Shown here: positions 1 through 54,539 of the stretch, in pieces
How the letters are laid out: each line of letters starts with the position of its first letter
Position numbering within the stretch: the stretch's first letter is position 1
NCBI RefSeq assembly: GCF_028292925.1
Contig: NZ_JAQGLK010000048.1
Location: forward strand, 1 to 54,539
DNA length: 54,539 nucleotides
Source: Sphingomonas bacterium
Lineage (GTDB): Bacteria > Pseudomonadota > Alphaproteobacteria > Sphingomonadales > Sphingomonadaceae
Direction of reading: 5' to 3'
The notes under the pieces: generated by a model
The model's input: only the letters and a program-made list of their open reading frames with translations
Told to the model about the DNA's origin: nothing
Databases searched by the model: none
Position numbers and translations under genes: made by a program

Positions 1-2353
1 CGTCGATGCTGATGTTGTAGTAATCGACGCGAACGACGAGGTTGCGCAGCGCATCGATCGACACCGGGTTGAGGATTGCGCCGATCGTGTACGAGTCGGA
101 CTTTTCCTCCCGCAGGTTCGGGTTGCCCAGGTTGAACCCGCTGATGCCCTGGATGTCGGACTGGGTGACTGCGAAGGCGCCGCCGTTCGCCGCAATGTTC
201 GAGTTGACCCCGGCGAAGGCCCGGCAGGTCGTGGCGAGCGTTCCGGTCGCAGTCGCGGTCACGCCGCGGCAGGGATCCTGGAGCCCGGCGGGGAAGGTCT
301 GCGACGGACCGGTGAAAAGTTCGCCGATGTTCGGTGCGCGAACCGCCCGGGCATACGTGCCGGTGAAGCGCAGATCCCGGATCGGGCTCCACTCGACGCC
401 GCCACTGTAGCTGTAGACCATCCCGACCGTCGAATAGTCGGAGATCCGGCCCGCCGCACGCACGCTGAGCGCCTGGAAGAATGGCACGTCGCTAAGCAGC
501 GGGACGTTGATTTCGCCGTACGCTTCCTTGACGTCGAAGGCGCCGCGGGTATCCGGCAGCGCGTTTCCGCCGTTCAGTCCCTGGTTGGTCAGCGAGTCGT
601 TGTTCTCGGAGCTGTTTTCCTTGCGGTACTCGACACCGAAGGCGACGCCGAGCGGGCCCGCCGGAAGATCGAGGATCGTGCCGGAGACGTTGCCCTGGAC
701 GACCTGCTGCTGGATGCGGGTCTGGAACGTCTGGTCGGCCTGGATGTAGGCGACCGCAGCCGGGCTGATCGATCCCGCGCCGAAGACGTTGACGGGCACG
801 CAGCCATTGGCCCGCGCGTTGGCATCGGCGCAGATCGGGCCGGTCGGGCTCGGGATCGCCGCCAAGGCGTTGCGGAAGTTGTTAATGTTGACCTGGCCGT
901 TGCCCTCCTGGCTCTCGGCGGTGCGGCCGTAATTGTACGACAGGTCGTAATGGAACTTGTCGTCCAGGAAGCTGCCCTCGGCACCCACGACGAAGCGGTA
1001 GAAGTCGCGGTTGGTGGTGCTGCGACGCGATCCGAACTCGCCCAGGCGGCGCGAGAAGGCGATGTCGCGCAGCCCGTCGCGGTCGCCGTCCACGGCCGCT
1101 GCGGCAACTGCCGCCGGGACGTACGGGTTGAGCACGCGGACGCCGCCGACGAGCGTCTCGATCGGGTACAGGCCGTTCGACGGGAAGATGCCCGTCGAGC
1201 CCGCGGTCGAGACGCCGAACGGCTCGATCTCACGCGCGGCGCTGGTGCGGTTGTACGTGCCTTCAGCGAAAACGGTCAGGCTGTCGGCAAGGTCGTACTT
1301 GGCCCGCGATGCGAACAGGTAGCGCTGCACCGGCACCGAGATGGTGCGGAAGTACTGGCGGTTGAAGCCGCCGGCTTCCAGAACGGTGCCGCGCGGGACG
1401 CCGCAGGCAGTCGCCTGCGCGTTGGTGATCGCGCCGCCATTCTGGCTGAACCCACGCTGCAACTGCCCTGCGGCGTTGTAGGTGAACTGGCAGCCGCCCG
1501 AGGTGAACACGCCCTGCAGCGGCAGGCCGGAGAACCGGCCCTCGGCAGGAACGCCGAAATCGGCCGGATCGCCGGTGATGTTGGCGAAGGTATCGAGATC
1601 GTCGATGCGGGTGTCGTTCCGCTCGCGCGACAGCAGGCCACCCTGGTTGGTATAGCCGACGTGGACCATGATGTTACCGCGATCGTCGGCGAAGTTGCCG
1701 CCCATCGTCAGGTTCGCCTGGTACTCGGGCGTGTCGCCCTTTTCCGTGATGTTGTACTGGGCGTTCGCCTCGATGCCCTGGAAGTTGTCCTTGTAGATGA
1801 AGTTCACGACGCCGGCGACGGCATCGGAACCATAAAGCGAGGAAGCGCCGCCGGTGAGAACGTCGATCCGCTGCACGAACTGCGTCGGGATCACGTTAAG
1901 GTCGACGGTCGCGCTGCCGGGGACGCCGGCGACGACGCGGCGGCCGTTGATCAGCACCAGGGTGCGATCCGAGCCGAGATCGCGAAGATCGACAGTGGCG
2001 ACACCCGTGCCGGACGTAAGGAATGCCGAGTTGGTGCGGCTGAGCGCGGGAACGCCGAACGCCGGATTCTCGAGCAGCAGATCCTGGATGTTGGTGACGC
2101 CGGACTGCTGGATCTGTTGCGCACTGACGACCTGCACGGGCGACACGGAGGTGATCGTCGGCGATGCGATGCGCGAACCCGTCACCACGATCGTGTCGTT
2201 GGGCGTAGGCGTGTTGGCCTGTCCGGCGGCAGCGGCGGTCTCGTCGGCCGAATTCGCGGTCTGAGCCCAGGCCGGTGCGCTGATCAGCGCAAGTGCCATT
2301 ACGCAAGGTGCCGCGCTGGCGCGCAGGAACCCGGCCTTGCTGCTCATATTCAT
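1..2353 (-). CDS. TonB-dependent receptor, C-terminus cut off by the window edge
   Basis: Outer-membrane, energy-coupled uptake receptor; the substrate cannot be told from the sequence. About 784 residues are visible, read leftward, and the C-terminal end of the barrel lies outside the window. The start ATG at 2353 has AAGGGG a few bases upstream. It is followed by a signal peptide (MNMSSKAGFLRAS..., cleavage probably after APAWA), then the conserved DTIVVTGSRI segment and a plug domain with NIQDLLLENP, DRTLVLINGRRV, QRIDVLTGGASSLYGSDAVAGVVNF and YKDNF-like sequences. The rest is barrel-like, with alternating aromatic and polar residues, and includes the FTGTYARAVRAPNIGELF motif typical of the oligomer/TonB receptor barrel. 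It stands alone, divergent from the small secreted protein at 2629. The large open frames on the opposite strand here are shadows. Confidence 0.95.
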   Translation of the reverse strand, partial: MNMSSKAGFLRASAAPCVMALALISAPAWAQTANSADETAAAAGQANTPTPNDTIVVTGSRIASPTITSVSPVQVVSAQQIQQSGVTNIQDLLLENPAFGVPALSRTNSAFLTSGTGVATVDLRDLGSDRTLVLINGRRVVAGVPGSATVDLNVIPTQFVQRIDVLTGGASSLYGSDAVAGVVNFIYKDNFQGIEANAQYNITEKGDTPEYQANLTMGGNFADDRGNIMVHVGYTNQGGLLSRERNDTRIDDLDTFANITGDPADFGVPAEGRFSGLPLQGVFTSGGCQFTYNAAGQLQRGFSQNGGAITNAQATACGVPRGTVLEAGGFNRQYFRTISVPVQRYLFASRAKYDLADSLTVFAEGTYNRTSAAREIEPFGVSTAGSTGIFPSNGLYPIETLVGGVRVLNPYVPAAVAAAAVDGDRDGLRDIAFSRRLGEFGSRRSTTNRDFYRFVVGAEGSFLDDKFHYDLSYNYGRTAESQEGNGQVNINNFRNALAAIPSPTGPICADANARANGCVPVNVFGAGSISPAAVAYIQADQTFQTRIQQQVVQGNVSGTILDLPAGPLGVAFGVEYRKENSSENNDSLTNQGLNGGNALPDTRGAFDVKEAYGEINVPLLSDVPFFQALSVRAAGRISDYSTVGMVYSYSGGVEWSPIRDLRFTGTYARAVRAPNIGELFTGPSQTFPAGLQDPCRGVTATATGTLATTCRAFAGVNSNIAANGGAFAVTQSDIQGISGFNLGNPNLREEKSDSYTIGAILNPVSIDALRNLVVRVDYYNISID

Positions 2354-2401
2354 CAAACAGTCCCCTTAATTGTGTGGATCAGGCGGGCTGCGGCGTATGC
2401 C

Positions 2402-2423
2402 CCACATCGTCGATGCAATGTGG
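2402..2423. promoter_or_regulatory. Candidate operator dyad upstream of the TonB receptor
   Basis: CCACAT and ATGTGG form perfect 6-base inverted arms around a 10-base spacer, about 50 bases upstream of the receptor start. On the - strand a weak -10-like TATAGC lies just upstream (around 2431-2436), without a convincing -35. A regulator-binding role is inference from position and symmetry only. Confidence 0.25.
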
Positions 2424-2628
2424 TACTGCCGCTATACCTTCCTGCCAGATCATTCCGCGTTGTTGCACACCACCCGGCACGATCCATCGGCGGTTGATGC
2501 CGAAGCCGCCGGAAAGAGTAAAGCTAAGCAACTGCAAGTGCGTGACGTGGACGCACGCCTGTCGTAATCATGTCACACCGCATAGGGCGCCCGTGGACGA
2601 ACGACGGGCGGATGCAAAGGGGCGACGG

Positions 2629-3180
2629 ATGGGCAGCACTCTTTACCGGATCGCGGCTGCGGGGCTGGCCGGCGCAGCGGCCGCAGTGGCCGGCGTGGCG
2701 GCGCCACCTGTCCGCCCGCTTGCTCCCCGCCCGCCGGCGTTCCAGCGGATGATCGATTGCAGGCCGATCGCAGATGCCGCCGCCCGCGTCGCCTGCTACG
2801 ATGCGGGGGTCGATGCGATGGACCGCGCCGAGCAGGCGGGCGAGGTGGTGATCATCGACGGCGCCGACGTGCGCGCCGCGCGGCGCAGCCTGTTCGGTTT
2901 CCGGCTCCCCGAACTCGCGGTGCTCGGCGGGAACAAGGCGCGGAACAGCGACGAAGAAGAGTTCCGGCAGATCGAGACCACGATAAAATCGGTGCGCATG
3001 GCCGCAGACGGCTGGGCTTTCGAGCTGGAGGACGGCGCGCGCTGGCGCCAGACGGACGGTCAGGCAATCGCCAGCGCACCGCGCCCTGGGCAGAAAATCC
3101 GCATCCGCCAGGCCGCGCTCGGCAGCTTCCTGGCCAACGTGAACGGCCAGACCGCGGTTCGTGTTCGCCGTGAAAACTGA
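2629..3180 (+). CDS. Small secreted hypothetical protein with a Cys-pair motif
   Basis: A 183-residue protein of unknown function. The ATG at 2629 is chosen because AAAGGGG lies 6 bases upstream and because the sequence begins with a signal-peptide-like stretch (MGSTLYRIAAAGLAGAAAA). An in-frame ORF extends further upstream but has no such features. After a Pro-rich linker comes IDCRPIADAAARVACYDAG, a C-x12-C pattern followed by YDA that recurs in many small proteobacterial envelope proteins. The C-terminal half (about residues 100-183) looks beta-rich, with KSVRMAADGWAFELEDGARW and KIRIRQAALGSFLANVNG, and may form a small barrel. It is followed by a GC-rich hairpin and then divL. No function is assigned. 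Confidence 0.75.
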   Translation: MGSTLYRIAAAGLAGAAAAVAGVAAPPVRPLAPRPPAFQRMIDCRPIADAAARVACYDAGVDAMDRAEQAGEVVIIDGADVRAARRSLFGFRLPELAVLGGNKARNSDEEEFRQIETTIKSVRMAADGWAFELEDGARWRQTDGQAIASAPRPGQKIRIRQAALGSFLANVNGQTAVRVRREN

Positions 3181-3181
3181 G

Positions 3182-3209
3182 CCCGTTCGCGGGGCTGCCG
3201 CGGAACGGG
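3182..3209 (+). terminator. GC-rich hairpin after the small secreted protein
   Basis: CCCGTTC-G-CGG pairs with CCGCGGAACGGG across a short loop, starting one base after the stop codon. There is no clear U tract, so it is terminator-like rather than a certain terminator. Confidence 0.45.
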
Positions 3210-3318
3210 TGGCGCTTCCCCGCGCAACGGCAACGCTCTAGATAGAAGCCATGACGCAGGTACGACGAGGGGCGGCTGTAAACGGAGCGACGGCCCATCG
3301 TCCGCGCAGGGGGGCCGC

Positions 3319-5673
3319 ATGATCGCGGTTTCTCATGCCATGGCGGCGCTGATCGGGCTGTTGCTGGCGGTGTGGCTGATCGCCGCGGTGGCGGCCACCT
3401 TCGCGGGGCTGCGCCGTCGTGCTGCGGCCCGGCAGGCCGAACACCGGGCCGATGCGCTGGCCACGCTGATCGGTGCGTCGCCGGCAATGCCGATGTTCGT
3501 CGGTGTGGACGGGCGCGTGGAAGCGGGCGACCGGCTATGCCGCCGCCTCGGGTTGAGCCATGCGCCCCGCACCATCGCGGATCTGGTGCAGGATGCCACG
3601 GGGATCGTCCAAGCCGATGTGGACGCGCTGGTAGAGGCGGCAGCCGCCGCACAACGCTCCGGCGGCACTTTCACCCATACCGTCACGGTGCAGGAATCGG
3701 GGGCGATGTTTTCCGTCCATGGCGCGCCCGCGGCCGATTACGCGCCGGGGCGGCTCGTTCTGTGGTTTACCGACATCACCACCAGCCACCGGGAAATCGA
3801 TCTGCTGGCCCGCGAGAAGGCGCGCCTGGCGGCCGCGCTGGACGGGCTGTCGGCGCTGATCGAGGCAGCTCCGTTTCCGATATGGCATCGCGGGCTGGAT
3901 CTGCGGCTGTCGCTGGTCAACGGCGCCTATGCGCGCGCGGTGGAGGCGGAAAGCGCTGCGGACGCCGTCGCGCGGGGGCTGGAACTTGTCGAGGGTGAAA
4001 GCGGGGCCGGCCCGATCAACGCCGCCGCCGCCGCGCGCGAAGAGGGGCGGGCCATCCTGCGCACCGCCCCCGCCACGATCGGCGGGCAGCGGCGCACGAT
4101 GCGTATCGCCGACGTGCCGATCGGTGCGGCAGGGGTGGCGGGTTACGCCATCGACGTCGAGGATCTGGAACAGGCCCGCGCCGATCTCGGCCGCTTCGCC
4201 CGCGCCCAGCGCGACATGCTCGACCGGCTTTCGGCCAGCGTAGCCCAGTTCGGCGCGGATCGCGGGCTGGTCTTCTTCAACCAGCCGTTCCTGCGGCTGT
4301 TCGCGATGCGGCCGGAATGGCTGGCCGACCAGCCCGAATTCGATCGTGTGCTGGAACGGATGCGCGAGGCCGGCCGCCTGCCCGAAAGCCGCGACTTCCC
4401 GGCATGGAAGGCCGAGCGGCGGCGTTGGTTCAATGCCGCGACCGAAGGGATCGAGGAGAACTGGCTGCTTCCGGGCGGCATGCACCTGCGCGTCGTCGCG
4501 CAGCCGCTGCCCGATGGCGGGCTGCTGATGATCTTCGAGGATCGCACCGAACAGGTCCAGCTGGCGAGCGCACGCGATACCCTGGTGCGGGTGCGAACCG
4601 CCACGTTCGACAATCTTTTCGAGGCGATCGCGGTGTTCGCCGCCGATGGCAAGCTGCACCTGTCGAACAGCCGCTTCCGCGAAGTCTGGGGCCTGACGGA
4701 ACAGGAGCTTGCCGCCAATCCGCGGGTCGATGCGCTGGTCGAGGCGGTGGCGCGGCGGCTGGCCAACCCCTCGCGCGCCGGGCTGATCCGGGAACTGGTG
4801 CGCGTTGCCACGGCCGAGCGGGAGCCGCGATCCGGCCGGGTTGCGCTTGCCGACGGCCGCTACTTCGAATTTGCCGCAGTGCCGCTGCCGGATGGAAACG
4901 CGCTTTTCACCATGCTCGACATCACCGCCAGCCGCGGGATCGAACAGGCACTGCGCGATCGCAACGAGGCACTGGAGCAGGCCGACCGGCTGAAGACCGC
5001 GTTCGTCGCGAACATGAGCTACGAACTGCGCACCCCGCTCACCTCCATCAGCGGTTTCGCGGAGATGCTCGCCGGGGGATATGCCGGGCCGCTGGGCGAG
5101 CAGGCCGGCGATTATGTCGCCGCGATCCTGGAATCGGTCATCCGGCTGGGGGCGCTGATCGACGACGTGCTCGATCTCACGCAGAGCGAGGCTGGCAGCC
5201 TGCCGATGGCCAAGGAGAAAGTCGATCTGGCGGCGCTCTGCCGGGCGGCGGCGGCGGCTGTCGAGGAACAGGCGGCGGCGCGGTCGTTGCGGATCGCGGT
5301 GCGTATCGATCGCGCGGTCGGGCACGTCACCGGCGATCCGCGCCGCCTGCGCCAGGCCGTGGACCAGCTCGTGCGCAACGCGGTGGCCTATACGCCGGCG
5401 GGTGGGCGCATCCTGATCGGAGCCGGTGGCGATGCCGATCATGCCGAGATCGTCATTTCGGACAACGGCCCCGGAATCCCGGCGGCCGATCAGGAACGGG
5501 TTTTCGATCGCTTCCACCGTGCCAACATCATGCCCTGCGAAGGCCGCGCCGCGCCGGGCCTGGGCCTGCCGCTTACCCGCCAGTTCGTCGAGGCGCATGG
5601 CGGCACGCTGACGCTTGCTTCCGGCCCGGCGAAGGGCACCACCCTCACCATCCGCCTGCCGAGGTCCCGGTGA
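3319..5673 (+). CDS. divL: DivL-type PAS-domain pseudo-histidine kinase
   Basis: A 784-residue membrane-anchored signalling protein of the DivL family, which in Caulobacter tunes the CckA-ChpT-CtrA cell-cycle and polarity pathway together with DivK. One N-terminal membrane helix (about residues 8-29) is followed by several PAS-like repeats (about 50-540), a dimerisation helix, and an ATPase domain with N box (DQLVRNAVAYTPAGG), G1 (ISDNGPGIP) and G2 (PGLGLPL). The H box reads NMSYELRTPLTSISGF: the phospho-accepting His is replaced by Tyr568, the hallmark of DivL (Tyr550 in Caulobacter). Length also matches (Caulobacter about 769). The start ATG has a purine-rich GCAGGGGGG upstream. The stop codon overlaps the GTG start of tsaE (GTGA), so translation is probably coupled. 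The neighbourhood divL-tsaE-amgK-murU is also typical of alphaproteobacteria. Confidence 0.93.
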   Translation: MIAVSHAMAALIGLLLAVWLIAAVAATFAGLRRRAAARQAEHRADALATLIGASPAMPMFVGVDGRVEAGDRLCRRLGLSHAPRTIADLVQDATGIVQADVDALVEAAAAAQRSGGTFTHTVTVQESGAMFSVHGAPAADYAPGRLVLWFTDITTSHREIDLLAREKARLAAALDGLSALIEAAPFPIWHRGLDLRLSLVNGAYARAVEAESAADAVARGLELVEGESGAGPINAAAAAREEGRAILRTAPATIGGQRRTMRIADVPIGAAGVAGYAIDVEDLEQARADLGRFARAQRDMLDRLSASVAQFGADRGLVFFNQPFLRLFAMRPEWLADQPEFDRVLERMREAGRLPESRDFPAWKAERRRWFNAATEGIEENWLLPGGMHLRVVAQPLPDGGLLMIFEDRTEQVQLASARDTLVRVRTATFDNLFEAIAVFAADGKLHLSNSRFREVWGLTEQELAANPRVDALVEAVARRLANPSRAGLIRELVRVATAEREPRSGRVALADGRYFEFAAVPLPDGNALFTMLDITASRGIEQALRDRNEALEQADRLKTAFVANMSYELRTPLTSISGFAEMLAGGYAGPLGEQAGDYVAAILESVIRLGALIDDVLDLTQSEAGSLPMAKEKVDLAALCRAAAAAVEEQAAARSLRIAVRIDRAVGHVTGDPRRLRQAVDQLVRNAVAYTPAGGRILIGAGGDADHAEIVISDNGPGIPAADQERVFDRFHRANIMPCEGRAAPGLGLPLTRQFVEAHGGTLTLASGPAKGTTLTIRLPRSR

Positions 5674-6125
5674 TCCTGGCGGACGAAGCGGCGACGCTGG
5701 CGGCCGGCGCGGCGATGGCCCGGATCTTGCGCGCGGGCGACATAGTCGCGCTCTACGGCGATCTCGGCGCGGGCAAGACCACGTTCGCCCGCGGGCTGCT
5801 CGCGGCGCTCGGGCTGGCAGGCGAGGCGCCAAGCCCGACCTTCGCCATCGTCCAGGCCTATGCCCCGCCGGAGGTCCGCCTCGCGGTGACCCATGTCGAT
5901 CTGTACCGCCTGCGCGATCCCGACGAGGCCGAGGAACTGGGGCTCGACGATGCGCTGGCCGACGGCGCGCTGCTGATCGAATGGCCGGAACGGCTTGGCG
6001 CGCGGTTGTGGCCGTCCGCGCTGCGGCTGGACCTGAGAGCGGAGCCGGGCGGCGGGCGGCGCTTGACTTGGCAGCGCCCGGCGGCATGGGAGTCCCGATG
6101 GCCGCCATCGACGTTCCGATCATGA
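5670..6125 (+). CDS. tsaE: TsaE, ATPase of the tRNA t6A37 modification complex
   Basis: A 151-residue P-loop ATPase that works with TsaB and TsaD to add threonylcarbamoyl to A37 of ANN-decoding tRNAs. Walker A is GDLGAGKTT (residues 30-38). Family motifs SPTF, HVDLYRL and LIEWPERLG are all present in the right order, and length is normal. The GTG start at 5670 overlaps the divL stop (GTGA). The last 28 bases overlap amgK in another frame, so the C-terminal residues RWPPSTFRS are dictated partly by the amgK start. It is the second gene of the divL operon. Confidence 0.95.
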   Translation: MILADEAATLAAGAAMARILRAGDIVALYGDLGAGKTTFARGLLAALGLAGEAPSPTFAIVQAYAPPEVRLAVTHVDLYRLRDPDEAEELGLDDALADGALLIEWPERLGARLWPSALRLDLRAEPGGGRRLTWQRPAAWESRWPPSTFRS

Positions 6126-7081
6126 TCCCGCCGCCGAGTGCGCCCGCATTCCTCGCCGAAAACGGCTGGGGGGATGCCGAAATCCTGCCGCTCGCCGGGG
6201 ACGCATCCTTCCGCCGCTATTTCCGCGTTGTCGCGCCCGGTCGTGCCGCGGTGCTGATGGACGCCCCGCCGCCGCACGAGGACCCCCGGCCGTTCCTGCA
6301 CGTGGCGGGGCATCTTGCCGGGCTGGGCTTCGCGGCGCCGGCCATCTACGGGAGCGACCTGGACCGGGGGCTCGTCCTCCTCGAGGATTTCGGCGACGCG
6401 CGGATGGCCGAGGTGATCGCCGCCGAGCCTGGGCGCGAGCAGGCGGTGTATGCCCAGGCGATCGACCTGGTTGCCGATCTGCATCGTCATCCCCCGGCCG
6501 CCGCGCTGCGCCCCTACGACATGGCGGAATATCAGCGCGAGGCCGGGCTGTTCACCGAATGGTATGCGCCCGCGGTCGATCTCGCCGTCGATGGCGAGGC
6601 TTACCGCGCTGCCTGGGGCGAGGCGCTGGCGCCGCTGGCCACCGTGCAGGCGGTGACGGTGCTGCGCGACTACCACGCCGAGAACGTCATGCTGCTGGGC
6701 GACGGCCGGCTCGGGCTGCTGGATTTTCAGGACGCGCTGGCCGGGCATCCCGCCTACGATCTCGTCTCGTTGCTGCAGGATGCCCGTCGCGACGTGTCGC
6801 CGGAAATCGAGGCGGCGATGCTGGATCGCTACGCCGCCGCTGCGCCGCTCGACCGCGCCGCCTATGCCCTTCTGGGGGCGCAGCGCAACGCGAAGATCCT
6901 CGGCATCTTCACCCGGCTGTGGAAGCGTGACGGCAAGCCGCGCTACCTGGCGTACCAGCCGCGTGTGTGGCGCTATCTGGAGCGCGATCTCGCCCATCCG
7001 GCGCTCGCCCCCGTGGCCCGCTGGTTCGATGCGAACGTGCCCGCCGCCGCGCGCGCCCCCGCCTGGAGCACACACGCATGA
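6098..7081 (+). CDS. amgK: AmgK, anomeric N-acetylmuramate/N-acetylglucosamine kinase
   Basis: A 327-residue kinase of the aminoglycoside-phosphotransferase fold. AmgK phosphorylates the anomeric hydroxyl of MurNAc (and GlcNAc) released during wall turnover, giving MurNAc-1-P for MurU. Visible are the nucleotide-binding GDASFRRYFRV near the N-terminus, the catalytic loop VLRDYHAENVML (Asp, His, Asn) and the metal-binding LDFQDA. The start ATG at 6098 is chosen because GGGAG lies 5 bases upstream; Met9 is a weaker alternative. It overlaps tsaE by 28 bases and murU by ATGA. Adjacency to murU makes the assignment firm; alone it would be called a generic phosphotransferase. Confidence 0.93.
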   Translation: MAAIDVPIMIPPPSAPAFLAENGWGDAEILPLAGDASFRRYFRVVAPGRAAVLMDAPPPHEDPRPFLHVAGHLAGLGFAAPAIYGSDLDRGLVLLEDFGDARMAEVIAAEPGREQAVYAQAIDLVADLHRHPPAAALRPYDMAEYQREAGLFTEWYAPAVDLAVDGEAYRAAWGEALAPLATVQAVTVLRDYHAENVMLLGDGRLGLLDFQDALAGHPAYDLVSLLQDARRDVSPEIEAAMLDRYAAAAPLDRAAYALLGAQRNAKILGIFTRLWKRDGKPRYLAYQPRVWRYLERDLAHPALAPVARWFDANVPAAARAPAWSTHA

Positions 7082-7839
7082 GCCGCAGCGCCAAGCCGAT
7101 GTCGCTTCGGCCCAAGCCCACCGCGGCGCCGATCCGCACCGCGATGGTGATGGCGGCAGGCCTGGGCAAGCGGATGCGCCCGCTCACCATCACCCGCCCC
7201 AAGCCGCTGGTGGAGGTGGCCGGCAAGCCGTTGATCGATCACGTCTTCGGGCGGCTGATCGCGGGCGGCGTCTCGCGCGTCGTCGTCAACGTGCATTATC
7301 TGGCCGATGCGCTCGAGGCGCATGTCCGCCGCAGCTTCCCGAACATGGAAGTGATCTTTTCCGACGAGCGTGCCGAACTGCTCGACACGGGCGGCGGCGT
7401 CGCCCGCGCGCTGCCGCTGATCGAGGACGATACGTTCCTGGTTCTGGCGAGCGACATCTTCTGGATCGACGGACCTGTCGACGCGATCAGCCTGCTCGCC
7501 TCGCGGTGGGACGATGCGAGGATGGATGCGCTGCTGCTGCTCGTGCCGCTGGCGCGCGCCCATTCGCACCGCGGCACCGGCGACTTTCACATGGATGCGA
7601 TCGGCACGATCAGCCGCCCGCGCCAGGGCAAGCTGGCGCCGTTCGTCTATGCCAGCGTGCAGATCGTGTCGCGCCGGCTGTTCGCCGATGTGCCGGAAGG
7701 GCCGTTTTCCACCAACCTGCTGTGGGATCGGGCGATCGCCGCCGGCCGTGCCTTCGGCGTCGTCCATCAGGGGCTGTGGTCCGAGGTCGGCGTGCCATCC
7801 GCCATTGCCGAGACCGAGGCGCTGCTCACCGGTGGCTGA
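7078..7839 (+). CDS. murU: MurU, N-acetylmuramate-1-phosphate uridylyltransferase
   Basis: A 253-residue sugar-1-phosphate nucleotidyltransferase that turns MurNAc-1-P plus UTP into UDP-MurNAc. This closes the recycling shortcut that bypasses MurA (the fosfomycin target). The signature AAGLGKRMRPLTITRPKPL binds the nucleotide, and LDTGGGV and SDIFWIDGP (catalytic metal Asp) follow. The start ATG overlaps the amgK stop. There is a basic N-terminal extension of about 20 residues before the catalytic core. The 3' end overlaps the addB start by 8 bases. Confidence 0.92.
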   Translation: MSRSAKPMSLRPKPTAAPIRTAMVMAAGLGKRMRPLTITRPKPLVEVAGKPLIDHVFGRLIAGGVSRVVVNVHYLADALEAHVRRSFPNMEVIFSDERAELLDTGGGVARALPLIEDDTFLVLASDIFWIDGPVDAISLLASRWDDARMDALLLLVPLARAHSHRGTGDFHMDAIGTISRPRQGKLAPFVYASVQIVSRRLFADVPEGPFSTNLLWDRAIAAGRAFGVVHQGLWSEVGVPSAIAETEALLTGG

Positions 7840-10801
7840 GGGCTTTCGCCCTGCCGTCTATACGATCCCGCCGCACCGCGCCTTCGCCGATGCGCTGGCT
7901 GCCGGGCTGATCGCCCAGTTCGGCCGCGATCCGATGAGCCTGGCGCGTGGGCTCGTGCTGCTGCCGAACGCGCGGGCCATCCGCGCGATCACCGATGCCT
8001 TCGTGCGCCGGGCCGACGGCGGGCTGCTGCTGCCGCGGCTGGTGCCGGTCGGCGATCCGGAACTGGACGAGCGGCTGGGCAGCCTGTTCGATCCCGCCGG
8101 GGAAGGCGATGCGCCGATCCTGCCGGCGGTCGATCCGCTCGTCCGGCTGATGCTGCTCACCCGACTGGTTGCATCGGCCCGAACGGCGGCCGGCGAACCG
8201 GTCGGCACGGCGGAGGCGGCGCGGCTGGCGGCGGATCTCGCCCGCACGATCGACCAGCTGCACGTCGAAGAGATCCCGCCGCACCGGCTGGCGGATGTCG
8301 TGCCTGCCGAACTTTCCGAACATTGGCAGCGATCGATCGGCCTGTTCCGCGACGTGGCGGAGCGGTGGGAGCGCGAACTGGCCATCCTCGGCCGCATCGA
8401 CATGGCGGCGCGGCGCAACCTGCTGCTCGACCGCGCGGCACGCGGCTGGCGGGATGCGCCGCCGAGGGGGTTCGTCGTCGCGGCGGGCATCACCACGACC
8501 GCGCCGGCGGTGGCACGATTGCTGCGCACGGTTTCCCGGCTGGAGCGTGGCATGGTCGTCCTGCCGGGGCTCGACTGCGAGATGCCGACCGCGGAGTGGG
8601 ACGAACTCGGGCCGCATCCCCGCGACGAGGAGGGCACCCCGGCGAGGCGATCGATAGAGACGCACCCGCAATTCCAGCTGAAGCAGCAGCTGGATCAGAT
8701 GGATGTCGCCCGCGGCGAGGTGCGGCGGTGGCGCTGGGGCGGGGGGCGGACCGCCCCGGCGGCGCGGACGCGGGCCGTCGCCAACGCGATGGCGCCGGCT
8801 GCCTTCACCGGCAAGTGGCACGATCTGCCCCCGCCGGCGCGGCGCCTGTCGGGCGTGCGCGCGGCCGAATTCGCCAACCCGGCCGAGGAAGCACAGGCGA
8901 TCGCCGTCGCGCTGCGCGAAGTGGTGGAGACGCCGGGGCGGACGGCGGCGCTGGTCACCCCCGACCGCGCCCTGGCCCGCCGCGTCGTCGCCCATCTCGG
9001 CCGCTGGGGCATCGCCGCCGACGACAGCGCCGGCCGCCCGCTTTCCGCCACGCCGCCCGGCACCTTGCTGATCGGCCTGGCCGAGGCGGCGGCGGCGACG
9101 TTCGCGCCAGTGCCTCTGCTTGCCCTCCTCAAGCATCCGCTGGTCCGGGCCGGGGACGCGCGGCTGGACTGGCTGGCGGGCGCGCGCAGGCTCGATCGGG
9201 CGCTGCGCGGGCCCCGCCCGCCGACCGGGCTGGCCGGGCTCAGCCGTTTCCTGGGGGAAGGCGACGAGCGCCAGCGGCGGGACCGTGCGCCGGCCGCCGC
9301 GTGGTGGCACGAGCCGGCGGCGCTGCTCGCCCCGCTGGACACGCCCGACCGGCGGGACGAGCTTGCCCCGGGCATCGCCGCGCTGCGCGAAGTCGCCACC
9401 GCCCTGTGTGGCGACATGCTGTGGTCCGGGCCGGACGGCCGCGCCGCTGCCGAGTTGATCGCCGGGCTGGAATCGGCGGCCGTCCACGGCCCGGCGCGGG
9501 TCACGCCCGAGGACCTGGCACTGCTGCTCCGGCAGTTGATGGACGCGGTTTCCATCCGCCCGCCGCAGGGCGGGCATCCCCGCCTGTTCATCTGGGGGTT
9601 GATCGAGGCGCGGCTGCAACATGCCGACCTGATGATCCTTTCCGGGCTGAACGAAGGGACCTGGCCGGCCGCCCCGGCCCCCGATCCGTGGCTGGCGCCC
9701 GCGATCCGCAGCTCCCTCGGGCTGCCGGGGCTGGAACGGCGGATCGGGCTGGCCGCGCATGACTTTGCCGGTGCGCTGGGTGCGGGGCAGGTGCTGGTGA
9801 CGCGGGCGCGGCGGGATGCGCGCGCACCGGCGATCGCGTCCCGCTTCTGGTTGCGGCTGGAGGCGATGACCGGCGGGCTGGCGCGCGCGCCGCTGTTGCC
9901 GCGGCTCGCCCGCGCGCTGGATCGCCCTGCCGATCTTCGCCCCGCCGCCCGGCCCGCGCCGTCGCCGCCGATCGAGCATCGGCCGGACCGGATCGCGGTG
10001 ACAAGCCTCGATCGCCTGAAGGCCGATCCGTTCGCCTTCTACGCCGCGCAGATGCTCAGGCTGCCGTCGCTCGACATGGTCGATGCCGATCCGAGCCCGG
10101 CGTGGCGCGGCAGCGCCGTTCATGCCGTGTTCGAGGAATGGATGAAGCAGGATGGCTGCGATCCGGCGAAGCTGCGGCCCCGTGCGGAGCGGATGCTGGG
10201 CCAGATCGCGGCGCACCCGGTGCTGCGCGCGCTATGGACGCCGCGGCTGCTGGAGGCGATCGACTTCACCGCCGACACTGTGGCTGCCAACCTGGCCGAT
10301 GGCCGCCGGCCGATCGCCGCAGAGGTCTCGGGCGAGGCCAAGGTCGGCGCGGTCACCCTTCACGGCAAGGTCGACCGGATCGATGCGCTGGCGGACGGCC
10401 GGCTCGGGATTATCGACTACAAGACGGGCAAGCCGCCGAGCAAGGCGCAGGTCGCCGCGGGCTATGCGCTCCAGCTTGGCCTGCTGGGTCTGATCGTGGA
10501 GGCGGGCGGGTTTCCGGGCGTTGCCGGATTGCCGGCGGCGTTCGAATATTGGTCCATGGCGCGCGACCCGAAGGGCAAGCTCGGCCACGTCACCACGCCG
10601 GTCGGGCTGAACCGGGCGGGCGAAGGGATCGCGGAGGAGGATTTCACCTCCTATGCCTACGACCAGCTCGATCAGGCGGTGGCGCGGTGGCTGACCGGCG
10701 GGGAGCCGTTCGTCGCCAAGCTCCACCCCGAATTCGCGCCCTATGGCGATTACGACCAGCTGATGCGGCTGGACGAATGGTACGGGCGCACCGATGGCTA
10801 G
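7832..10801 (+). CDS. addB: AddB, second subunit of the AddAB recombination nuclease
   Basis: A 989-residue protein of the alphaproteobacterial AddB type. With AddA it unwinds and resects double-strand ends for RecA loading. The GTG start at 7832 lies inside the end of murU (8-base overlap). The N-terminal helicase-like region has VLLPNARAIRA where a Walker A motif would be, so it lacks an obvious ATP site. Near the C-terminus LGIIDYKTGKPPS is the PD-(D/E)XK nuclease core, preceded by SAVHAVFEEW. Only three Cys residues are present in the whole protein, so the four-Cys iron-sulfur cluster known from Bacillus AddB is absent. It is followed by addA with an 8-base overlap. Confidence 0.93.
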   Translation: MAEGFRPAVYTIPPHRAFADALAAGLIAQFGRDPMSLARGLVLLPNARAIRAITDAFVRRADGGLLLPRLVPVGDPELDERLGSLFDPAGEGDAPILPAVDPLVRLMLLTRLVASARTAAGEPVGTAEAARLAADLARTIDQLHVEEIPPHRLADVVPAELSEHWQRSIGLFRDVAERWERELAILGRIDMAARRNLLLDRAARGWRDAPPRGFVVAAGITTTAPAVARLLRTVSRLERGMVVLPGLDCEMPTAEWDELGPHPRDEEGTPARRSIETHPQFQLKQQLDQMDVARGEVRRWRWGGGRTAPAARTRAVANAMAPAAFTGKWHDLPPPARRLSGVRAAEFANPAEEAQAIAVALREVVETPGRTAALVTPDRALARRVVAHLGRWGIAADDSAGRPLSATPPGTLLIGLAEAAAATFAPVPLLALLKHPLVRAGDARLDWLAGARRLDRALRGPRPPTGLAGLSRFLGEGDERQRRDRAPAAAWWHEPAALLAPLDTPDRRDELAPGIAALREVATALCGDMLWSGPDGRAAAELIAGLESAAVHGPARVTPEDLALLLRQLMDAVSIRPPQGGHPRLFIWGLIEARLQHADLMILSGLNEGTWPAAPAPDPWLAPAIRSSLGLPGLERRIGLAAHDFAGALGAGQVLVTRARRDARAPAIASRFWLRLEAMTGGLARAPLLPRLARALDRPADLRPAARPAPSPPIEHRPDRIAVTSLDRLKADPFAFYAAQMLRLPSLDMVDADPSPAWRGSAVHAVFEEWMKQDGCDPAKLRPRAERMLGQIAAHPVLRALWTPRLLEAIDFTADTVAANLADGRRPIAAEVSGEAKVGAVTLHGKVDRIDALADGRLGIIDYKTGKPPSKAQVAAGYALQLGLLGLIVEAGGFPGVAGLPAAFEYWSMARDPKGKLGHVTTPVGLNRAGEGIAEEDFTSYAYDQLDQAVARWLTGGEPFVAKLHPEFAPYGDYDQLMRLDEWYGRTDG

Positions 10802-13800
10802 GCTGAAACCCCTCGATCCGCTGAAGGACGAGCAGCTTCGCGCGTCCGATCCCGCGGAGCATATCTGGCTGTCCGCCTCCGCCGGCACCGGCAAGACGCA
10901 TGTGCTGAGTTCGCGGGTGCTCCGCCTGCTGCTGCACGGCGCGGACCCGTCGGCGATCCTCTGCCTCACCTTCACCAAGGCAGGCGCGGCCGAAATGGCG
11001 GATCGCATCCACGCCCGGCTGGCTTACTGGGTGCAGGCCGAGGACAAGCTGCTGCGCAAGGAGCTGTTCGCGCTCGGCGAGCCGACCGACGACGGGAGCG
11101 TGGCGCTTGCCCGCACGCTCTTCGCGCGGGTGCTGGACGCGCCGGGCGGCGGCCTGCGCATCGTCACCATCCACGCTTTCTGCCAGTCGCTGCTGGCGAG
11201 CTTCCCGGTGGAGGCGGGGCTGACCCCCGGCTTCCGCCCGCTGGACGGCCGGGCCGAGGCATCCCTCGCCCGGTCCACGCTGGCCGACCTGATCGACGCG
11301 GCGGAGCGGGGCGGCGACCTCCGCCTGATCGACGACGTGCGCCAGCTCAGCCGCCGGTTGGGGGAGGGCAGCGCCGAGGCATATCTGCTGCAATGCGCCC
11401 GCGCGGCCGAAGCGATGGAGAGCCTGGGCGCAGGGATCGAGGCGAAGGTCCGTACCGCGCTCGATCTGCCGCTCGGCGATGTCGAGGATGTGATTGCGGC
11501 GGCCTGCGCGGACGATCGGCTCGATCTGGCCGGGCTGCGCGCGATCGCCGCCGCCAACGCGGCCTGGGGCACCAAGCAGGGTCTGCGCGATGCCGATCGG
11601 ATCGCGGCTTTCCTGGCCGCATCGCCGGAGGAGCGCACCGCGCTGGTGTGCGGCCTCGTCTCCGTCGCGCAGACCGCGACCGGAGACGCGCGCAAGCATT
11701 CGGCGAAGCTGCTGAACCTGTGCGCCGATTATCCGGATCTGTGCACCCGGCTCGGCGATCTGTGCAGCCGGCTGGCGGGGCTGCGATCGCGCGCGGCGCT
11801 GGCCACCCTGGTCGCCGCCGGCCTGCGCGCGGGGCAGGCCTATGCCCGCGCCTATGTCGCCGCCAAGCGCGCCGCGGGCGTCGTGGATTTCGAGGATCTG
11901 ATCCGTGCCGCCCACGCCTTGCTGATCGAACCGGGGATGGGCGAGTGGGTCCGCTACAAGCTCGATCAGCACACCGATCACATCCTGGTCGATGAGGCGC
12001 AGGATACCAATGCCCGGCAATGGGCGATCGTCGCCGCGCTTGCTGCCGAGTTCTTCGCCGGTGCCGGCGCGCGGGGCCGCCGGCACCGCACGATGTTCAC
12101 CGTCGGCGATTTCAAGCAGGCGATCTTCGGCTTCCAGGGGACCGACCCGGCCGCGTTCCAGGCCGCGGGTATGGCGTTCGCGATGCGCGCGGAGGCCACG
12201 GAGCGGCCGATGGTGTCGCTGTCGCTCGATCGGTCGTTCCGGTCGACGCCGCCGGTGCTGGCGTTGGTCGATCGGCTGCTGGACGAACTCGGCCACGAAA
12301 ATCTGGGGCTGGAGGCCGCCGCTCCACCCCATCTTTCCGCCCGCAGCGGGCTTTCCGGCACGGTGACGCTGTGGCGTCCGCACCTCGGGCTGCGCGAAGG
12401 CGATGGCGAGGAGCAGGGCGAGGAGGGGTGGATCGACGATGCCACCCGTGCCTTCGCCGCCCAGCTTGCCCGGCAGGTGCGGGAGTGGCTGGCCGAGCCG
12501 CTGTGGCTGGAGAGCAAGGGCCGCCCGCTCCGCCCGGAGGATGTGCTGATCCTGGTGCGACGGCGTGGCGATCTCGCCTCGCTGATCGTCGCGCGGCTGC
12601 ATGCCGAGGGGGTGGCGGTGGCGGGTGTCGACCGGCTGCGGCTGACCGCCCCGCTGGCCGTGCGCGATCTGCTTGCGGCGGTGCGCTTCGCGCTCCAGCC
12701 GGACGACGATCTCAACCTTGCCAACCTGCTCGTCTCGCCCTTGTTCGGGTGGAGCCAGGACGATCTCTATGCGGTCGCGCATGGCCGCAAGGGGCGGCTG
12801 TTCGGCGCAGTCCGCTCCGCAGAGGACCGGGCGGAAACCGCTGCGGGGCTGGCCGCCATCCTCGCCCGCGCCGACTTCATCACCCCCTATCAGTTCCTCG
12901 AGGCGATCCTGTCCGGCCCGCTCGACGGGCGGCGCAAGCTGCTCGGCCGGCTGGGGGAGGAGGCGCGCGATCCGATCGAAGAATTGCTCAACGCCGCGCT
13001 TCAGTTCGAGGGCGAGGCGACGCCGTCGCTGCAACGCTTCCTCGACTGGTTCGACCGGGCCGAGGTGGAGATCATCCGCGATCCTTCCGCTCCGGCGGAT
13101 GCCGTGCGGGTGATGACGGTGCACGGGGCAAAGGGGTTGCAGGCTCCGCTTGTCATCCTGGCCGATGCCACCGTCGATCCGGAGATGATGGGGCGGCAGC
13201 GGTCGCTCAGCTGGCCGGTGCACGACGATGCCACTGTGCCGCTGTTCCGCCCGCGCAAGGACGAGCTGCACGGCAGCCTCGCCGACACGCTGCGCGAGGC
13301 GGAGCGGCGAGACATGGCCGAGCATTGGCGGCTGCTCTACGTCGCCGTCACCCGTGCCGAGGAGCGGCTGGTGGTCGGCGGTGCGCTGGGCCCGCGGATG
13401 AAGGGCGAGGCCCCGGCGCAGAGCTGGTACAGCAAGATCGACGCGGCGATGGCCGGGCTCGGCGCGGAGTGGGAGGAAGATCCGCTCTGGTCCGGCGCGC
13501 GGCACCATCGTGGCGGGGAGGCGCGGGCGCGGAAAGCCGCCAGGGAGCGTACCGCCCCGCCGCCCACGCCCGAACCGGCCTGGCTGCGCGCGCCTGCGCC
13601 GCAGGAGGCGCGTCCGCCGCGCCCGCTTGCCCCATCCTCGATCGGGCCGGATCTCGTCGCCGATCCGCCGCCTTCCCCCGCATTGCGCGACGCGGCGCGG
13701 CGCGGCACCCTGCTCCATGCTTTGTTCGAACGGCTTCCCGCTCTGCCGACGGAGCGCCGCACCGCCGCCGCCGCGCACTGGCTGACCACCGCCGCCCCCG

Positions 13801-14222
13801 ACATGGACGAGGTGGCGCGCCACGATCTCGTTCGCGACGCCTGCGCGATCATCGGCGATCCCGCTTATGCCGATCTGTTCGGGCCCGATGGGCTGGCCGA
13901 GGCGCCGATCGCCGCGGTGGTCGGCGGGGAGGTGATCGCCGGGACGGTGGATCGCCTGCTGGTGACGGAAACCCGCGTGCTGGTGGTGGATTTCAAGACC
14001 GGCCGGCGGGTGCCGACATCCGCTGAGGCGGCGCCTGAGCATCACCTCAGGCAGATGGCGGCCTATGTCGCCGCGCTGGAGGTGGTGTTTCCCGGCCGGT
14101 CGGTCGCGGCGGCATTGCTCTACACCGCCGGTCCGCTGCTGCTGCCGCTGCCGGAGGATGTTCTGCGCAGCTACAAGCCCGGCTTGGCGGCAACGGAGCA
14201 AATCCTTGCCCCCGGCGGTTGA
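10794..14222 (+). CDS. addA: AddA, helicase-nuclease subunit of AddAB
   Basis: A 1142-residue UvrD-family 3'-5' helicase fused to a C-terminal nuclease. Motifs in order: Walker [13 protein letters not shown] (about residue 27), VDFEDLI, Walker [11 protein letters not shown], motif III region [13 protein letters not shown], motif [11 protein letters not shown], motif [14 protein letters not shown], motif [15 protein letters not shown], and the nuclease core [13 protein letters not shown] close to the C-terminus. All catalytic motifs appear intact, in contrast to the degenerate AddB helicase half. The ATG overlaps the end of addB. A frame of almost 1200 codons runs antisense through it but is a GC-driven shadow. 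Confidence 0.96.
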
Positions 14223-14274
14223 GCCGCCCAAATCCGCTGCCTACATCCGGTTACGACACGAAGGAGATTTCGCG

Positions 14275-14595
14275 ATGGCGACGAAGAAGATCACCGACAG
14301 CAGCTTCCAGGCCGATGTGCTTCAGGCAACCGGCCCGGTCGTCGTCGATTTCTGGGCCGAGTGGTGCGGCCCGTGCAAGATGATCGGCCCCGCTCTGGAG
14401 GAACTGTCCGAGGAGTTCGGCGAGAAGGTGACGATCGCCAAGATCAACATCGACGAGAATCCCGATGCGCCGGCGCAGTATGGCGTGCGCGGCATCCCGA
14501 CGATGATCCTGTTCAAGGATGGCGCACCCGCCGCCACCAAGGTCGGCGCGGCACCCAAGAGCCAGCTCAAGGGCTGGATCGAGAGCGCACTCTAA
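14275..14595 (+). CDS. trxA: Thioredoxin 1
   Basis: A 106-residue cytoplasmic disulfide reductase with the canonical active site WCGPC (Cys31, Cys34), the buried Asp25 in VVDFWAEW and the cis-proline loop GIPTM. Length is exactly that of bacterial TrxA. A strong ribosome site AAGGAG sits 9 bases before the ATG. The 52-base gap after addA, together with this good site, suggests read-through from the addBA operon plus independent translation. It ends in a perfect hairpin shared with the converging gene. Confidence 0.97.
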
Positions 14596-14601
14596 GCGGC
14601 T

Positions 14602-14627
14602 CCGTTCAGGGGCGCTCCCCTGAACGG
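14602..14627. terminator. Bidirectional terminator-like hairpin between convergent trxA and the IMPase gene
   Basis: Perfect 11-base stem CCGTTCAGGGG / CCCCTGAACGG with a 4-base loop. It lies 6 bases after the trxA stop and 5 bases before the stop of the opposing gene. There is no long U tract on either side. Confidence 0.7.
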
Positions 14628-14632
14628 GTGTG

Positions 14633-15427
14633 TCAGCCGAACAATATCTCTGCCGCGTCGTCCCACAATCGGGGCGATGCGGTGGCGAGCAGGCCCTTGC
14701 CGGGCATAGCGACGCGGTACGGCGTCCCATCCGGCCGGGCGATCCTGCCGCCGGCTTCCTCTAGAAACAACGCGCCCGGCAGGTGATCCCAGGGCCAGCT
14801 CCGTTCGAACAGGGTAAGATCGTTCTGGCCGAGGACGAGGCGGGGATATTGCTCCCCCGCGCAGCGCGGAATCGCGACCAGATCGATACGCCCTTCGCAG
14901 CGGCGCTCGATTTCGGCCTGCCGCTCGGGTGGCAGGAAGTAGGTGGCGATGGCGCCGATCGGGCGTGGGCCGGCGGTCGGTTCGGTGTGGACCCGCTCGC
15001 CATCGACGAAGGCGCCCCCGCCGATTGCCGCGTGGCAGATCCGTCCGTCGATCGGATCGAGGATCCAGCCGGCCTGCGTCTCCCCATCCGCGATCAGCGC
15101 GATCATGATCGCGAACGGGTGCTTGCCCTCGGCGAAGTTCATCGTCCCGTCGAGCGGATCGATCACCCAGGCCACGCCCTCGTGCAGCCCGTCGAGGATC
15201 GTCGGATCGGCCGCCGCCGCCTCCTCGCCAACCACGCGTGCCTCCGGCAACAACCGGGCGAGCGCTGCCGACAGGAAATCCTCCGACTCGCGGTCGACGA
15301 TCGTCACGAAGTCGCCCGGCGTCTTTTCCGCAATCTCGCTGGCGCTCAGCCGGCGGAACCGGGGCAGCATGATCTCCGCCGCGACCTGCTCCATCATCAT
15401 CGCGACCGGGCGGTAGAGAGCGTGCAT
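14633..15427 (-). CDS. Inositol-monophosphatase-family phosphatase
   Basis: A 264-residue Mg-dependent, Li-sensitive-fold phosphatase. Motifs: VVGEEAAA (metal Glu), WVIDPLDGTMNF (the DPxDGT metal-binding signature) and SWPWDHLPGALFLEEAGG (the WDxxxGxxxxxEAGG signature). Substrate could be inositol phosphate, histidinol phosphate or 3'-phosphoadenosine phosphate. Position next to argJ might hint at a HisN-like histidinol-phosphatase role, but that is only inference. The ATG at 15427 follows the argJ stop by 8 bases, so the two are co-transcribed. In-frame codons further upstream lie within argJ. Confidence 0.9.
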   Translation of the reverse strand: MHALYRPVAMMMEQVAAEIMLPRFRRLSASEIAEKTPGDFVTIVDRESEDFLSAALARLLPEARVVGEEAAAADPTILDGLHEGVAWVIDPLDGTMNFAEGKHPFAIMIALIADGETQAGWILDPIDGRICHAAIGGGAFVDGERVHTEPTAGPRPIGAIATYFLPPERQAEIERRCEGRIDLVAIPRCAGEQYPRLVLGQNDLTLFERSWPWDHLPGALFLEEAGGRIARPDGTPYRVAMPGKGLLATASPRLWDDAAEILFG

Positions 15428-15435
15428 GGCGTTCC

Positions 15436-16656
15436 TCAGCTTCGATAGTCGGCGTTGATCGAGATGTAGCCGTGCGTCAGATCGCAGGTCCACACGGTCG
15501 CGCGGCCTTCGCCCAAGCCCAGATCGACGCCGATCTCGATCTCGCTGCCCTTCAGGTGCGCGGCGACGGGGGCCTCGTCATAGCCCTCCACCGCCAGACC
15601 GCCGCTGGCCACCTGCGTCGCGCCGAAGCGGATCGCCAGACTGTCGCGCTCGGCCGGTTCGCCCGCCTTGCCGACGGCCATGACGACGCGGCCCCAGTTC
15701 GCATCCTCCCCCGCGATCGCGGTCTTCACCAGCGGCGAGTTGGCGATCGACAGCGCGATCACCCGCGCGCTCGCGTCGGACTGCGCGCCCTCGACATCGA
15801 CGGTGACGAACTTGGTCGCCCCCTCGCCGTCGCGGACGACGAGGTGGGAAAGCTGCGTGCAGATGTCGATCAGCGCCGCGTTGAAGGCATCCGCGCCGGG
15901 CGAATCCATGTCGGCGAGCGGTGCATTGCCCGCCGCGCCGGTCGCGAAGGCGAGCACGGTATCCGACGTGGACGTATCGCCATCGACGGTAATGCACGAG
16001 AAGCTCTGCGCGTTGGCGGTGCCGAGCATCTTCTGCAGCAAGCCGGGATCGACAGCGGCATCCGTGAAGATGAAGCCCAGCATCGTCGCCATGTCCGGCG
16101 CGATCATCCCCGAACCCTTGACGATTCCGGCCAGCGTGACGATCCGCCCGTCGACGACGGCGCGGACGACGGCGCCCTTGGCGAAGGTGTCCGTGGTCGA
16201 GATGGCGTTGGCGGCCTCTTCCCAGCTTGCCTCCGGGGCGGCAAGCGCGGCGTCTATCCCGGCCTCGGCCTTGTCGATCGGCAGCGGCACGCCGATCACG
16301 CCGGTGGAAGCGACGAAGACGTCGGAAGGCTTGCACCCCGTTGCCCCCGCCACACGTGCGGCGATCGCCTCGACAGCGGCGCGGCCGCGATTGCCGGTGA
16401 AGGCGTTCGAGTTGCCGGCATTGACGACCAGCGCGCGCGCGCGGCCCAGCGTCAGCGCCGCGCGGCACCACTCGACCTCCGGGGAGGGGCATTTGCTGCT
16501 GGTGGTCACGCCGGCGACGACGGTGCCCTCGTCCAGCGCCACGTAGGTCAGGTCCGCGCGGTCCCAGGTCTTATAACGCGCACGGGCAACGGCGATGCGG
16601 ACCCCGGCGACGGGCGGCAGATCGGGGAACGGGCGGGCGAGCGGAGAGACGGTCAT
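15436..16656 (-). CDS. argJ: ArgJ, bifunctional ornithine acetyltransferase / N-acetylglutamate synthase
   Basis: A 406-residue enzyme of the cyclic arginine pathway that moves the acetyl group from N-acetylornithine to glutamate. It is made as a precursor that cuts itself before a nucleophilic Thr: the site is visible as KGSGMIAPDMA/TMLGF, with Thr191. Other family segments: VFVASTGVIGVPLP, SFSCITVDGDTSTSD and the C-terminal SINADYRS. The start at 16656 (MTVSPLARPFP) has GGCAGG upstream; an alternative ATG lies 12 bases further out. It is followed at 8 bases by the phosphatase gene, and preceded at 74 bases by a secreted protein gene with a hairpin in the gap. Confidence 0.97.
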   Translation of the reverse strand: MTVSPLARPFPDLPPVAGVRIAVARARYKTWDRADLTYVALDEGTVVAGVTTSSKCPSPEVEWCRAALTLGRARALVVNAGNSNAFTGNRGRAAVEAIAARVAGATGCKPSDVFVASTGVIGVPLPIDKAEAGIDAALAAPEASWEEAANAISTTDTFAKGAVVRAVVDGRIVTLAGIVKGSGMIAPDMATMLGFIFTDAAVDPGLLQKMLGTANAQSFSCITVDGDTSTSDTVLAFATGAAGNAPLADMDSPGADAFNAALIDICTQLSHLVVRDGEGATKFVTVDVEGAQSDASARVIALSIANSPLVKTAIAGEDANWGRVVMAVGKAGEPAERDSLAIRFGATQVASGGLAVEGYDEAPVAAHLKGSEIEIGVDLGLGEGRATVWTCDLTHGYISINADYRS

Positions 16657-16693
16657 GCCGCCTGCCATGCCGGGCGGCGCGGAAACGGGCAAG

Positions 16694-16710
16694 GCCCCGC
16701 TTGCCGGGGC
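16694..16710 (-). terminator. Hairpin between the secreted protein gene and argJ
   Basis: GCCCCG and CGGGGC pair around a 5-base loop. Weak terminator or processing site; no U tract. Confidence 0.3.
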
Positions 16711-16730
16711 GGGCCGGCATGGCGCCTGGG

Positions 16731-17408
16731 TCAGCCGACAATCCGGCCGAACGGCAACAATTGCCGCGCCAGCGCCGCGGCCTGCTTCGTATCGCGCGCC
16801 CGCAGCGGAACCAGCACCGCCGCGGCGGCGCGCTGCATGATCTGATCGAGCGGGGTTGGGGTCGCCCCCCTGGAAGCGGCCTCCGCCAGCGCCGGCGCCT
16901 TCGCGTCGGCCGGATCGAGCGCAAGCCGCATCAGCGCGGAGAGCCCGGCGAACATCGCCCGGTTGCCGCCGAGCGCGACGGCACGGTCCATCGCCGCCAG
17001 CCCGGTCGCCTTCTTCGCGCCGAGCGCGACACCCGCCATCATGCCGCCGAGCGCGGTCACCGCGTCCAGGTGCCACGCGCCGAGCGCCGCCTGCGCCTCC
17101 GCATCGCGCGGATCGGCGGCGGCCAGCGCGGCGAAGCGCCTGCCGGCCTCCACCGCCTCGCTGCGGCTCTTGTTGAGTTTCGCGCGGTAGCCGATCGCCA
17201 TCGCCGCCAGCAGATTGGCCTCACGATCCCGCGGTGTGCGGGCGAGTACGCCGTTAACCGCCGCCTCGGCCTGGCCGATCCGGGCGAGCGCAGTCGGCTT
17301 GTCGCGCACCGCGAAGGCGGCCTGGGCGAGCGTCTCGCGCGGGGTGGCGGCCAGCGCCGGGGCGGCGATGAGGGCCGCGGCACACAGGACGACCGTAAAT
17401 CTGAACAT
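16731..17408 (-). CDS. Secreted alpha-helical (TPR-like) protein
   Basis: A 225-residue exported protein of unknown specific role. The ATG at 17408 has GGAG upstream and opens a clear signal peptide (MFRFTVVLCAAALIAAPALA/ATP). The mature part is almost entirely Ala-rich helices with TPR-like spacing, for example ANLLAAMAIGYRAKLNKSRS and AEAQAALGAWHLDAVTALGG. The family resembles sphingomonad proteins annotated as hypothetical or tetratricopeptide-containing. It is divergent from secA and upstream of argJ. A periplasmic scaffolding role is a guess. Confidence 0.8.
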   Translation of the reverse strand: MFRFTVVLCAAALIAAPALAATPRETLAQAAFAVRDKPTALARIGQAEAAVNGVLARTPRDREANLLAAMAIGYRAKLNKSRSEAVEAGRRFAALAAADPRDAEAQAALGAWHLDAVTALGGMMAGVALGAKKATGLAAMDRAVALGGNRAMFAGLSALMRLALDPADAKAPALAEAASRGATPTPLDQIMQRAAAAVLVPLRARDTKQAAALARQLLPFGRIVG

Positions 17409-17507
17409 GCGCAACTCCGCCAACTCACCCCATGATCGCCGACTGTGTACCGGTTGGTGCGCGCTGGCCAGCGTCTCGTTGGCGCGGCCAAGCGTGGTGC
17501 ACCCGAA

Positions 17508-17536
17508 TTGACGGACCCGTCTGCGCCACCTATCTC
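17508..17536 (+). promoter_or_regulatory. Probable sigma-70-type promoter of secA
   Basis: TTGACG (17508-17513), a 17-base spacer and TATCTC (17531-17536). Transcription would begin near 17543, about 60 bases before the secA ATG. Good fit to the alphaproteobacterial housekeeping consensus. Confidence 0.6.
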
Positions 17537-17604
17537 GCCAGCCATTGTGCGGAGAGGTGGGCAACCACCCTTCGCGTACCTGCATCCAACCCCAAGGAAC
17601 GCCC

Positions 17605-20340
17605 ATGCTCGGCGGCATCGCCAAGGCCATTTTCGGATCGTCGAACGACAGGTACGTCAAGTCGCTCCGTCCGATCGTCGATCGCATCAACGCCTTCGAG
17701 CCCGCCATGCAGGCGCTGTCCGACGAGGAGTTGCAGCACCAGACGGTGAAGTTCCGCGAGCGGCTGGCCGCGGGCGAGACGCTGGACGACGTGATGGCGG
17801 AGGCGTTCGCCACCGTCCGCGAGGCATCCGTCCGCGTGCTCGGCATGCGCCATTTCGACGTGCAGATGATCGGCGGGATCGTTTTGCAGCGCGGCGAGAT
17901 CGCCGAAATGCGCACCGGCGAGGGCAAGACGCTGGTGGCGACGCTCGCCACCTATCTCAGCGGCCTGTCGGGTGAGGGCGTCCACGTCGTCACCGTCAAC
18001 GACTATCTGGCCCGGCGCGATGCCGAATGGATGGGCCAGGTCTATACCTGGCTGGGCCTCACCGTCGGCGTGATCGTGCCCAACCTGATGGATCACGAAC
18101 GCCGCGACGCCTATGCCGCGGACATCACCTACGGCACGAACAACGAGTTCGGGTTCGATTACCTGCGCGACAACATGAAATATGATCGGTCGCAGATGGT
18201 GCAGCGGCCGTTCGCCCACGCCATCGTCGACGAGGTCGATTCGATCCTGATCGACGAGGCGCGGACCCCGCTGATCATCTCCGGCCCGACCGACGACAAG
18301 TCCGAGCTGTACAAGCAGGTCGACGCGGTGGTGAAGCAGATCCCTCCCGAAAACTACGAGGTCGACGAGAAGCAGCGGTCCGTCGTCCTGACGGAGGACG
18401 GCACCGAGGCGGTGGAGCGGATGCTCGAGGCGAACGGGCTGCTCGAGGGCGCGAACCTCTACGATTTCGAAAATACGCAGGTGGTGCACCACCTCAACCA
18501 GTCGCTGCGCGCCAACGCCATCTTCAAGCGGGACACCGATTACATCGTCAAGGACGACAAGGTCGTCATCATCGACGAGTTTACCGGCCGGATGATGGAC
18601 GGCCGCCGCTGGTCCGACGGGCTGCACCAGGCCGTCGAGGCCAAGGAAGGCGTGACGATCGAGCCGGAGAACCAGACGCTCGCCTCGATCACCTTCCAGA
18701 ACTATTTCCGCATGTACCCCAAGCTTTCGGGGATGACCGGCACCGCCGCGACCGAGGCGGCCGAATTCTACCAGATCTACAAGATGAACGTCGTCACGAT
18801 CCCGACCAACGTGCCGGTCAAGCGGATCGACGAAGAAGACGAATTCTACAAGAACATGACGGACAAGTTTGGCGCCATCGCCAAGACGATCCGCGAAAAG
18901 GCGGAGCAGGGCCAGCCGGTGCTGGTCGGCACCGTATCTATCGAGAAATCCGAGATGCTGTCCGAGTTCCTGCAGGCGGAGGATGTGCCGCACGCCGTGC
19001 TCAACGCCCGCTTCCATGAGCAGGAGGCGCGGATCGTGGCGCAGGCCGGGCGGCTTGGCGCGGTCACGATCGCAACCAACATGGCCGGCCGCGGAACCGA
19101 CATCCAGCTCGGCGGCAACTTCGAATATCGCGTGCTCGACGAACTTGCCGATCTGCCCGAGGGGCCGGAGCGGGAGGCCGCCGAGGCGCGCATAAAGCAG
19201 GAGATCGAAGCCGAGAAGGCGGCGGTGCTGGCCGCCGGCGGCCTCTTCGTGCTCGGCACCGAGCGGCATGAAAGCCGCCGCATCGACAACCAGCTGCGCG
19301 GTCGATCGGGCCGGCAGGGCGATCCCGGCCTCAGCCGATTCTACCTCAGCCTGGACGACGATCTGCTGCGCATCTTCGGCCCGCAGACGATGTTCGCCAA
19401 GATGATGAACAAGAATCTGGAGGATGGCGAGGCGATCGTCAGCCCCTGGATTTCGAAGGCGATCCAGACCGCACAAGGCAAGGTCGAGGCGCGCAACTAC
19501 GACATCCGCAAGCAGGTCGTCGAGTATGACGACGTGATGAACGATCAGCGCAAGGTGGTGTACGAACAGCGTGCCGACATCATGGATGCGGCCACGGTGA
19601 ACGATGTCGTCATCGACATGCGGCTGGAGACGGTAAACGGCATCGTCGGCGCGGCCTGCCCGCCCAACAGCTATCCCGAGCAATGGGATGTCGAGGCGCT
19701 GAAGGCCCGCACCCAGGAACTGCTCGGCATCGACCTGCCGATCGAGGAGTGGGTGGCGCAGGACGGCATCGATCCCGAGATCCTGACCGAGCGCGTCACC
19801 GCCGAGGCGGAACGCGTCGCCGCCGAGCGGGCGGAGCAGGTGCCGGCGGAGGAATGGCTGCGGCTGGAAAAGAGCGTGCTGCTCCAGAGCCTCGACCATC
19901 ACTGGAAGGAGCATCTGGCGACGCTGGATGCGCTGCGCCAGGTCATCCATCTGCGCGCCTATGCGCAGAAGACCCCGATCAACGAATATAAGCAGGAGGC
20001 GTTCGCGCTGTTCGAGCGGATGCTCGGGGCGATCCGGGAGGATGTGACGCGGATCATCAGCCACGTTCAGTTCCGCGATCTGCCGCAGGACCTGCCGGAG
20101 ATGCCGGATTTCGTCACCAGCCATTATGATCCGTTGACCGGCGAGGATGATACGGCTGACTGGGATGCGGCATCGCTCGGCCTCGTGACCACGCGGATCG
20201 CGCCGTTGCAGATGGCGCTGCCGAACGTGCCGGTGTCGCTCGGCGATCCCGACCTGCTGGACGAGAAGGTCAGCCGCAACGCGCCGTGCCCGTGCGGATC
20301 CGGGCGCAAGTACAAGCACTGTCACGGCCAGCTCGGCTAA
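17605..20340 (+). CDS. secA: SecA, preprotein translocase ATPase
   Basis: A 911-residue motor that pushes unfolded preproteins through SecYEG. Walker A MRTGEGKT (about residues 102-109), DEAD-like [18 protein letters not shown], the preprotein cross-linking domain, the second helicase half with [13 protein letters not shown] and [10 protein letters not shown], the scaffold helix, and a C-terminal zinc motif [17 protein letters not shown] (SEC-C) for SecB or lipid binding. Length is usual. The ATG at 17605 has AAGGAA 6 bases upstream; the longer in-frame extension from 17545 lacks support. A long antisense frame is a shadow. Confidence 0.98.
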
Positions 20341-20392
20341 AAACCCGGAAGCGGGACGCGGCTCCCGACGGCAGGTCGTTCGTTCGACCGTC

Positions 20393-20950
20393 ATGCAGGT
20401 CTTCATCGACTTCGAGGCGTCGTCCCTCGGCCGGAACAGTTATCCGATCGAGGTGGGCTGGGCCTTTGCCGATGGCCGCACGGAGGGGCATCTGATCCGC
20501 CCCGCGCCGGGCTGGACCGATTGGAACGCGGACGCAGAGGCGATCCACGGCATCGCCCGCGGCACGATCGAGCGGGAAGGCGCGGATCATCGGGTGGTGG
20601 CCGCCCGGATGATCGATGTGCTGGCCGGTCACGAGCTTTATGCCAGCGCGCCATCGTGGGATGGCAAGTGGCTCAGCGCGCTGCTCCGCGCCGCCGGGCT
20701 GCCGCGCCATGCCCTGCGTCTGCAGGATAGCGAGGTGGCGCAGCGTGAGGCCGTCGCCGGGCTGCTGGAGCCGCTGATCGCGGCCGAGGAGATGAACGCC
20801 GCCGTCGCCAACGCCGTCGCCATCGCCGAGTTTCGTTTTCGCGGCGGGCCCGTCCGCCACCGTGCCGTGGCCGATGCCGAGGCGGAGCGCCAACGCTGGA
20901 TCGCGGTGCAGCGCGTCGCCGCCGAACTTGCCGGCATCCACGCGAACTGA
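20393..20950 (+). CDS. DEDDh-type 3'-5' exonuclease-like protein
   Basis: A 185-residue protein with the signatures of the RNase T / DNA polymerase epsilon-subunit exonuclease fold: VFIDFEASS (Exo I, Asp and Glu), AEAIHGI, an Exo II-like SAPSWDGKWLSALL (Asp) and a C-terminal HRAVADAEAERQRW (Exo III with His and Asp five residues apart). All four acidic residues and the His seem present, so it should be active on nucleic acid. Substrate unknown. It lies 52 bases downstream of secA on the same strand and 52 bases before the tiny membrane protein, possibly a read-through unit. Confidence 0.75.
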   Translation: MQVFIDFEASSLGRNSYPIEVGWAFADGRTEGHLIRPAPGWTDWNADAEAIHGIARGTIEREGADHRVVAARMIDVLAGHELYASAPSWDGKWLSALLRAAGLPRHALRLQDSEVAQREAVAGLLEPLIAAEEMNAAVANAVAIAEFRFRGGPVRHRAVADAEAERQRWIAVQRVAAELAGIHAN

Positions 20951-21002
20951 ACCGGCTGGCAGCCGCAAGGATATTGCGGCGGATTCGGGCGTTGCCGCCA
21001 CG

Positions 21003-21101
21003 ATGTTCCTGTTCTTCTCCAACCGCCTCGGCTGCGCCGGTTCCCTGCTCCTCTCGGGGCTGCTTACCGTCGCCCTGCTGTTCCTGCTCGGCTACCTCTA
21101 G
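21003..21101 (+). CDS. 32-residue membrane protein
   Basis: MFLFFSNRLGCAGSLLLSGL opens a 32-residue protein that is almost a single transmembrane helix. From memory, similar miniproteins with the phrase SNRLGCxGSLL occur in other sphingomonads, which supports a real gene, but I cannot run the search. The ribosome site is weak. It ends 4 bases before the M48 protease start, so it may be translated in tandem with it. Possible role: a small regulator or anchor of that protease (inference). Confidence 0.55.
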   Translation: MFLFFSNRLGCAGSLLLSGLLTVALLFLLGYL

Positions 21102-21105
21102 GCCG

Positions 21106-22578
21106 ATGCCGTTGCCAGGATCCTGCCGCACGCTCCCGATCGCCGCTGCGCTGTTGCTCGCCGGCTGTGGCGGCGCCGCCCCGGAGCAGGAGGCCCCACA
21201 CGTCTCCGAGGCCGATCGGGGGATCGGTGCGGAGCAGCACCCGCAACTGCTCGCCGAGTTCGGCGGCGCCTATCCCGGCGAGGAGGCGCAGTATGTCTCG
21301 CGGCTCGGCGGCAATATCGCGGCTGCGGCGGGGCTGGAGGGGCAGTGCACCTTCACCCTGGTCAACAGCGACGTCGTCAACGCCTTCGCGGTGCCCGGCT
21401 GCTACATATATGTGACGCGCGGCCTGATGGCGATCGTCACCAGCGAGGCGCAGCTCGCCTCGGTGCTCGGCCACGAGGTCGGCCATATCGTCGCCGCGCA
21501 CAGCCAACGCCAGCAGCGTCGTTCGCTGTGGCGCACCCTTGGCGTGATCGCCGTCGGGCTGACGGGATCGCAGACGCTCACCCGGCTGGCAGGGGAGGCG
21601 GCCCAGTTTTTCACGCTGCGCTATTCGCGCAATCAGGAATATCAGGCCGATGATCTCGGCATCGGCTATCTGGTGGAGGCTGGCTACGATCCGCATGCCG
21701 CCGCCGGGATGCTCGGTGCACTCGCCCGCCAGGAAGCCTTCATGGTCGGGAGCGGCGGTCGGGACGTGGCGCGCAGCATCCCCGAATGGGCGCGAAGCCA
21801 CCCGCTCACCGCCCACCGCATCCAGCGCGCGCGGGATGCCGCCGATGCCACCGGCATCGCCGACGGTGCCCTGCCGGAGAACGCACCCGCCTACCTGGCC
21901 GAGGTCGACGGGCTGCTTTACGGCGACGACCCCGCGCAGGGTTTCGTCAGTGGCCGCCGCTTTGCCCACCCGATCATGCGGATCGGATTCGAGGCGCCCG
22001 CGGGCTTTACCCTGACCAACAGCCCGCAAGCGATCCGGCTGAGCGGCCCCGGCGGCCTGCGCGGCGAGTTCGGCGGTGGCGCCTTGCCCGCGGGCAGCGA
22101 TCTGGACGGCTATGCCGAGGCCCTGGCCAGGCAGGTTTTGGGCGATACACCCGCCGCAATTGCCCCGCCGCAGCGCATCGTGATCAACGGCGTCCGCGCG
22201 CTCATCCTGTCGGCCGACGTGACGACGCAGAGCGGCGCGGTGCCGTTATCGATCGCCGCCTTCGATGGCGGCGGCGGCCGGGCGTTCCACTTCGTCATGA
22301 TAGCGCCGCCGGGCGACGGCAACGCCGCCGCCGTCGCCGCCTTGTTCCGCTCCTTCCATCTCCTGTCGGAGGCGGAGGCCGCACGCTTGCGGCCGCGCGT
22401 GATCCGGGTGGTGCAGGTGCGATCCGGCGACACGCTCGAAACGCTGACGGCTGCGATGGCCGGGGATCATCCCCGCGCCGAGTTGCTGATGCTCAACGAT
22501 CGCCGTGCCGAGACGCCCCTGCGACCGGGCGAGCGGGTGAAGATCGTCACCAACGCCGCCCCCGGGGCGACGGACTGA
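21106..22578 (+). CDS. M48-family zinc metalloprotease lipoprotein with LysM-like tail
   Basis: A 490-residue periplasmic protease resembling BepA/LoiP. The signal sequence ends in a lipobox (LLLAGCGG), so it is probably an outer-membrane-facing lipoprotein. HEVGH (His123, Glu124, His127) and the third zinc ligand in NQEYQADDLGIGYL (Glu178) are intact. Roughly residues 300-430 form an extra domain. The C-terminal VVQVRSGDTLETLTAAM...AELLMLNDR...LRPGERVKIV reads as a LysM-like peptidoglycan-binding domain. BepA-type enzymes trim or degrade misassembled outer-membrane proteins; that role here is inferred. It converges with the retropepsin gene. Confidence 0.9.
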   Translation: MPLPGSCRTLPIAAALLLAGCGGAAPEQEAPHVSEADRGIGAEQHPQLLAEFGGAYPGEEAQYVSRLGGNIAAAAGLEGQCTFTLVNSDVVNAFAVPGCYIYVTRGLMAIVTSEAQLASVLGHEVGHIVAAHSQRQQRRSLWRTLGVIAVGLTGSQTLTRLAGEAAQFFTLRYSRNQEYQADDLGIGYLVEAGYDPHAAAGMLGALARQEAFMVGSGGRDVARSIPEWARSHPLTAHRIQRARDAADATGIADGALPENAPAYLAEVDGLLYGDDPAQGFVSGRRFAHPIMRIGFEAPAGFTLTNSPQAIRLSGPGGLRGEFGGGALPAGSDLDGYAEALARQVLGDTPAAIAPPQRIVINGVRALILSADVTTQSGAVPLSIAAFDGGGGRAFHFVMIAPPGDGNAAAVAALFRSFHLLSEAEAARLRPRVIRVVQVRSGDTLETLTAAMAGDHPRAELLMLNDRRAETPLRPGERVKIVTNAAPGATD

Positions 22579-22587
22579 GCGCCGGGC

Positions 22588-22610
22588 CAGGCTCAGGCTC
22601 AGGCTCAGGC
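22588..22610. repeat. Short tandem repeat of CAGGCT
   Basis: Three and five-sixths copies of CAGGCT lie in the 38-base gap between two convergent genes. Probably slippage-derived; no function seen. Confidence 0.85.
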
Positions 22611-22616
22611 GCTGGA

Positions 22617-23273
22617 TCAGGCACCCGCTGGGCGGGGGCGTCGTGGGGCTTCGCTGTCGCGCGGCTTCTGCGGATGGTTGGGAACCAGGATCAGCGTCGA
22701 CCCCTCGACCCGCCAGGACTTGAGCTTCGAGAGGAAGTTCATCCCGAGCACGTCGACCTCGCCGAAGGCGGGCGAGACGATCACCGCCAGATCGCGCGCC
22801 ACGATGTCGCCCAGCCACAATTCGGGCACGGTGGACGTTCTGGCCGTGATCGTGCCGTTGGCCGTGCGGATGAGGACGGGGAAGACCTCGTCCCGTACCT
22901 TCAGCCCGGCCTGTTCCGCTGTGGCGCTGGAAAGCGCGGTCACGGTGGCGCCGCTGTCGACCAGCATGCGGCGATCCAGCCCGCCGATCTTCGCGCGCGC
23001 CCAGAAATGGCCGTCGGGCGACATCTTGATCCGCACCTCGTCCCCCACGACCTGCTGGCTGTCCATGTTCAGCCGGTCGAGGAAGCGGCCGATATACGGA
23101 TCCAGCCGCTGGCGCTGCCCGGCGACGTTCACCAGGACGATCGCCAGGCCCACCCACACCGCCAGCCGGATCGCGGTGCCGAGCACCGGCACCCGCCCCA
23201 GCAACAGCGAGACCACGAACAGGATAGCCAGGCCGAGATAGAGGGGCGGGATCGTGCCCAGTTCGGGAATCAT
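22617..23273 (-). CDS. Membrane-anchored retropepsin-like aspartic protease (TIGR02281 type)
   Basis: A 218-residue protein with two N-terminal hydrophobic helices (about residues 8-26 and 33-52) followed by a periplasmic clan-AA protease domain. The catalytic signature LVDSGATVTALS has Asp106. Only one such Asp is present, so it should dimerise like retroviral proteases. Further matching segments: AEQAGL, VPELWLGDIVARDLAVIV and DVLGMNFLSKL. The last about 20 residues are basic and Pro-rich. Targets are unknown. It forms, with the flanking M48 protease and SleB hydrolase, a small cluster of envelope hydrolases. Confidence 0.88.
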   Translation of the reverse strand: MIPELGTIPPLYLGLAILFVVSLLLGRVPVLGTAIRLAVWVGLAIVLVNVAGQRQRLDPYIGRFLDRLNMDSQQVVGDEVRIKMSPDGHFWARAKIGGLDRRMLVDSGATVTALSSATAEQAGLKVRDEVFPVLIRTANGTITARTSTVPELWLGDIVARDLAVIVSPAFGEVDVLGMNFLSKLKSWRVEGSTLILVPNHPQKPRDSEAPRRPRPAGA

Positions 23274-23400
23274 CGGGAGAGCCGTTCGATCGGGGTGGTC
23301 AGCCCGGGATCTGGGGTGCCCGCCCCGCTTTCGCCACTGCCTGCGCCACGAACCGGCGCCCATCGTCGCGCCGCCGCCGAGAGGAAGCCGCGTCGGCCCT

Positions 23401-24642
23401 TCAGCCGCCGGCTCCTGCCGGCCCGGTGCCCGGCAGGCACTGAGCGGGGTTGTCGCGGGGCAGCTGGCGGCAGTTCCAGAACGCCTGATCCCGGCCGAGC
23501 TGGCTGTTCTTGCGGTACAGGAAGGATACGGTGCGCAGCGCCGGCACCGGCACGGGAAGGGCGGCGGGTATCTGCTCCGGCTTGATCCATCCGGCAACGA
23601 TGCAGGCCGACTTCGTCTTGCACAGCGAATAAGCGACGATGGCGTAGCTGCCCGGAAACGCGCCGGCATCAAGCTCCAGCCCGAAATCCGTGCCGTCGGC
23701 ATTGGCGAGGCGGACGATGTTGCCCTTCAACTCGCTTGCGGAAATTCCCTCTACCTCCAGCGCGGGGCGATTCTTCGGCAGCGTCACCCCCTCCGCGGCG
23801 ATCGCCTGCGCCGCCATCGCCTCGACCACGGCGCTGAGCGCACCCGGCGCAGCAGCGGCCGGGCCCGCGAGCGAAAACAACCGCGGATCGAGCACTTCGT
23901 CACCGGCATAACGGCCCGAAAACGCGCCGGGCTGGCCCCACCAGCCCTTCCACCGGAAAAACAGGTGCGTATGCACCGCGGCGATCTTGTCGAGAGATGC
24001 GCTCCAGTACGGCACCACCCAGTCGGTATGGTAGTGCGTTGCGGTGCCGACGACCTTCTCGACCGTGCCGGCCAGCGCCTTTTCGGCAACGGCGCGCGCC
24101 CTTGCCCAGCCCGATGGCGTGGGCGCGCGGGCCAGTGCGCCGTCGCAGGTGAAGGTGAACTGGCACCCTGTCTGCCGTTCGGATCCCTGAAAGACGACGC
24201 CGCATATCGTCTTGGGGTAAGCCGGGTGGCGGAGCCGGTTAAGCACCACCTGCACCACCGCCCGCTGGCCGATCGCGTCGTCGCCCGCCTCGTACCATGC
24301 GGCGCTGGCCAGGCAGGTGAGCGCGCGTTCGCGGTCCGCGGGGGCGCCGGCGAAGGTGAACGGTCGTGCCGGGGCGATCTTGCCGGAGACGAAGGGGATT
24401 GCGGCGTTGATCGCCCGCGCCCGATCCGGCGGTGTCTCGCTCAGGACGAGCGGCTCGACCGCGGGCGGCACCGCCGCTGGCCGTACGGGCGACGTCACCC
24501 GATGCAGCGCGCGGGCTGCCCGCGACGAAGCATCGATGCCGCGCCATTGGCCGACGATGCTCAGAACGAGCGCCAGCATCAACATCAGGGCGACGAAGTA
24601 GGGCCCGGCCTGCCGCAGAGTTGGGAACGATAGGGTTGGCAA
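23401..24642 (-). CDS. SleB-type cell-wall hydrolase
   Basis: About 413 residues. One N-terminal membrane helix (MLMLALVLSIVG) anchors a periplasmic Hydrolase_2 domain: CLASAAWYEAGDDAIGQRAVVQVVLNR carries the catalytic Glu of YEAG, followed by VVFQG, QFTFTCDG and ATHYHTDWVVPYW. The family cleaves peptidoglycan glycans. The C-terminal 170 residues are less conserved and Cys-containing. Start is uncertain: TTG at 24642 has GGAG upstream and gives a short cytoplasmic tail before the helix. GTG at 24684 or ATG at 24585 are possible. Confidence 0.85.
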   Translation of the reverse strand: MPTLSFPTLRQAGPYFVALMLMLALVLSIVGQWRGIDASSRAARALHRVTSPVRPAAVPPAVEPLVLSETPPDRARAINAAIPFVSGKIAPARPFTFAGAPADRERALTCLASAAWYEAGDDAIGQRAVVQVVLNRLRHPAYPKTICGVVFQGSERQTGCQFTFTCDGALARAPTPSGWARARAVAEKALAGTVEKVVGTATHYHTDWVVPYWSASLDKIAAVHTHLFFRWKGWWGQPGAFSGRYAGDEVLDPRLFSLAGPAAAAPGALSAVVEAMAAQAIAAEGVTLPKNRPALEVEGISASELKGNIVRLANADGTDFGLELDAGAFPGSYAIVAYSLCKTKSACIVAGWIKPEQIPAALPVPVPALRTVSFLYRKNSQLGRDQAFWNCRQLPRDNPAQCLPGTGPAGAGG

Positions 24643-24674
24643 CGCTCGATGGTCTCCGATACCGGCACCTGCCC

Positions 24675-24690
24675 GGCGCTGCACAGCGCC
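24675..24690 (-). terminator. Hairpin downstream of the flavoprotein operon
   Basis: GGCGCT and AGCGCC pair around GCAC, between the stop of the flavoprotein gene and the start region of the hydrolase. Terminator-like, without U tract. Confidence 0.35.
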
Positions 24691-24773
24691 TCAGGGGCCC
24701 ATCCTGTTCCAGCAGCGGCGGCTTTGCCCTGCCGGATATCGCATGAACCGGAGGTTTCGGGCTGGTTTGCGGA

Positions 24774-25958
24774 TCAGAGCGCCTGCGCCGCCGCCCAGCC
24801 GCTCGCCCAGGCCCACTGGAAATTGTATCCACCCAGCCAGCCCGTGACGTCGACCGCTTCGCCGATGGCGTACAGGCCGGGCATCTTGCGCGCGGCCATC
24901 GTCTGGGATGATAGCCCCGCAGTATCGATCCCGCCGACCGTGACCTCGGCCTTGGCGAAGCCCTCGCTCCCGTCCGGCAGGAAGCGCCAGTCGGCGATCT
25001 TGCGCTCGATCTCCGTCAGGGCGGCATCGCTGCGCGCGCCGATCTCGCCCTCGATGCCCAGCCGATCGGCCAGCGCGCCGGCAAGCCGATCGGGCAGGGC
25101 CGCGCCGAGCGTCGTTCGCAGCGCCGCGCGGGGCCTGGTGCGCTTCGCCGCGACCAGCCAGCCCGGCCGCCGATCGGGCAGGAAATCGATCGCGACGTCG
25201 TCGCCGCGACGCCAGTAGGACGAGACCTGAAGGATCGCCGGGCCGGAAAGCCCGCGATGGGTGAACAAGGCCGCCTCCGCGAACGCTGCCTTCCCGCAGC
25301 GTGCCACGACCGGGGCCGAGACGCCGGAAAGCGCGCGGAACAGCGACTCCGCCCCGGGCAGCGTGAGCGGGACGAGGGCGGGGCGCGGCTCCACGACCTT
25401 CAGCCCGAACCGGCGGGCAAGATCGTAGGCAAAGCCGGTCGCACCCAGCTTGGGGATCGATGGCCCGCCGGTCGCGATAACCAGCGCCGGCGCGGTCGCG
25501 GTGCGTGCCCCATGATCGACGGTGAACGCGCCATCGGCGTGGCGCACGTCGTGGATCGTGTGGCCCAGCCGGATCGTCACGCCGCCGCCAGCATCGCATT
25601 CGTCGAGCAGCATCGTCACGATCTGCCGCGCCGATCCGTCACAGAAGAGCTGGCCGAGCGTCTTTTCGTGCCAGGCGATGCCATGCTTTTCCACCAGCGC
25701 CACGAAATCGCGCGCTTCGTATCGGCCGAGTGCCGATTTGGCGAAGTGGGGGTTGGCGGAGATATAACGATCGGGCGCGGTGCCGACATTCGTGAAGTTG
25801 CACCGGCCGCCGCCGGAAATGACGATCTTCTTGCCGGGCTCATCCGCATGATCGATCACCAGCACGCGACGCCCGCGCTGACCGGCCACGCCGGCACACA
25901 TCAGCCCGGCGCCGCCCGCGCCCAGGATGATCGCATCGTAGATTTCGGGGGAAGTCAT
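24774..25958 (-). CDS. HI0933/BaiN-family FAD-dependent oxidoreductase
   Basis: A 394-residue flavoprotein with the FAD-binding IILGAGGAGLMCAG at the N-terminus, the family signature PGKKIVISGGGRCNFTN, LVIATGGPSIPKLGATG and the C-terminal GLYAIGEAVDVTGWLGGYNFQWAWASG. HI0933-family members are poorly characterised reductases; some related proteins (BaiN, RdsA-like) reduce steroids or other small compounds. The substrate is not deducible. Start taken at 25958; an ATG 12 bases upstream would overlap ybaN by 8 bases. Last gene of the RR-HK-YbaN-flavoprotein unit. Confidence 0.9.
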   Translation of the reverse strand: MTSPEIYDAIILGAGGAGLMCAGVAGQRGRRVLVIDHADEPGKKIVISGGGRCNFTNVGTAPDRYISANPHFAKSALGRYEARDFVALVEKHGIAWHEKTLGQLFCDGSARQIVTMLLDECDAGGGVTIRLGHTIHDVRHADGAFTVDHGARTATAPALVIATGGPSIPKLGATGFAYDLARRFGLKVVEPRPALVPLTLPGAESLFRALSGVSAPVVARCGKAAFAEAALFTHRGLSGPAILQVSSYWRRGDDVAIDFLPDRRPGWLVAAKRTRPRAALRTTLGAALPDRLAGALADRLGIEGEIGARSDAALTEIERKIADWRFLPDGSEGFAKAEVTVGGIDTAGLSSQTMAARKMPGLYAIGEAVDVTGWLGGYNFQWAWASGWAAAQAL

Positions 25959-25962
25959 CGGT

Positions 25963-26331
25963 TCAGGCATCCGGCCGGGAGAGGATCCAGCCGCTGGCCA
26001 GCACGGCGATCGCCGCGGGAAGGTAGCGCCACGATCCGGGCAGAAAGACAAGTCCGATGATGCCGCTGCCGGTAAGCGCCAACACCCCCGCGATCTTGCC
26101 GGCGCGTGCGATCGCCCCACGTTCCCGCCAGGCGAGGATGTGCGGGCCGAAGCGGGGATCAGCAAGCAGCCGCGCCTCCCACGCCGGATTGCTCTTACCG
26201 AAGCAGAAGGCGGCCATGATGTAGAACACCACGGTCGGCAGCAGCGGCAGGAAGATTCCCACCGTGCCCACCGCAAACGCCGCCACCCCCGCGGCGCACC
26301 ACAGCCGCCTGCGCCATGCGCCTTCGTTCAT
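25963..26331 (-). CDS. YbaN-like DUF454 membrane protein
   Basis: A 122-residue inner-membrane protein of the DUF454/YbaN family. GTVGIFLPLLPTVVFYIMAAFCFGKSNP is the conserved core, with two or three hydrophobic helices and the motif PRFGPHILAWRE between them. The ATG overlaps the histidine-kinase stop (ATGA). Function unknown in any organism; here it is translationally coupled to a two-component system. Confidence 0.9.
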   Translation of the reverse strand: MNEGAWRRRLWCAAGVAAFAVGTVGIFLPLLPTVVFYIMAAFCFGKSNPAWEARLLADPRFGPHILAWRERGAIARAGKIAGVLALTGSGIIGLVFLPGSWRYLPAAIAVLASGWILSRPDA

Positions 26332-27734
26332 ATCCCGGTCGAGAGCCCGGCGTGCAGCGTCGTATCGCTGCCGTCGCCTGCCGGACGGGTCAAGGCGAGC
26401 GTGGCGATCAGGCCGGTCGGATGAGCGGGTTCCAGACGGAGCGTGCCGCCATGGCTCTCGGCAACGCTGCGGGCGATGGCCAGGCCCAGCCCGCTGCCGC
26501 CGGTTGCACGGTTGCGCGATCCCTCGATCCGGTAAAAGGGCTGAAGCACGCGCTCCAGCTCGTCCTCGGCAATCCCCGGCCCATTATCCGTCACTTGCAG
26601 ATCGATCCTGTCACCCCGCGCGATCACCGCCACCTCCGCGCTGCCGCCGTAGAGCACGGCATTGTCGATCAGGTTGCGCAAGCCCCGCCGCAGCAAGGTC
26701 GGCTGGACCCCGAGGACGGCGCGGGGCGAGGGCGCGAAGCGTACCGGCTGGCCGCGATCGGCATATTCCTCGACGATCGCCTCCGCCAGCGCGGCAACAT
26801 CCATCGCCCGCGCCTCCTCCCGCGCGCGGCCTGACCGGGCGAGGACGAGGATGTCCTCCAGCATCGCCGTCATCTCCTCGATCTTGGCGACGGCGGCGGC
26901 GCGTTCGTCCTCCGGGTCCATGCTCTCGACGCGGATGCGAAGCGAGGCGAGCGGGGTGCGCAGATCGTGGCCGATGGCCCCCAGCATGCGATCCTTCTCG
27001 TCGATCAGGCTGACGACACGGGCGTTCATGGCGTTGAACGCCTCGATCGCGACGCGCAGATCGGCCGGGCCTTCGGCGGCAACCGGGGCGGGATCGGTGC
27101 GCCCGCGGAATCGCTCCGCGGCGCGGGTGAGATTGCGCAACGGCCGCGCGATGCGGGTGGCGAGCCACAGCGTCGGGCCAAGCACGATCAGGTAGAGCAG
27201 CAACGTTGCCGCGGCGAGCCGCGCGGCGAACCACGGATCGCGCCGGGGCGTCATCATCTGCCCGACCAGCCAGTCGCCGCCCGGCCGGCGCATCGCCAAC
27301 CGGAGGATCTGCGCGTCCCTGCGCTGCCGCCGGCCGGCATCCCGAGGTGGCGGCGTGCCGTGCCCGGCACGAACGTCGGTGGCGACGATGCCGTTCAGGG
27401 CGAGCGCGCGGGCGAGCCGATCCTCCGTGGTGCGCAGCCGCTCGCCGTCGGCCACCCGGCTGGCGGCAGCAAGGGCGAAGCGTGCGCCGCGATGCGAATT
27501 ATCCTGCAGCACGGCGGCGTGGAATTCGGCGCGGGCGGCGGCCAGATCGCCGGCCACGTCGGCAAAGCGGGTGATGGCCGGCCCCTCATTCTGGGCCAGG
27601 CTGAGCTTCTGTCGCTCGTTGAGAATCAGTGCGAGGTTGACGAGTTGCGCGACGAGCAGCGCGATGCCCAGTAGCCAGGCGATCTGCGCCGCCAGGCTGC
27701 GAGGGCGAAGACTGCCCGGCACGAACCGCCTCAT
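26328..27734 (-). CDS. Sensor histidine kinase (EnvZ-like), partner of the RR at 27731
   Basis: A 468-residue membrane kinase. N-terminal helix (about 15-36), a periplasmic sensor loop of about 130 residues, a second helix (about 173-195), HAMP, the H box GAIGHDLRTPLASLRIRVE with phospho-accepting His256, N box RNLIDNAVLYGG, G1 VTDNGPGIAEDE, and G2 GGSGLGLAIARS. The motifs needed for kinase activity are all present. The start overlaps the regulator stop (ATGA), and its own stop overlaps ybaN, so the unit is coupled on both sides. Signal sensed is unknown. Confidence 0.95.
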   Translation of the reverse strand: MRRFVPGSLRPRSLAAQIAWLLGIALLVAQLVNLALILNERQKLSLAQNEGPAITRFADVAGDLAAARAEFHAAVLQDNSHRGARFALAAASRVADGERLRTTEDRLARALALNGIVATDVRAGHGTPPPRDAGRRQRRDAQILRLAMRRPGGDWLVGQMMTPRRDPWFAARLAAATLLLYLIVLGPTLWLATRIARPLRNLTRAAERFRGRTDPAPVAAEGPADLRVAIEAFNAMNARVVSLIDEKDRMLGAIGHDLRTPLASLRIRVESMDPEDERAAAVAKIEEMTAMLEDILVLARSGRAREEARAMDVAALAEAIVEEYADRGQPVRFAPSPRAVLGVQPTLLRRGLRNLIDNAVLYGGSAEVAVIARGDRIDLQVTDNGPGIAEDELERVLQPFYRIEGSRNRATGGSGLGLAIARSVAESHGGTLRLEPAHPTGLIATLALTRPAGDGSDTTLHAGLSTGI

Positions 27735-28453
27735 ATCCGGTGCACGTCGGCGGCAAGCATGTAGCCGCCGCCCCACACCGTCTTGATCAGCTTCGGATCG
27801 GCCGCATCCGCCTCAACCTTGCGACGCAGGCGGCTGACATGGTTGTCGATGCTGCGCTCGAACGCGGCAAGCTCGCGCCCCTGGCTGAGATCGAGCAACT
27901 GGTCGCGGGTGAGCACGCGGCGGGGGTGGGTGACGAACGCGCTCAGCAGGTTGAACTCTCCCGTGGAGAGCGGCACCGCGACACCGGATCCGTCGATCAG
28001 TTCCCGCTCGCCCACCTTCAGCACCCATCCGGCAAAGGCGTATCCGGCGGCATCGGGCGCATGCACCGGAGCGGCGCCGCCCCCGGTCGTCCGGCGCAGC
28101 ACCGCCTTGATCCGGGCGAGCAGTTCGCGCGGCGAAAAGGGCTTGGTGACGTAATCGTCCGCACCGATTTCCAGCCCGATGATCCGGTCCATCTCCTCGG
28201 CCTTGGCGGTGAGGAGGATGATCGGGATCGCGGTGGTGGCGCGGATGAACCCGGCGAGCGAGATGCCGTCCTCGCCCGGCATCATGATGTCGAGGAGGAC
28301 AAGATCGATGCCGTGCACGGCCAGGATCCCGCGCGCGGCCCCGGCATTTTCGGCCTTCGTCACCCGCATCCCGTTCTTGGCGAGATAGCTCGCCAGCGGA
28401 TCGCGGATATCGCGTTCGTCGTCGACCAGCAGGATGTGGGGTTCGTCGGCCAT
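27731..28453 (-). CDS. OmpR-family response regulator
   Basis: A 240-residue DNA-binding regulator: receiver with acidic pocket (VDDERD), phospho-site Asp55 in LLDIMMPGEDG, switch Thr in LLTAKAEE and Lys in TKPFSPREL, then a winged-helix domain (FNLLSAFVTHPRRVLTRDQLLD, SIDNHVSRLRRKVE, IKTVWGGGYML). The ATG at 28453 has AAGAAGG upstream. First gene of the unit with the kinase, YbaN-like protein and flavoprotein. The latter two are natural candidates for co-regulated targets. Confidence 0.96.
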   Translation of the reverse strand: MADEPHILLVDDERDIRDPLASYLAKNGMRVTKAENAGAARGILAVHGIDLVLLDIMMPGEDGISLAGFIRATTAIPIILLTAKAEEMDRIIGLEIGADDYVTKPFSPRELLARIKAVLRRTTGGGAAPVHAPDAAGYAFAGWVLKVGERELIDGSGVAVPLSTGEFNLLSAFVTHPRRVLTRDQLLDLSQGRELAAFERSIDNHVSRLRRKVEADAADPKLIKTVWGGGYMLAADVHRI

Positions 28454-28488
28454 GGCCACCTTCTTAGGCGCTGCTGGGGGCAAGGCGA

Positions 28489-28520
28489 AGCCCCGGCAGG
28501 ATCAGTCTCCCGCCGGGGCT
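28489..28520 (-). terminator. Hairpin downstream of the RcnB-like gene
   Basis: AGCCCCGGC pairs with GCCGGGGCT (9 bases) around a 14-base loop, 11 bases past the RcnB-like stop codon. Followed on the - strand by TTCGCC, so without a strong U tract. Confidence 0.6.
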
Positions 28521-28531
28521 GCAACTCGGTT

Positions 28532-28936
28532 CTAGCGGATGGCGTTGGCGAGCACGGAGGCGATGATGCCGCTGGTCAGGCCGATCAGCACCGCATCGTT
28601 CCCCGACTGGACCCAGCGATAGCCGCGCGGCGCATCGCGCAGCCGATAGGCGCGGGGCGACGAGATCACCCGGTAGTTGCGGGCATAGCGGCTGTCGAAA
28701 CGCTGGCCGCGGGTCCAGCTGCGATACTGGCCGGGGCCAGCGCGGCGATCGTTGCGCACGACGTTCCGGCGGTCGTCGCGGCGCTCGACCCGATCGTTGC
28801 GATCGGAGCGGCCACGATCGTTGCGGTCGTTCTGCTCGTACCGTCCACCGCGATTGTCGTAGCGGTCGCCGGGGGCGGCGAGAACCGGGGCGGCAAGGAC
28901 GCTGGCGGCGAGCGCGGCGATGATGAACTTCTTCAC
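28532..28936 (-). CDS. RcnB-family periplasmic protein
   Basis: A 134-residue exported protein. The GTG start at 28936 is supported by GAGGAG upstream and opens a signal peptide (VKKFIIAALAASVLAAPVLA/APG). The mature part starts with an Arg/Asp/Asn-rich low-complexity stretch (about residues 22-66) and ends with the RcnB fold, YRSWTRGQRFDSRYARNYRV and a C-terminal hydrophobic GLTSGIIASVLANAI. E. coli RcnB influences nickel and cobalt homeostasis; here the metal role is inference. Single-gene unit. Confidence 0.85.
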   Translation of the reverse strand: MKKFIIAALAASVLAAPVLAAPGDRYDNRGGRYEQNDRNDRGRSDRNDRVERRDDRRNVVRNDRRAGPGQYRSWTRGQRFDSRYARNYRVISSPRAYRLRDAPRGYRWVQSGNDAVLIGLTSGIIASVLANAIR

Positions 28937-29059
28937 GGGTGTATCTCCTCAAGCGCGCCGTTCAGCGGCGTTGAAGACAATCTGGGCCTGCCCTGTCGCG
29001 GCGGTATGTCGGCCCGCGGTGATAAGTGTCGCCAATTGTATCGGGCAGGATTGCCGGCA

Positions 29060-29722
29060 TCAGTCTTCGTATCTCTGCTCGGTCCAGGGATCGCCGCGCA
29101 TGTGGTAGCCGTTGACCTCCCAGAAGCCGGGCTCCTCAATGGCGCGGAACTCGATGCGGTTGAGCCACTTGGCGCTCTTCCAGAGATACAGGTGCGGCAC
29201 GATCAGCCGGGCGGGCCCGCCATGATCGCGCGTCAGCGGTTTGCCCGACCATTGGTGGGCCACCAGTGCGTCTGCCGCGGCGAAATCCTCGATCCGCAGG
29301 TTGGTGTCGTAGCGATCGGCGCCGTGCAGGGTCACCGCGGTCGCCTCCGGCAGCGGCCGGACGAGATCGAGCAGATCGCGCGTCGCCACGCCGTCCCACG
29401 CATTGTCGTAGCGCGACCAGCTCGTCACGCAGTGGATGTCGCTGATGCTGCGGGTCTGCGGCAGCGCCATCAGCCCCGCCCAGTCGAGCGTGACCGGGTT
29501 GGCGACCAGGCCGTCGATCGTCAGCGTCCACGTTTCCCGCGGCACTTCGGGCCGGTTGCCCAGATCGAGGACCGGCCAGTTGGTGACGACATGCTGCCCT
29601 GGCGGCAGCCTTTCGGCGTCGGGCCGCGCGATACGGCCGGTCAGGAACCGCTTCTTGTCCGCCCACTCCCGTTTGGAGCGGGTGAGCTTGCTGTCATCGC
29701 GCCGGGTGTCGTCGTCGGTCAT
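29060..29722 (-). CDS. Sulfite-oxidase-like molybdopterin enzyme
   Basis: A 220-residue protein with the sulfite oxidase molybdopterin-binding fold. The metal-ligating Cys98 is in SDIHCVTSWSRYDNAWDGV, and HGADRYDTNL, TRDHGGPARLIVPHLYLWKSAKW and FWEVNGYHMRGDPW are the other cofactor-pocket segments. There is no signal peptide or Tat motif, so a cytoplasmic location is likely, unlike MsrP. The physiological substrate is unknown. Third gene of an operon with GT4 (17 bases) and GH13. Confidence 0.9.
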   Translation of the reverse strand: MTDDDTRRDDSKLTRSKREWADKKRFLTGRIARPDAERLPPGQHVVTNWPVLDLGNRPEVPRETWTLTIDGLVANPVTLDWAGLMALPQTRSISDIHCVTSWSRYDNAWDGVATRDLLDLVRPLPEATAVTLHGADRYDTNLRIEDFAAADALVAHQWSGKPLTRDHGGPARLIVPHLYLWKSAKWLNRIEFRAIEEPGFWEVNGYHMRGDPWTEQRYED

Positions 29723-29739
29723 CGCATCGTTCCTGCGGC

Positions 29740-30747
29740 TTAGCCCAGGATGCTGCGATACAGATGGAGATAGCGATCCGCCATCCGTTCAACGGAGAAG
29801 CGCTCCTCCGCGGCGCGGCGGCAGGCGGCGCGGTCGATATCGCCGAGCCACCCGATCGCCTCGATCGCACCGGCGACATCGTCTACCAGAAAGCCGGTGA
29901 CGCCGTGGTCGATCAGTTCGGGCATCGATCCGCGATTGATCGCGATGACCGGCGTGCCGCAGGCGAGCGCCTCGACCACCGACAGCCCGAACGGCTCATC
30001 GAAGTTGATGAGGTGGAGGAGCGCGGCGGCCGCGCCCAGCGTGCGCCTCCGCTCCACCCCGCCGACCGATCCGCGGTACATCACCCGATCGCCATCGATC
30101 GCCGGGGCGATCGCGCGTTCGTAATAGCCGCTGTCCTGGACGATGCCGGCCATCACCAGCCGGCGGTTCGTTGCACGCGCCGCCTCGATCGCTTCGGCGG
30201 CGCCCTTGTCCGGGTGGATGCGGCCGAAGAACAACAGATTGTGGCTGCCAATGTGATCGAAAGGGAAGTTCCTGATCGAAATGCCGTGATGGATCGTCGC
30301 GGCGTAGCGCAACGCAGGGTGGCGATCGGCCTCGCTGATCGCAACGTAGTGGACGCGGTGCTGGTAGGGTTCGTACATGGGCAGGATGCGATCCGACGAT
30401 AAGCCATGGATCGTCGTAATCATCGGCGTCGGCACCAGCCCGGAAAAGGCGTGCGCCGGGAAATCCGCCTGGTTGTGAATCAGGTCGAACTCGCCCGCGC
30501 GATCGAACAGATGGGCAAGGTGGCGATACTCCCACACCTTCGCATCGATCGACGGATCCTCGGAATACGGGGCGGGGACGACCCCGGCGAGCGTACCGGC
30601 CGTGTGTGAATCGAGCGTCGCGAACAACGTGACGTCGACACCGCGGGCGACCAGCGCCTCGGTCAGCAGGCTGGTGACGAGTTCCCACGGCCCGTAATGG
30701 CGCGGCGGGGTGCGCCACGAGATCGGCGAGAGCATGGCGATGCGCAT
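29740..30747 (-). CDS. Family-4 glycosyltransferase
   Basis: A 335-residue GT-B-fold enzyme. N-terminal Rossmann half with FDLIHNQADFPAHAFSGL, C-terminal donor half with LFFGRIHPDKGAAEAIEA and the GT4 signature EPFGLSVVEALACGTPVIAINRGSMPELI (the two Glu that bind the sugar nucleotide). Donor and acceptor cannot be read from sequence. Position 9 bases behind an alpha-glucosidase gene suggests a role in making or remodelling a small glucoside or glycan (inference). Confidence 0.9.
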   Translation of the reverse strand: MRIAMLSPISWRTPPRHYGPWELVTSLLTEALVARGVDVTLFATLDSHTAGTLAGVVPAPYSEDPSIDAKVWEYRHLAHLFDRAGEFDLIHNQADFPAHAFSGLVPTPMITTIHGLSSDRILPMYEPYQHRVHYVAISEADRHPALRYAATIHHGISIRNFPFDHIGSHNLLFFGRIHPDKGAAEAIEAARATNRRLVMAGIVQDSGYYERAIAPAIDGDRVMYRGSVGGVERRRTLGAAAALLHLINFDEPFGLSVVEALACGTPVIAINRGSMPELIDHGVTGFLVDDVAGAIEAIGWLGDIDRAACRRAAEERFSVERMADRYLHLYRSILG

Positions 30748-30756
30748 CGGGGTCCT

Positions 30757-32361
30757 TCAGCCATCGAGCAGGATGATGCCCTCATTTGGGGCAAGCGGCA
30801 GGGTGCGTCCATCGCAGTCCTCTCCCCCGGTGCGCCATTCCGGCACCGTCGACAGCAGGAGCTGCGGCAGTTCGACATGATCGGGCAGGGTGAAGCGCCG
30901 TTCCTCGTCCGACAGGTTCAGCGCGATGACGAACCGCTCGCCGCCATGCTCCCGCTCGAAACGCAGCACGTCGTCCTCCCCGACGATTTCGCGGATGAGA
31001 CCAACGCGCAAGGCGGCATGCCTGCGGCGCAGTACGAGAAGGTTGCGCGTGAGCGACAGCATCGACGCGGCATCGTCGCTCTGCGCGGCGACGTTGCGGA
31101 TCGCGTGATCCGGGTTGATCGGCAGCCACGGCGTGCCGGTGGTGAAGCCCGCGCCCACGCTCCCGTCCCACGGCATCGGCGTGCGGACCGGATCCCGGCC
31201 GAGGCCGATGCCGGGCTCCCGCAGTTCGCGCGGATCCTGCACCTGGATCGCCGGAATGGCGACGTCGGCCAGCCCGATTTCATCCCCATAGTAAAGCGTC
31301 GGCGTACCGCGCAGCGTCAGCAGCAACATCGCGGCGACGCGCGCCTGGCGCTGGCCGATGCGGCTGGCGATGCGCTGCCGATCATGGTTGCCCAGCACCC
31401 AGTTCGGCCAGCCGCCCGGCGGCAATGCAGCCTCGTAGGCGGCGATGATGCCGGCCAGCGTGGCGGCATCCCAGCGCGCCTCGATCAGCTGGAAGTTGAA
31501 GGGCAGGTGCACCTCCGGCGCGGTGTCGCTGCCATAATAGGTCATCAGTTCCGGCACGGGCAGGTAGATCTCGCCGATCAGCACGCGATCGCCCGCATAG
31601 CCGTCGGCGATGGCGCGCATTTCGGCGGCGATGCCGTGAACCTCCGGCTGGTCGGTCGAGTGGAGTTGCAGCACCTTGTGCATCTCGCCCATGCCCTCGC
31701 GGTAATCGGGGTTCGGGGGGTTGTCCGGGAAGTCGGCGGCCTTGATCATGTGCCACAGCACGTCGATGCGAAACCCGTCGATCCCGCGATCGAACCAGAA
31801 ACGCATCGCATCGTACATGGCGCGCCGCAGCCCAGGCTCGCGCCAGTTGAGGTCGGGCTGTTCCGGCAGGAAGGCGTGGGCATAATATTGGCCGGTCGCG
31901 GCGTCCCAGGCCCATGCCGGGCCGCCGAAATCGCTGATCCAGTTGTTCGGCGGCCCACCGTCCGGTGCGGGATCGCGCCAGATGTACCAGCTACGCTGCG
32001 GATCCGCGCGGGAGGACCGGCTGGCGGCGAACCAGGGGTGCCGATCCGACGAGTGATTCGGCACCAGATCGAGGAGCACGCGTAGCCCCAGATCGTGCGC
32101 GCGGGCCAGCAGCGCATCGAAATCCGCCAACGTGCCGAAGCGCGGATCGACATCGCAATAGTCGGCCACGTCATAGCCGAAGTCCGCCATGGGGGAGGGA
32201 TAGATGGGCGAGATCCAGATCGCGTCGATGCCGAGCGCGGCGACATAGTCGAGCCGGGCGGTGATGCCGGCGAGATCGCCGATGCCGTTGCCGTCGCTAT
32301 CCTGAAAGGAGCGCGGATAGATCTGGTAGATCGTCGCCGACTGCCACCAGTGCGGATCCAT
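30757..32361 (-). CDS. GH13 alpha-glucosidase / oligo-1,6-glucosidase-like hydrolase
   Basis: A 534-residue alpha-amylase-superfamily enzyme. (beta/alpha)8 barrel motifs: WWQSATIYQIYPRSF at the N-terminus, DLVPNHSS (region I), GFRIDVLW with nucleophile Asp200, LIGEIYLP with acid/base Glu264, and GNHDRQR with Asp327. No signal peptide, so cytoplasmic. QVHD-like motifs fit alpha-glucosidases acting on maltose-, isomaltose- or trehalose-type sugars, or glucosyl transfer. The ATG has GGGGAG upstream. First gene of the GH13-GT4-molybdoenzyme operon. Confidence 0.92.
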   Translation of the reverse strand: MDPHWWQSATIYQIYPRSFQDSDGNGIGDLAGITARLDYVAALGIDAIWISPIYPSPMADFGYDVADYCDVDPRFGTLADFDALLARAHDLGLRVLLDLVPNHSSDRHPWFAASRSSRADPQRSWYIWRDPAPDGGPPNNWISDFGGPAWAWDAATGQYYAHAFLPEQPDLNWREPGLRRAMYDAMRFWFDRGIDGFRIDVLWHMIKAADFPDNPPNPDYREGMGEMHKVLQLHSTDQPEVHGIAAEMRAIADGYAGDRVLIGEIYLPVPELMTYYGSDTAPEVHLPFNFQLIEARWDAATLAGIIAAYEAALPPGGWPNWVLGNHDRQRIASRIGQRQARVAAMLLLTLRGTPTLYYGDEIGLADVAIPAIQVQDPRELREPGIGLGRDPVRTPMPWDGSVGAGFTTGTPWLPINPDHAIRNVAAQSDDAASMLSLTRNLLVLRRRHAALRVGLIREIVGEDDVLRFEREHGGERFVIALNLSDEERRFTLPDHVELPQLLLSTVPEWRTGGEDCDGRTLPLAPNEGIILLDG

Positions 32362-32698
32362 CCGATGCTCCCCTGCAAGCGCCCTGTGGAGGCATATTCC
32401 CGGGTTGAAGGAGAAGCCAGCGGTGACGGGTCGGCCGGGCGATCGAGGTGCCGGGCGCGGGGCAGGGCGGCAGCTGGGGATACACCGGGCGCCGCGCTGC
32501 CGTTGCTGCCGGGCATGGGAATCGCCTGCCCGCGGGTGTCGACCGGCTGACGCGGATGGCCGCTGGCGTGTTCGTCAACGATCAGGCCGACCGCATGACG
32601 ATCAGGCCGGCGTGCGAGGCGGGACCGACAGGATCGCCAGATCGGGTGCGGGCCGCGCCCGCCCGGAACAAGCCGAAGCCTGGCCCGGACGGGTGGGT
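32362..32698. other. Intergenic stretch with no recognisable gene
   Basis: Both strands carry open frames here but none has family motifs, a convincing ribosome site or typical third-position bias distinct from neighbours. It should hold the promoter of the GH13 operon (-strand), for which I could not pick a good -10/-35 pair. Confidence 0.5.
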
Positions 32699-32727
32699 CA
32701 GGCAGGGCGGACGAACCGCCCCGCCTG
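32699..32727 (-). terminator. Hairpin downstream of the TorF porin
   Basis: CAGGC-A-GGGCGG pairs with CCGCCC-C-GCCTG around a 5-base loop with one mismatch, 3 bases past the stop codon at 32731. Confidence 0.55.
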
Positions 32728-32730
32728 GGA

Positions 32731-33567
32731 TCAGAACGCTGCCGTCACCGATAAGACGACCGCCGAGCCGGCGATGGTGCCGACGCCATCCTGCCCGCGC
32801 GAGAAGCTCGGCTGGAGGTAGGCGGACTCGCTCTTGGTGATGTCGGTATCGGTGTAGGCGACGCCGAGGGTGACCGGCCCGAGCACGAAATCGGCCCCCA
32901 GCATCCAGTCGACATATTCCCCGGTCGGGGCGACGCTGGTGGCGAACGGCCCGAGGCCCTTGTTGCCGTTCGAGTAGCCGATGTGGCCCTTGAGCGTCAG
33001 CGGCGTGGTGGGGATGCCGGAGCTTATATCACCCCACAGGTAGAGGTTGTCGTTCTTGTCGCCCTCGTCGGTGTAGACGCCGGCGGCAGCGTCCGCGCCA
33101 GTGGCATAGTAAGCGCCGAGCGCCTCCTGCTTGGGCGCATAGGCAATGCCGGCGAGCAGGTTTACCGGCCCGGCGGTTCCGGACAGCTTGACATAGGGCT
33201 CGATGAAGTCGGTGTTATCGAAACCGCCCGGATACATGTACCATGTCGCGCCGACATCCAGGGCGCCGCCCCCGACCGGGACCTTGTACCCGCCGTAGAT
33301 GACAAGTTCCATGTTGGCGCCGCCGAACGTGCCCCAGCCGGACAGGTTCGAGGCCCAGGTGCCGACATAGAGGCCGCTCTCGTGCGTGACGGAGAAGCCG
33401 CCCTGAACGGCCAGTTCCTTATCGGACTGCGATACACCGCGGAAGCGATAGTCGGAAACCAGGCCGACGCTGCCGGCAACGGTGAACGGGGCCTTCGGCT
33501 CGTCCTGCGCGATCGCGGGAGTGGCGGCCAGAATGACGGCCGTTACGGCAGCCAGGCGATACTTCAT
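32731..33567 (-). CDS. TorF-family putative outer-membrane porin
   Basis: A 278-residue beta-barrel protein. The ATG at 33567 starts a signal peptide (MKYRLAAVTAVILAATPAIA/QDE). The mature part begins with VAGSVGLVSDYRFRGVSQSD, diagnostic for the TIGR02001/TorF family, and continues with amphipathic beta strands to a C-terminal aromatic residue (VLSVTAAF), as in outer-membrane proteins. Function: general or specific diffusion pore; no substrate known. Transcribed alone. Confidence 0.9.
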   Translation of the reverse strand: MKYRLAAVTAVILAATPAIAQDEPKAPFTVAGSVGLVSDYRFRGVSQSDKELAVQGGFSVTHESGLYVGTWASNLSGWGTFGGANMELVIYGGYKVPVGGGALDVGATWYMYPGGFDNTDFIEPYVKLSGTAGPVNLLAGIAYAPKQEALGAYYATGADAAAGVYTDEGDKNDNLYLWGDISSGIPTTPLTLKGHIGYSNGNKGLGPFATSVAPTGEYVDWMLGADFVLGPVTLGVAYTDTDITKSESAYLQPSFSRGQDGVGTIAGSAVVLSVTAAF

Positions 33568-33751
33568 GGAACATCCTTCCTCAAATTGAGCTCGGCTGTT
33601 CCTTCCTGCGTCCCGCCGGTCTTCCATCTCATCGGCCCGATGGCCGAGGGGAAGATCCGGGCGGAACCGCAACGGCTACTGACCTCCTGTTGCTACATAG
33701 TTGCCATAGCGTAACTTAATGTTTCTACAGGCATTTGTACCGAGTGTGTTG

Positions 33752-35272
33752 CTATGCAGCAACGAGAACCCGGTGCCTGCTGTCTGCCCCGGAAAGCTCC
33801 ACCGCGGCGCCCGACTGCCGCTTGCGCAACAGCCAGTCGTTCAACATCTCGGCGCAGGTATGATCGATCGCCGAGAGCTGGTGGAGGTCGAGACGGACGC
33901 CCTGTCCGGCCGGCACCGCATCCAGCGCCTTGGACAGCTTGGGCAGGGTGACGAACGTTGCCGCCCCGTTCAGCGCAATCACGCTGCGATCCTCGTCCTG
34001 CCGTTCGTCGACCTTGAGCCGCAGCTTGCGGGCGTGAGGCACGAGTTCGAGGAGGGACAGCCCCAGCCCGATCAGCACGCCGGTCAGCAGATCCGTCGAG
34101 ACGACCATCACGAACGTCGCAACCCAGATCAGTGCCGGCAAGACCCCATATTGGTGGAACAGGTGGCGGACGTGGGTAAGGCTGACCAGGCGCCAGCCGG
34201 TGATCACGAGGATCCCGCCGAGTGCCGCCATCGGGATTTCCCGCAGCAGCCACGGCAGCAACGCCACGAAGCCGAGGATCCATGCGCCGTGCAATATCGT
34301 CGACACGCGCGTTACCGCGCCCGCCTGCACGTTGGCCGAGCTGCGGACGATCACCCCCGTCATGGGGATGGAGCCGGCCGCGCCGCACAGCAGGTTGCCG
34401 ATGCCCTGCGCACGCAATTCCTTGTCGTAGTTGGTCCGCGGGCCATCGTGCATCCGATCCACGGCAGCGGCCGACAGCAGCGTCTCGGCCGAGGCGATGA
34501 ACGCGATCGCCAGAGCGGTGGCGAGAATGGCGGGGTTGAACAGGCTGGAGAACAGGGCCCCATCGGGCACGTTCACGGCAGCGAAGATCGAACTCGGCAC
34601 CTCGACGCGCGCCACATCGAGCCCGGGCACGAACGCGACGAGCGTTCCGGCAAGAACGCCGACCAGCGCACCGGGAACCAGCTTGAGCCGGGCGGGGCGA
34701 TACTTCTCCCACAGCAGCATCGTCGCGATGGTGATGATGCCGATCAGCAGCGCGAGTTCGGTGGCCTGAACGTTCGAGAAAGACAGGCCAAGCACGCGCC
34801 CCGGCATGGCAGCAAGGTTCTGAAGCCCGTGCGGCAGGGGCTTGTGATCGAACAGGACGTGGAACTGGCCGATGACGATCAGCGCGCCGATGCCGGCGAG
34901 CATGCCGTGTACGACGGCCGGCGAGATCGCACGGAACCAGCCGCCGAGCTTCAGCACGCCGGCGAGGATCTGGATGATACCGGCGATGATCAGGATCGGC
35001 GCCAGCGCGGCGATGCCCTGTTCACGGACGATTTCGAAGACGATGACGGCAAGGCCCGCCGCCGGCCCGCTGACTTGCAGCGGCGACCCGGCGAACAGGC
35101 CGACGACCAGCCCGCCGATGATGCCCGTGATGAGTCCCTTCTCCGCGGGCACGCCGGAGGCGACGGCGATGCCCATGCAGAGCGGCATCGCCACGAGGAA
35201 CACGACGATCGACGCGGTGAAATCCCGCGAGAGCGATTTGCTGAGGTAGTTGCCGACCGCGGAACGGGTCAT
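33752..35272 (-). CDS. SulP-family anion transporter, likely bicarbonate
   Basis: A 506-residue membrane carrier with about 12-14 helices. SulP motifs visible: DFTASIVVFLVAMPLCMGIA near the N-terminus, FAGSPLQVSGPAAGLAVIVF, and GNLLCGAAGSIPMTGVIVRSSANV. The C-terminal STAS domain (about residues 420-506) includes RLDLHQLSAIDHTCAEML. The start overlaps the carbonic anhydrase stop (ATGA), and SulP-carbonic anhydrase pairs and fusions are known from other bacteria, so bicarbonate (or sulfate) is the likely cargo. The stop codon sits in a short palindrome (TTGCTATGCAGCAA). Confidence 0.93.
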   Translation of the reverse strand: MTRSAVGNYLSKSLSRDFTASIVVFLVAMPLCMGIAVASGVPAEKGLITGIIGGLVVGLFAGSPLQVSGPAAGLAVIVFEIVREQGIAALAPILIIAGIIQILAGVLKLGGWFRAISPAVVHGMLAGIGALIVIGQFHVLFDHKPLPHGLQNLAAMPGRVLGLSFSNVQATELALLIGIITIATMLLWEKYRPARLKLVPGALVGVLAGTLVAFVPGLDVARVEVPSSIFAAVNVPDGALFSSLFNPAILATALAIAFIASAETLLSAAAVDRMHDGPRTNYDKELRAQGIGNLLCGAAGSIPMTGVIVRSSANVQAGAVTRVSTILHGAWILGFVALLPWLLREIPMAALGGILVITGWRLVSLTHVRHLFHQYGVLPALIWVATFVMVVSTDLLTGVLIGLGLSLLELVPHARKLRLKVDERQDEDRSVIALNGAATFVTLPKLSKALDAVPAGQGVRLDLHQLSAIDHTCAEMLNDWLLRKRQSGAAVELSGADSRHRVLVAA

Positions 35273-35979
35273 TCGGCTGCCTGCAGCTGCTGGAAGTCGG
35301 CGGCGAGGCGCTGGCCGCGTGCCAAGGCAACGGGAAGCTCCATATCGGCCCGCATCTGCACGAACCGGCCGGTGCGGCCGTCAAGGCCGAGCACCTGGCC
35401 GGCATGGATATCGACGAACCAGCCGTGCAGCGAGATTTCGCCGCGGGCGATACCGGCGGCAACCGCGGTGTGGGTGCGCAGATGGCCGAGCTGGACGACG
35501 ACGTTCTCCATCGAGACCGCACGCACCTTCTCGCCATTGTCGAGGTCCGAATAGCCGGCGCTGACCACCGCCTCGGCAGCGTGGGCGTGGCGCAACCAGG
35601 CCGCCACGTTGGGCATCGTTTCCAGCCCGACCGGATTGACCAGCGCCTTCATCGCCCCGCAATCGGAATGGCCGCAGACGATGATGTCCCGCACGCCGAG
35701 CGCGGTGACCGCATATTCGACGGTCGAGGTGACGCCGCCATTGGCCTGAGAGAAGGGGGGCACGATATTGCCTGCGTTGCGGCAGACGAACAGATCACCG
35801 GGCGCCGCCTGCATGATCTGCTCCGGCACGATCCGCGAATCGGCGCAGGAGATCATCAGCGCCTTGGGGCTCTGCCCCTCGGTGGTGAGCTTGGCGAAGA
35901 GCGCGCTCTGGTTCGGGAATACGAGCTTCTCGAAGCCGAGTACGCGACCGATCAGTTCATTGGCCGGGCCATTGTCCAC
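35269..35979 (-). CDS. Beta-class carbonic anhydrase
   Basis: A 236-residue zinc enzyme interconverting CO2 and bicarbonate. Zinc ligands Cys45 (ISCADSRI), His104 and Cys107 (CGHSDCGAM), and the catalytic dyad Asp47-Arg49, are all present. GTG start at 35979 with AGGAG upstream. It overlaps the SulP gene by 4 bases, so transporter and enzyme are translationally coupled. Likely supplies bicarbonate for carboxylases or controls its import. Confidence 0.96.
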   Translation of the reverse strand: MDNGPANELIGRVLGFEKLVFPNQSALFAKLTTEGQSPKALMISCADSRIVPEQIMQAAPGDLFVCRNAGNIVPPFSQANGGVTSTVEYAVTALGVRDIIVCGHSDCGAMKALVNPVGLETMPNVAAWLRHAHAAEAVVSAGYSDLDNGEKVRAVSMENVVVQLGHLRTHTAVAAGIARGEISLHGWFVDIHAGQVLGLDGRTGRFVQMRADMELPVALARGQRLAADFQQLQAAE

Positions 35980-35999
35980 GATTGTTGCTCCTGATGCGC

Positions 36000-36017
36000 G
36001 TCCCGCGAGGGCGGGAC
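36000..36017 (-). other. Hairpin in the carbonic anhydrase leader
   Basis: GTCCCGC / GCGGGAC, 7-base stem with a GAGG loop, ends about 20 bases before the GTG start. It could affect ribosome access or be a leftover terminator. Confidence 0.35.
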
Positions 36018-36103
36018 CGTTCTCAGGCTAGGTAGAAAATCGAGCTTTCCGCCGTGCGGCGCATATGTAAGAAATGATTTCCCCGGCCAGCAGCATTCCG
36101 CCC

Positions 36104-37423
36104 TCAGCGGGGCAGCACAAGCTCTGCGCGCAGCCCGCCCGCGGCCCGGTTCACCAGCCGCAGCGTGCCGCCTTCGGCCTCTACCGTGCGCACGACGATG
36201 GCCAGCCCCAAACCAAGCCCGAGCGTGTTGCGCCCCCGCGCGGGATCGAGCCGGGTGAAGGGGGCGAGCGCGGCCGCGATATCCTGGGGCGGAATACCCG
36301 GCCCGTCATCCTCGACCTGGATGACGATCCGGGTATCTTCATAGGCGAGCGAAACCATCGCGTTGCCGCCATAATGGATCGCGTTGTCGACCAGGTTGAC
36401 CACCGCCCGCTTCAGCCCGATCGGCCGCACGTTTATCTCGCAATGTTCCGGGCCCTCATACTCGGCGCGCATCCCGCGATCGGAAAAGTCGTCGACGATC
36501 GTCGCGATCAGCACCGCCACGTCGATCCGCACCGGCAGTTCGGGATCACTCTCTCCGCCGAGATAGGCGAGCAGGGATGCGACCATCCCCTCCATTTCCG
36601 CCACGTCACCGCTTATCGCATCGCGCAGTTCTGGCTCGCTCACGGCCTCCAGCCGCAGCTGGAGCCGGGAAAGAGGGGTGCGCAGATCGTGGCCGACCGC
36701 GGCGAGAGCCTGCGTGCGATCCGTGATCAGGCGGTGGATGCGCCGCTGCATGTCGTTGAACGCGCGGATGACCCGGCGGACCTCGCCCGTGCCGGCTTCG
36801 GCGAGGATGACTTCATCGCCCGTGATGCCGGTGCCGAAGCGGCCCGCGGCGTGCGCCAGCGTGCGCAGCGGGCGGAGCGTCCGGCGGATCAGCAGCGCCC
36901 CGACGACGAGCAGCCCCACCGCCGGAACCAGCGCCAGCAGGATCCGCCCGATCGTCAGATCCCAGGCGTGCACCGTTTCCCGCGTGCTGAAATAGAGCCA
37001 GCTGCCGTCCGGCAGCGACAGGCCCCCTGCAACCACCGTGTGTCGGCCGGGCGCGTCCAGGCGTAGCCGGAGATCGGAACTGGCGAGGGCCGGTTCCCAG
37101 GCAACGATCTGGCGCCGCATGTCGACCAGTTCGGCCGCGAGCCGCGGCGGGGGCGGCAGCGATGGCGCCCAGCGGATGACATAGCGATCCGTCGTCAGCC
37201 GTTCCGCCATTGCCGAACGTTCCTGCCAGGGCCGCTCGGCCACCAGCTTGCGGGCGATGACGAGGTGTTCGGCCAGCCGCCTTGCCTCGTCCTCCCGCAC
37301 CGAGAACTGGCTGGCGCGTTCGTAGAGCAAAGTGCTCACGCCGAATTCGATCACCACCGTCAGCAGCAGGATCGCCAGGATGCGCCCGAGCAGCCCGAGG
37401 GACGGGCGCACGAACCGCCTCAA
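36104..37423 (-). CDS. Sensor histidine kinase (EnvZ-like), second in the window
   Basis: A 439-residue membrane kinase. N-terminal helix (about 9-29), periplasmic sensor of about 120 residues, second helix, HAMP, H box AVGHDLRTPLSRLQLRLEAV with His245, N box VNLVDNAIHYGG, G1 EDDGPGIPPQD and G2 NTLGLGLGLAIV. Start: TTG at 37423 overlaps the regulator stop (TTGA); GTG five codons in is an alternative. Similar in layout to the kinase at 26328 but clearly divergent in sequence. Behind the dctA-RR genes on the same strand. Confidence 0.92.
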   Translation of the reverse strand: MRRFVRPSLGLLGRILAILLLTVVIEFGVSTLLYERASQFSVREDEARRLAEHLVIARKLVAERPWQERSAMAERLTTDRYVIRWAPSLPPPPRLAAELVDMRRQIVAWEPALASSDLRLRLDAPGRHTVVAGGLSLPDGSWLYFSTRETVHAWDLTIGRILLALVPAVGLLVVGALLIRRTLRPLRTLAHAAGRFGTGITGDEVILAEAGTGEVRRVIRAFNDMQRRIHRLITDRTQALAAVGHDLRTPLSRLQLRLEAVSEPELRDAISGDVAEMEGMVASLLAYLGGESDPELPVRIDVAVLIATIVDDFSDRGMRAEYEGPEHCEINVRPIGLKRAVVNLVDNAIHYGGNAMVSLAYEDTRIVIQVEDDGPGIPPQDIAAALAPFTRLDPARGRNTLGLGLGLAIVVRTVEAEGGTLRLVNRAAGGLRAELVLPR

Positions 37424-38130
37424 GCGCGGACGACCTCGGCGTTGAGCATGTAGCCGATGCCCCGCACGGTGGTGATCGGCGCCGACCTCCCGGAGGCGGA
37501 AAGCTTGCGGCGGAGGCGGCTGACGAGCACGTCGATGCTGCGATCCGAACTGTCGCCGAGCCGGGTCCGCGAAAGCTCGATCAGCCGCTCGCGCGCAATC
37601 ACCCGCTGCGGGTGATCGAGAAAGCTGGCGAGCAGGTCGAACTCCGCGCCGGTAAGCTCGACGATCGCGCCGCCCGGCGACTTGAGCTCACGGCGGGGAA
37701 AGTTGACCGTCCACCCGTCGAACTCGGCACGGTCCTGCCGCTCGCCGCCGGCCTGCCGCTCCACTCCGCCGCGACGAAGCACGGCGCGGACGCGGGCGAT
37801 CAGCTCCCGCGTGCCGAACGGCTTGCTCAGATAATCGTCCGCGCCCAGCTCCAGCCCGAGCACGCGATCCGCCTCGCCCGCCTTGGCGCTGATGAAGATG
37901 ATCGGCACCTCACTGCGCTGCCGGATCTGGCGGCACAGATCGATGCCGCTGGTGCCCGGCAGCATGATATCGAGCAGCACCAGATCAACCTGCCCCGCCT
38001 CGAACGCCAGCCACATTTCCGGCGCGGAACAGGCGGGGCGCACGGTGTAGCCATTTTCCTGCAGCGCGCGGGCGGTGAGCATCCGCAGCGCGGGATCGTC
38101 CTCCACCAGTACGATCGACGGCGCGGTCAT
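37420..38130 (-). CDS. OmpR-family response regulator, second in the window
   Basis: A 236-residue regulator: receiver with phospho-site Asp54 (LLDIMLPGTSG), switch residues in FISAKAGEAD and SKPFGTRELI, then a winged-helix domain (FDLLASFLDHPQRVIARERLIE, SIDVLVSRLRRKL, ITTVRGIGYML). It lies 44 bases behind dctA on the same strand and overlaps its kinase. A role in dicarboxylate uptake control is possible but unproven. Confidence 0.95.
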   Translation of the reverse strand: MTAPSIVLVEDDPALRMLTARALQENGYTVRPACSAPEMWLAFEAGQVDLVLLDIMLPGTSGIDLCRQIRQRSEVPIIFISAKAGEADRVLGLELGADDYLSKPFGTRELIARVRAVLRRGGVERQAGGERQDRAEFDGWTVNFPRRELKSPGGAIVELTGAEFDLLASFLDHPQRVIARERLIELSRTRLGDSSDRSIDVLVSRLRRKLSASGRSAPITTVRGIGYMLNAEVVRA

Positions 38131-38174
38131 TGGCTGGGATCCGGGATCAAGGGCGGGAGCGGCATGCCCCTGAT

Positions 38175-39578
38175 CTAGGATCGTGCCCCGTCCGGGTCAA
38201 TTCGATGGGCATCCGCCGCACCCCCGGCCGGCACCACGGCGCCGACTGGCTCTTCGCTGATCCGGCCGGACAGGGCGCGGGCAAGCTGATCGCGATCAAG
38301 TGCCCCTTCCCACCGCGCGACGACGATCGTTGCCACCGCATTGCCGACGAAGTTGGTGAGCGACCGGCATTCGGACATGAAGCGATCGACCCCGAGGATC
38401 AGCGCCATTCCCGCCACCGGCACCGACGGCACGATCGAGAGCGTCGCCGCCAGCGTGATGAAGCCCGCGCCCGTCACCCCCGCCGCGCCCTTGGAGCTCA
38501 GCATCGCCACCCCCAGCAGCGCCAGTTGCTCGCCAAGCGACAGGGGAACGTTGCACGCCTGCGCGATGAACAGGGCGGCCAGCGTCATGTAGATGTTCGT
38601 GCCGTCCAGATTGAACGAATAGCCCGTGGGCACGACCAGCCCGACCACCGGCTTGGCGCAGCCGGCGCGCTCCATCTTCTCGATCAGGCTGGGGAGCGCC
38701 GCCTCCGACGACGATGTGCCGAGCACCAGCAGCAGCTCGGCCCGCAGGTATCGGATCAGCCGGAAGATCGAGAAGCCGCACGCGCGTGCCACCGCGCCGA
38801 GAATGACGAACACGAACAGCAGCGACGTGAGGTAGAACGTTGCCACCAGCGCGCCGAGGTTGGCCAGCGTGCCGACGCCGTAGCGGCCGATGGTGAACGC
38901 GATCGCCCCGAACGCCCCGACCGGCGCCGCCTTCATCAGGATGCCGACCAGCCGGAACACGACGATCGCAAGCCGTTCCAGCAGCGCCAGCACCGGCTCG
39001 CCGACTTCGCCGGCCAGCGACAGCGCGATGCCAAACAGGATGGCGACGAACAGCACCTGCAGGATCGATCCGCTGGTCAGCGCAGACACGATCGTATCGG
39101 GGATGATCGCCATCACGAAATCGATCAGCCCGGTGGCGTGGGCCTTTTCGCTGTAGCTGGCGACGGCGCCGGCATCGAGCGTGGCCGGATCGATGTTCAG
39201 CCCCGCGCCCGGCTGGACGACGTTGGCGACGATCAGCCCGACGACCAGCGCCAGCGTGGAGAAGAACAGGAAATAGGCGAAGGCCTTGCCGGCCACCCGC
39301 CCGACGCCGGCAAGCTCGCGCATGCCGGCAATCCCGGTGACGACGGTCAGGAAGATCACCGGGGCGATGATCATCTTGACCAGCTTGATGAAGCCATCGC
39401 CCAGCGGCTTCATCGCCTCGCCCGTTGCCGGGTAATAATGGCCCAGCAGCGTGCCCAGCACGATGGCGATCAGTACCTGGACGTAGAGATGGCCGGCCCA
39501 GTGCCCCTTGCGCGGGGCGATGGCCGTCCCGTCCGATCCGGCGGACGCATGTATCATTAGCAGCTTTCCCGGTCCCAT
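38175..39578 (-). CDS. dctA: DctA, C4-dicarboxylate:cation symporter
   Basis: A 467-residue inner-membrane transporter of the DAACS family for succinate, fumarate and malate. Conserved signatures: [31 protein letters not shown] (substrate-binding hairpin), [26 protein letters not shown], and [20 protein letters not shown]. Start ATG at 39578 or seven codons further in (MIHASAG). Divergent from sthA; downstream are an OmpR-type regulator and kinase. Confidence 0.94.
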
Positions 39579-39699
39579 GGATCGTACGGAGCTTGGCCGA
39601 GGAGCGCGCGCGGCGCAATTGCCGGCGGTGCAATGGCGCGGTTGGCATCCGCACGCGGAAACGTCATCTTCGATCCAGTGCTTCCAACGGGATCAATCA

Positions 39700-41109
39700 A
39701 TGGCTTCATCTCTCGACCTACTCGTGATTGGCAGCGGGCCCGCCGGTCGGCGCGCGGCGGTGCAGGCCGCCAAGCTGGGCAAGCAGGTGCTGGTGGTCGA
39801 GAAAGGGCGGCGGCTGGGCGGCGTCTCCGTCCACACCGGCACGATCCCGTCCAAGACGCTGCGCGAAACGGTGCTCAACCTGTCCGGCTGGCGGGAACGG
39901 GGCTTTTACGGCCGCTCCTACCGGGTGAAGCAGAACATCTCGGCCGACGATCTGCTCGCCCGCCTGCGCAAGACGCTGGACCATGAGGTCGAGGTGCTGG
40001 AGCATCAGTTCAGCCGCAACCGGGTGCAGACCGCCTACGGCGCGGCGCGCTTCGTCGATCCGCACACGATCGAGGTGACGACCAGCGAGGGCGACGTCAC
40101 CTGCCACACCGCCGAACACATCCTGATCGCCTGCGGCACCAAGCCGTTCCGCCCCGATCACGTGCCGTTCGACGGGGTGAACGTGGTCGACGGCGACGAG
40201 CTTCTGGAATTGGCCGAACTTCCGCGCAGCCTCACCGTGATCGGCGCGGGCGTAATCGGCGTGGAATATGCCACCATCTTCAGCGCGCTGGACGTGCACG
40301 TGGCGCTGATCGAGCCGCGCGAAAGCTTCCTCGACTTCATCGACAAGGAACTGATCCAGGAATTCACCCACGAACTGCGCGATCGCAGCGTCGATCTGCG
40401 GCTGGGATCGGCAGTGACCGACATCACCGTCGTGGATGGCAACGTCACCTGCACGCAGGCGGACGGCCGCCGGATCACCAGCGACATGGTGCTGTTCGCC
40501 GCCGGCCGGGTCGGCGCGACCGATGGGCTGAACCTGGCCGCCGCGGGGCTCTCCGTCGATCATCGCGGGCGCATCGCCGTCGAGCCCAAGACGATGCAGA
40601 CCGCCATCCCGCACATCTATGCCGCGGGGGACGTGATCGGGTTTCCCAGCCTCGCCTCCACCTCCATGGAGCAGGGCCGGCTCGCCGCGTGCCACGCCTT
40701 CGGGCTGGAGCCGCCGCCGCCGCCCGAATATTTCCCCTACGGCATCTATTCCGTGCCCGAAATATCGGTGGTGGGGATGAGCGAGGAGGAGGTGCGCCGC
40801 CGCGGCATCGCCTGCGAGATCGGCATCGCCCGCATGCGCGAAACCTCCCGCGGGCACATCATGGGGCTGGAAAGCGGCATGATGAAGATGCTGTTCTCGA
40901 TCAAGACGCGCCGCCTGCTCGGCGTCCACATCATCGGCGAGGGCGCGACCGAACTGATCCACATCGGCCAGGCGGTGCTCAACCTGAAGGGCACGATCGA
41001 TTACTTCATCGACAACACGTTCAACTACCCGACGCTGGCGGAAGCGTACAAGATCGCCGCACTGGATGCGTGGAACCGGCTGCCGAAGGCGAGTGCGGGG
41101 GTGGGGTAG
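39700..41109 (+). CDS. sthA: SthA, soluble NAD(P)+ transhydrogenase
   Basis: A 469-residue flavoprotein balancing NADPH and NADH. FAD motif LVIGSGPAGRRAAVQAAKLG, the SthA segment GGVSVHTGTIPSKTLRETV, NAD motif VIGAGVIGVEYATIFSALD, and the dimer interface with NYPTLAEAYK. Both redox Cys of disulfide reductases are absent (Val-Ser-Val-His), which fits transhydrogenases and excludes dihydrolipoamide or mercury reductase. The start at 39700 aligns with the family; a 41-codon in-frame extension starting at 39577 lacks support. Confidence 0.93.
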   Translation: MASSLDLLVIGSGPAGRRAAVQAAKLGKQVLVVEKGRRLGGVSVHTGTIPSKTLRETVLNLSGWRERGFYGRSYRVKQNISADDLLARLRKTLDHEVEVLEHQFSRNRVQTAYGAARFVDPHTIEVTTSEGDVTCHTAEHILIACGTKPFRPDHVPFDGVNVVDGDELLELAELPRSLTVIGAGVIGVEYATIFSALDVHVALIEPRESFLDFIDKELIQEFTHELRDRSVDLRLGSAVTDITVVDGNVTCTQADGRRITSDMVLFAAGRVGATDGLNLAAAGLSVDHRGRIAVEPKTMQTAIPHIYAAGDVIGFPSLASTSMEQGRLAACHAFGLEPPPPPEYFPYGIYSVPEISVVGMSEEEVRRRGIACEIGIARMRETSRGHIMGLESGMMKMLFSIKTRRLLGVHIIGEGATELIHIGQAVLNLKGTIDYFIDNTFNYPTLAEAYKIAALDAWNRLPKASAGVG

Positions 41110-41245
41110 CCGCTGACGCCACGGCGGTTGGGAAGGATCGTTGTAAGCCTCCGGGTTGTGGGGCAGATAGCCTGGCACCGACGCTGCCGGTGCGCACGCC
41201 GCCGGCGCATTGTGAATGGGGGAGATCGCAGGCGGTGATCGAGGC

Positions 41246-42634
41246 ATGATCAAATGGCGGATTGCCGCAGGCAGCGACGCGATCTTCACTTCGTGTGGTG
41301 AGAAGCAAGACGGGGCAGTAAAGTTCGGCGCAAGCGGTGGATGCCTGGTCCATGGGCCTTATCTGGATCTGCCCGCTGGGCAACTGACGGCAAGGCTGAT
41401 GCTCGCGAGACCCGCCACCGGGCGCGTACGACTGGATTTCGCGCTTGATCATGGACTTACCGTGCTGGCGAGCAGGGAAGTCGATTGTGCGCCGGATGAC
41501 GATCATCTCGAAATCACCTGTGAGTTGCCCGGGCATGTCCAAGGCGCGGAAGTTCGCCTGTTCGTCGAGGACGGCATGGATCTGACCGTTACCGAAGTGC
41601 AGATCGATGTGGATACGCCTCAGCCGCAACCGCCCGCGCCAGATCGGCCTGTCGGGGAAGAGTCGCGAAAGACCTTCGCCGAAAAGGTGAACAGCGGCTT
41701 CATCGACACTTACCTGTCGGGCAAGTCGATCCTCGAGGTCGGATTCAGGGGGTATCGCGACGAGATCGTTCTTCCGATCGTGCCTCAGGCGATCGGTGTC
41801 GATATCGGTTATCCGGGGTATGACGGAAAAGTTCTTCCGTTTGCAGATGAGTCCGTCGACGCGATATATACGAGCCATTGTCTCGAACATATCAGCGACT
41901 ATCAGGGCGCGCTTCGGGACTGGTACAGGCTCCTGAAGGTCGGTGGATATCTGATCATCGCGGTGCCGCATCAATATATGTTCGAGAAGCAGCGCAACCT
42001 GCCCTCACTGAGCAACCACGATCATAAGAGATACTATACATCCGAGTCCCTGTTGCGGGAGATATCGGGGTCGTGGCCGGAAAATAGCTATCGCATCAGG
42101 CAGCTCGTAGAGAACGACGCGGGGTTCGATTACTCCTTGCCTCCCGAAGAGGCGTCGCCGGGCTGCTACGAGATCGAGATCGTGGTTCAGAAGATGAAGG
42201 TTCCGATGTGGCGACTGGCCGACGGTTCAGTCCGGACCTACGGTGCCGCGGAATTTTACGGGGCTGGCCCCCGGACGAACCTCTGGAGCATCGATCTGGA
42301 CTTCGCGAGCGAGGGGCCGTGCAAGGTATGGGGGCCGTATGCGCGCCTAGTGCCGGCGGAGTATGAGGCCATCTTTCACTTCGAGAGCGAGCTTGGAGGC
42401 GAGGTCCTCCCCCGTGACATAACCCTGGACGTTGCCGTCGACAGAGTGCGGGTGGCGGCGCTCGCGCTGTCCGGACATGACGGGGCGGAGCAACTACGCT
42501 CCGGCGCCATCCGCGTGCCCTTTCAAGTAGTTGAAGATGTGTCGCACGTGGAGTTCAGGACGTTCGTTGACGCTTCCCAGTCGAATGGACGGCTTTCCTT
42601 CAAGGGCGTGACCGTGCAGTTTCAGCGAGCCTGA
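41246..42634 (+). CDS. Class I methyltransferase between two related beta-rich domains
   Basis: A 462-residue protein of unknown target. Middle part (about 145-300) is a SAM-dependent methyltransferase: ILEVGFRGYRDEIVLP (motif I, residue 162 on), a GVDIG acidic strand, VDAIYTSHCLEHISDYQGAL and RLLKVGGYLIIAVPHQ (Methyltransf_11 type). Flanks: residues 1-125 and about 330-462 are two beta-rich domains that resemble each other, both with a GGC/GPC-x-V-x-GPY-x-x-L core. Such flanks suggest binding of a polysaccharide or surface glycan (inference). Base composition and codon use look less GC-rich than neighbours (more ATA, AGA, TTC/TAT), and it stands alone, hinting at transfer. Start uncertain: ATG 41246 or 41216. 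Confidence 0.8.
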   Translation: MIKWRIAAGSDAIFTSCGEKQDGAVKFGASGGCLVHGPYLDLPAGQLTARLMLARPATGRVRLDFALDHGLTVLASREVDCAPDDDHLEITCELPGHVQGAEVRLFVEDGMDLTVTEVQIDVDTPQPQPPAPDRPVGEESRKTFAEKVNSGFIDTYLSGKSILEVGFRGYRDEIVLPIVPQAIGVDIGYPGYDGKVLPFADESVDAIYTSHCLEHISDYQGALRDWYRLLKVGGYLIIAVPHQYMFEKQRNLPSLSNHDHKRYYTSESLLREISGSWPENSYRIRQLVENDAGFDYSLPPEEASPGCYEIEIVVQKMKVPMWRLADGSVRTYGAAEFYGAGPRTNLWSIDLDFASEGPCKVWGPYARLVPAEYEAIFHFESELGGEVLPRDITLDVAVDRVRVAALALSGHDGAEQLRSGAIRVPFQVVEDVSHVEFRTFVDASQSNGRLSFKGVTVQFQRA

Positions 42635-42641
42635 CGGGCTG

Positions 42642-42669
42642 CCGCAAGATCCGTCGCGGGGTCTTGCGG
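42642..42669 (+). terminator. Hairpin after the methyltransferase gene
   Basis: CCGCAAGATCC pairs with GGGTCTTGCGG (one G-U pair) around a 6-base loop, 7 bases past the stop codon. Confidence 0.6.
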
Positions 42670-42759
42670 ACCGGCCCATCGAACGCTGCACCGGCCGATA
42701 CCGGCAATCGGCAGGCGCAATCGCTGTGCCCGGCCGGAGCCGCAGCCAGTTCGTGTTCG

Positions 42760-44076
42760 CTAATATTCGTACGCCTTCGGCTTCGCCCCCTCCTGCGGTG
42801 TCAGATAGCGATCGCGCAGCTTGGTCTGGTGGTTCGTGAGGGGTTGCGCCACGCCGTCGATATAGACGGCGCTAACCGCGGTGCTCAGTTCCAGCGGGTC
42901 GCCATCCCAGATCACCACGTCGCCGCGTCTGCCGGGGCGGAGCGTGCCCATGTCCGCGCCCACACCCAGCGCGTCGGCGGGGCGGCCGGTGATCGCGGCG
43001 AAGGCATCGTCCCACGTCAGCCCGGTCGCGCCGGGCACCTTCGTCAGCGCGACGAGGTTGCCGGCATATTGCGTTTCCAGCCGGGCCTGCCGCGCCTCGT
43101 TGTCGTTGATCATGCCGATCGACACCTTCACACCCGCCGCCTGCATCCGCCCCATGTTCGACTGGGTGGCGGCCAGCTGCTCGAACGAGGCGGGCAGATC
43201 GTTGAGCGCGGAGGCGATCACCGGCACGCCGGCGGCGGCGATCTGCGCGGCGACCGTCCAGCCTTCGGTCGCGCCGACCAGCACCATCTTCAGCGCCGGC
43301 ACCTCGCGCTTGAGATCCAGCACGGCCAATATGTCCGATCCCCGCTCGACATGGACAAGGAGGGGGGTGCGCCCCTCGATCACCGGCACCAGCGCCTCGG
43401 CATCGGCGCGGGTGAGAAGGGCATCCTTGCCGCGATCGTCGAAGCTCGCCGGGTTGCGCGCATAGGTTCGCGCCTCGAAGATGGCGTTGCGCAGCATCGC
43501 GAACGCCGCCGGGCGGCTGCCGCCCGCGGCGCGCGCGCCCGCCTCGCCCGCTTCCATGAACTGGAAGGCGCGGGGGCGGGTGACGGCGGCCATGTCCGCG
43601 CCCAGATCGATGATCGCGCCCTGCCCGGCGAAGATCGATCCGCGGCTCTCCGGCGCGACGATCGCGCGGGTGACGCCGGCGGCGCGGTTGACCGCGATCG
43701 CGGTGGTCCGCGGGTTGACGGCCGGGGCGACATCGATCGCGGCGTGGAAGGGGGTGTTGCCGGCGGCGCTGTCATCGGTGGCGGCGACGCCGTCGACCTC
43801 GACGATGCCCATCCGGGTGAAGCCGGCGAAGATCCCGGGCGACACCCACTTGCCCCCCGCATCGACGGCGGTGATGCCGGCCGGCACCGCAACGCCGCGC
43901 CCGGCGGCGACCACCCGGCCGCCCTGGATCACGACGGTGCCGCCATCGATCGGTGGCGATCCATCGCCCAGAACCAGCTTTGCGTTGGTGATCGCGATCG
44001 ACTGGGCGGGCGCGGCACCGGGGACGGCGGCGATCACAGCGGCCGCCGCGGCGGCGCGGAGGAAAGCGCGGTTCAC
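42760..44076 (-). CDS. Secreted amidohydrolase-like protein with degenerate metal site
   Basis: A 438-residue exported protein of the amidohydrolase (imidazolonepropionase-like) superfamily. GTG start at 44076 overlaps the stop of the upstream amidohydrolase (GTGA) and opens a signal peptide (VNRAFLRAAAAAAVIAAVPGAAPA/QS). The N-terminal beta-sandwich (AITNAKLVLGDGSPP, GGTVVIQGGRVVAAG) and the C-terminal GTLRPGRRGDVVIWDGDPLE match the family. But after KWVSPGIFAGFTRMG the usual HxH metal motif is missing, so at least part of the metal centre is lost. Perhaps a non-catalytic partner of its neighbour or a different chemistry. Confidence 0.88.
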   Translation of the reverse strand: MNRAFLRAAAAAAVIAAVPGAAPAQSIAITNAKLVLGDGSPPIDGGTVVIQGGRVVAAGRGVAVPAGITAVDAGGKWVSPGIFAGFTRMGIVEVDGVAATDDSAAGNTPFHAAIDVAPAVNPRTTAIAVNRAAGVTRAIVAPESRGSIFAGQGAIIDLGADMAAVTRPRAFQFMEAGEAGARAAGGSRPAAFAMLRNAIFEARTYARNPASFDDRGKDALLTRADAEALVPVIEGRTPLLVHVERGSDILAVLDLKREVPALKMVLVGATEGWTVAAQIAAAGVPVIASALNDLPASFEQLAATQSNMGRMQAAGVKVSIGMINDNEARQARLETQYAGNLVALTKVPGATGLTWDDAFAAITGRPADALGVGADMGTLRPGRRGDVVIWDGDPLELSTAVSAVYIDGVAQPLTNHQTKLRDRYLTPQEGAKPKAYEY

Positions 44077-45560
44077 TTGACGTCTCCTTCGCCGGGCTGG
44101 CCAAGTTCGAAATCGGCCACTGGGCGCGTCTTCGGATCGTTCATGTCGTACATGACGGCGCCGTCGATCCAGACCTTTTCGGGCCGGGTGTAGACGCTGA
44201 ACGGATTGCCGTTCCACAGTACCGCATCCGCCATCTTGCCGGGCTTCAGGCTGCCGGTTCGGTCGGCTATGCCGAGCGCCCGCGCCGGGCCGATCGCCAG
44301 CCACGTCCATGCCAGCTCGTCCGAAATGTCGATGCCGACGCGGCGCCCGGCGGCGAGCGTCTTGGCGACTTCCTGGTTGAGCCGCTGGATGCCGTTCTCG
44401 TCGTCCGAGTGGATCATCCCGCAGGCGCCGGCCTTTTGCAGCAACGGCAGGTTTTCGGAGATGGCATCGTAGGACTCCATCTTGAAGCCCCACCAATCCG
44501 CCCACACCGCGGCGCAACTGCCGTTCGCCTTCAGCAGATCGGCAATCTTGTACGCCTCCACCGCATGGTGGAAGGCGGTCACCTTGTACCCGAACTCCTT
44601 GGCCATATCGAGGACGTTGGCCATTTCATCCGCGCGGTAGCAGTGGTTGTGGACCAGGATCTCCCCGGCCAGCACGCCGCGCAGCGTGTCCATCGCGATG
44701 TCGCGGGTCGGTGGATCGCCGCCATTCTTCTCGTACTTGTCCCATTTGCGCTTGTATTCAACCGCCTTGGCCCACGTCTCGCGATCGACCGCCATGTTGC
44801 CCATCCGGGTCGACGGTTCGCGGTTGCGGCCGCCATAGACGCGCTTGGGATTCTCGCCGCACGCCATCTTCAGCCCATAAGGCGCACCGGGGAACTTCAT
44901 GCCCTGCGTGGTCCGGGCGTAGACGTTCTTCAGCGTCACCGAACGGCCGCCGAACAGGTTGGCGGATCCCGGCAGGATCTGCAGCGTGGTGACGCCGCCA
45001 TTGACCAGCGCGCGGCTGAACCCGGCATCCTGCGGCCAGACGCTGTGTTCGGCCCATACCTCCGCCGTCACCGGGGCGGTGCTTTCGTTGCCGTCGGATA
45101 GCGCCGGTACGCCTGGGGAGGGATAGTCGCCGAGGTGGCTGTGGACGTCGATCACGCCGGGCGTGAGCCACTTGCCCGCGCCGTCGATCGTCGTCGCGCC
45201 GGCAGGGGCGCTCAAGGCCTTGCCGATGGCGACGACCTTGCCGTTCGCGAAGATAGCGTCGCCACCATCGATGCGACCGCCCTCGCCATCGAAGATGGTG
45301 ACGCCCCGCACCAGGGTCGGCACGCCGGGATAGGCCCTGTAGGTGGAGGGGAAGGGATCGTGGCTGTAGCCCTTGTTGAGCCCCGGCGCGGGCTTCTTCG
45401 CCGCGGTCGACCCGGCCGATTTGGTGTCTCCGCCGCCATTGCCGCACCCGGCGAGGGCGAGCGCGGCGAGCAGCGTCGCGGTGCCGCGGAGCCACGAGCG
45501 GTGGGCGGGGCGGGGGAAGGGGAGGCGAGCGAGGGCGATACGGGTGTGCATGGCGGCCAT
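44073..45560 (-). CDS. Secreted amidohydrolase lipoprotein, likely active
   Basis: About 495 residues. After a basic N-terminus and hydrophobic stretch comes a lipobox (LAALALAGCGNGG), so it is probably a lipoprotein. Amidohydrolase motifs are intact: LTPGVIDVHSHLGDYPSP (HxH), ILVHNHCYRADEM, VTAFHHAVEAY, CGMIHSDDENG (catalytic Asp), and the closing LKPGKMADAVLWNGNPF. Family members cleave cyclic amides or dipeptides; substrate unknown. Start uncertain (45560, 45551 or TTG 45587). Coupled to the degenerate homologue downstream. Confidence 0.9.
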   Translation of the reverse strand: MAAMHTRIALARLPFPRPAHRSWLRGTATLLAALALAGCGNGGGDTKSAGSTAAKKPAPGLNKGYSHDPFPSTYRAYPGVPTLVRGVTIFDGEGGRIDGGDAIFANGKVVAIGKALSAPAGATTIDGAGKWLTPGVIDVHSHLGDYPSPGVPALSDGNESTAPVTAEVWAEHSVWPQDAGFSRALVNGGVTTLQILPGSANLFGGRSVTLKNVYARTTQGMKFPGAPYGLKMACGENPKRVYGGRNREPSTRMGNMAVDRETWAKAVEYKRKWDKYEKNGGDPPTRDIAMDTLRGVLAGEILVHNHCYRADEMANVLDMAKEFGYKVTAFHHAVEAYKIADLLKANGSCAAVWADWWGFKMESYDAISENLPLLQKAGACGMIHSDDENGIQRLNQEVAKTLAAGRRVGIDISDELAWTWLAIGPARALGIADRTGSLKPGKMADAVLWNGNPFSVYTRPEKVWIDGAVMYDMNDPKTRPVADFELGQPGEGDVK

Positions 45561-45606
45561 GCTTAGCGCGCAAGTCCCCGTCTTCAATCACGAATCGGGC
45601 GCCAGC

Positions 45607-45632
45607 GGAATTAGCTCATGGGCGGGGCGTTT
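45607..45632 (+). promoter_or_regulatory. Weak match to an EcfG-type general-stress promoter
   Basis: GGAAT, 16 bases, CGTTT: one mismatch from GGAAC-N16/17-CGTT. It lies 120 bases before the 59-residue gene. Low confidence because one such near-match is expected by chance in a window of this size. Confidence 0.2.
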
Positions 45633-45752
45633 GCGTCGGGCGCGCACGGGATGCCGGGCGGCGATCTTGCCAGCGCCGCGCGCGCGTGGTGCAATGCAGC
45701 ACGTGGGGCGCTTCGCCGGATGCGCCTGATGCGCCGATCATGGAGGATCGCC

Positions 45753-45932
45753 ATGCACCATCTCTCACTGCCGCAGCTGGTTGCCGCCGCCGAGGATCAG
45801 GAGCGGGCGTCGCGGCGCTTCTTCCGGATGGCGCAGGCACGCACCGGCGCGCAGCGACTGACCCTCGCCCGGCGCGCGCAGGCGGCGGCGATCAGCGCGC
45901 ACGAGTTCCGCGAATGGGCGGGGTGCGGCTGA
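45753..45932 (+). CDS. 59-residue basic hypothetical protein
   Basis: MHHLSLPQLVAAAEDQERAS begins a small Ala/Arg-rich helical protein with no signal peptide. Its ribosome site GGAGG lies 6 bases before the ATG, which is the best argument that it is real. No family recognised. It lies between the amidohydrolase pair (divergent) and the M1 peptidase. Confidence 0.5.
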   Translation: MHHLSLPQLVAAAEDQERASRRFFRMAQARTGAQRLTLARRAQAAAISAHEFREWAGCG

Positions 45933-46116
45933 TCGGCGGACGCGCGGAAAAAAGCACGGGACGGCAGCGCCGCCGCCGCACTATCGCTGGCCGAATGAAA
46001 CGGCGATCCGCTGGGCAGCGCGGCACGGAGGCGCGAACCGCGCAGATCCGTTGCTCGCCCACCTCGGCTGCGGCCGTGAAAATCTGCAACATGATGCCGC
46101 CAACAAGGAAGCTTCG

Positions 46117-47985
46117 ATGATCGTCACCCGCCTCGCCTTGCCGCTCTGCCTGCTGGCGGCGGCGCTGCCCGCCTCTGCCCGGCCCGATGCCCCGGCACCG
46201 ATCCTGACGAGCGCGGAGGCGCGCGACGTGCTGACCTATGCGCGGCCCGAGATCGCCCGCGTCACCCACGTCGATCTCGACCTTACCGCCGACTTTGCCG
46301 CGAAAACCTTTACCGGCACCGCTGCGTTGGACATCCTGGCCGCGCCCGCCGCGCGGGAGATCGTGCTCGATGCCAAGGATCTCGCGATCGATCGCGTCAC
46401 CGATGCTGCCGGCAAGCCGCTGCCGTGGAAGCTGGGGGCTGCCGACGCGTACAAGGGGGCGCCGCTGACGGTGACGATCGGCGCGGCCAGGCGCATCCTT
46501 GTCCACTATCGCACCAGCCCCGGCGCCAGCGCGCTGCAATGGCTCCCGCCCTCGCTCACCGCCGGCAAGGGCAAGCCCTATCTGTTCAGCCAGGGCCAAT
46601 CGATCAACAATCGCAGCTGGATCCCGACCCAGGACAGCCCCGGTATCCGCCAGACCTGGTCCGCACGGATCGTCGTGCCCGAGGGGCTGACCGCCGTCAT
46701 GAGCGGTGAGAAGCTCACCCCCCGCGGCGAGCCGGCGAAGGGGGGGCGCGCGTTCCGCTTCCGGATGGACCGGCCGGTGCCGCCGTACCTGATCGCGCTG
46801 GCCATCGGCGATATCGCCTTCCGCCCGCTCGGGCCGCGGACGGGGGTGTGGAGCGAGCCGGCGATGCTCGATCGCGCCGCCGCCGAACTTGCCGATACCG
46901 AAAAGATGGTGGCTACCGCCGAGGCGCTCTACGGCCCCTATCGCTGGGGACGGTACGACGTGCTCGTCCTGCCGCCATCCTTTCCCTATGGCGGCATGGA
47001 AAATCCGACGCTGACCTTCGCCACGCCGACCTTCATCACGGGCGACAAATCGAACGTCAGCCTGATCGCGCACGAACTGGCGCACAGCTGGTCCGGCAAC
47101 CTCGTCACCAATGCCACCTGGTCGGATAGCTGGCTGAACGAAGGCTTCACCAGCTACTTCGAAAATCGCATCATGGAGCGACTGTACGGCCCGGCCCGCG
47201 CGCGGATCGAGGCCGATCTCGACTGGGATGGTCTGCTCCGCGACATCAAGGCGGCGGGCGGGCCGGCGGCGCCGACCACCCGGCTGCACGGCGATCCGGA
47301 AGCCACGTTCGGCCAGCTCGATTACTTCAAGGGATCGACGTTCCTGCGGACGATCGAGAACATGGTCGGCCGGGCGCGGTGGGATGCCTATCTGCGCGGC
47401 TATTTCGATCGCCACGCCTTTCAGCCGCAGACGACCGCGGGGTTCCTGCGCGATCTGCGCGCCAACCTGATCCGCGGCGACAAGGCGCTGGAGGCGCGGC
47501 TTCAACTGGACCGCTGGGCCTATCAGCCCGGCCTGCCGGACAATGCCTTTCATTCCCCGTCACCGGCCCTGGCTGCGGTGGATGTGAAGGCCAAGGCGTT
47601 CGTGGCGGGCGGAGCGGCGAGCGCGGTGCGGCCGGAGGGTTGGTCGACGCAGGAGTGGTTGCGCTTCCTGAACGCCCTGCCACGGCGAATGCATGCCCCG
47701 CGCCTGGCGGAGCTCGACGGCGCTTTCGGGTTGTCCCGTGAGGCAAATGGCTACGTTCGCTCGGCCTGGCTCGAGCTGGCGATCGCCAATCGCTACGATC
47801 CCGCTTTGGCCTCGCTGGAGCAGTTTCTCACCAGCGTGGGGCGCACCTTGCTGGTGCGGCCGCTCTACGCCGGGCTGAAGGCGCAGGGCGAGTGGGGCGT
47901 GCCGATCGCGCGGCGCATCTACGCCAGGGCCCGAAGCACCTATCATCCGATCACCGCGGCGGCGATCGACAAGCTGCTGGGTTGA
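46117..47985 (+). CDS. M1-family aminopeptidase, leukotriene-A4-hydrolase-like
   Basis: A 622-residue exported zinc aminopeptidase. The ATG at 46117 follows AAGGAAG and gives a signal peptide (MIVTRLALPLCLLAAALPASA/RPD). PYGGMENPTLTF (substrate N-terminus recognition) is followed by zinc site HELAHSW with His319, His323 and, 18 residues on, Glu342 in WLNEGFTSYFENR. The C-terminal helical domain (about 480-622) resembles the LTA4H-C type. Probably a periplasmic peptidase that feeds amino acids to the cell. Confidence 0.94.
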   Translation: MIVTRLALPLCLLAAALPASARPDAPAPILTSAEARDVLTYARPEIARVTHVDLDLTADFAAKTFTGTAALDILAAPAAREIVLDAKDLAIDRVTDAAGKPLPWKLGAADAYKGAPLTVTIGAARRILVHYRTSPGASALQWLPPSLTAGKGKPYLFSQGQSINNRSWIPTQDSPGIRQTWSARIVVPEGLTAVMSGEKLTPRGEPAKGGRAFRFRMDRPVPPYLIALAIGDIAFRPLGPRTGVWSEPAMLDRAAAELADTEKMVATAEALYGPYRWGRYDVLVLPPSFPYGGMENPTLTFATPTFITGDKSNVSLIAHELAHSWSGNLVTNATWSDSWLNEGFTSYFENRIMERLYGPARARIEADLDWDGLLRDIKAAGGPAAPTTRLHGDPEATFGQLDYFKGSTFLRTIENMVGRARWDAYLRGYFDRHAFQPQTTAGFLRDLRANLIRGDKALEARLQLDRWAYQPGLPDNAFHSPSPALAAVDVKAKAFVAGGAASAVRPEGWSTQEWLRFLNALPRRMHAPRLAELDGAFGLSREANGYVRSAWLELAIANRYDPALASLEQFLTSVGRTLLVRPLYAGLKAQGEWGVPIARRIYARARSTYHPITAAAIDKLLG

Positions 47986-48203
47986 GGGGACTCGCTGCCT
48001 ATACTAGCATCACGCGTGCACCAAAAAGAGGCACGGCCGCCTAGATTTGTTGCACGAGGCAGGGGAAGAGGATAAAGACTCGGCTTGCGCAGCCGGGTTT
48101 CACCTGGCCGTGAGAGCACCGCGCAGAGCCCCCCCGCGGTCCTGCGCAAACCTTGTAGATCAAGGCCGCTGCACAAAGTGCGGGGCTCGCAGGAGAGATC
48201 AAG

Positions 48204-48575
48204 ATGCCCACCCGTACCCCAAGCCAGATGCTGTGCACCGCACTCATGGCCGCAGCCGCCACGCTCGGCACCGCAGCCGTCGCGCAGCCTTCCTCGATCG
48301 ACGTCAACGGCCGCGCGAACGTGGGCAGCGTCACGCGCAGCAAGGTCGTCGCGATCGGCGATCTCAACCTTGCCAATGCGCAGGGCCAGCGGCGGCTGGA
48401 CCAGAGGCTGCGCCACACCGCCAGCTATGTCTGCAACGATTCCGGAATGTGGGGGACGCGCCCGCCCAAGGATTATGTGCGCTGCTATTCGGATGCGCTG
48501 ACCGGAGCCCGCAGCCTGGTCGCCGAGCGGCTCGCCTCGGGCGATATGCGCCCGATCCGCGTGGCCTCGCGCTGA
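48204..48575 (+). CDS. UrcA-family secreted protein
   Basis: A 123-residue exported protein, signal peptide about residues 1-28 (cleavage after AVA). The mature part has AIGDLNLANAQGQRRLDQRLRHTASYVCND and DYVRCYSDALTGARS, the two-Cys core of the UrcA family first noted as uranium-responsive in Caulobacter. Function unknown. AGGAGAG lies 6-12 bases before the ATG. A leader of up to 200 bases precedes it, with several short inverted repeats (for example GCAC-AAA-GTGC near 48170-48182). Confidence 0.85.
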   Translation: MPTRTPSQMLCTALMAAAATLGTAAVAQPSSIDVNGRANVGSVTRSKVVAIGDLNLANAQGQRRLDQRLRHTASYVCNDSGMWGTRPPKDYVRCYSDALTGARSLVAERLASGDMRPIRVASR

Positions 48576-48611
48576 GCGACGTAGCGACGCATCGTCCGAT
48601 CCGAACGAAAG

Positions 48612-48642
48612 AGGGACCGGGCGGCAATGCCGTCCGGTCCCT
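48612..48642. terminator. Strong bidirectional hairpin between convergent UrcA and RidA genes
   Basis: A stem of 14 pairs (one G-U) from AGGGACCGG...CGGC to GCCG...CCGGTCCCT with a 3-base loop AAT. Followed by TCCGTTT on the + strand and CTTTCGTT on the - strand, so it can serve both genes. Confidence 0.85.
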
Positions 48643-48674
48643 TCCGTTTGTCGAGAACGGCCGGTCGGAAGCGG

Positions 48675-49175
48675 TTACTTCTTGCCCGGCATCCGCGCCG
48701 CGGTCGCTTCGATCTCGACCAGGAAGTAGGGGCCGGCCAATGCGGCGACCTGCACGGTGGATCGCGCTACGGTGTTCGGGTTTTCGGCGGATCCGAAGAA
48801 CATCTTGAACCCCTCGTTCATCCCGGCGAAGTCCATCTTGCCGCCGAGCTTCGGATCGCCGTTCACGAACACCGTCAGCTTGACGATGTCGGACATCTTG
48901 AAGCCGATTGCCGCCAGCCGCGCCTTGATGTTGTTCAGCGTGCTGATCGTCTGCGTCTTGGTGTCGCCGAACGATGCGATGCTGTCCGGCGTCTTGGAGG
49001 GATCGATCGGCGAGGCGAGCGCGCCGCTCATCATCGCCACTTCGGCGCCGGGCGGGATCGTCACGCCCTGCAGGATCATCGCCGGCTGCGGGCCGGTGTG
49101 ACGGACGATATCCGCCGCCGGCGCCGCGCTGGCCAGGATACCGCCAAGCAGCGCGGCCGCGATCAACTTCTTCAT
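48675..49175 (-). CDS. Secreted RidA-family protein
   Basis: A 166-residue protein of the RidA/YjgF family with an N-terminal signal peptide (MKKLIAAALLGGILASAAPA). RidA hydrolyses reactive enamines and imines; the catalytic Arg (NTVARSTVQVAAL) and the conserved Glu in FLVEIEATA are present. Classical RidA is cytosolic and about 130 residues, so the exported form is unusual. AAGGGAG lies before the ATG. Behind the TonB receptor on the same strand, separated by a terminator. Confidence 0.9.
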   Translation of the reverse strand: MKKLIAAALLGGILASAAPAADIVRHTGPQPAMILQGVTIPPGAEVAMMSGALASPIDPSKTPDSIASFGDTKTQTISTLNNIKARLAAIGFKMSDIVKLTVFVNGDPKLGGKMDFAGMNEGFKMFFGSAENPNTVARSTVQVAALAGPYFLVEIEATAARMPGKK

Positions 49176-49200
49176 GCTTCAAGCTCCCTTGAGTAACGAA

Positions 49201-49228
49201 CCGGCGGCGTGCCGAGGCACGCCGCCGG
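49201..49228 (-). terminator. Terminator between TonB receptor and RidA gene
   Basis: CCGGCGGCGTGC / GCACGCCGCCGG, a 12-base perfect stem with a 4-base loop, 20 bases past the receptor stop codon, followed on the - strand by TTCGTT. Confidence 0.8.
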
Positions 49229-49248
49229 GCAGGCGTGGAAAACAGGTT

Positions 49249-51942
49249 CTAGAACTTCATGTTGGCCCGCAGATACCAGAAGCCGCCGTTGAACCCGAAC
49301 GGCGAGTCGTCGACGTAGACCGATCCGCTGACCGTGCCGCCGGTGGAGGTGTACCAGTTCTGGTTGGCCAGCCCGGTCGCGCGGTAGTTCTTGTCGGGAT
49401 ATTCGTTGAAGATGTTCTCCGCCCCGACCGACAGCTTGACGCTCTCTGTCAACTTGAAGCCAAGCTCCGCATCGAACGTCCATTCCGATCCGACGGTCAG
49501 GTTCCCGCCGTCCGCTACCGCTGCGTAGCTGGTGAACTTGCCGTAATAGTTGGCGCGGGCCATCAGCGTCACCCGGTCGAGCGACCAGTTCTCCGTCAGG
49601 TTGAAGCGCCATTTGGCGTTCAGATTCTCGATGTTGCCGATGCGGACCGCGTCGATCACCGCGGTCTGCGTGCCCAGCAGGTTGACCGTGCCGATGCCGG
49701 TCACGTCCGTCTTGTTGTAGTTGCCGGCCAATGTGGTGGCGAACCGCCCATAGTCGCTGTTGAGGGTGTGATTGACGACGAGATCGGCACCCCGCGTCCG
49801 TGTCGCGAACGAGTTGGTGAAGTAACGCAGCCGGCCAAGCGTTTCGGCATTGAGCACGCCCGCATCGCGCAGCGCCTGGCGCCTGACAGCCGTATCGATC
49901 TCGATGTTGCCGGTCAGGCCGATCCGGTCGCGCACCTTGATCTGGTACGCATCCAGCGTCACGTTCCACCCGCCACCTGGCGTCAGCACGATACCGGCCG
50001 ACAGGTTCTTCGACTTTTCAGGCTTCAACGGGGTGGCGCCGAAAGCGCCTGCCGCAGCAGTGGTCACCGGCAGGATCGCCGCCTCGATCGGATTGGCCCC
50101 GGAAAAGGCCGTCGCGATGTTGGTGGTGAACAGCTGCCCCGGCGTCGGCGCGCGGAAGCCGGTGCTGGCCGCACCGCGAACGGCGATATCGGGCGTGATG
50201 GCGTAGCGCGCGGTTCCCTTCCAGTTGGTGGTGCTGCCGAAGTCGCTGAAATGCTCGTAGCGGACGGCGCCGCTGACATCGAGATTTTCGAGCAGGCTCA
50301 CCGCGAGCTCACCATAGCCCGCGTAGCTGCGCCGCGCCTGATCGACCACCGAATCCGGCCCGTAACCGGGAAAGCCGTTCGAGCCGACCTGCTGCGCCGT
50401 GTTGACGAAGCGCGTGCCGTTCGCGCGCTGCACGGTCTGCAGGCCGTAGATACCGAATTCGTACGAGGCGGGATCGCCGAGTTCGATGGCATAGGCCTCC
50501 CGGCGATGTTCCCCGCCGACGGCTATCGTCAGCGGGCTGGCGAGGCCGATCTCGTAATCGTAGCTGAAGTCGGCGTTGAAGTTGGTCTCGCGCTGCTCCA
50601 GCCGGCCCATGTAGAACGAACTCGGCGAGTCCGGCCCCATCGACGGGTTGAGCGTGTTCGTCATCCGGTAACCGATGCGGTTCTGGCCGTAGGATGCGCT
50701 CAGATCGTATCGGATACCCGGCTCCAGCGTGCCCTTCAGCCCGCCGGTGCCGGAGATATCGGTGACCTTGCCGTAGAAGCGCGGGGCGAAGCCGAGCGGA
50801 TAGCGCGAGCTGAAGTTGAAGGTACGGCCGGTGGCGCTGAACACCGGGTTGCCGCGATTGTCGAACTGCCCGGCGATGCGATCGAGATAGAGCGTCGTGT
50901 AGATGCCGCCGGAGGCACCGAAGGTGGTGGTGCCGGTGCCGAGATTGTTCGGCCCCGTCGCCGCGACGGGCTGGCGATAGTTGAAGTCGCCTTCCTGTCT
51001 GGACGATCCGTAATTGCCGAAGAAGTACAGCTCGGCGCCGTCGGCGACTTCCAGCCCGCCGTTGATGAACAGCCGGCCGCCGCGCAGCTTGGGATCGCCG
51101 AAGATCTGGGCCGGGTTGCGGATCGCGCCGTAGGTGCCCGGATTGCTCGTTTGCAGGGCAAGGACGCCGGGGCGCTGGACGCCGCGGCTCGTCTGGTTCG
51201 AATCGATGAACTCGGAACTGACGTTGATGAAGCCGAGATCGGTGAGCGGCAGCCCGAAATTGGTGGCGATCTGCGTGCTTCCGCCATCGCCCTTGTAGAA
51301 CTGGCCATAGCGGGCGGTGAACTCCACGCCCTCGCGGTTGCGCTTCAGGCCGTAATTGAGCACGCCGGCAATCGCGTCCGACCCGTATTGCGCTGCGGCA
51401 CCATCCCGCAGCACCTCGATCCGCTCGATCGCGATCACCGGGATCTGGGCGAGATCGACGCCCTGCGAGCCCGCGGCCAGCGATCCGCCACCGATCTGGA
51501 CCAGCGCGGCGCGGTGGCGGCGCTTGCCGTTGATCAGCACCAGGATCTCGTCCGGTGGCAGGCCGCGCAGGGTTGGTGGTCGCACGAAGGTGGACCCGTC
51601 GGCGATCGCGAAGCGGCCGACGTTGAAGGAGGGGATCAGGTTTCGCAGAAGGCTGTTCATGTCGGCGGGCGCCTGCGTCTGCAGCGTGGCCGCGTCGAAC
51701 ACGTCGACAGGCACCGGGCTCTCGGTCACCGTACGGTCGGTTCGGCGGGTGCCGGTCACGACGATCTCGTCCTGATTGGCTCGGCGATCGGGCGTGGCGG
51801 ACGGGCCCGAATTGCTCTCCACGCCAGCGGCGTCATTCGTGCCGGTTGGTGCGGAAGGCGGCGCAGTCTGCGCCGAAGCGCCACCCGCAAATGCCAGCGC
51901 CACCCCCAGCGCGACATAGGAAATTGTCGAACGAACGCTCAT
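49249..51942 (-). CDS. TonB-dependent receptor
   Basis: An 897-residue outer-membrane receptor. The ATG at 51942 has AGGGGAGAG upstream and opens a signal peptide (MSVRSTISYVALGVALAFAG..., cleavage near GASA/QT). TonB-box-like DEIVVTGTRR, plug with PADMNSLLRNLIPSFNVGRF, PTLRGLPPDEILVLINGKRRH, IERIEVLRDGAAAQYGSDAI, then a barrel with FTTN and RGAASTGFRAPTPGQLF and a C-terminal aromatic end (FWYLRANMKF). Substrate unknown. It has its own promoter and a terminator, so it is a single-gene unit. Confidence 0.95.
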   Translation of the reverse strand: MSVRSTISYVALGVALAFAGGASAQTAPPSAPTGTNDAAGVESNSGPSATPDRRANQDEIVVTGTRRTDRTVTESPVPVDVFDAATLQTQAPADMNSLLRNLIPSFNVGRFAIADGSTFVRPPTLRGLPPDEILVLINGKRRHRAALVQIGGGSLAAGSQGVDLAQIPVIAIERIEVLRDGAAAQYGSDAIAGVLNYGLKRNREGVEFTARYGQFYKGDGGSTQIATNFGLPLTDLGFINVSSEFIDSNQTSRGVQRPGVLALQTSNPGTYGAIRNPAQIFGDPKLRGGRLFINGGLEVADGAELYFFGNYGSSRQEGDFNYRQPVAATGPNNLGTGTTTFGASGGIYTTLYLDRIAGQFDNRGNPVFSATGRTFNFSSRYPLGFAPRFYGKVTDISGTGGLKGTLEPGIRYDLSASYGQNRIGYRMTNTLNPSMGPDSPSSFYMGRLEQRETNFNADFSYDYEIGLASPLTIAVGGEHRREAYAIELGDPASYEFGIYGLQTVQRANGTRFVNTAQQVGSNGFPGYGPDSVVDQARRSYAGYGELAVSLLENLDVSGAVRYEHFSDFGSTTNWKGTARYAITPDIAVRGAASTGFRAPTPGQLFTTNIATAFSGANPIEAAILPVTTAAAGAFGATPLKPEKSKNLSAGIVLTPGGGWNVTLDAYQIKVRDRIGLTGNIEIDTAVRRQALRDAGVLNAETLGRLRYFTNSFATRTRGADLVVNHTLNSDYGRFATTLAGNYNKTDVTGIGTVNLLGTQTAVIDAVRIGNIENLNAKWRFNLTENWSLDRVTLMARANYYGKFTSYAAVADGGNLTVGSEWTFDAELGFKLTESVKLSVGAENIFNEYPDKNYRATGLANQNWYTSTGGTVSGSVYVDDSPFGFNGGFWYLRANMKF

Positions 51943-52002
51943 CAGCTCTCCCCTGTTGATCGAGCTTTCAGCGCCTCTCCCAGTGTATAGCACGAAACGG
52001 CG

Positions 52003-52030
52003 AGTATATCCCGCCTGTCGGCAAAGACAA
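52003..52030 (-). promoter_or_regulatory. Probable promoter of the TonB receptor at 49249
   Basis: On the - strand TTGTCT (52030-52025), 16 bases, TATACT (52008-52003). Transcription would start near 51996, about 54 bases before the receptor ATG. Confidence 0.6.
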
Positions 52031-52050
52031 TTCTATCAACCCATCCGGGT

Positions 52051-52079
52051 GCGCCGCAACAAGGTAAGTCATGCGGCGC
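52051..52079. promoter_or_regulatory. Candidate activator site upstream of the receptor promoter
   Basis: GCGCCGCA and TGCGGCGC are perfect 8-base inverted arms with a 13-base spacer, start to start 21 bases (two helical turns), 20 bases upstream of the -35 element. Position and spacing fit a dimeric activator. Confidence 0.4.
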
Positions 52080-52803
52080 GTTATCGGAAACAGGAACAGG
52101 GGGTATGGACCAGACTATGCGTTCTTCATCTAGACCCCTGTTCGCATTACTGATTCGAAACATGACACGACGTGGGAAGAGAGCAAGTGGATCGACGCAA
52201 CTCCTTGGGAGATTAGAAATAACGTCCGGCGCTGTGGCTTTTTTGCATCGCAGCACGGTCCGCTTCGATGCATTCCGGCGCGGAACCGCCCGCCTGTGCC
52301 TCGGCCCTGCTGGCGTGCTGCTGGTAGATCGTCTGCCCTTCCCCCTGAGGCGGGCGAGCCCCGCGGCGAGTTCCCGATGCCCCGCGTCCGCGCCAATGTG
52401 CGAACGCCGTGATTGTCGGGCATCGACTCCAGGGGCGCAGTCTCGCCGTCGTCGCAAGCAGGGGAGGGCGTTGTGCGCCAATTCCCAGGCTTTTGCTGCT
52501 GACGGGCCGCAGGCCTTTGTGGGGCGGATAATGAAAGTCTAAAAAAGGATCGCGCAAGCGATTTCTACAGGAGAAGAACACCTGCGGAGGACGGCGCGTC
52601 GCGGTGCCGGCCACCGCGATCGTCGATCGGCCGCAAGGGGTGCGGGCGCGCACGCTTTTGCCAGGGGTGATCCGCGGGCACGCCCGCCCCGGCAGCGATC
52701 CGAGGCCCAGCGGTGTCGCGCCCCGGAGTGTACCGATATTTTCAGGCCGACGGTCGAAGGCGGGAGGTGGTGAAGCCCGCCCCATAAGCGTGGGCGGTGG
52801 CCC
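52080..52803. other. Gene-poor region of mixed composition
   Basis: The first 200 bases are noticeably less GC-rich than the rest of the window. Open frames exist on both strands but none has a recognisable domain or good ribosome site. An intrinsic terminator faces left at 52541-52562. I cannot assign a gene here; a decayed gene or a small RNA is possible. Confidence 0.5.
52541..52562 (-). terminator. Intrinsic terminator reading leftward
   Basis: On the - strand ATCGC-TTGC-GCGAT (5-base stem, 4-base loop) followed by CC and six T. It lies about 240 bases past the MFS transporter stop, so it ends either that transcript or an unannotated short RNA. Confidence 0.6.
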
Positions 52804-54087
52804 TCAATCCTCGGCGATCAGGCTGTGCGTCTTGGTGTCGCGCATCGACAGGTAGGCGATCAGCGACAGCAGGATCATCCCGGTCACGTACAGGTAGAAG
52901 CCCTGCTCCATTCCTTCGTGCTTGAACCACAAGGCGACATATTCGGCAGTGCCGCCGAACATCGCATTGGCCAGCGCATAGGGAAGGGCGACGCCCAGCG
53001 CGCGAATGTGGGCGGGAAACATCTCCGCCTTCACCACCGCGTTGATCGAGGTGTAGCCGGTGACGATGATGAGCGCGGCCAGCACCAGCAGGAACGCGGC
53101 GACCGGGCTGCGCACGCTTTCCAGCGTGGTGAAGATCGGCCATGTCAGCGCCGCCCCGAACACCCCGAACGCCACCATCAGCGGCTTGCGGCCGATCCGG
53201 TCGGAAAGCGCCCCCGCCGCAGGTTGCAGCAGCATGTAGACGAGCAAGGCGGCGGCAACGATTCCGGTTGCCGCCTCGCGCCCGAAGCCGGCCGTGTTGA
53301 CGAGGAACTTCTGCATGTACGTCGAGTAAGCGTAGAAGGCGAGGGTGCCCCCGGCGGTGAGTGCCATCACCATGAAGGCGGCGCGCGGGTAATGGCGGAA
53401 CAGCGCCCACGCGCTCGATTTCGGCTGGTCGCTGCCTTGCGCATTGCGGAAGCTCTCCGTCTCGGCCAGCCCGCGGCGGATGTAGAAGACGGCGATGGCC
53501 AGCACGCCGCCGATCGCAAAGGGGATACGCCAGCCCCATGCCTCGAGCGCGCTGGCCGGCATCACGGCTTGCAGCACCAGCAGCACGCACAAGGCGAGCA
53601 GCTGGCCCGATATCAGTGTCACGTACTGGAAGCTGGAGAAGAAGCCGCGCCGCCCCCGCCCGGCCATTTCGGACAGGTAGGTGGCCGATGCGCCATATTC
53701 GCCGCCGACCGACAGACCCTGCACCAGCCGGGCGAGCACCAGCATGATCGGGGCGAACACACCGATTTGATCGTATCCGGGCGTCACCGCGATCGCGAGG
53801 CTGCCGAGGCACATCAACGTGACGGACAGCGTCAGCCCCGCCTTGCGCCCGTGCCGGTCCGCATAAACCCCCATCACCCACGCGCCGACGGGGCGCATGA
53901 TGAACCCGACCGCGAACACGGCGGCGCTGTTCAGCTGCTCCAGCGTCCGGTCGCCGGAGGGGAAGAAGGCCTGCGCGAAATAGAGGCTGAACGCCGAATA
54001 GGCATACCAATCGTACCACTCGACCAGATTGCCGGCCGATCCACCCAGGATCGATCGAAGCCGATGCCGCTCCGTCAACGCTTTCAC
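52804..54087 (-). CDS. MHS-type MFS transporter (KgtP/ProP-like)
   Basis: A 427-residue 12-helix proton symporter of the metabolite:H+ symporter subfamily. Signatures: GNLVEWYDWYAYSAFSLYF, GFIMRPVGAWVMGVYADRHGRK, RLVQGLSVGGEYGASATYLSEMA and GALSDRIGRKPLMV. Closest in style to alpha-ketoglutarate permease; substrate is inferred only as an organic acid or compatible solute. GTG start at 54087 is chosen for its strong GGGAGAGGGG ribosome site; an ATG 42 bases upstream is in frame. Divergent from phoK. Confidence 0.92.
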   Translation of the reverse strand: MKALTERHRLRSILGGSAGNLVEWYDWYAYSAFSLYFAQAFFPSGDRTLEQLNSAAVFAVGFIMRPVGAWVMGVYADRHGRKAGLTLSVTLMCLGSLAIAVTPGYDQIGVFAPIMLVLARLVQGLSVGGEYGASATYLSEMAGRGRRGFFSSFQYVTLISGQLLALCVLLVLQAVMPASALEAWGWRIPFAIGGVLAIAVFYIRRGLAETESFRNAQGSDQPKSSAWALFRHYPRAAFMVMALTAGGTLAFYAYSTYMQKFLVNTAGFGREAATGIVAAALLVYMLLQPAAGALSDRIGRKPLMVAFGVFGAALTWPIFTTLESVRSPVAAFLLVLAALIIVTGYTSINAVVKAEMFPAHIRALGVALPYALANAMFGGTAEYVALWFKHEGMEQGFYLYVTGMILLSLIAYLSMRDTKTHSLIAED

Positions 54088-54191
54088 GGCCCCTCTCCCC
54101 CGCCCCGATGGCACCGCGCCTTGTGGCATTCGCGTTCCGGGCCTGTCGATAGAATCGTTGACGGACGCGGCGGGGCGAGGCGTGCTGGTCG

Positions 54192-54209
54192 CGGTCACCA
54201 TATCGTCAT
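54192..54209 (+). promoter_or_regulatory. Candidate PHO box of phoK
   Basis: CGGTCAC-CATA-TCGTCAT follows the 7-4-7 layout of the PHO box and matches 10 of 14 positions of CTGTCAT-N4-CTGTCAT. It ends 45 bases before the phoK start, a plausible place for PhoB activation. A phosphatase is the expected target. Confidence 0.4.
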
Positions 54210-54254
54210 CGAACCCCTCGATGGCGGGGCCGCCACCACCGGAAAGCCTGTGCC

Positions 54255-54539
54255 TTGAAATCGCTTGTCTGCCGCCTGACCACCGCCATCGCCGCGGGCC
54301 TGCCTCTGGCTGTTGCCGCCGCCTCCCCCGCGGCCGCCGCTGCACCGCCACCCGCGCCGAAGCTGATCGTGGCGATCTCGATCGATCAGTTTTCGGCGAA
54401 CCTGTTCGAACGGGAGCGGCCAGGCTTCCGATATGGCCTGAAGCGTCTGACGGGCGAGGGTGTCGTTTTTCCAAGCGGCTACCAGAGCCATGCCGCGACC
54501 GAGACCTGCCCCGGCCATTCGACGCTGCTGACCGGGCGG
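54255..54539 (+). CDS. phoK: PhoK-like alkaline phosphatase, only the N-terminus
   Basis: The first 95 residues of an exported alkaline phosphatase superfamily enzyme; the rest is beyond the window. TTG start at 54255 with GGAAAG upstream opens a signal peptide (MKSLVCRLTTAIAAGLPLAV..., cleavage near AAA). Then LIVAISIDQFSANLFE (first metal-binding Asp) and SHAATETCPGHSTLLTG with the nucleophilic Thr82, as in the Sphingomonas PhoK/SPAP enzyme. Such enzymes hydrolyse phosphate mono- and diesters in the periplasm. Confidence 0.88.
   Translation, partial: MKSLVCRLTTAIAAGLPLAVAAASPAAAAAPPPAPKLIVAISIDQFSANLFERERPGFRYGLKRLTGEGVVFPSGYQSHAATETCPGHSTLLTGR

Follow-up and report, generated by a model that had tools for sequence, protein, structure and literature searches.

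In a stretch of 54,539 nucleotides from a Sphingomonas bacterium (contig NZ_JAQGLK010000048.1), which was analysed as a whole and is called the window here, one gene encodes a predicted methyltransferase whose core is bracketed by two β-rich flanks that resemble each other. This raises the questions of whether the two flanks belong to one domain family, whether they arose by duplication within the gene, whether the gene was acquired by transfer, and which substrate such an enzyme could act on. For the domain of the flanks the name "GPY domain" was coined in this analysis, and the coordinates of the features discussed are collected in Table 1.

Table 1. Positions of the gene, its predicted parts, the hairpin at its 3' end and a related locus of the same genome
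Feature	Position	Strand	Remarks
Whole gene (predicted class I methyltransferase core between an N-type GPY jelly roll and a C-type GPY domain)	41246..42634	+	462 aa
N-terminal GPY domain	41246..41623	+	residues 1-126; predicted CBM6/35-like jelly roll; match of the 26-copy HMM at residues 16-128
SAM-dependent methyltransferase core	41642..42223	+	residues 133-326; assigned by Pfam, predicted fold and conserved motifs
C-terminal GPY domain, C subtype	42239..42631	+	residues 332-462; match of the 26-copy HMM at residues 345-461; order of predicted strands shared with the N domain
GC-rich hairpin overlapping the stop codon, without a T run	42632..42681	+	-33.6 kcal/mol, z -3.66
GT9-half hybrid and next ORF	L032:5115-6611 and 6611-7150		own genome, contig C137

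Two flanking domains and a methyltransferase core

The first-pass annotation had described a methyltransferase between two copies of a β-rich domain that share the pattern C-x-V-x-GPY-x-x-L, and this description was borne out: the motif is present at residues 33-42 (CLVHGPYLDL) and 359-368 (CKVWGPYARL), and the similarity of the flanks extends beyond chance. When the profiles of six N-flanks and seven C-flanks were compared with hhalign, they aligned over 100 columns (Prob 94, E 1.4e-7) with a score of 48.75, which was reached by none of 200 column-shuffled C profiles (best 23.9), the reversed-profile control giving 9.95; omission of the rows of the window protein left the score at 48.80. The homology of the flanks rests on an HMM built from 26 copies in other proteins rather than on this comparison. 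The HMM matches both the N-flank (iE 2.3e-12) and the C-flank (iE 1.6e-14) of the window protein and also finds two copies in each of six other family proteins tested, with a third, meaningless segment in two of the seven family proteins (iE 2.4 and 4.1), and the best of 500 shuffled decoys scored 4.1 bits. As the searches that yielded the 26 copies used profiles in which the two-copy methyltransferase family was represented, the choice of copies is not independent; the HMM itself contains none of the sequences of that family. Judged by sequence, the N- and C-flanks of the window protein are one domain family. Five residues (G, P, Y, E and R) are invariant across 19 diverse GPY copies and could be structural.

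No Pfam entry matched the flanks up to E 10. A single NCBIfam row (exodeoxyribonuclease III, residues 109-156, E 0.097) and a similar row among PDB sequences (LexA, E 0.53) were weak and were taken as chance, and for the 19 of 41 GPY copies that were scanned no fitting Pfam or NCBIfam family was found. Profiles of carbohydrate-binding modules (CBMs), applied to 19 of the 41 copies, gave as their best match CBM_4_9 in one copy (E 0.033); as no CBM profile matched significantly, the GPY domain is not filed in any known CBM family. The best row of a sequence search for a solved relative was AlBeta86 (E 0.0074, 51 profile positions). Neither the GPY domain nor the two-copy methyltransferase layout was found described in a literature search. 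The GPY domain is a real, unnamed domain, and the layout is absent from the libraries and the literature searched, in agreement with the earlier remark that no named family has this layout.

Structure prediction and comparison with carbohydrate-binding folds, both proposed in the first-pass annotation, were carried out for the N-flank. The AlphaFold2 model of the N domain (2 sequences; pLDDT 82, pTM 0.72) is all β except for one short turn and is predicted to be a jelly roll. Among the 50 matches listed by Foldseek against the PDB, most are CBMs (CBM6, 61, 86, 35, 36, 29), the first being a CE2 esterase, with E from 2.7e-6 and TM-scores by query length of about 0.4-0.64. In VIA the model was nearest to CBM35 and CBM6 jelly rolls, with Z 12.5 for the CBM35 of 4qaw (118 residues, 2.6 Å), Z 12.2 for a CBM35 with glucuronic acid (4qb2) and Z 12.1 for the CBM6 1uxz; other jelly rolls score nearly as high (Cry4Ba toxin, Z 11.5; ephrin receptor, Z 10.6), and jelly rolls of tail and unnamed proteins were listed from a viral structure library. 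The fold similarity of the N domain to CBMs does not establish its function. CBMs are known chiefly from degradative enzymes that are secreted. The jelly roll of CBM6, CBM35 and CBM36 resembles the predicted N domain over nearly its whole length; these modules are carried by secreted hydrolases, whereas the GPY domain, which has no significant CBM sequence match, belongs to biosynthetic enzymes that are presumably cytoplasmic. In the full-length model (pLDDT 69) the strands of the C-flank follow each other in the same order as those of the N-flank, and by this predicted order and by homology to the N domain the C domain is likely also a jelly roll.

The part between the flanks contains the motifs E164-x-G-x-x-G169, D186, SHCLEHI (210-216) and DHKRxYT (259-265). 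Pfam Methyltransf_11 (PF08241) matches residues 195-238; the score of 42.5 bits exceeds the cut-off of 21.2, and the match covers positions 52-95 of the 95 of the profile only. In comparisons with class I methyltransferase structures the core reached up to Z 13.6 (3cc8, 161 residues, 3.9 Å). Within the full model, pLDDT falls below 50 at residues 168-174, 187-194 and 247-256, that is, in motif I and part of the presumed SAM pocket and ahead of DHKR. In all seven aligned proteins motif I reads E-[VI]-G-[FY]-x-G-Y, the canonical form being E/D-x-G-x-G-x-G, and E164, G166, G169, D186 and S-H-C-x-E-H are invariant. From its Pfam match and predicted fold the core is a class I SAM methyltransferase, and it would be catalytically active. 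WbdD-type chain terminators are characterised by a kinase domain beside the methyltransferase and by a coiled-coil molecular ruler; for the window protein neither Pfam nor NCBIfam revealed a kinase family, and in a DSSP analysis of the full model no helix longer than 13 residues was present. Among six full-length proteins identity is 58-74% in the core, 29-46% in the N-flank and 26-65% in the C-flank; such a conserved core with drifting flanks is as expected if the flanks are specificity parts.

Relatives of the core with the DHKRxYT motif are also present in 12 IMG/VR viral contigs (L050-L061), and for the 8 of 12 loci that were aligned they are 34-54% identical to the window protein across the core. 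The eight viral frames that were read are 189-265 aa long and stop about where the core ends, whereas the window protein continues into the C-flank. In two further loci (L034:7734-8579 and L035:8006-9007) a DUF4214 domain lies ahead of a related core (49 and 48% identity), and no GPY domain was found in these two proteins.

Carrier proteins, subtypes and capsule-gene context

With the C-type profile A3, the GPY domain was detected in 18 of 397 genomes of the family and in 3 of 385 genomes of the class, and with the mixed profile A8 in 8 of 398 genomes of a phylum sample, the own genome being included in each count; four of these last eight are weak partial matches in one genus of another class (L130-L133). 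The only protein scanned among these four, L130, has a Sulfatase domain and appears OpgB-like by eye. The two-copy methyltransferase occurs in 6 of 397 family genomes, as seven proteins, one of which (L072, G697) is truncated at the end of its contig. Altogether 41 distinct GPY copies were found in 34 proteins. Besides the seven two-copy methyltransferases (14 copies) and the methyltransferase L031 (one copy), there are 26 other carriers, namely seven FkbM proteins, seven GT9-half hybrids, one TylF, one GT4 and one GT32-like (Gly_transf_sug) protein, three other methyltransferases, two unknown proteins, two without another domain in view, and one glycosyltransferase-like (no Pfam family) and one coiled-coil-like protein, both labelled by reading.

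The GT9-half hybrids, of about 480-590 aa, combine the C-terminal part of the same core with the N-half of GT9 and a C-type GPY domain. In the own genome the label is based on a BLASTP match of hybrid residues 203-335 to a GT9 protein (E 3e-12), and for the other six (L037, L038, L039, L073, L074 and L088) on the likeness of their frames to it; Pfam did not list GT9 on the hybrids. The own-genome hybrid matches core residues 200-325 only and is without motif I. The ORF that follows it contains the other half of the GT9 profile (positions 108-237 of 247, 49 bits), so that this GT9 appears to be divided between two genes, the GPY domain lying where it is broken. Two capsule-locus proteins of 390-400 aa with an H-T-P-Y motif (L032:7798-8997 and L041:1204-2370) matched no Pfam family at E 0.001 and perhaps contain a related β domain.

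That one domain had been duplicated around the core, as was suggested earlier, is contradicted by the relationships among these copies. HMMs built from N copies only and from C copies only score weakly on each other's sequences (5-19 bits), whereas the N-HMM reaches 57 bits on the TylF fusion and 55 bits on the glycosyltransferase-like protein, and a GT9-half hybrid scores 58 bits with the C-HMM. The tree of all 41 copies unites the N copies in one clade (99/98) and places the C copies with those of the GT9 hybrids and two others (87/96). Holding N and C copies together as one clade was rejected (delta lnL 28.5, p-AU 0.00185, in a tree with several long branches), and with it a recent duplication within the gene. 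Given the separate affinities of N and C copies in the tree and in the HMM scores, the window protein joins two GPY subtypes. A joining of separate parts also fits with L031, in which an FkbM domain replaces the N copy while the core and the C copy are kept, and with the DUF4214 proteins.

The first-pass annotation had considered surface glycans as likely targets, and this agrees with the gene neighbourhood of the closest homologue and, more generally, with that of the GPY domain. The closest homologue (62% identity, genome G170) is located in a kds/kps cluster, between kdsA/kdsB/kdsD/WcbI-TPR and kdsC. This cluster comprises genes for a 3-deoxy-8-phosphooctulonate synthase, an FkbM protein, a CMP-Kdo synthetase, a KpsF/KdsD-type isomerase, a WcbI-TPR protein and a KdsC-type phosphatase; a Capsule_synth gene is about 5 kb from the homologue, and a GPY-FkbM gene lies in the same stretch. 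In the own genome, contig C137 carries a GPY protein together with KdsA, two Capsule_synth genes and KpsE-like, KpsM-like and polysaccharide-export genes, all three of which are below NCBIfam cut-offs, and on C12 a GPY-FkbM gene is near hldE. The window copy itself is not beside capsule genes, and the full-length copies L042, L033 and L044 are likewise among unrelated genes, outside such clusters.

Capsule_synth (PF05159), the family of the KpsC/KpsS-type genes, is present in 116 of 397 family genomes, the presence counts of GPY and PF05159 being taken to cover the same 397 genomes. It was found in 15 of 18 GPY genomes, the exceptions being G008, G117 and G154, against 101 of 379 others (Fisher p 1.7e-6, kinship ignored), and in all six genomes with the two-copy protein (p 6e-4, kinship ignored). 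For at least 11 of the 32 GPY copies a listed Capsule_synth gene is no more than 35 kb away, where about 0.6 such copies would be expected; because related genomes are not independent, these Fisher and Poisson values overstate the significance.

Gene boundaries and probable acquisition

The reading frame was verified, with an ATG at 41246 and a stop codon at 42632-42634. In several homologues the first Met is at, or a few residues ahead of, a conserved Trp (MIKW, MLKW, MKW), which favours the start at 41246 over an ATG at 41216. The gene had been described as standing alone with its own terminator, and each of these statements holds in part. The downstream neighbour is convergent, and a dehydrogenase ORF on the same strand ends 136 nt upstream. 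As to the terminator, the strong hairpin given in Table 1 is possibly the end of the transcript; the scan near the gene yielded no T-tailed terminator, and a classical one was rejected; the hairpin has no T run. No tRNA was detected in the window.

The gene was correctly noted to be less GC-rich than its surroundings. Its G+C content is 0.594. The 35 other called window genes of at least 150 aa have a mean GC3 of 0.867 (sd 0.021), and the methyltransferase gene, with a GC3 of 0.703, falls 7.9 sd short of it; its codon usage is also the most deviant in the window (z -5.3). Genes for the contexts and for codon usage were called by a simple script with approximate starts, the methyltransferase gene being called from 41399. 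As all six relatives measured are also lower in G+C than their own loci, the low G+C is partly a family trait. Identity is out of step with the genus: the window protein is 62% identical to that of G170, a genome of another genus, and the G170 protein is 42 and 44% identical to the two copies of G110, which belongs to the same genus as G170.

The neighbouring genes were also compared. A close counterpart of the upstream dehydrogenase (68%) was found in only 1 of 29 other genomes searched. The downstream amidohydrolase pair (42763-45560) is kept as a pair in 5 of 6 genomes examined, with differing neighbours, and in none of them was a methyltransferase of this kind seen within 1.5 kb of it, which fits an insertion of the methyltransferase gene and does not prove it. 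Neither flanking gene had a match in the same-genus genome G034 (87% complete). The suggestion that the gene had possibly been transferred can be put more firmly, in that the codon-usage outlier, the patchy occurrence and the identity out of step with the genus indicate that it was probably acquired horizontally.

Proposed function and alternative explanations

The reading that we favour, and regard as somewhat probable, is that the protein is a cytoplasmic methyltransferase of a nascent surface polysaccharide, most likely a Kdo-linked, ABC-exported capsule or a glycan from the same type of cluster, in which two CBM-like modules hold the acceptor. Inspection by eye reveals no signal peptide, and the enzyme is therefore expected to work in the cytoplasm. 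The core would transfer a methyl group from SAM to the nascent glycan, and the two GPY jelly rolls would bind the growing chain, perhaps at two places, and so keep it close to the active site. Catalysis, the location, sugar binding, capsule as the substrate and a sugar hydroxyl as the methylated group are all what we infer for this protein. On FkbM, TylF and glycosyltransferase-type proteins the GPY domain may represent a common part for acceptor recognition that is exchanged between enzymes, and the methyltransferase gene, having presumably been acquired horizontally, would operate from outside the capsule locus of its cell.

Two known systems of ABC-transporter-dependent glycan assembly resemble this arrangement in part. 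According to PMC11231755, the terminator ORF6 of Klebsiella O7 is a methyltransferase-kinase with a predicted Ig-like CBM and hence has, like the window protein, a methyltransferase fused to a CBM-like domain; ORF6-O7 has a single internal Ig-like domain and, like WbdD, a kinase, whereas the window protein shows no kinase match and has two flanking jelly rolls. The C-terminal carbohydrate-binding domain of Wzt (PMC9445017) is a jelly roll that recognises the methylated chain end in ABC-type glycan export; it is fused to the transporter ATPase and recognises the cap, whereas the GPY domain is fused to enzymes, the two being likened by fold and role and not by sequence.

A third comparison leads to the main rival. 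The top Foldseek matches of the full model were to BcsB of cellulose synthase (E 1.2e-6), with a TM-score of only 0.19, so that the likeness is one of layout only. In PMC11379886, BcsB is described with two CBD-flavodoxin-like repeats, its jelly rolls alternating with α/β domains as in the window protein, and its CBD-1 jelly roll binds the TPRs of BcsC; BcsB itself is periplasmic and without a methyltransferase. As TPR proteins are found near GPY proteins in capsule loci, the GPY domains could dock the enzyme to polysaccharide-assembly proteins, for example to the TPR-carrying proteins of these loci, instead of binding sugar. The small number of invariant residues in the GPY domain would also suit docking. 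We consider this rather unlikely, as the nearest solved folds are mostly sugar-binding modules and the GPY domain occurs on very different catalytic cores, also in genomes without PF05159.

Another alternative keeps the methyltransferase active and changes its substrate to some other glycan or to a small sugar or lipid precursor, as of an exopolysaccharide or a glycolipid. Such a substrate would agree with the position of the window gene away from the capsule contig, with the absence of PF05159 from 281 of 397 family genomes, and with the homologue of G043. This homologue has a DegT aminotransferase fusion and a GT2 gene as neighbours, and the two listed Capsule_synth matches of that genome are on another contig. 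Given that PF05159 accompanies the full-length protein in each of its six genomes and that the closest homologue is within a Kdo/capsule cluster, this substrate seems unlikely. Still less probable, and in our view improbable altogether, is a stray or non-catalytic copy, the core being a scaffold, as may hold for the GT9 hybrids, and the gene a relic of transfer. The lack of motif I in the hybrid of the own genome and the form E-x-G-x-x-G instead of E-x-G-x-G-x-G in the window protein point in this direction, while the intact frame, the invariant motif residues and the core as the best-conserved part of the protein argue against it.

Beyond the favoured function as a methyltransferase of nascent capsule-type glycan, we put forward tentatively, as a possibility about which we are doubtful, that GPY domains form a so far undescribed family of carbohydrate-binding-like modules inside the cell and serve as an exchangeable address tag on the enzymes of Kdo-linked capsules in Sphingomonadaceae. 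Enzymes of different chemistry (methyltransferases of several types, glycosyltransferases) would then be directed to one and the same nascent chain by related domains, and an exchange of N and C subtypes would alter the choice of the glycan, or of the part of it, that is modified. The related domains on several other capsule-cluster enzymes hint at such a shared, swappable targeting part. A domain that recurs on many capsule-type enzymes whose cores are otherwise unrelated would offer a testable way into the questions of how nascent chains are held and how decoration enzymes find them, and it would mark glycan-modifying genes that lie far from their cluster, such as the gene of the window.
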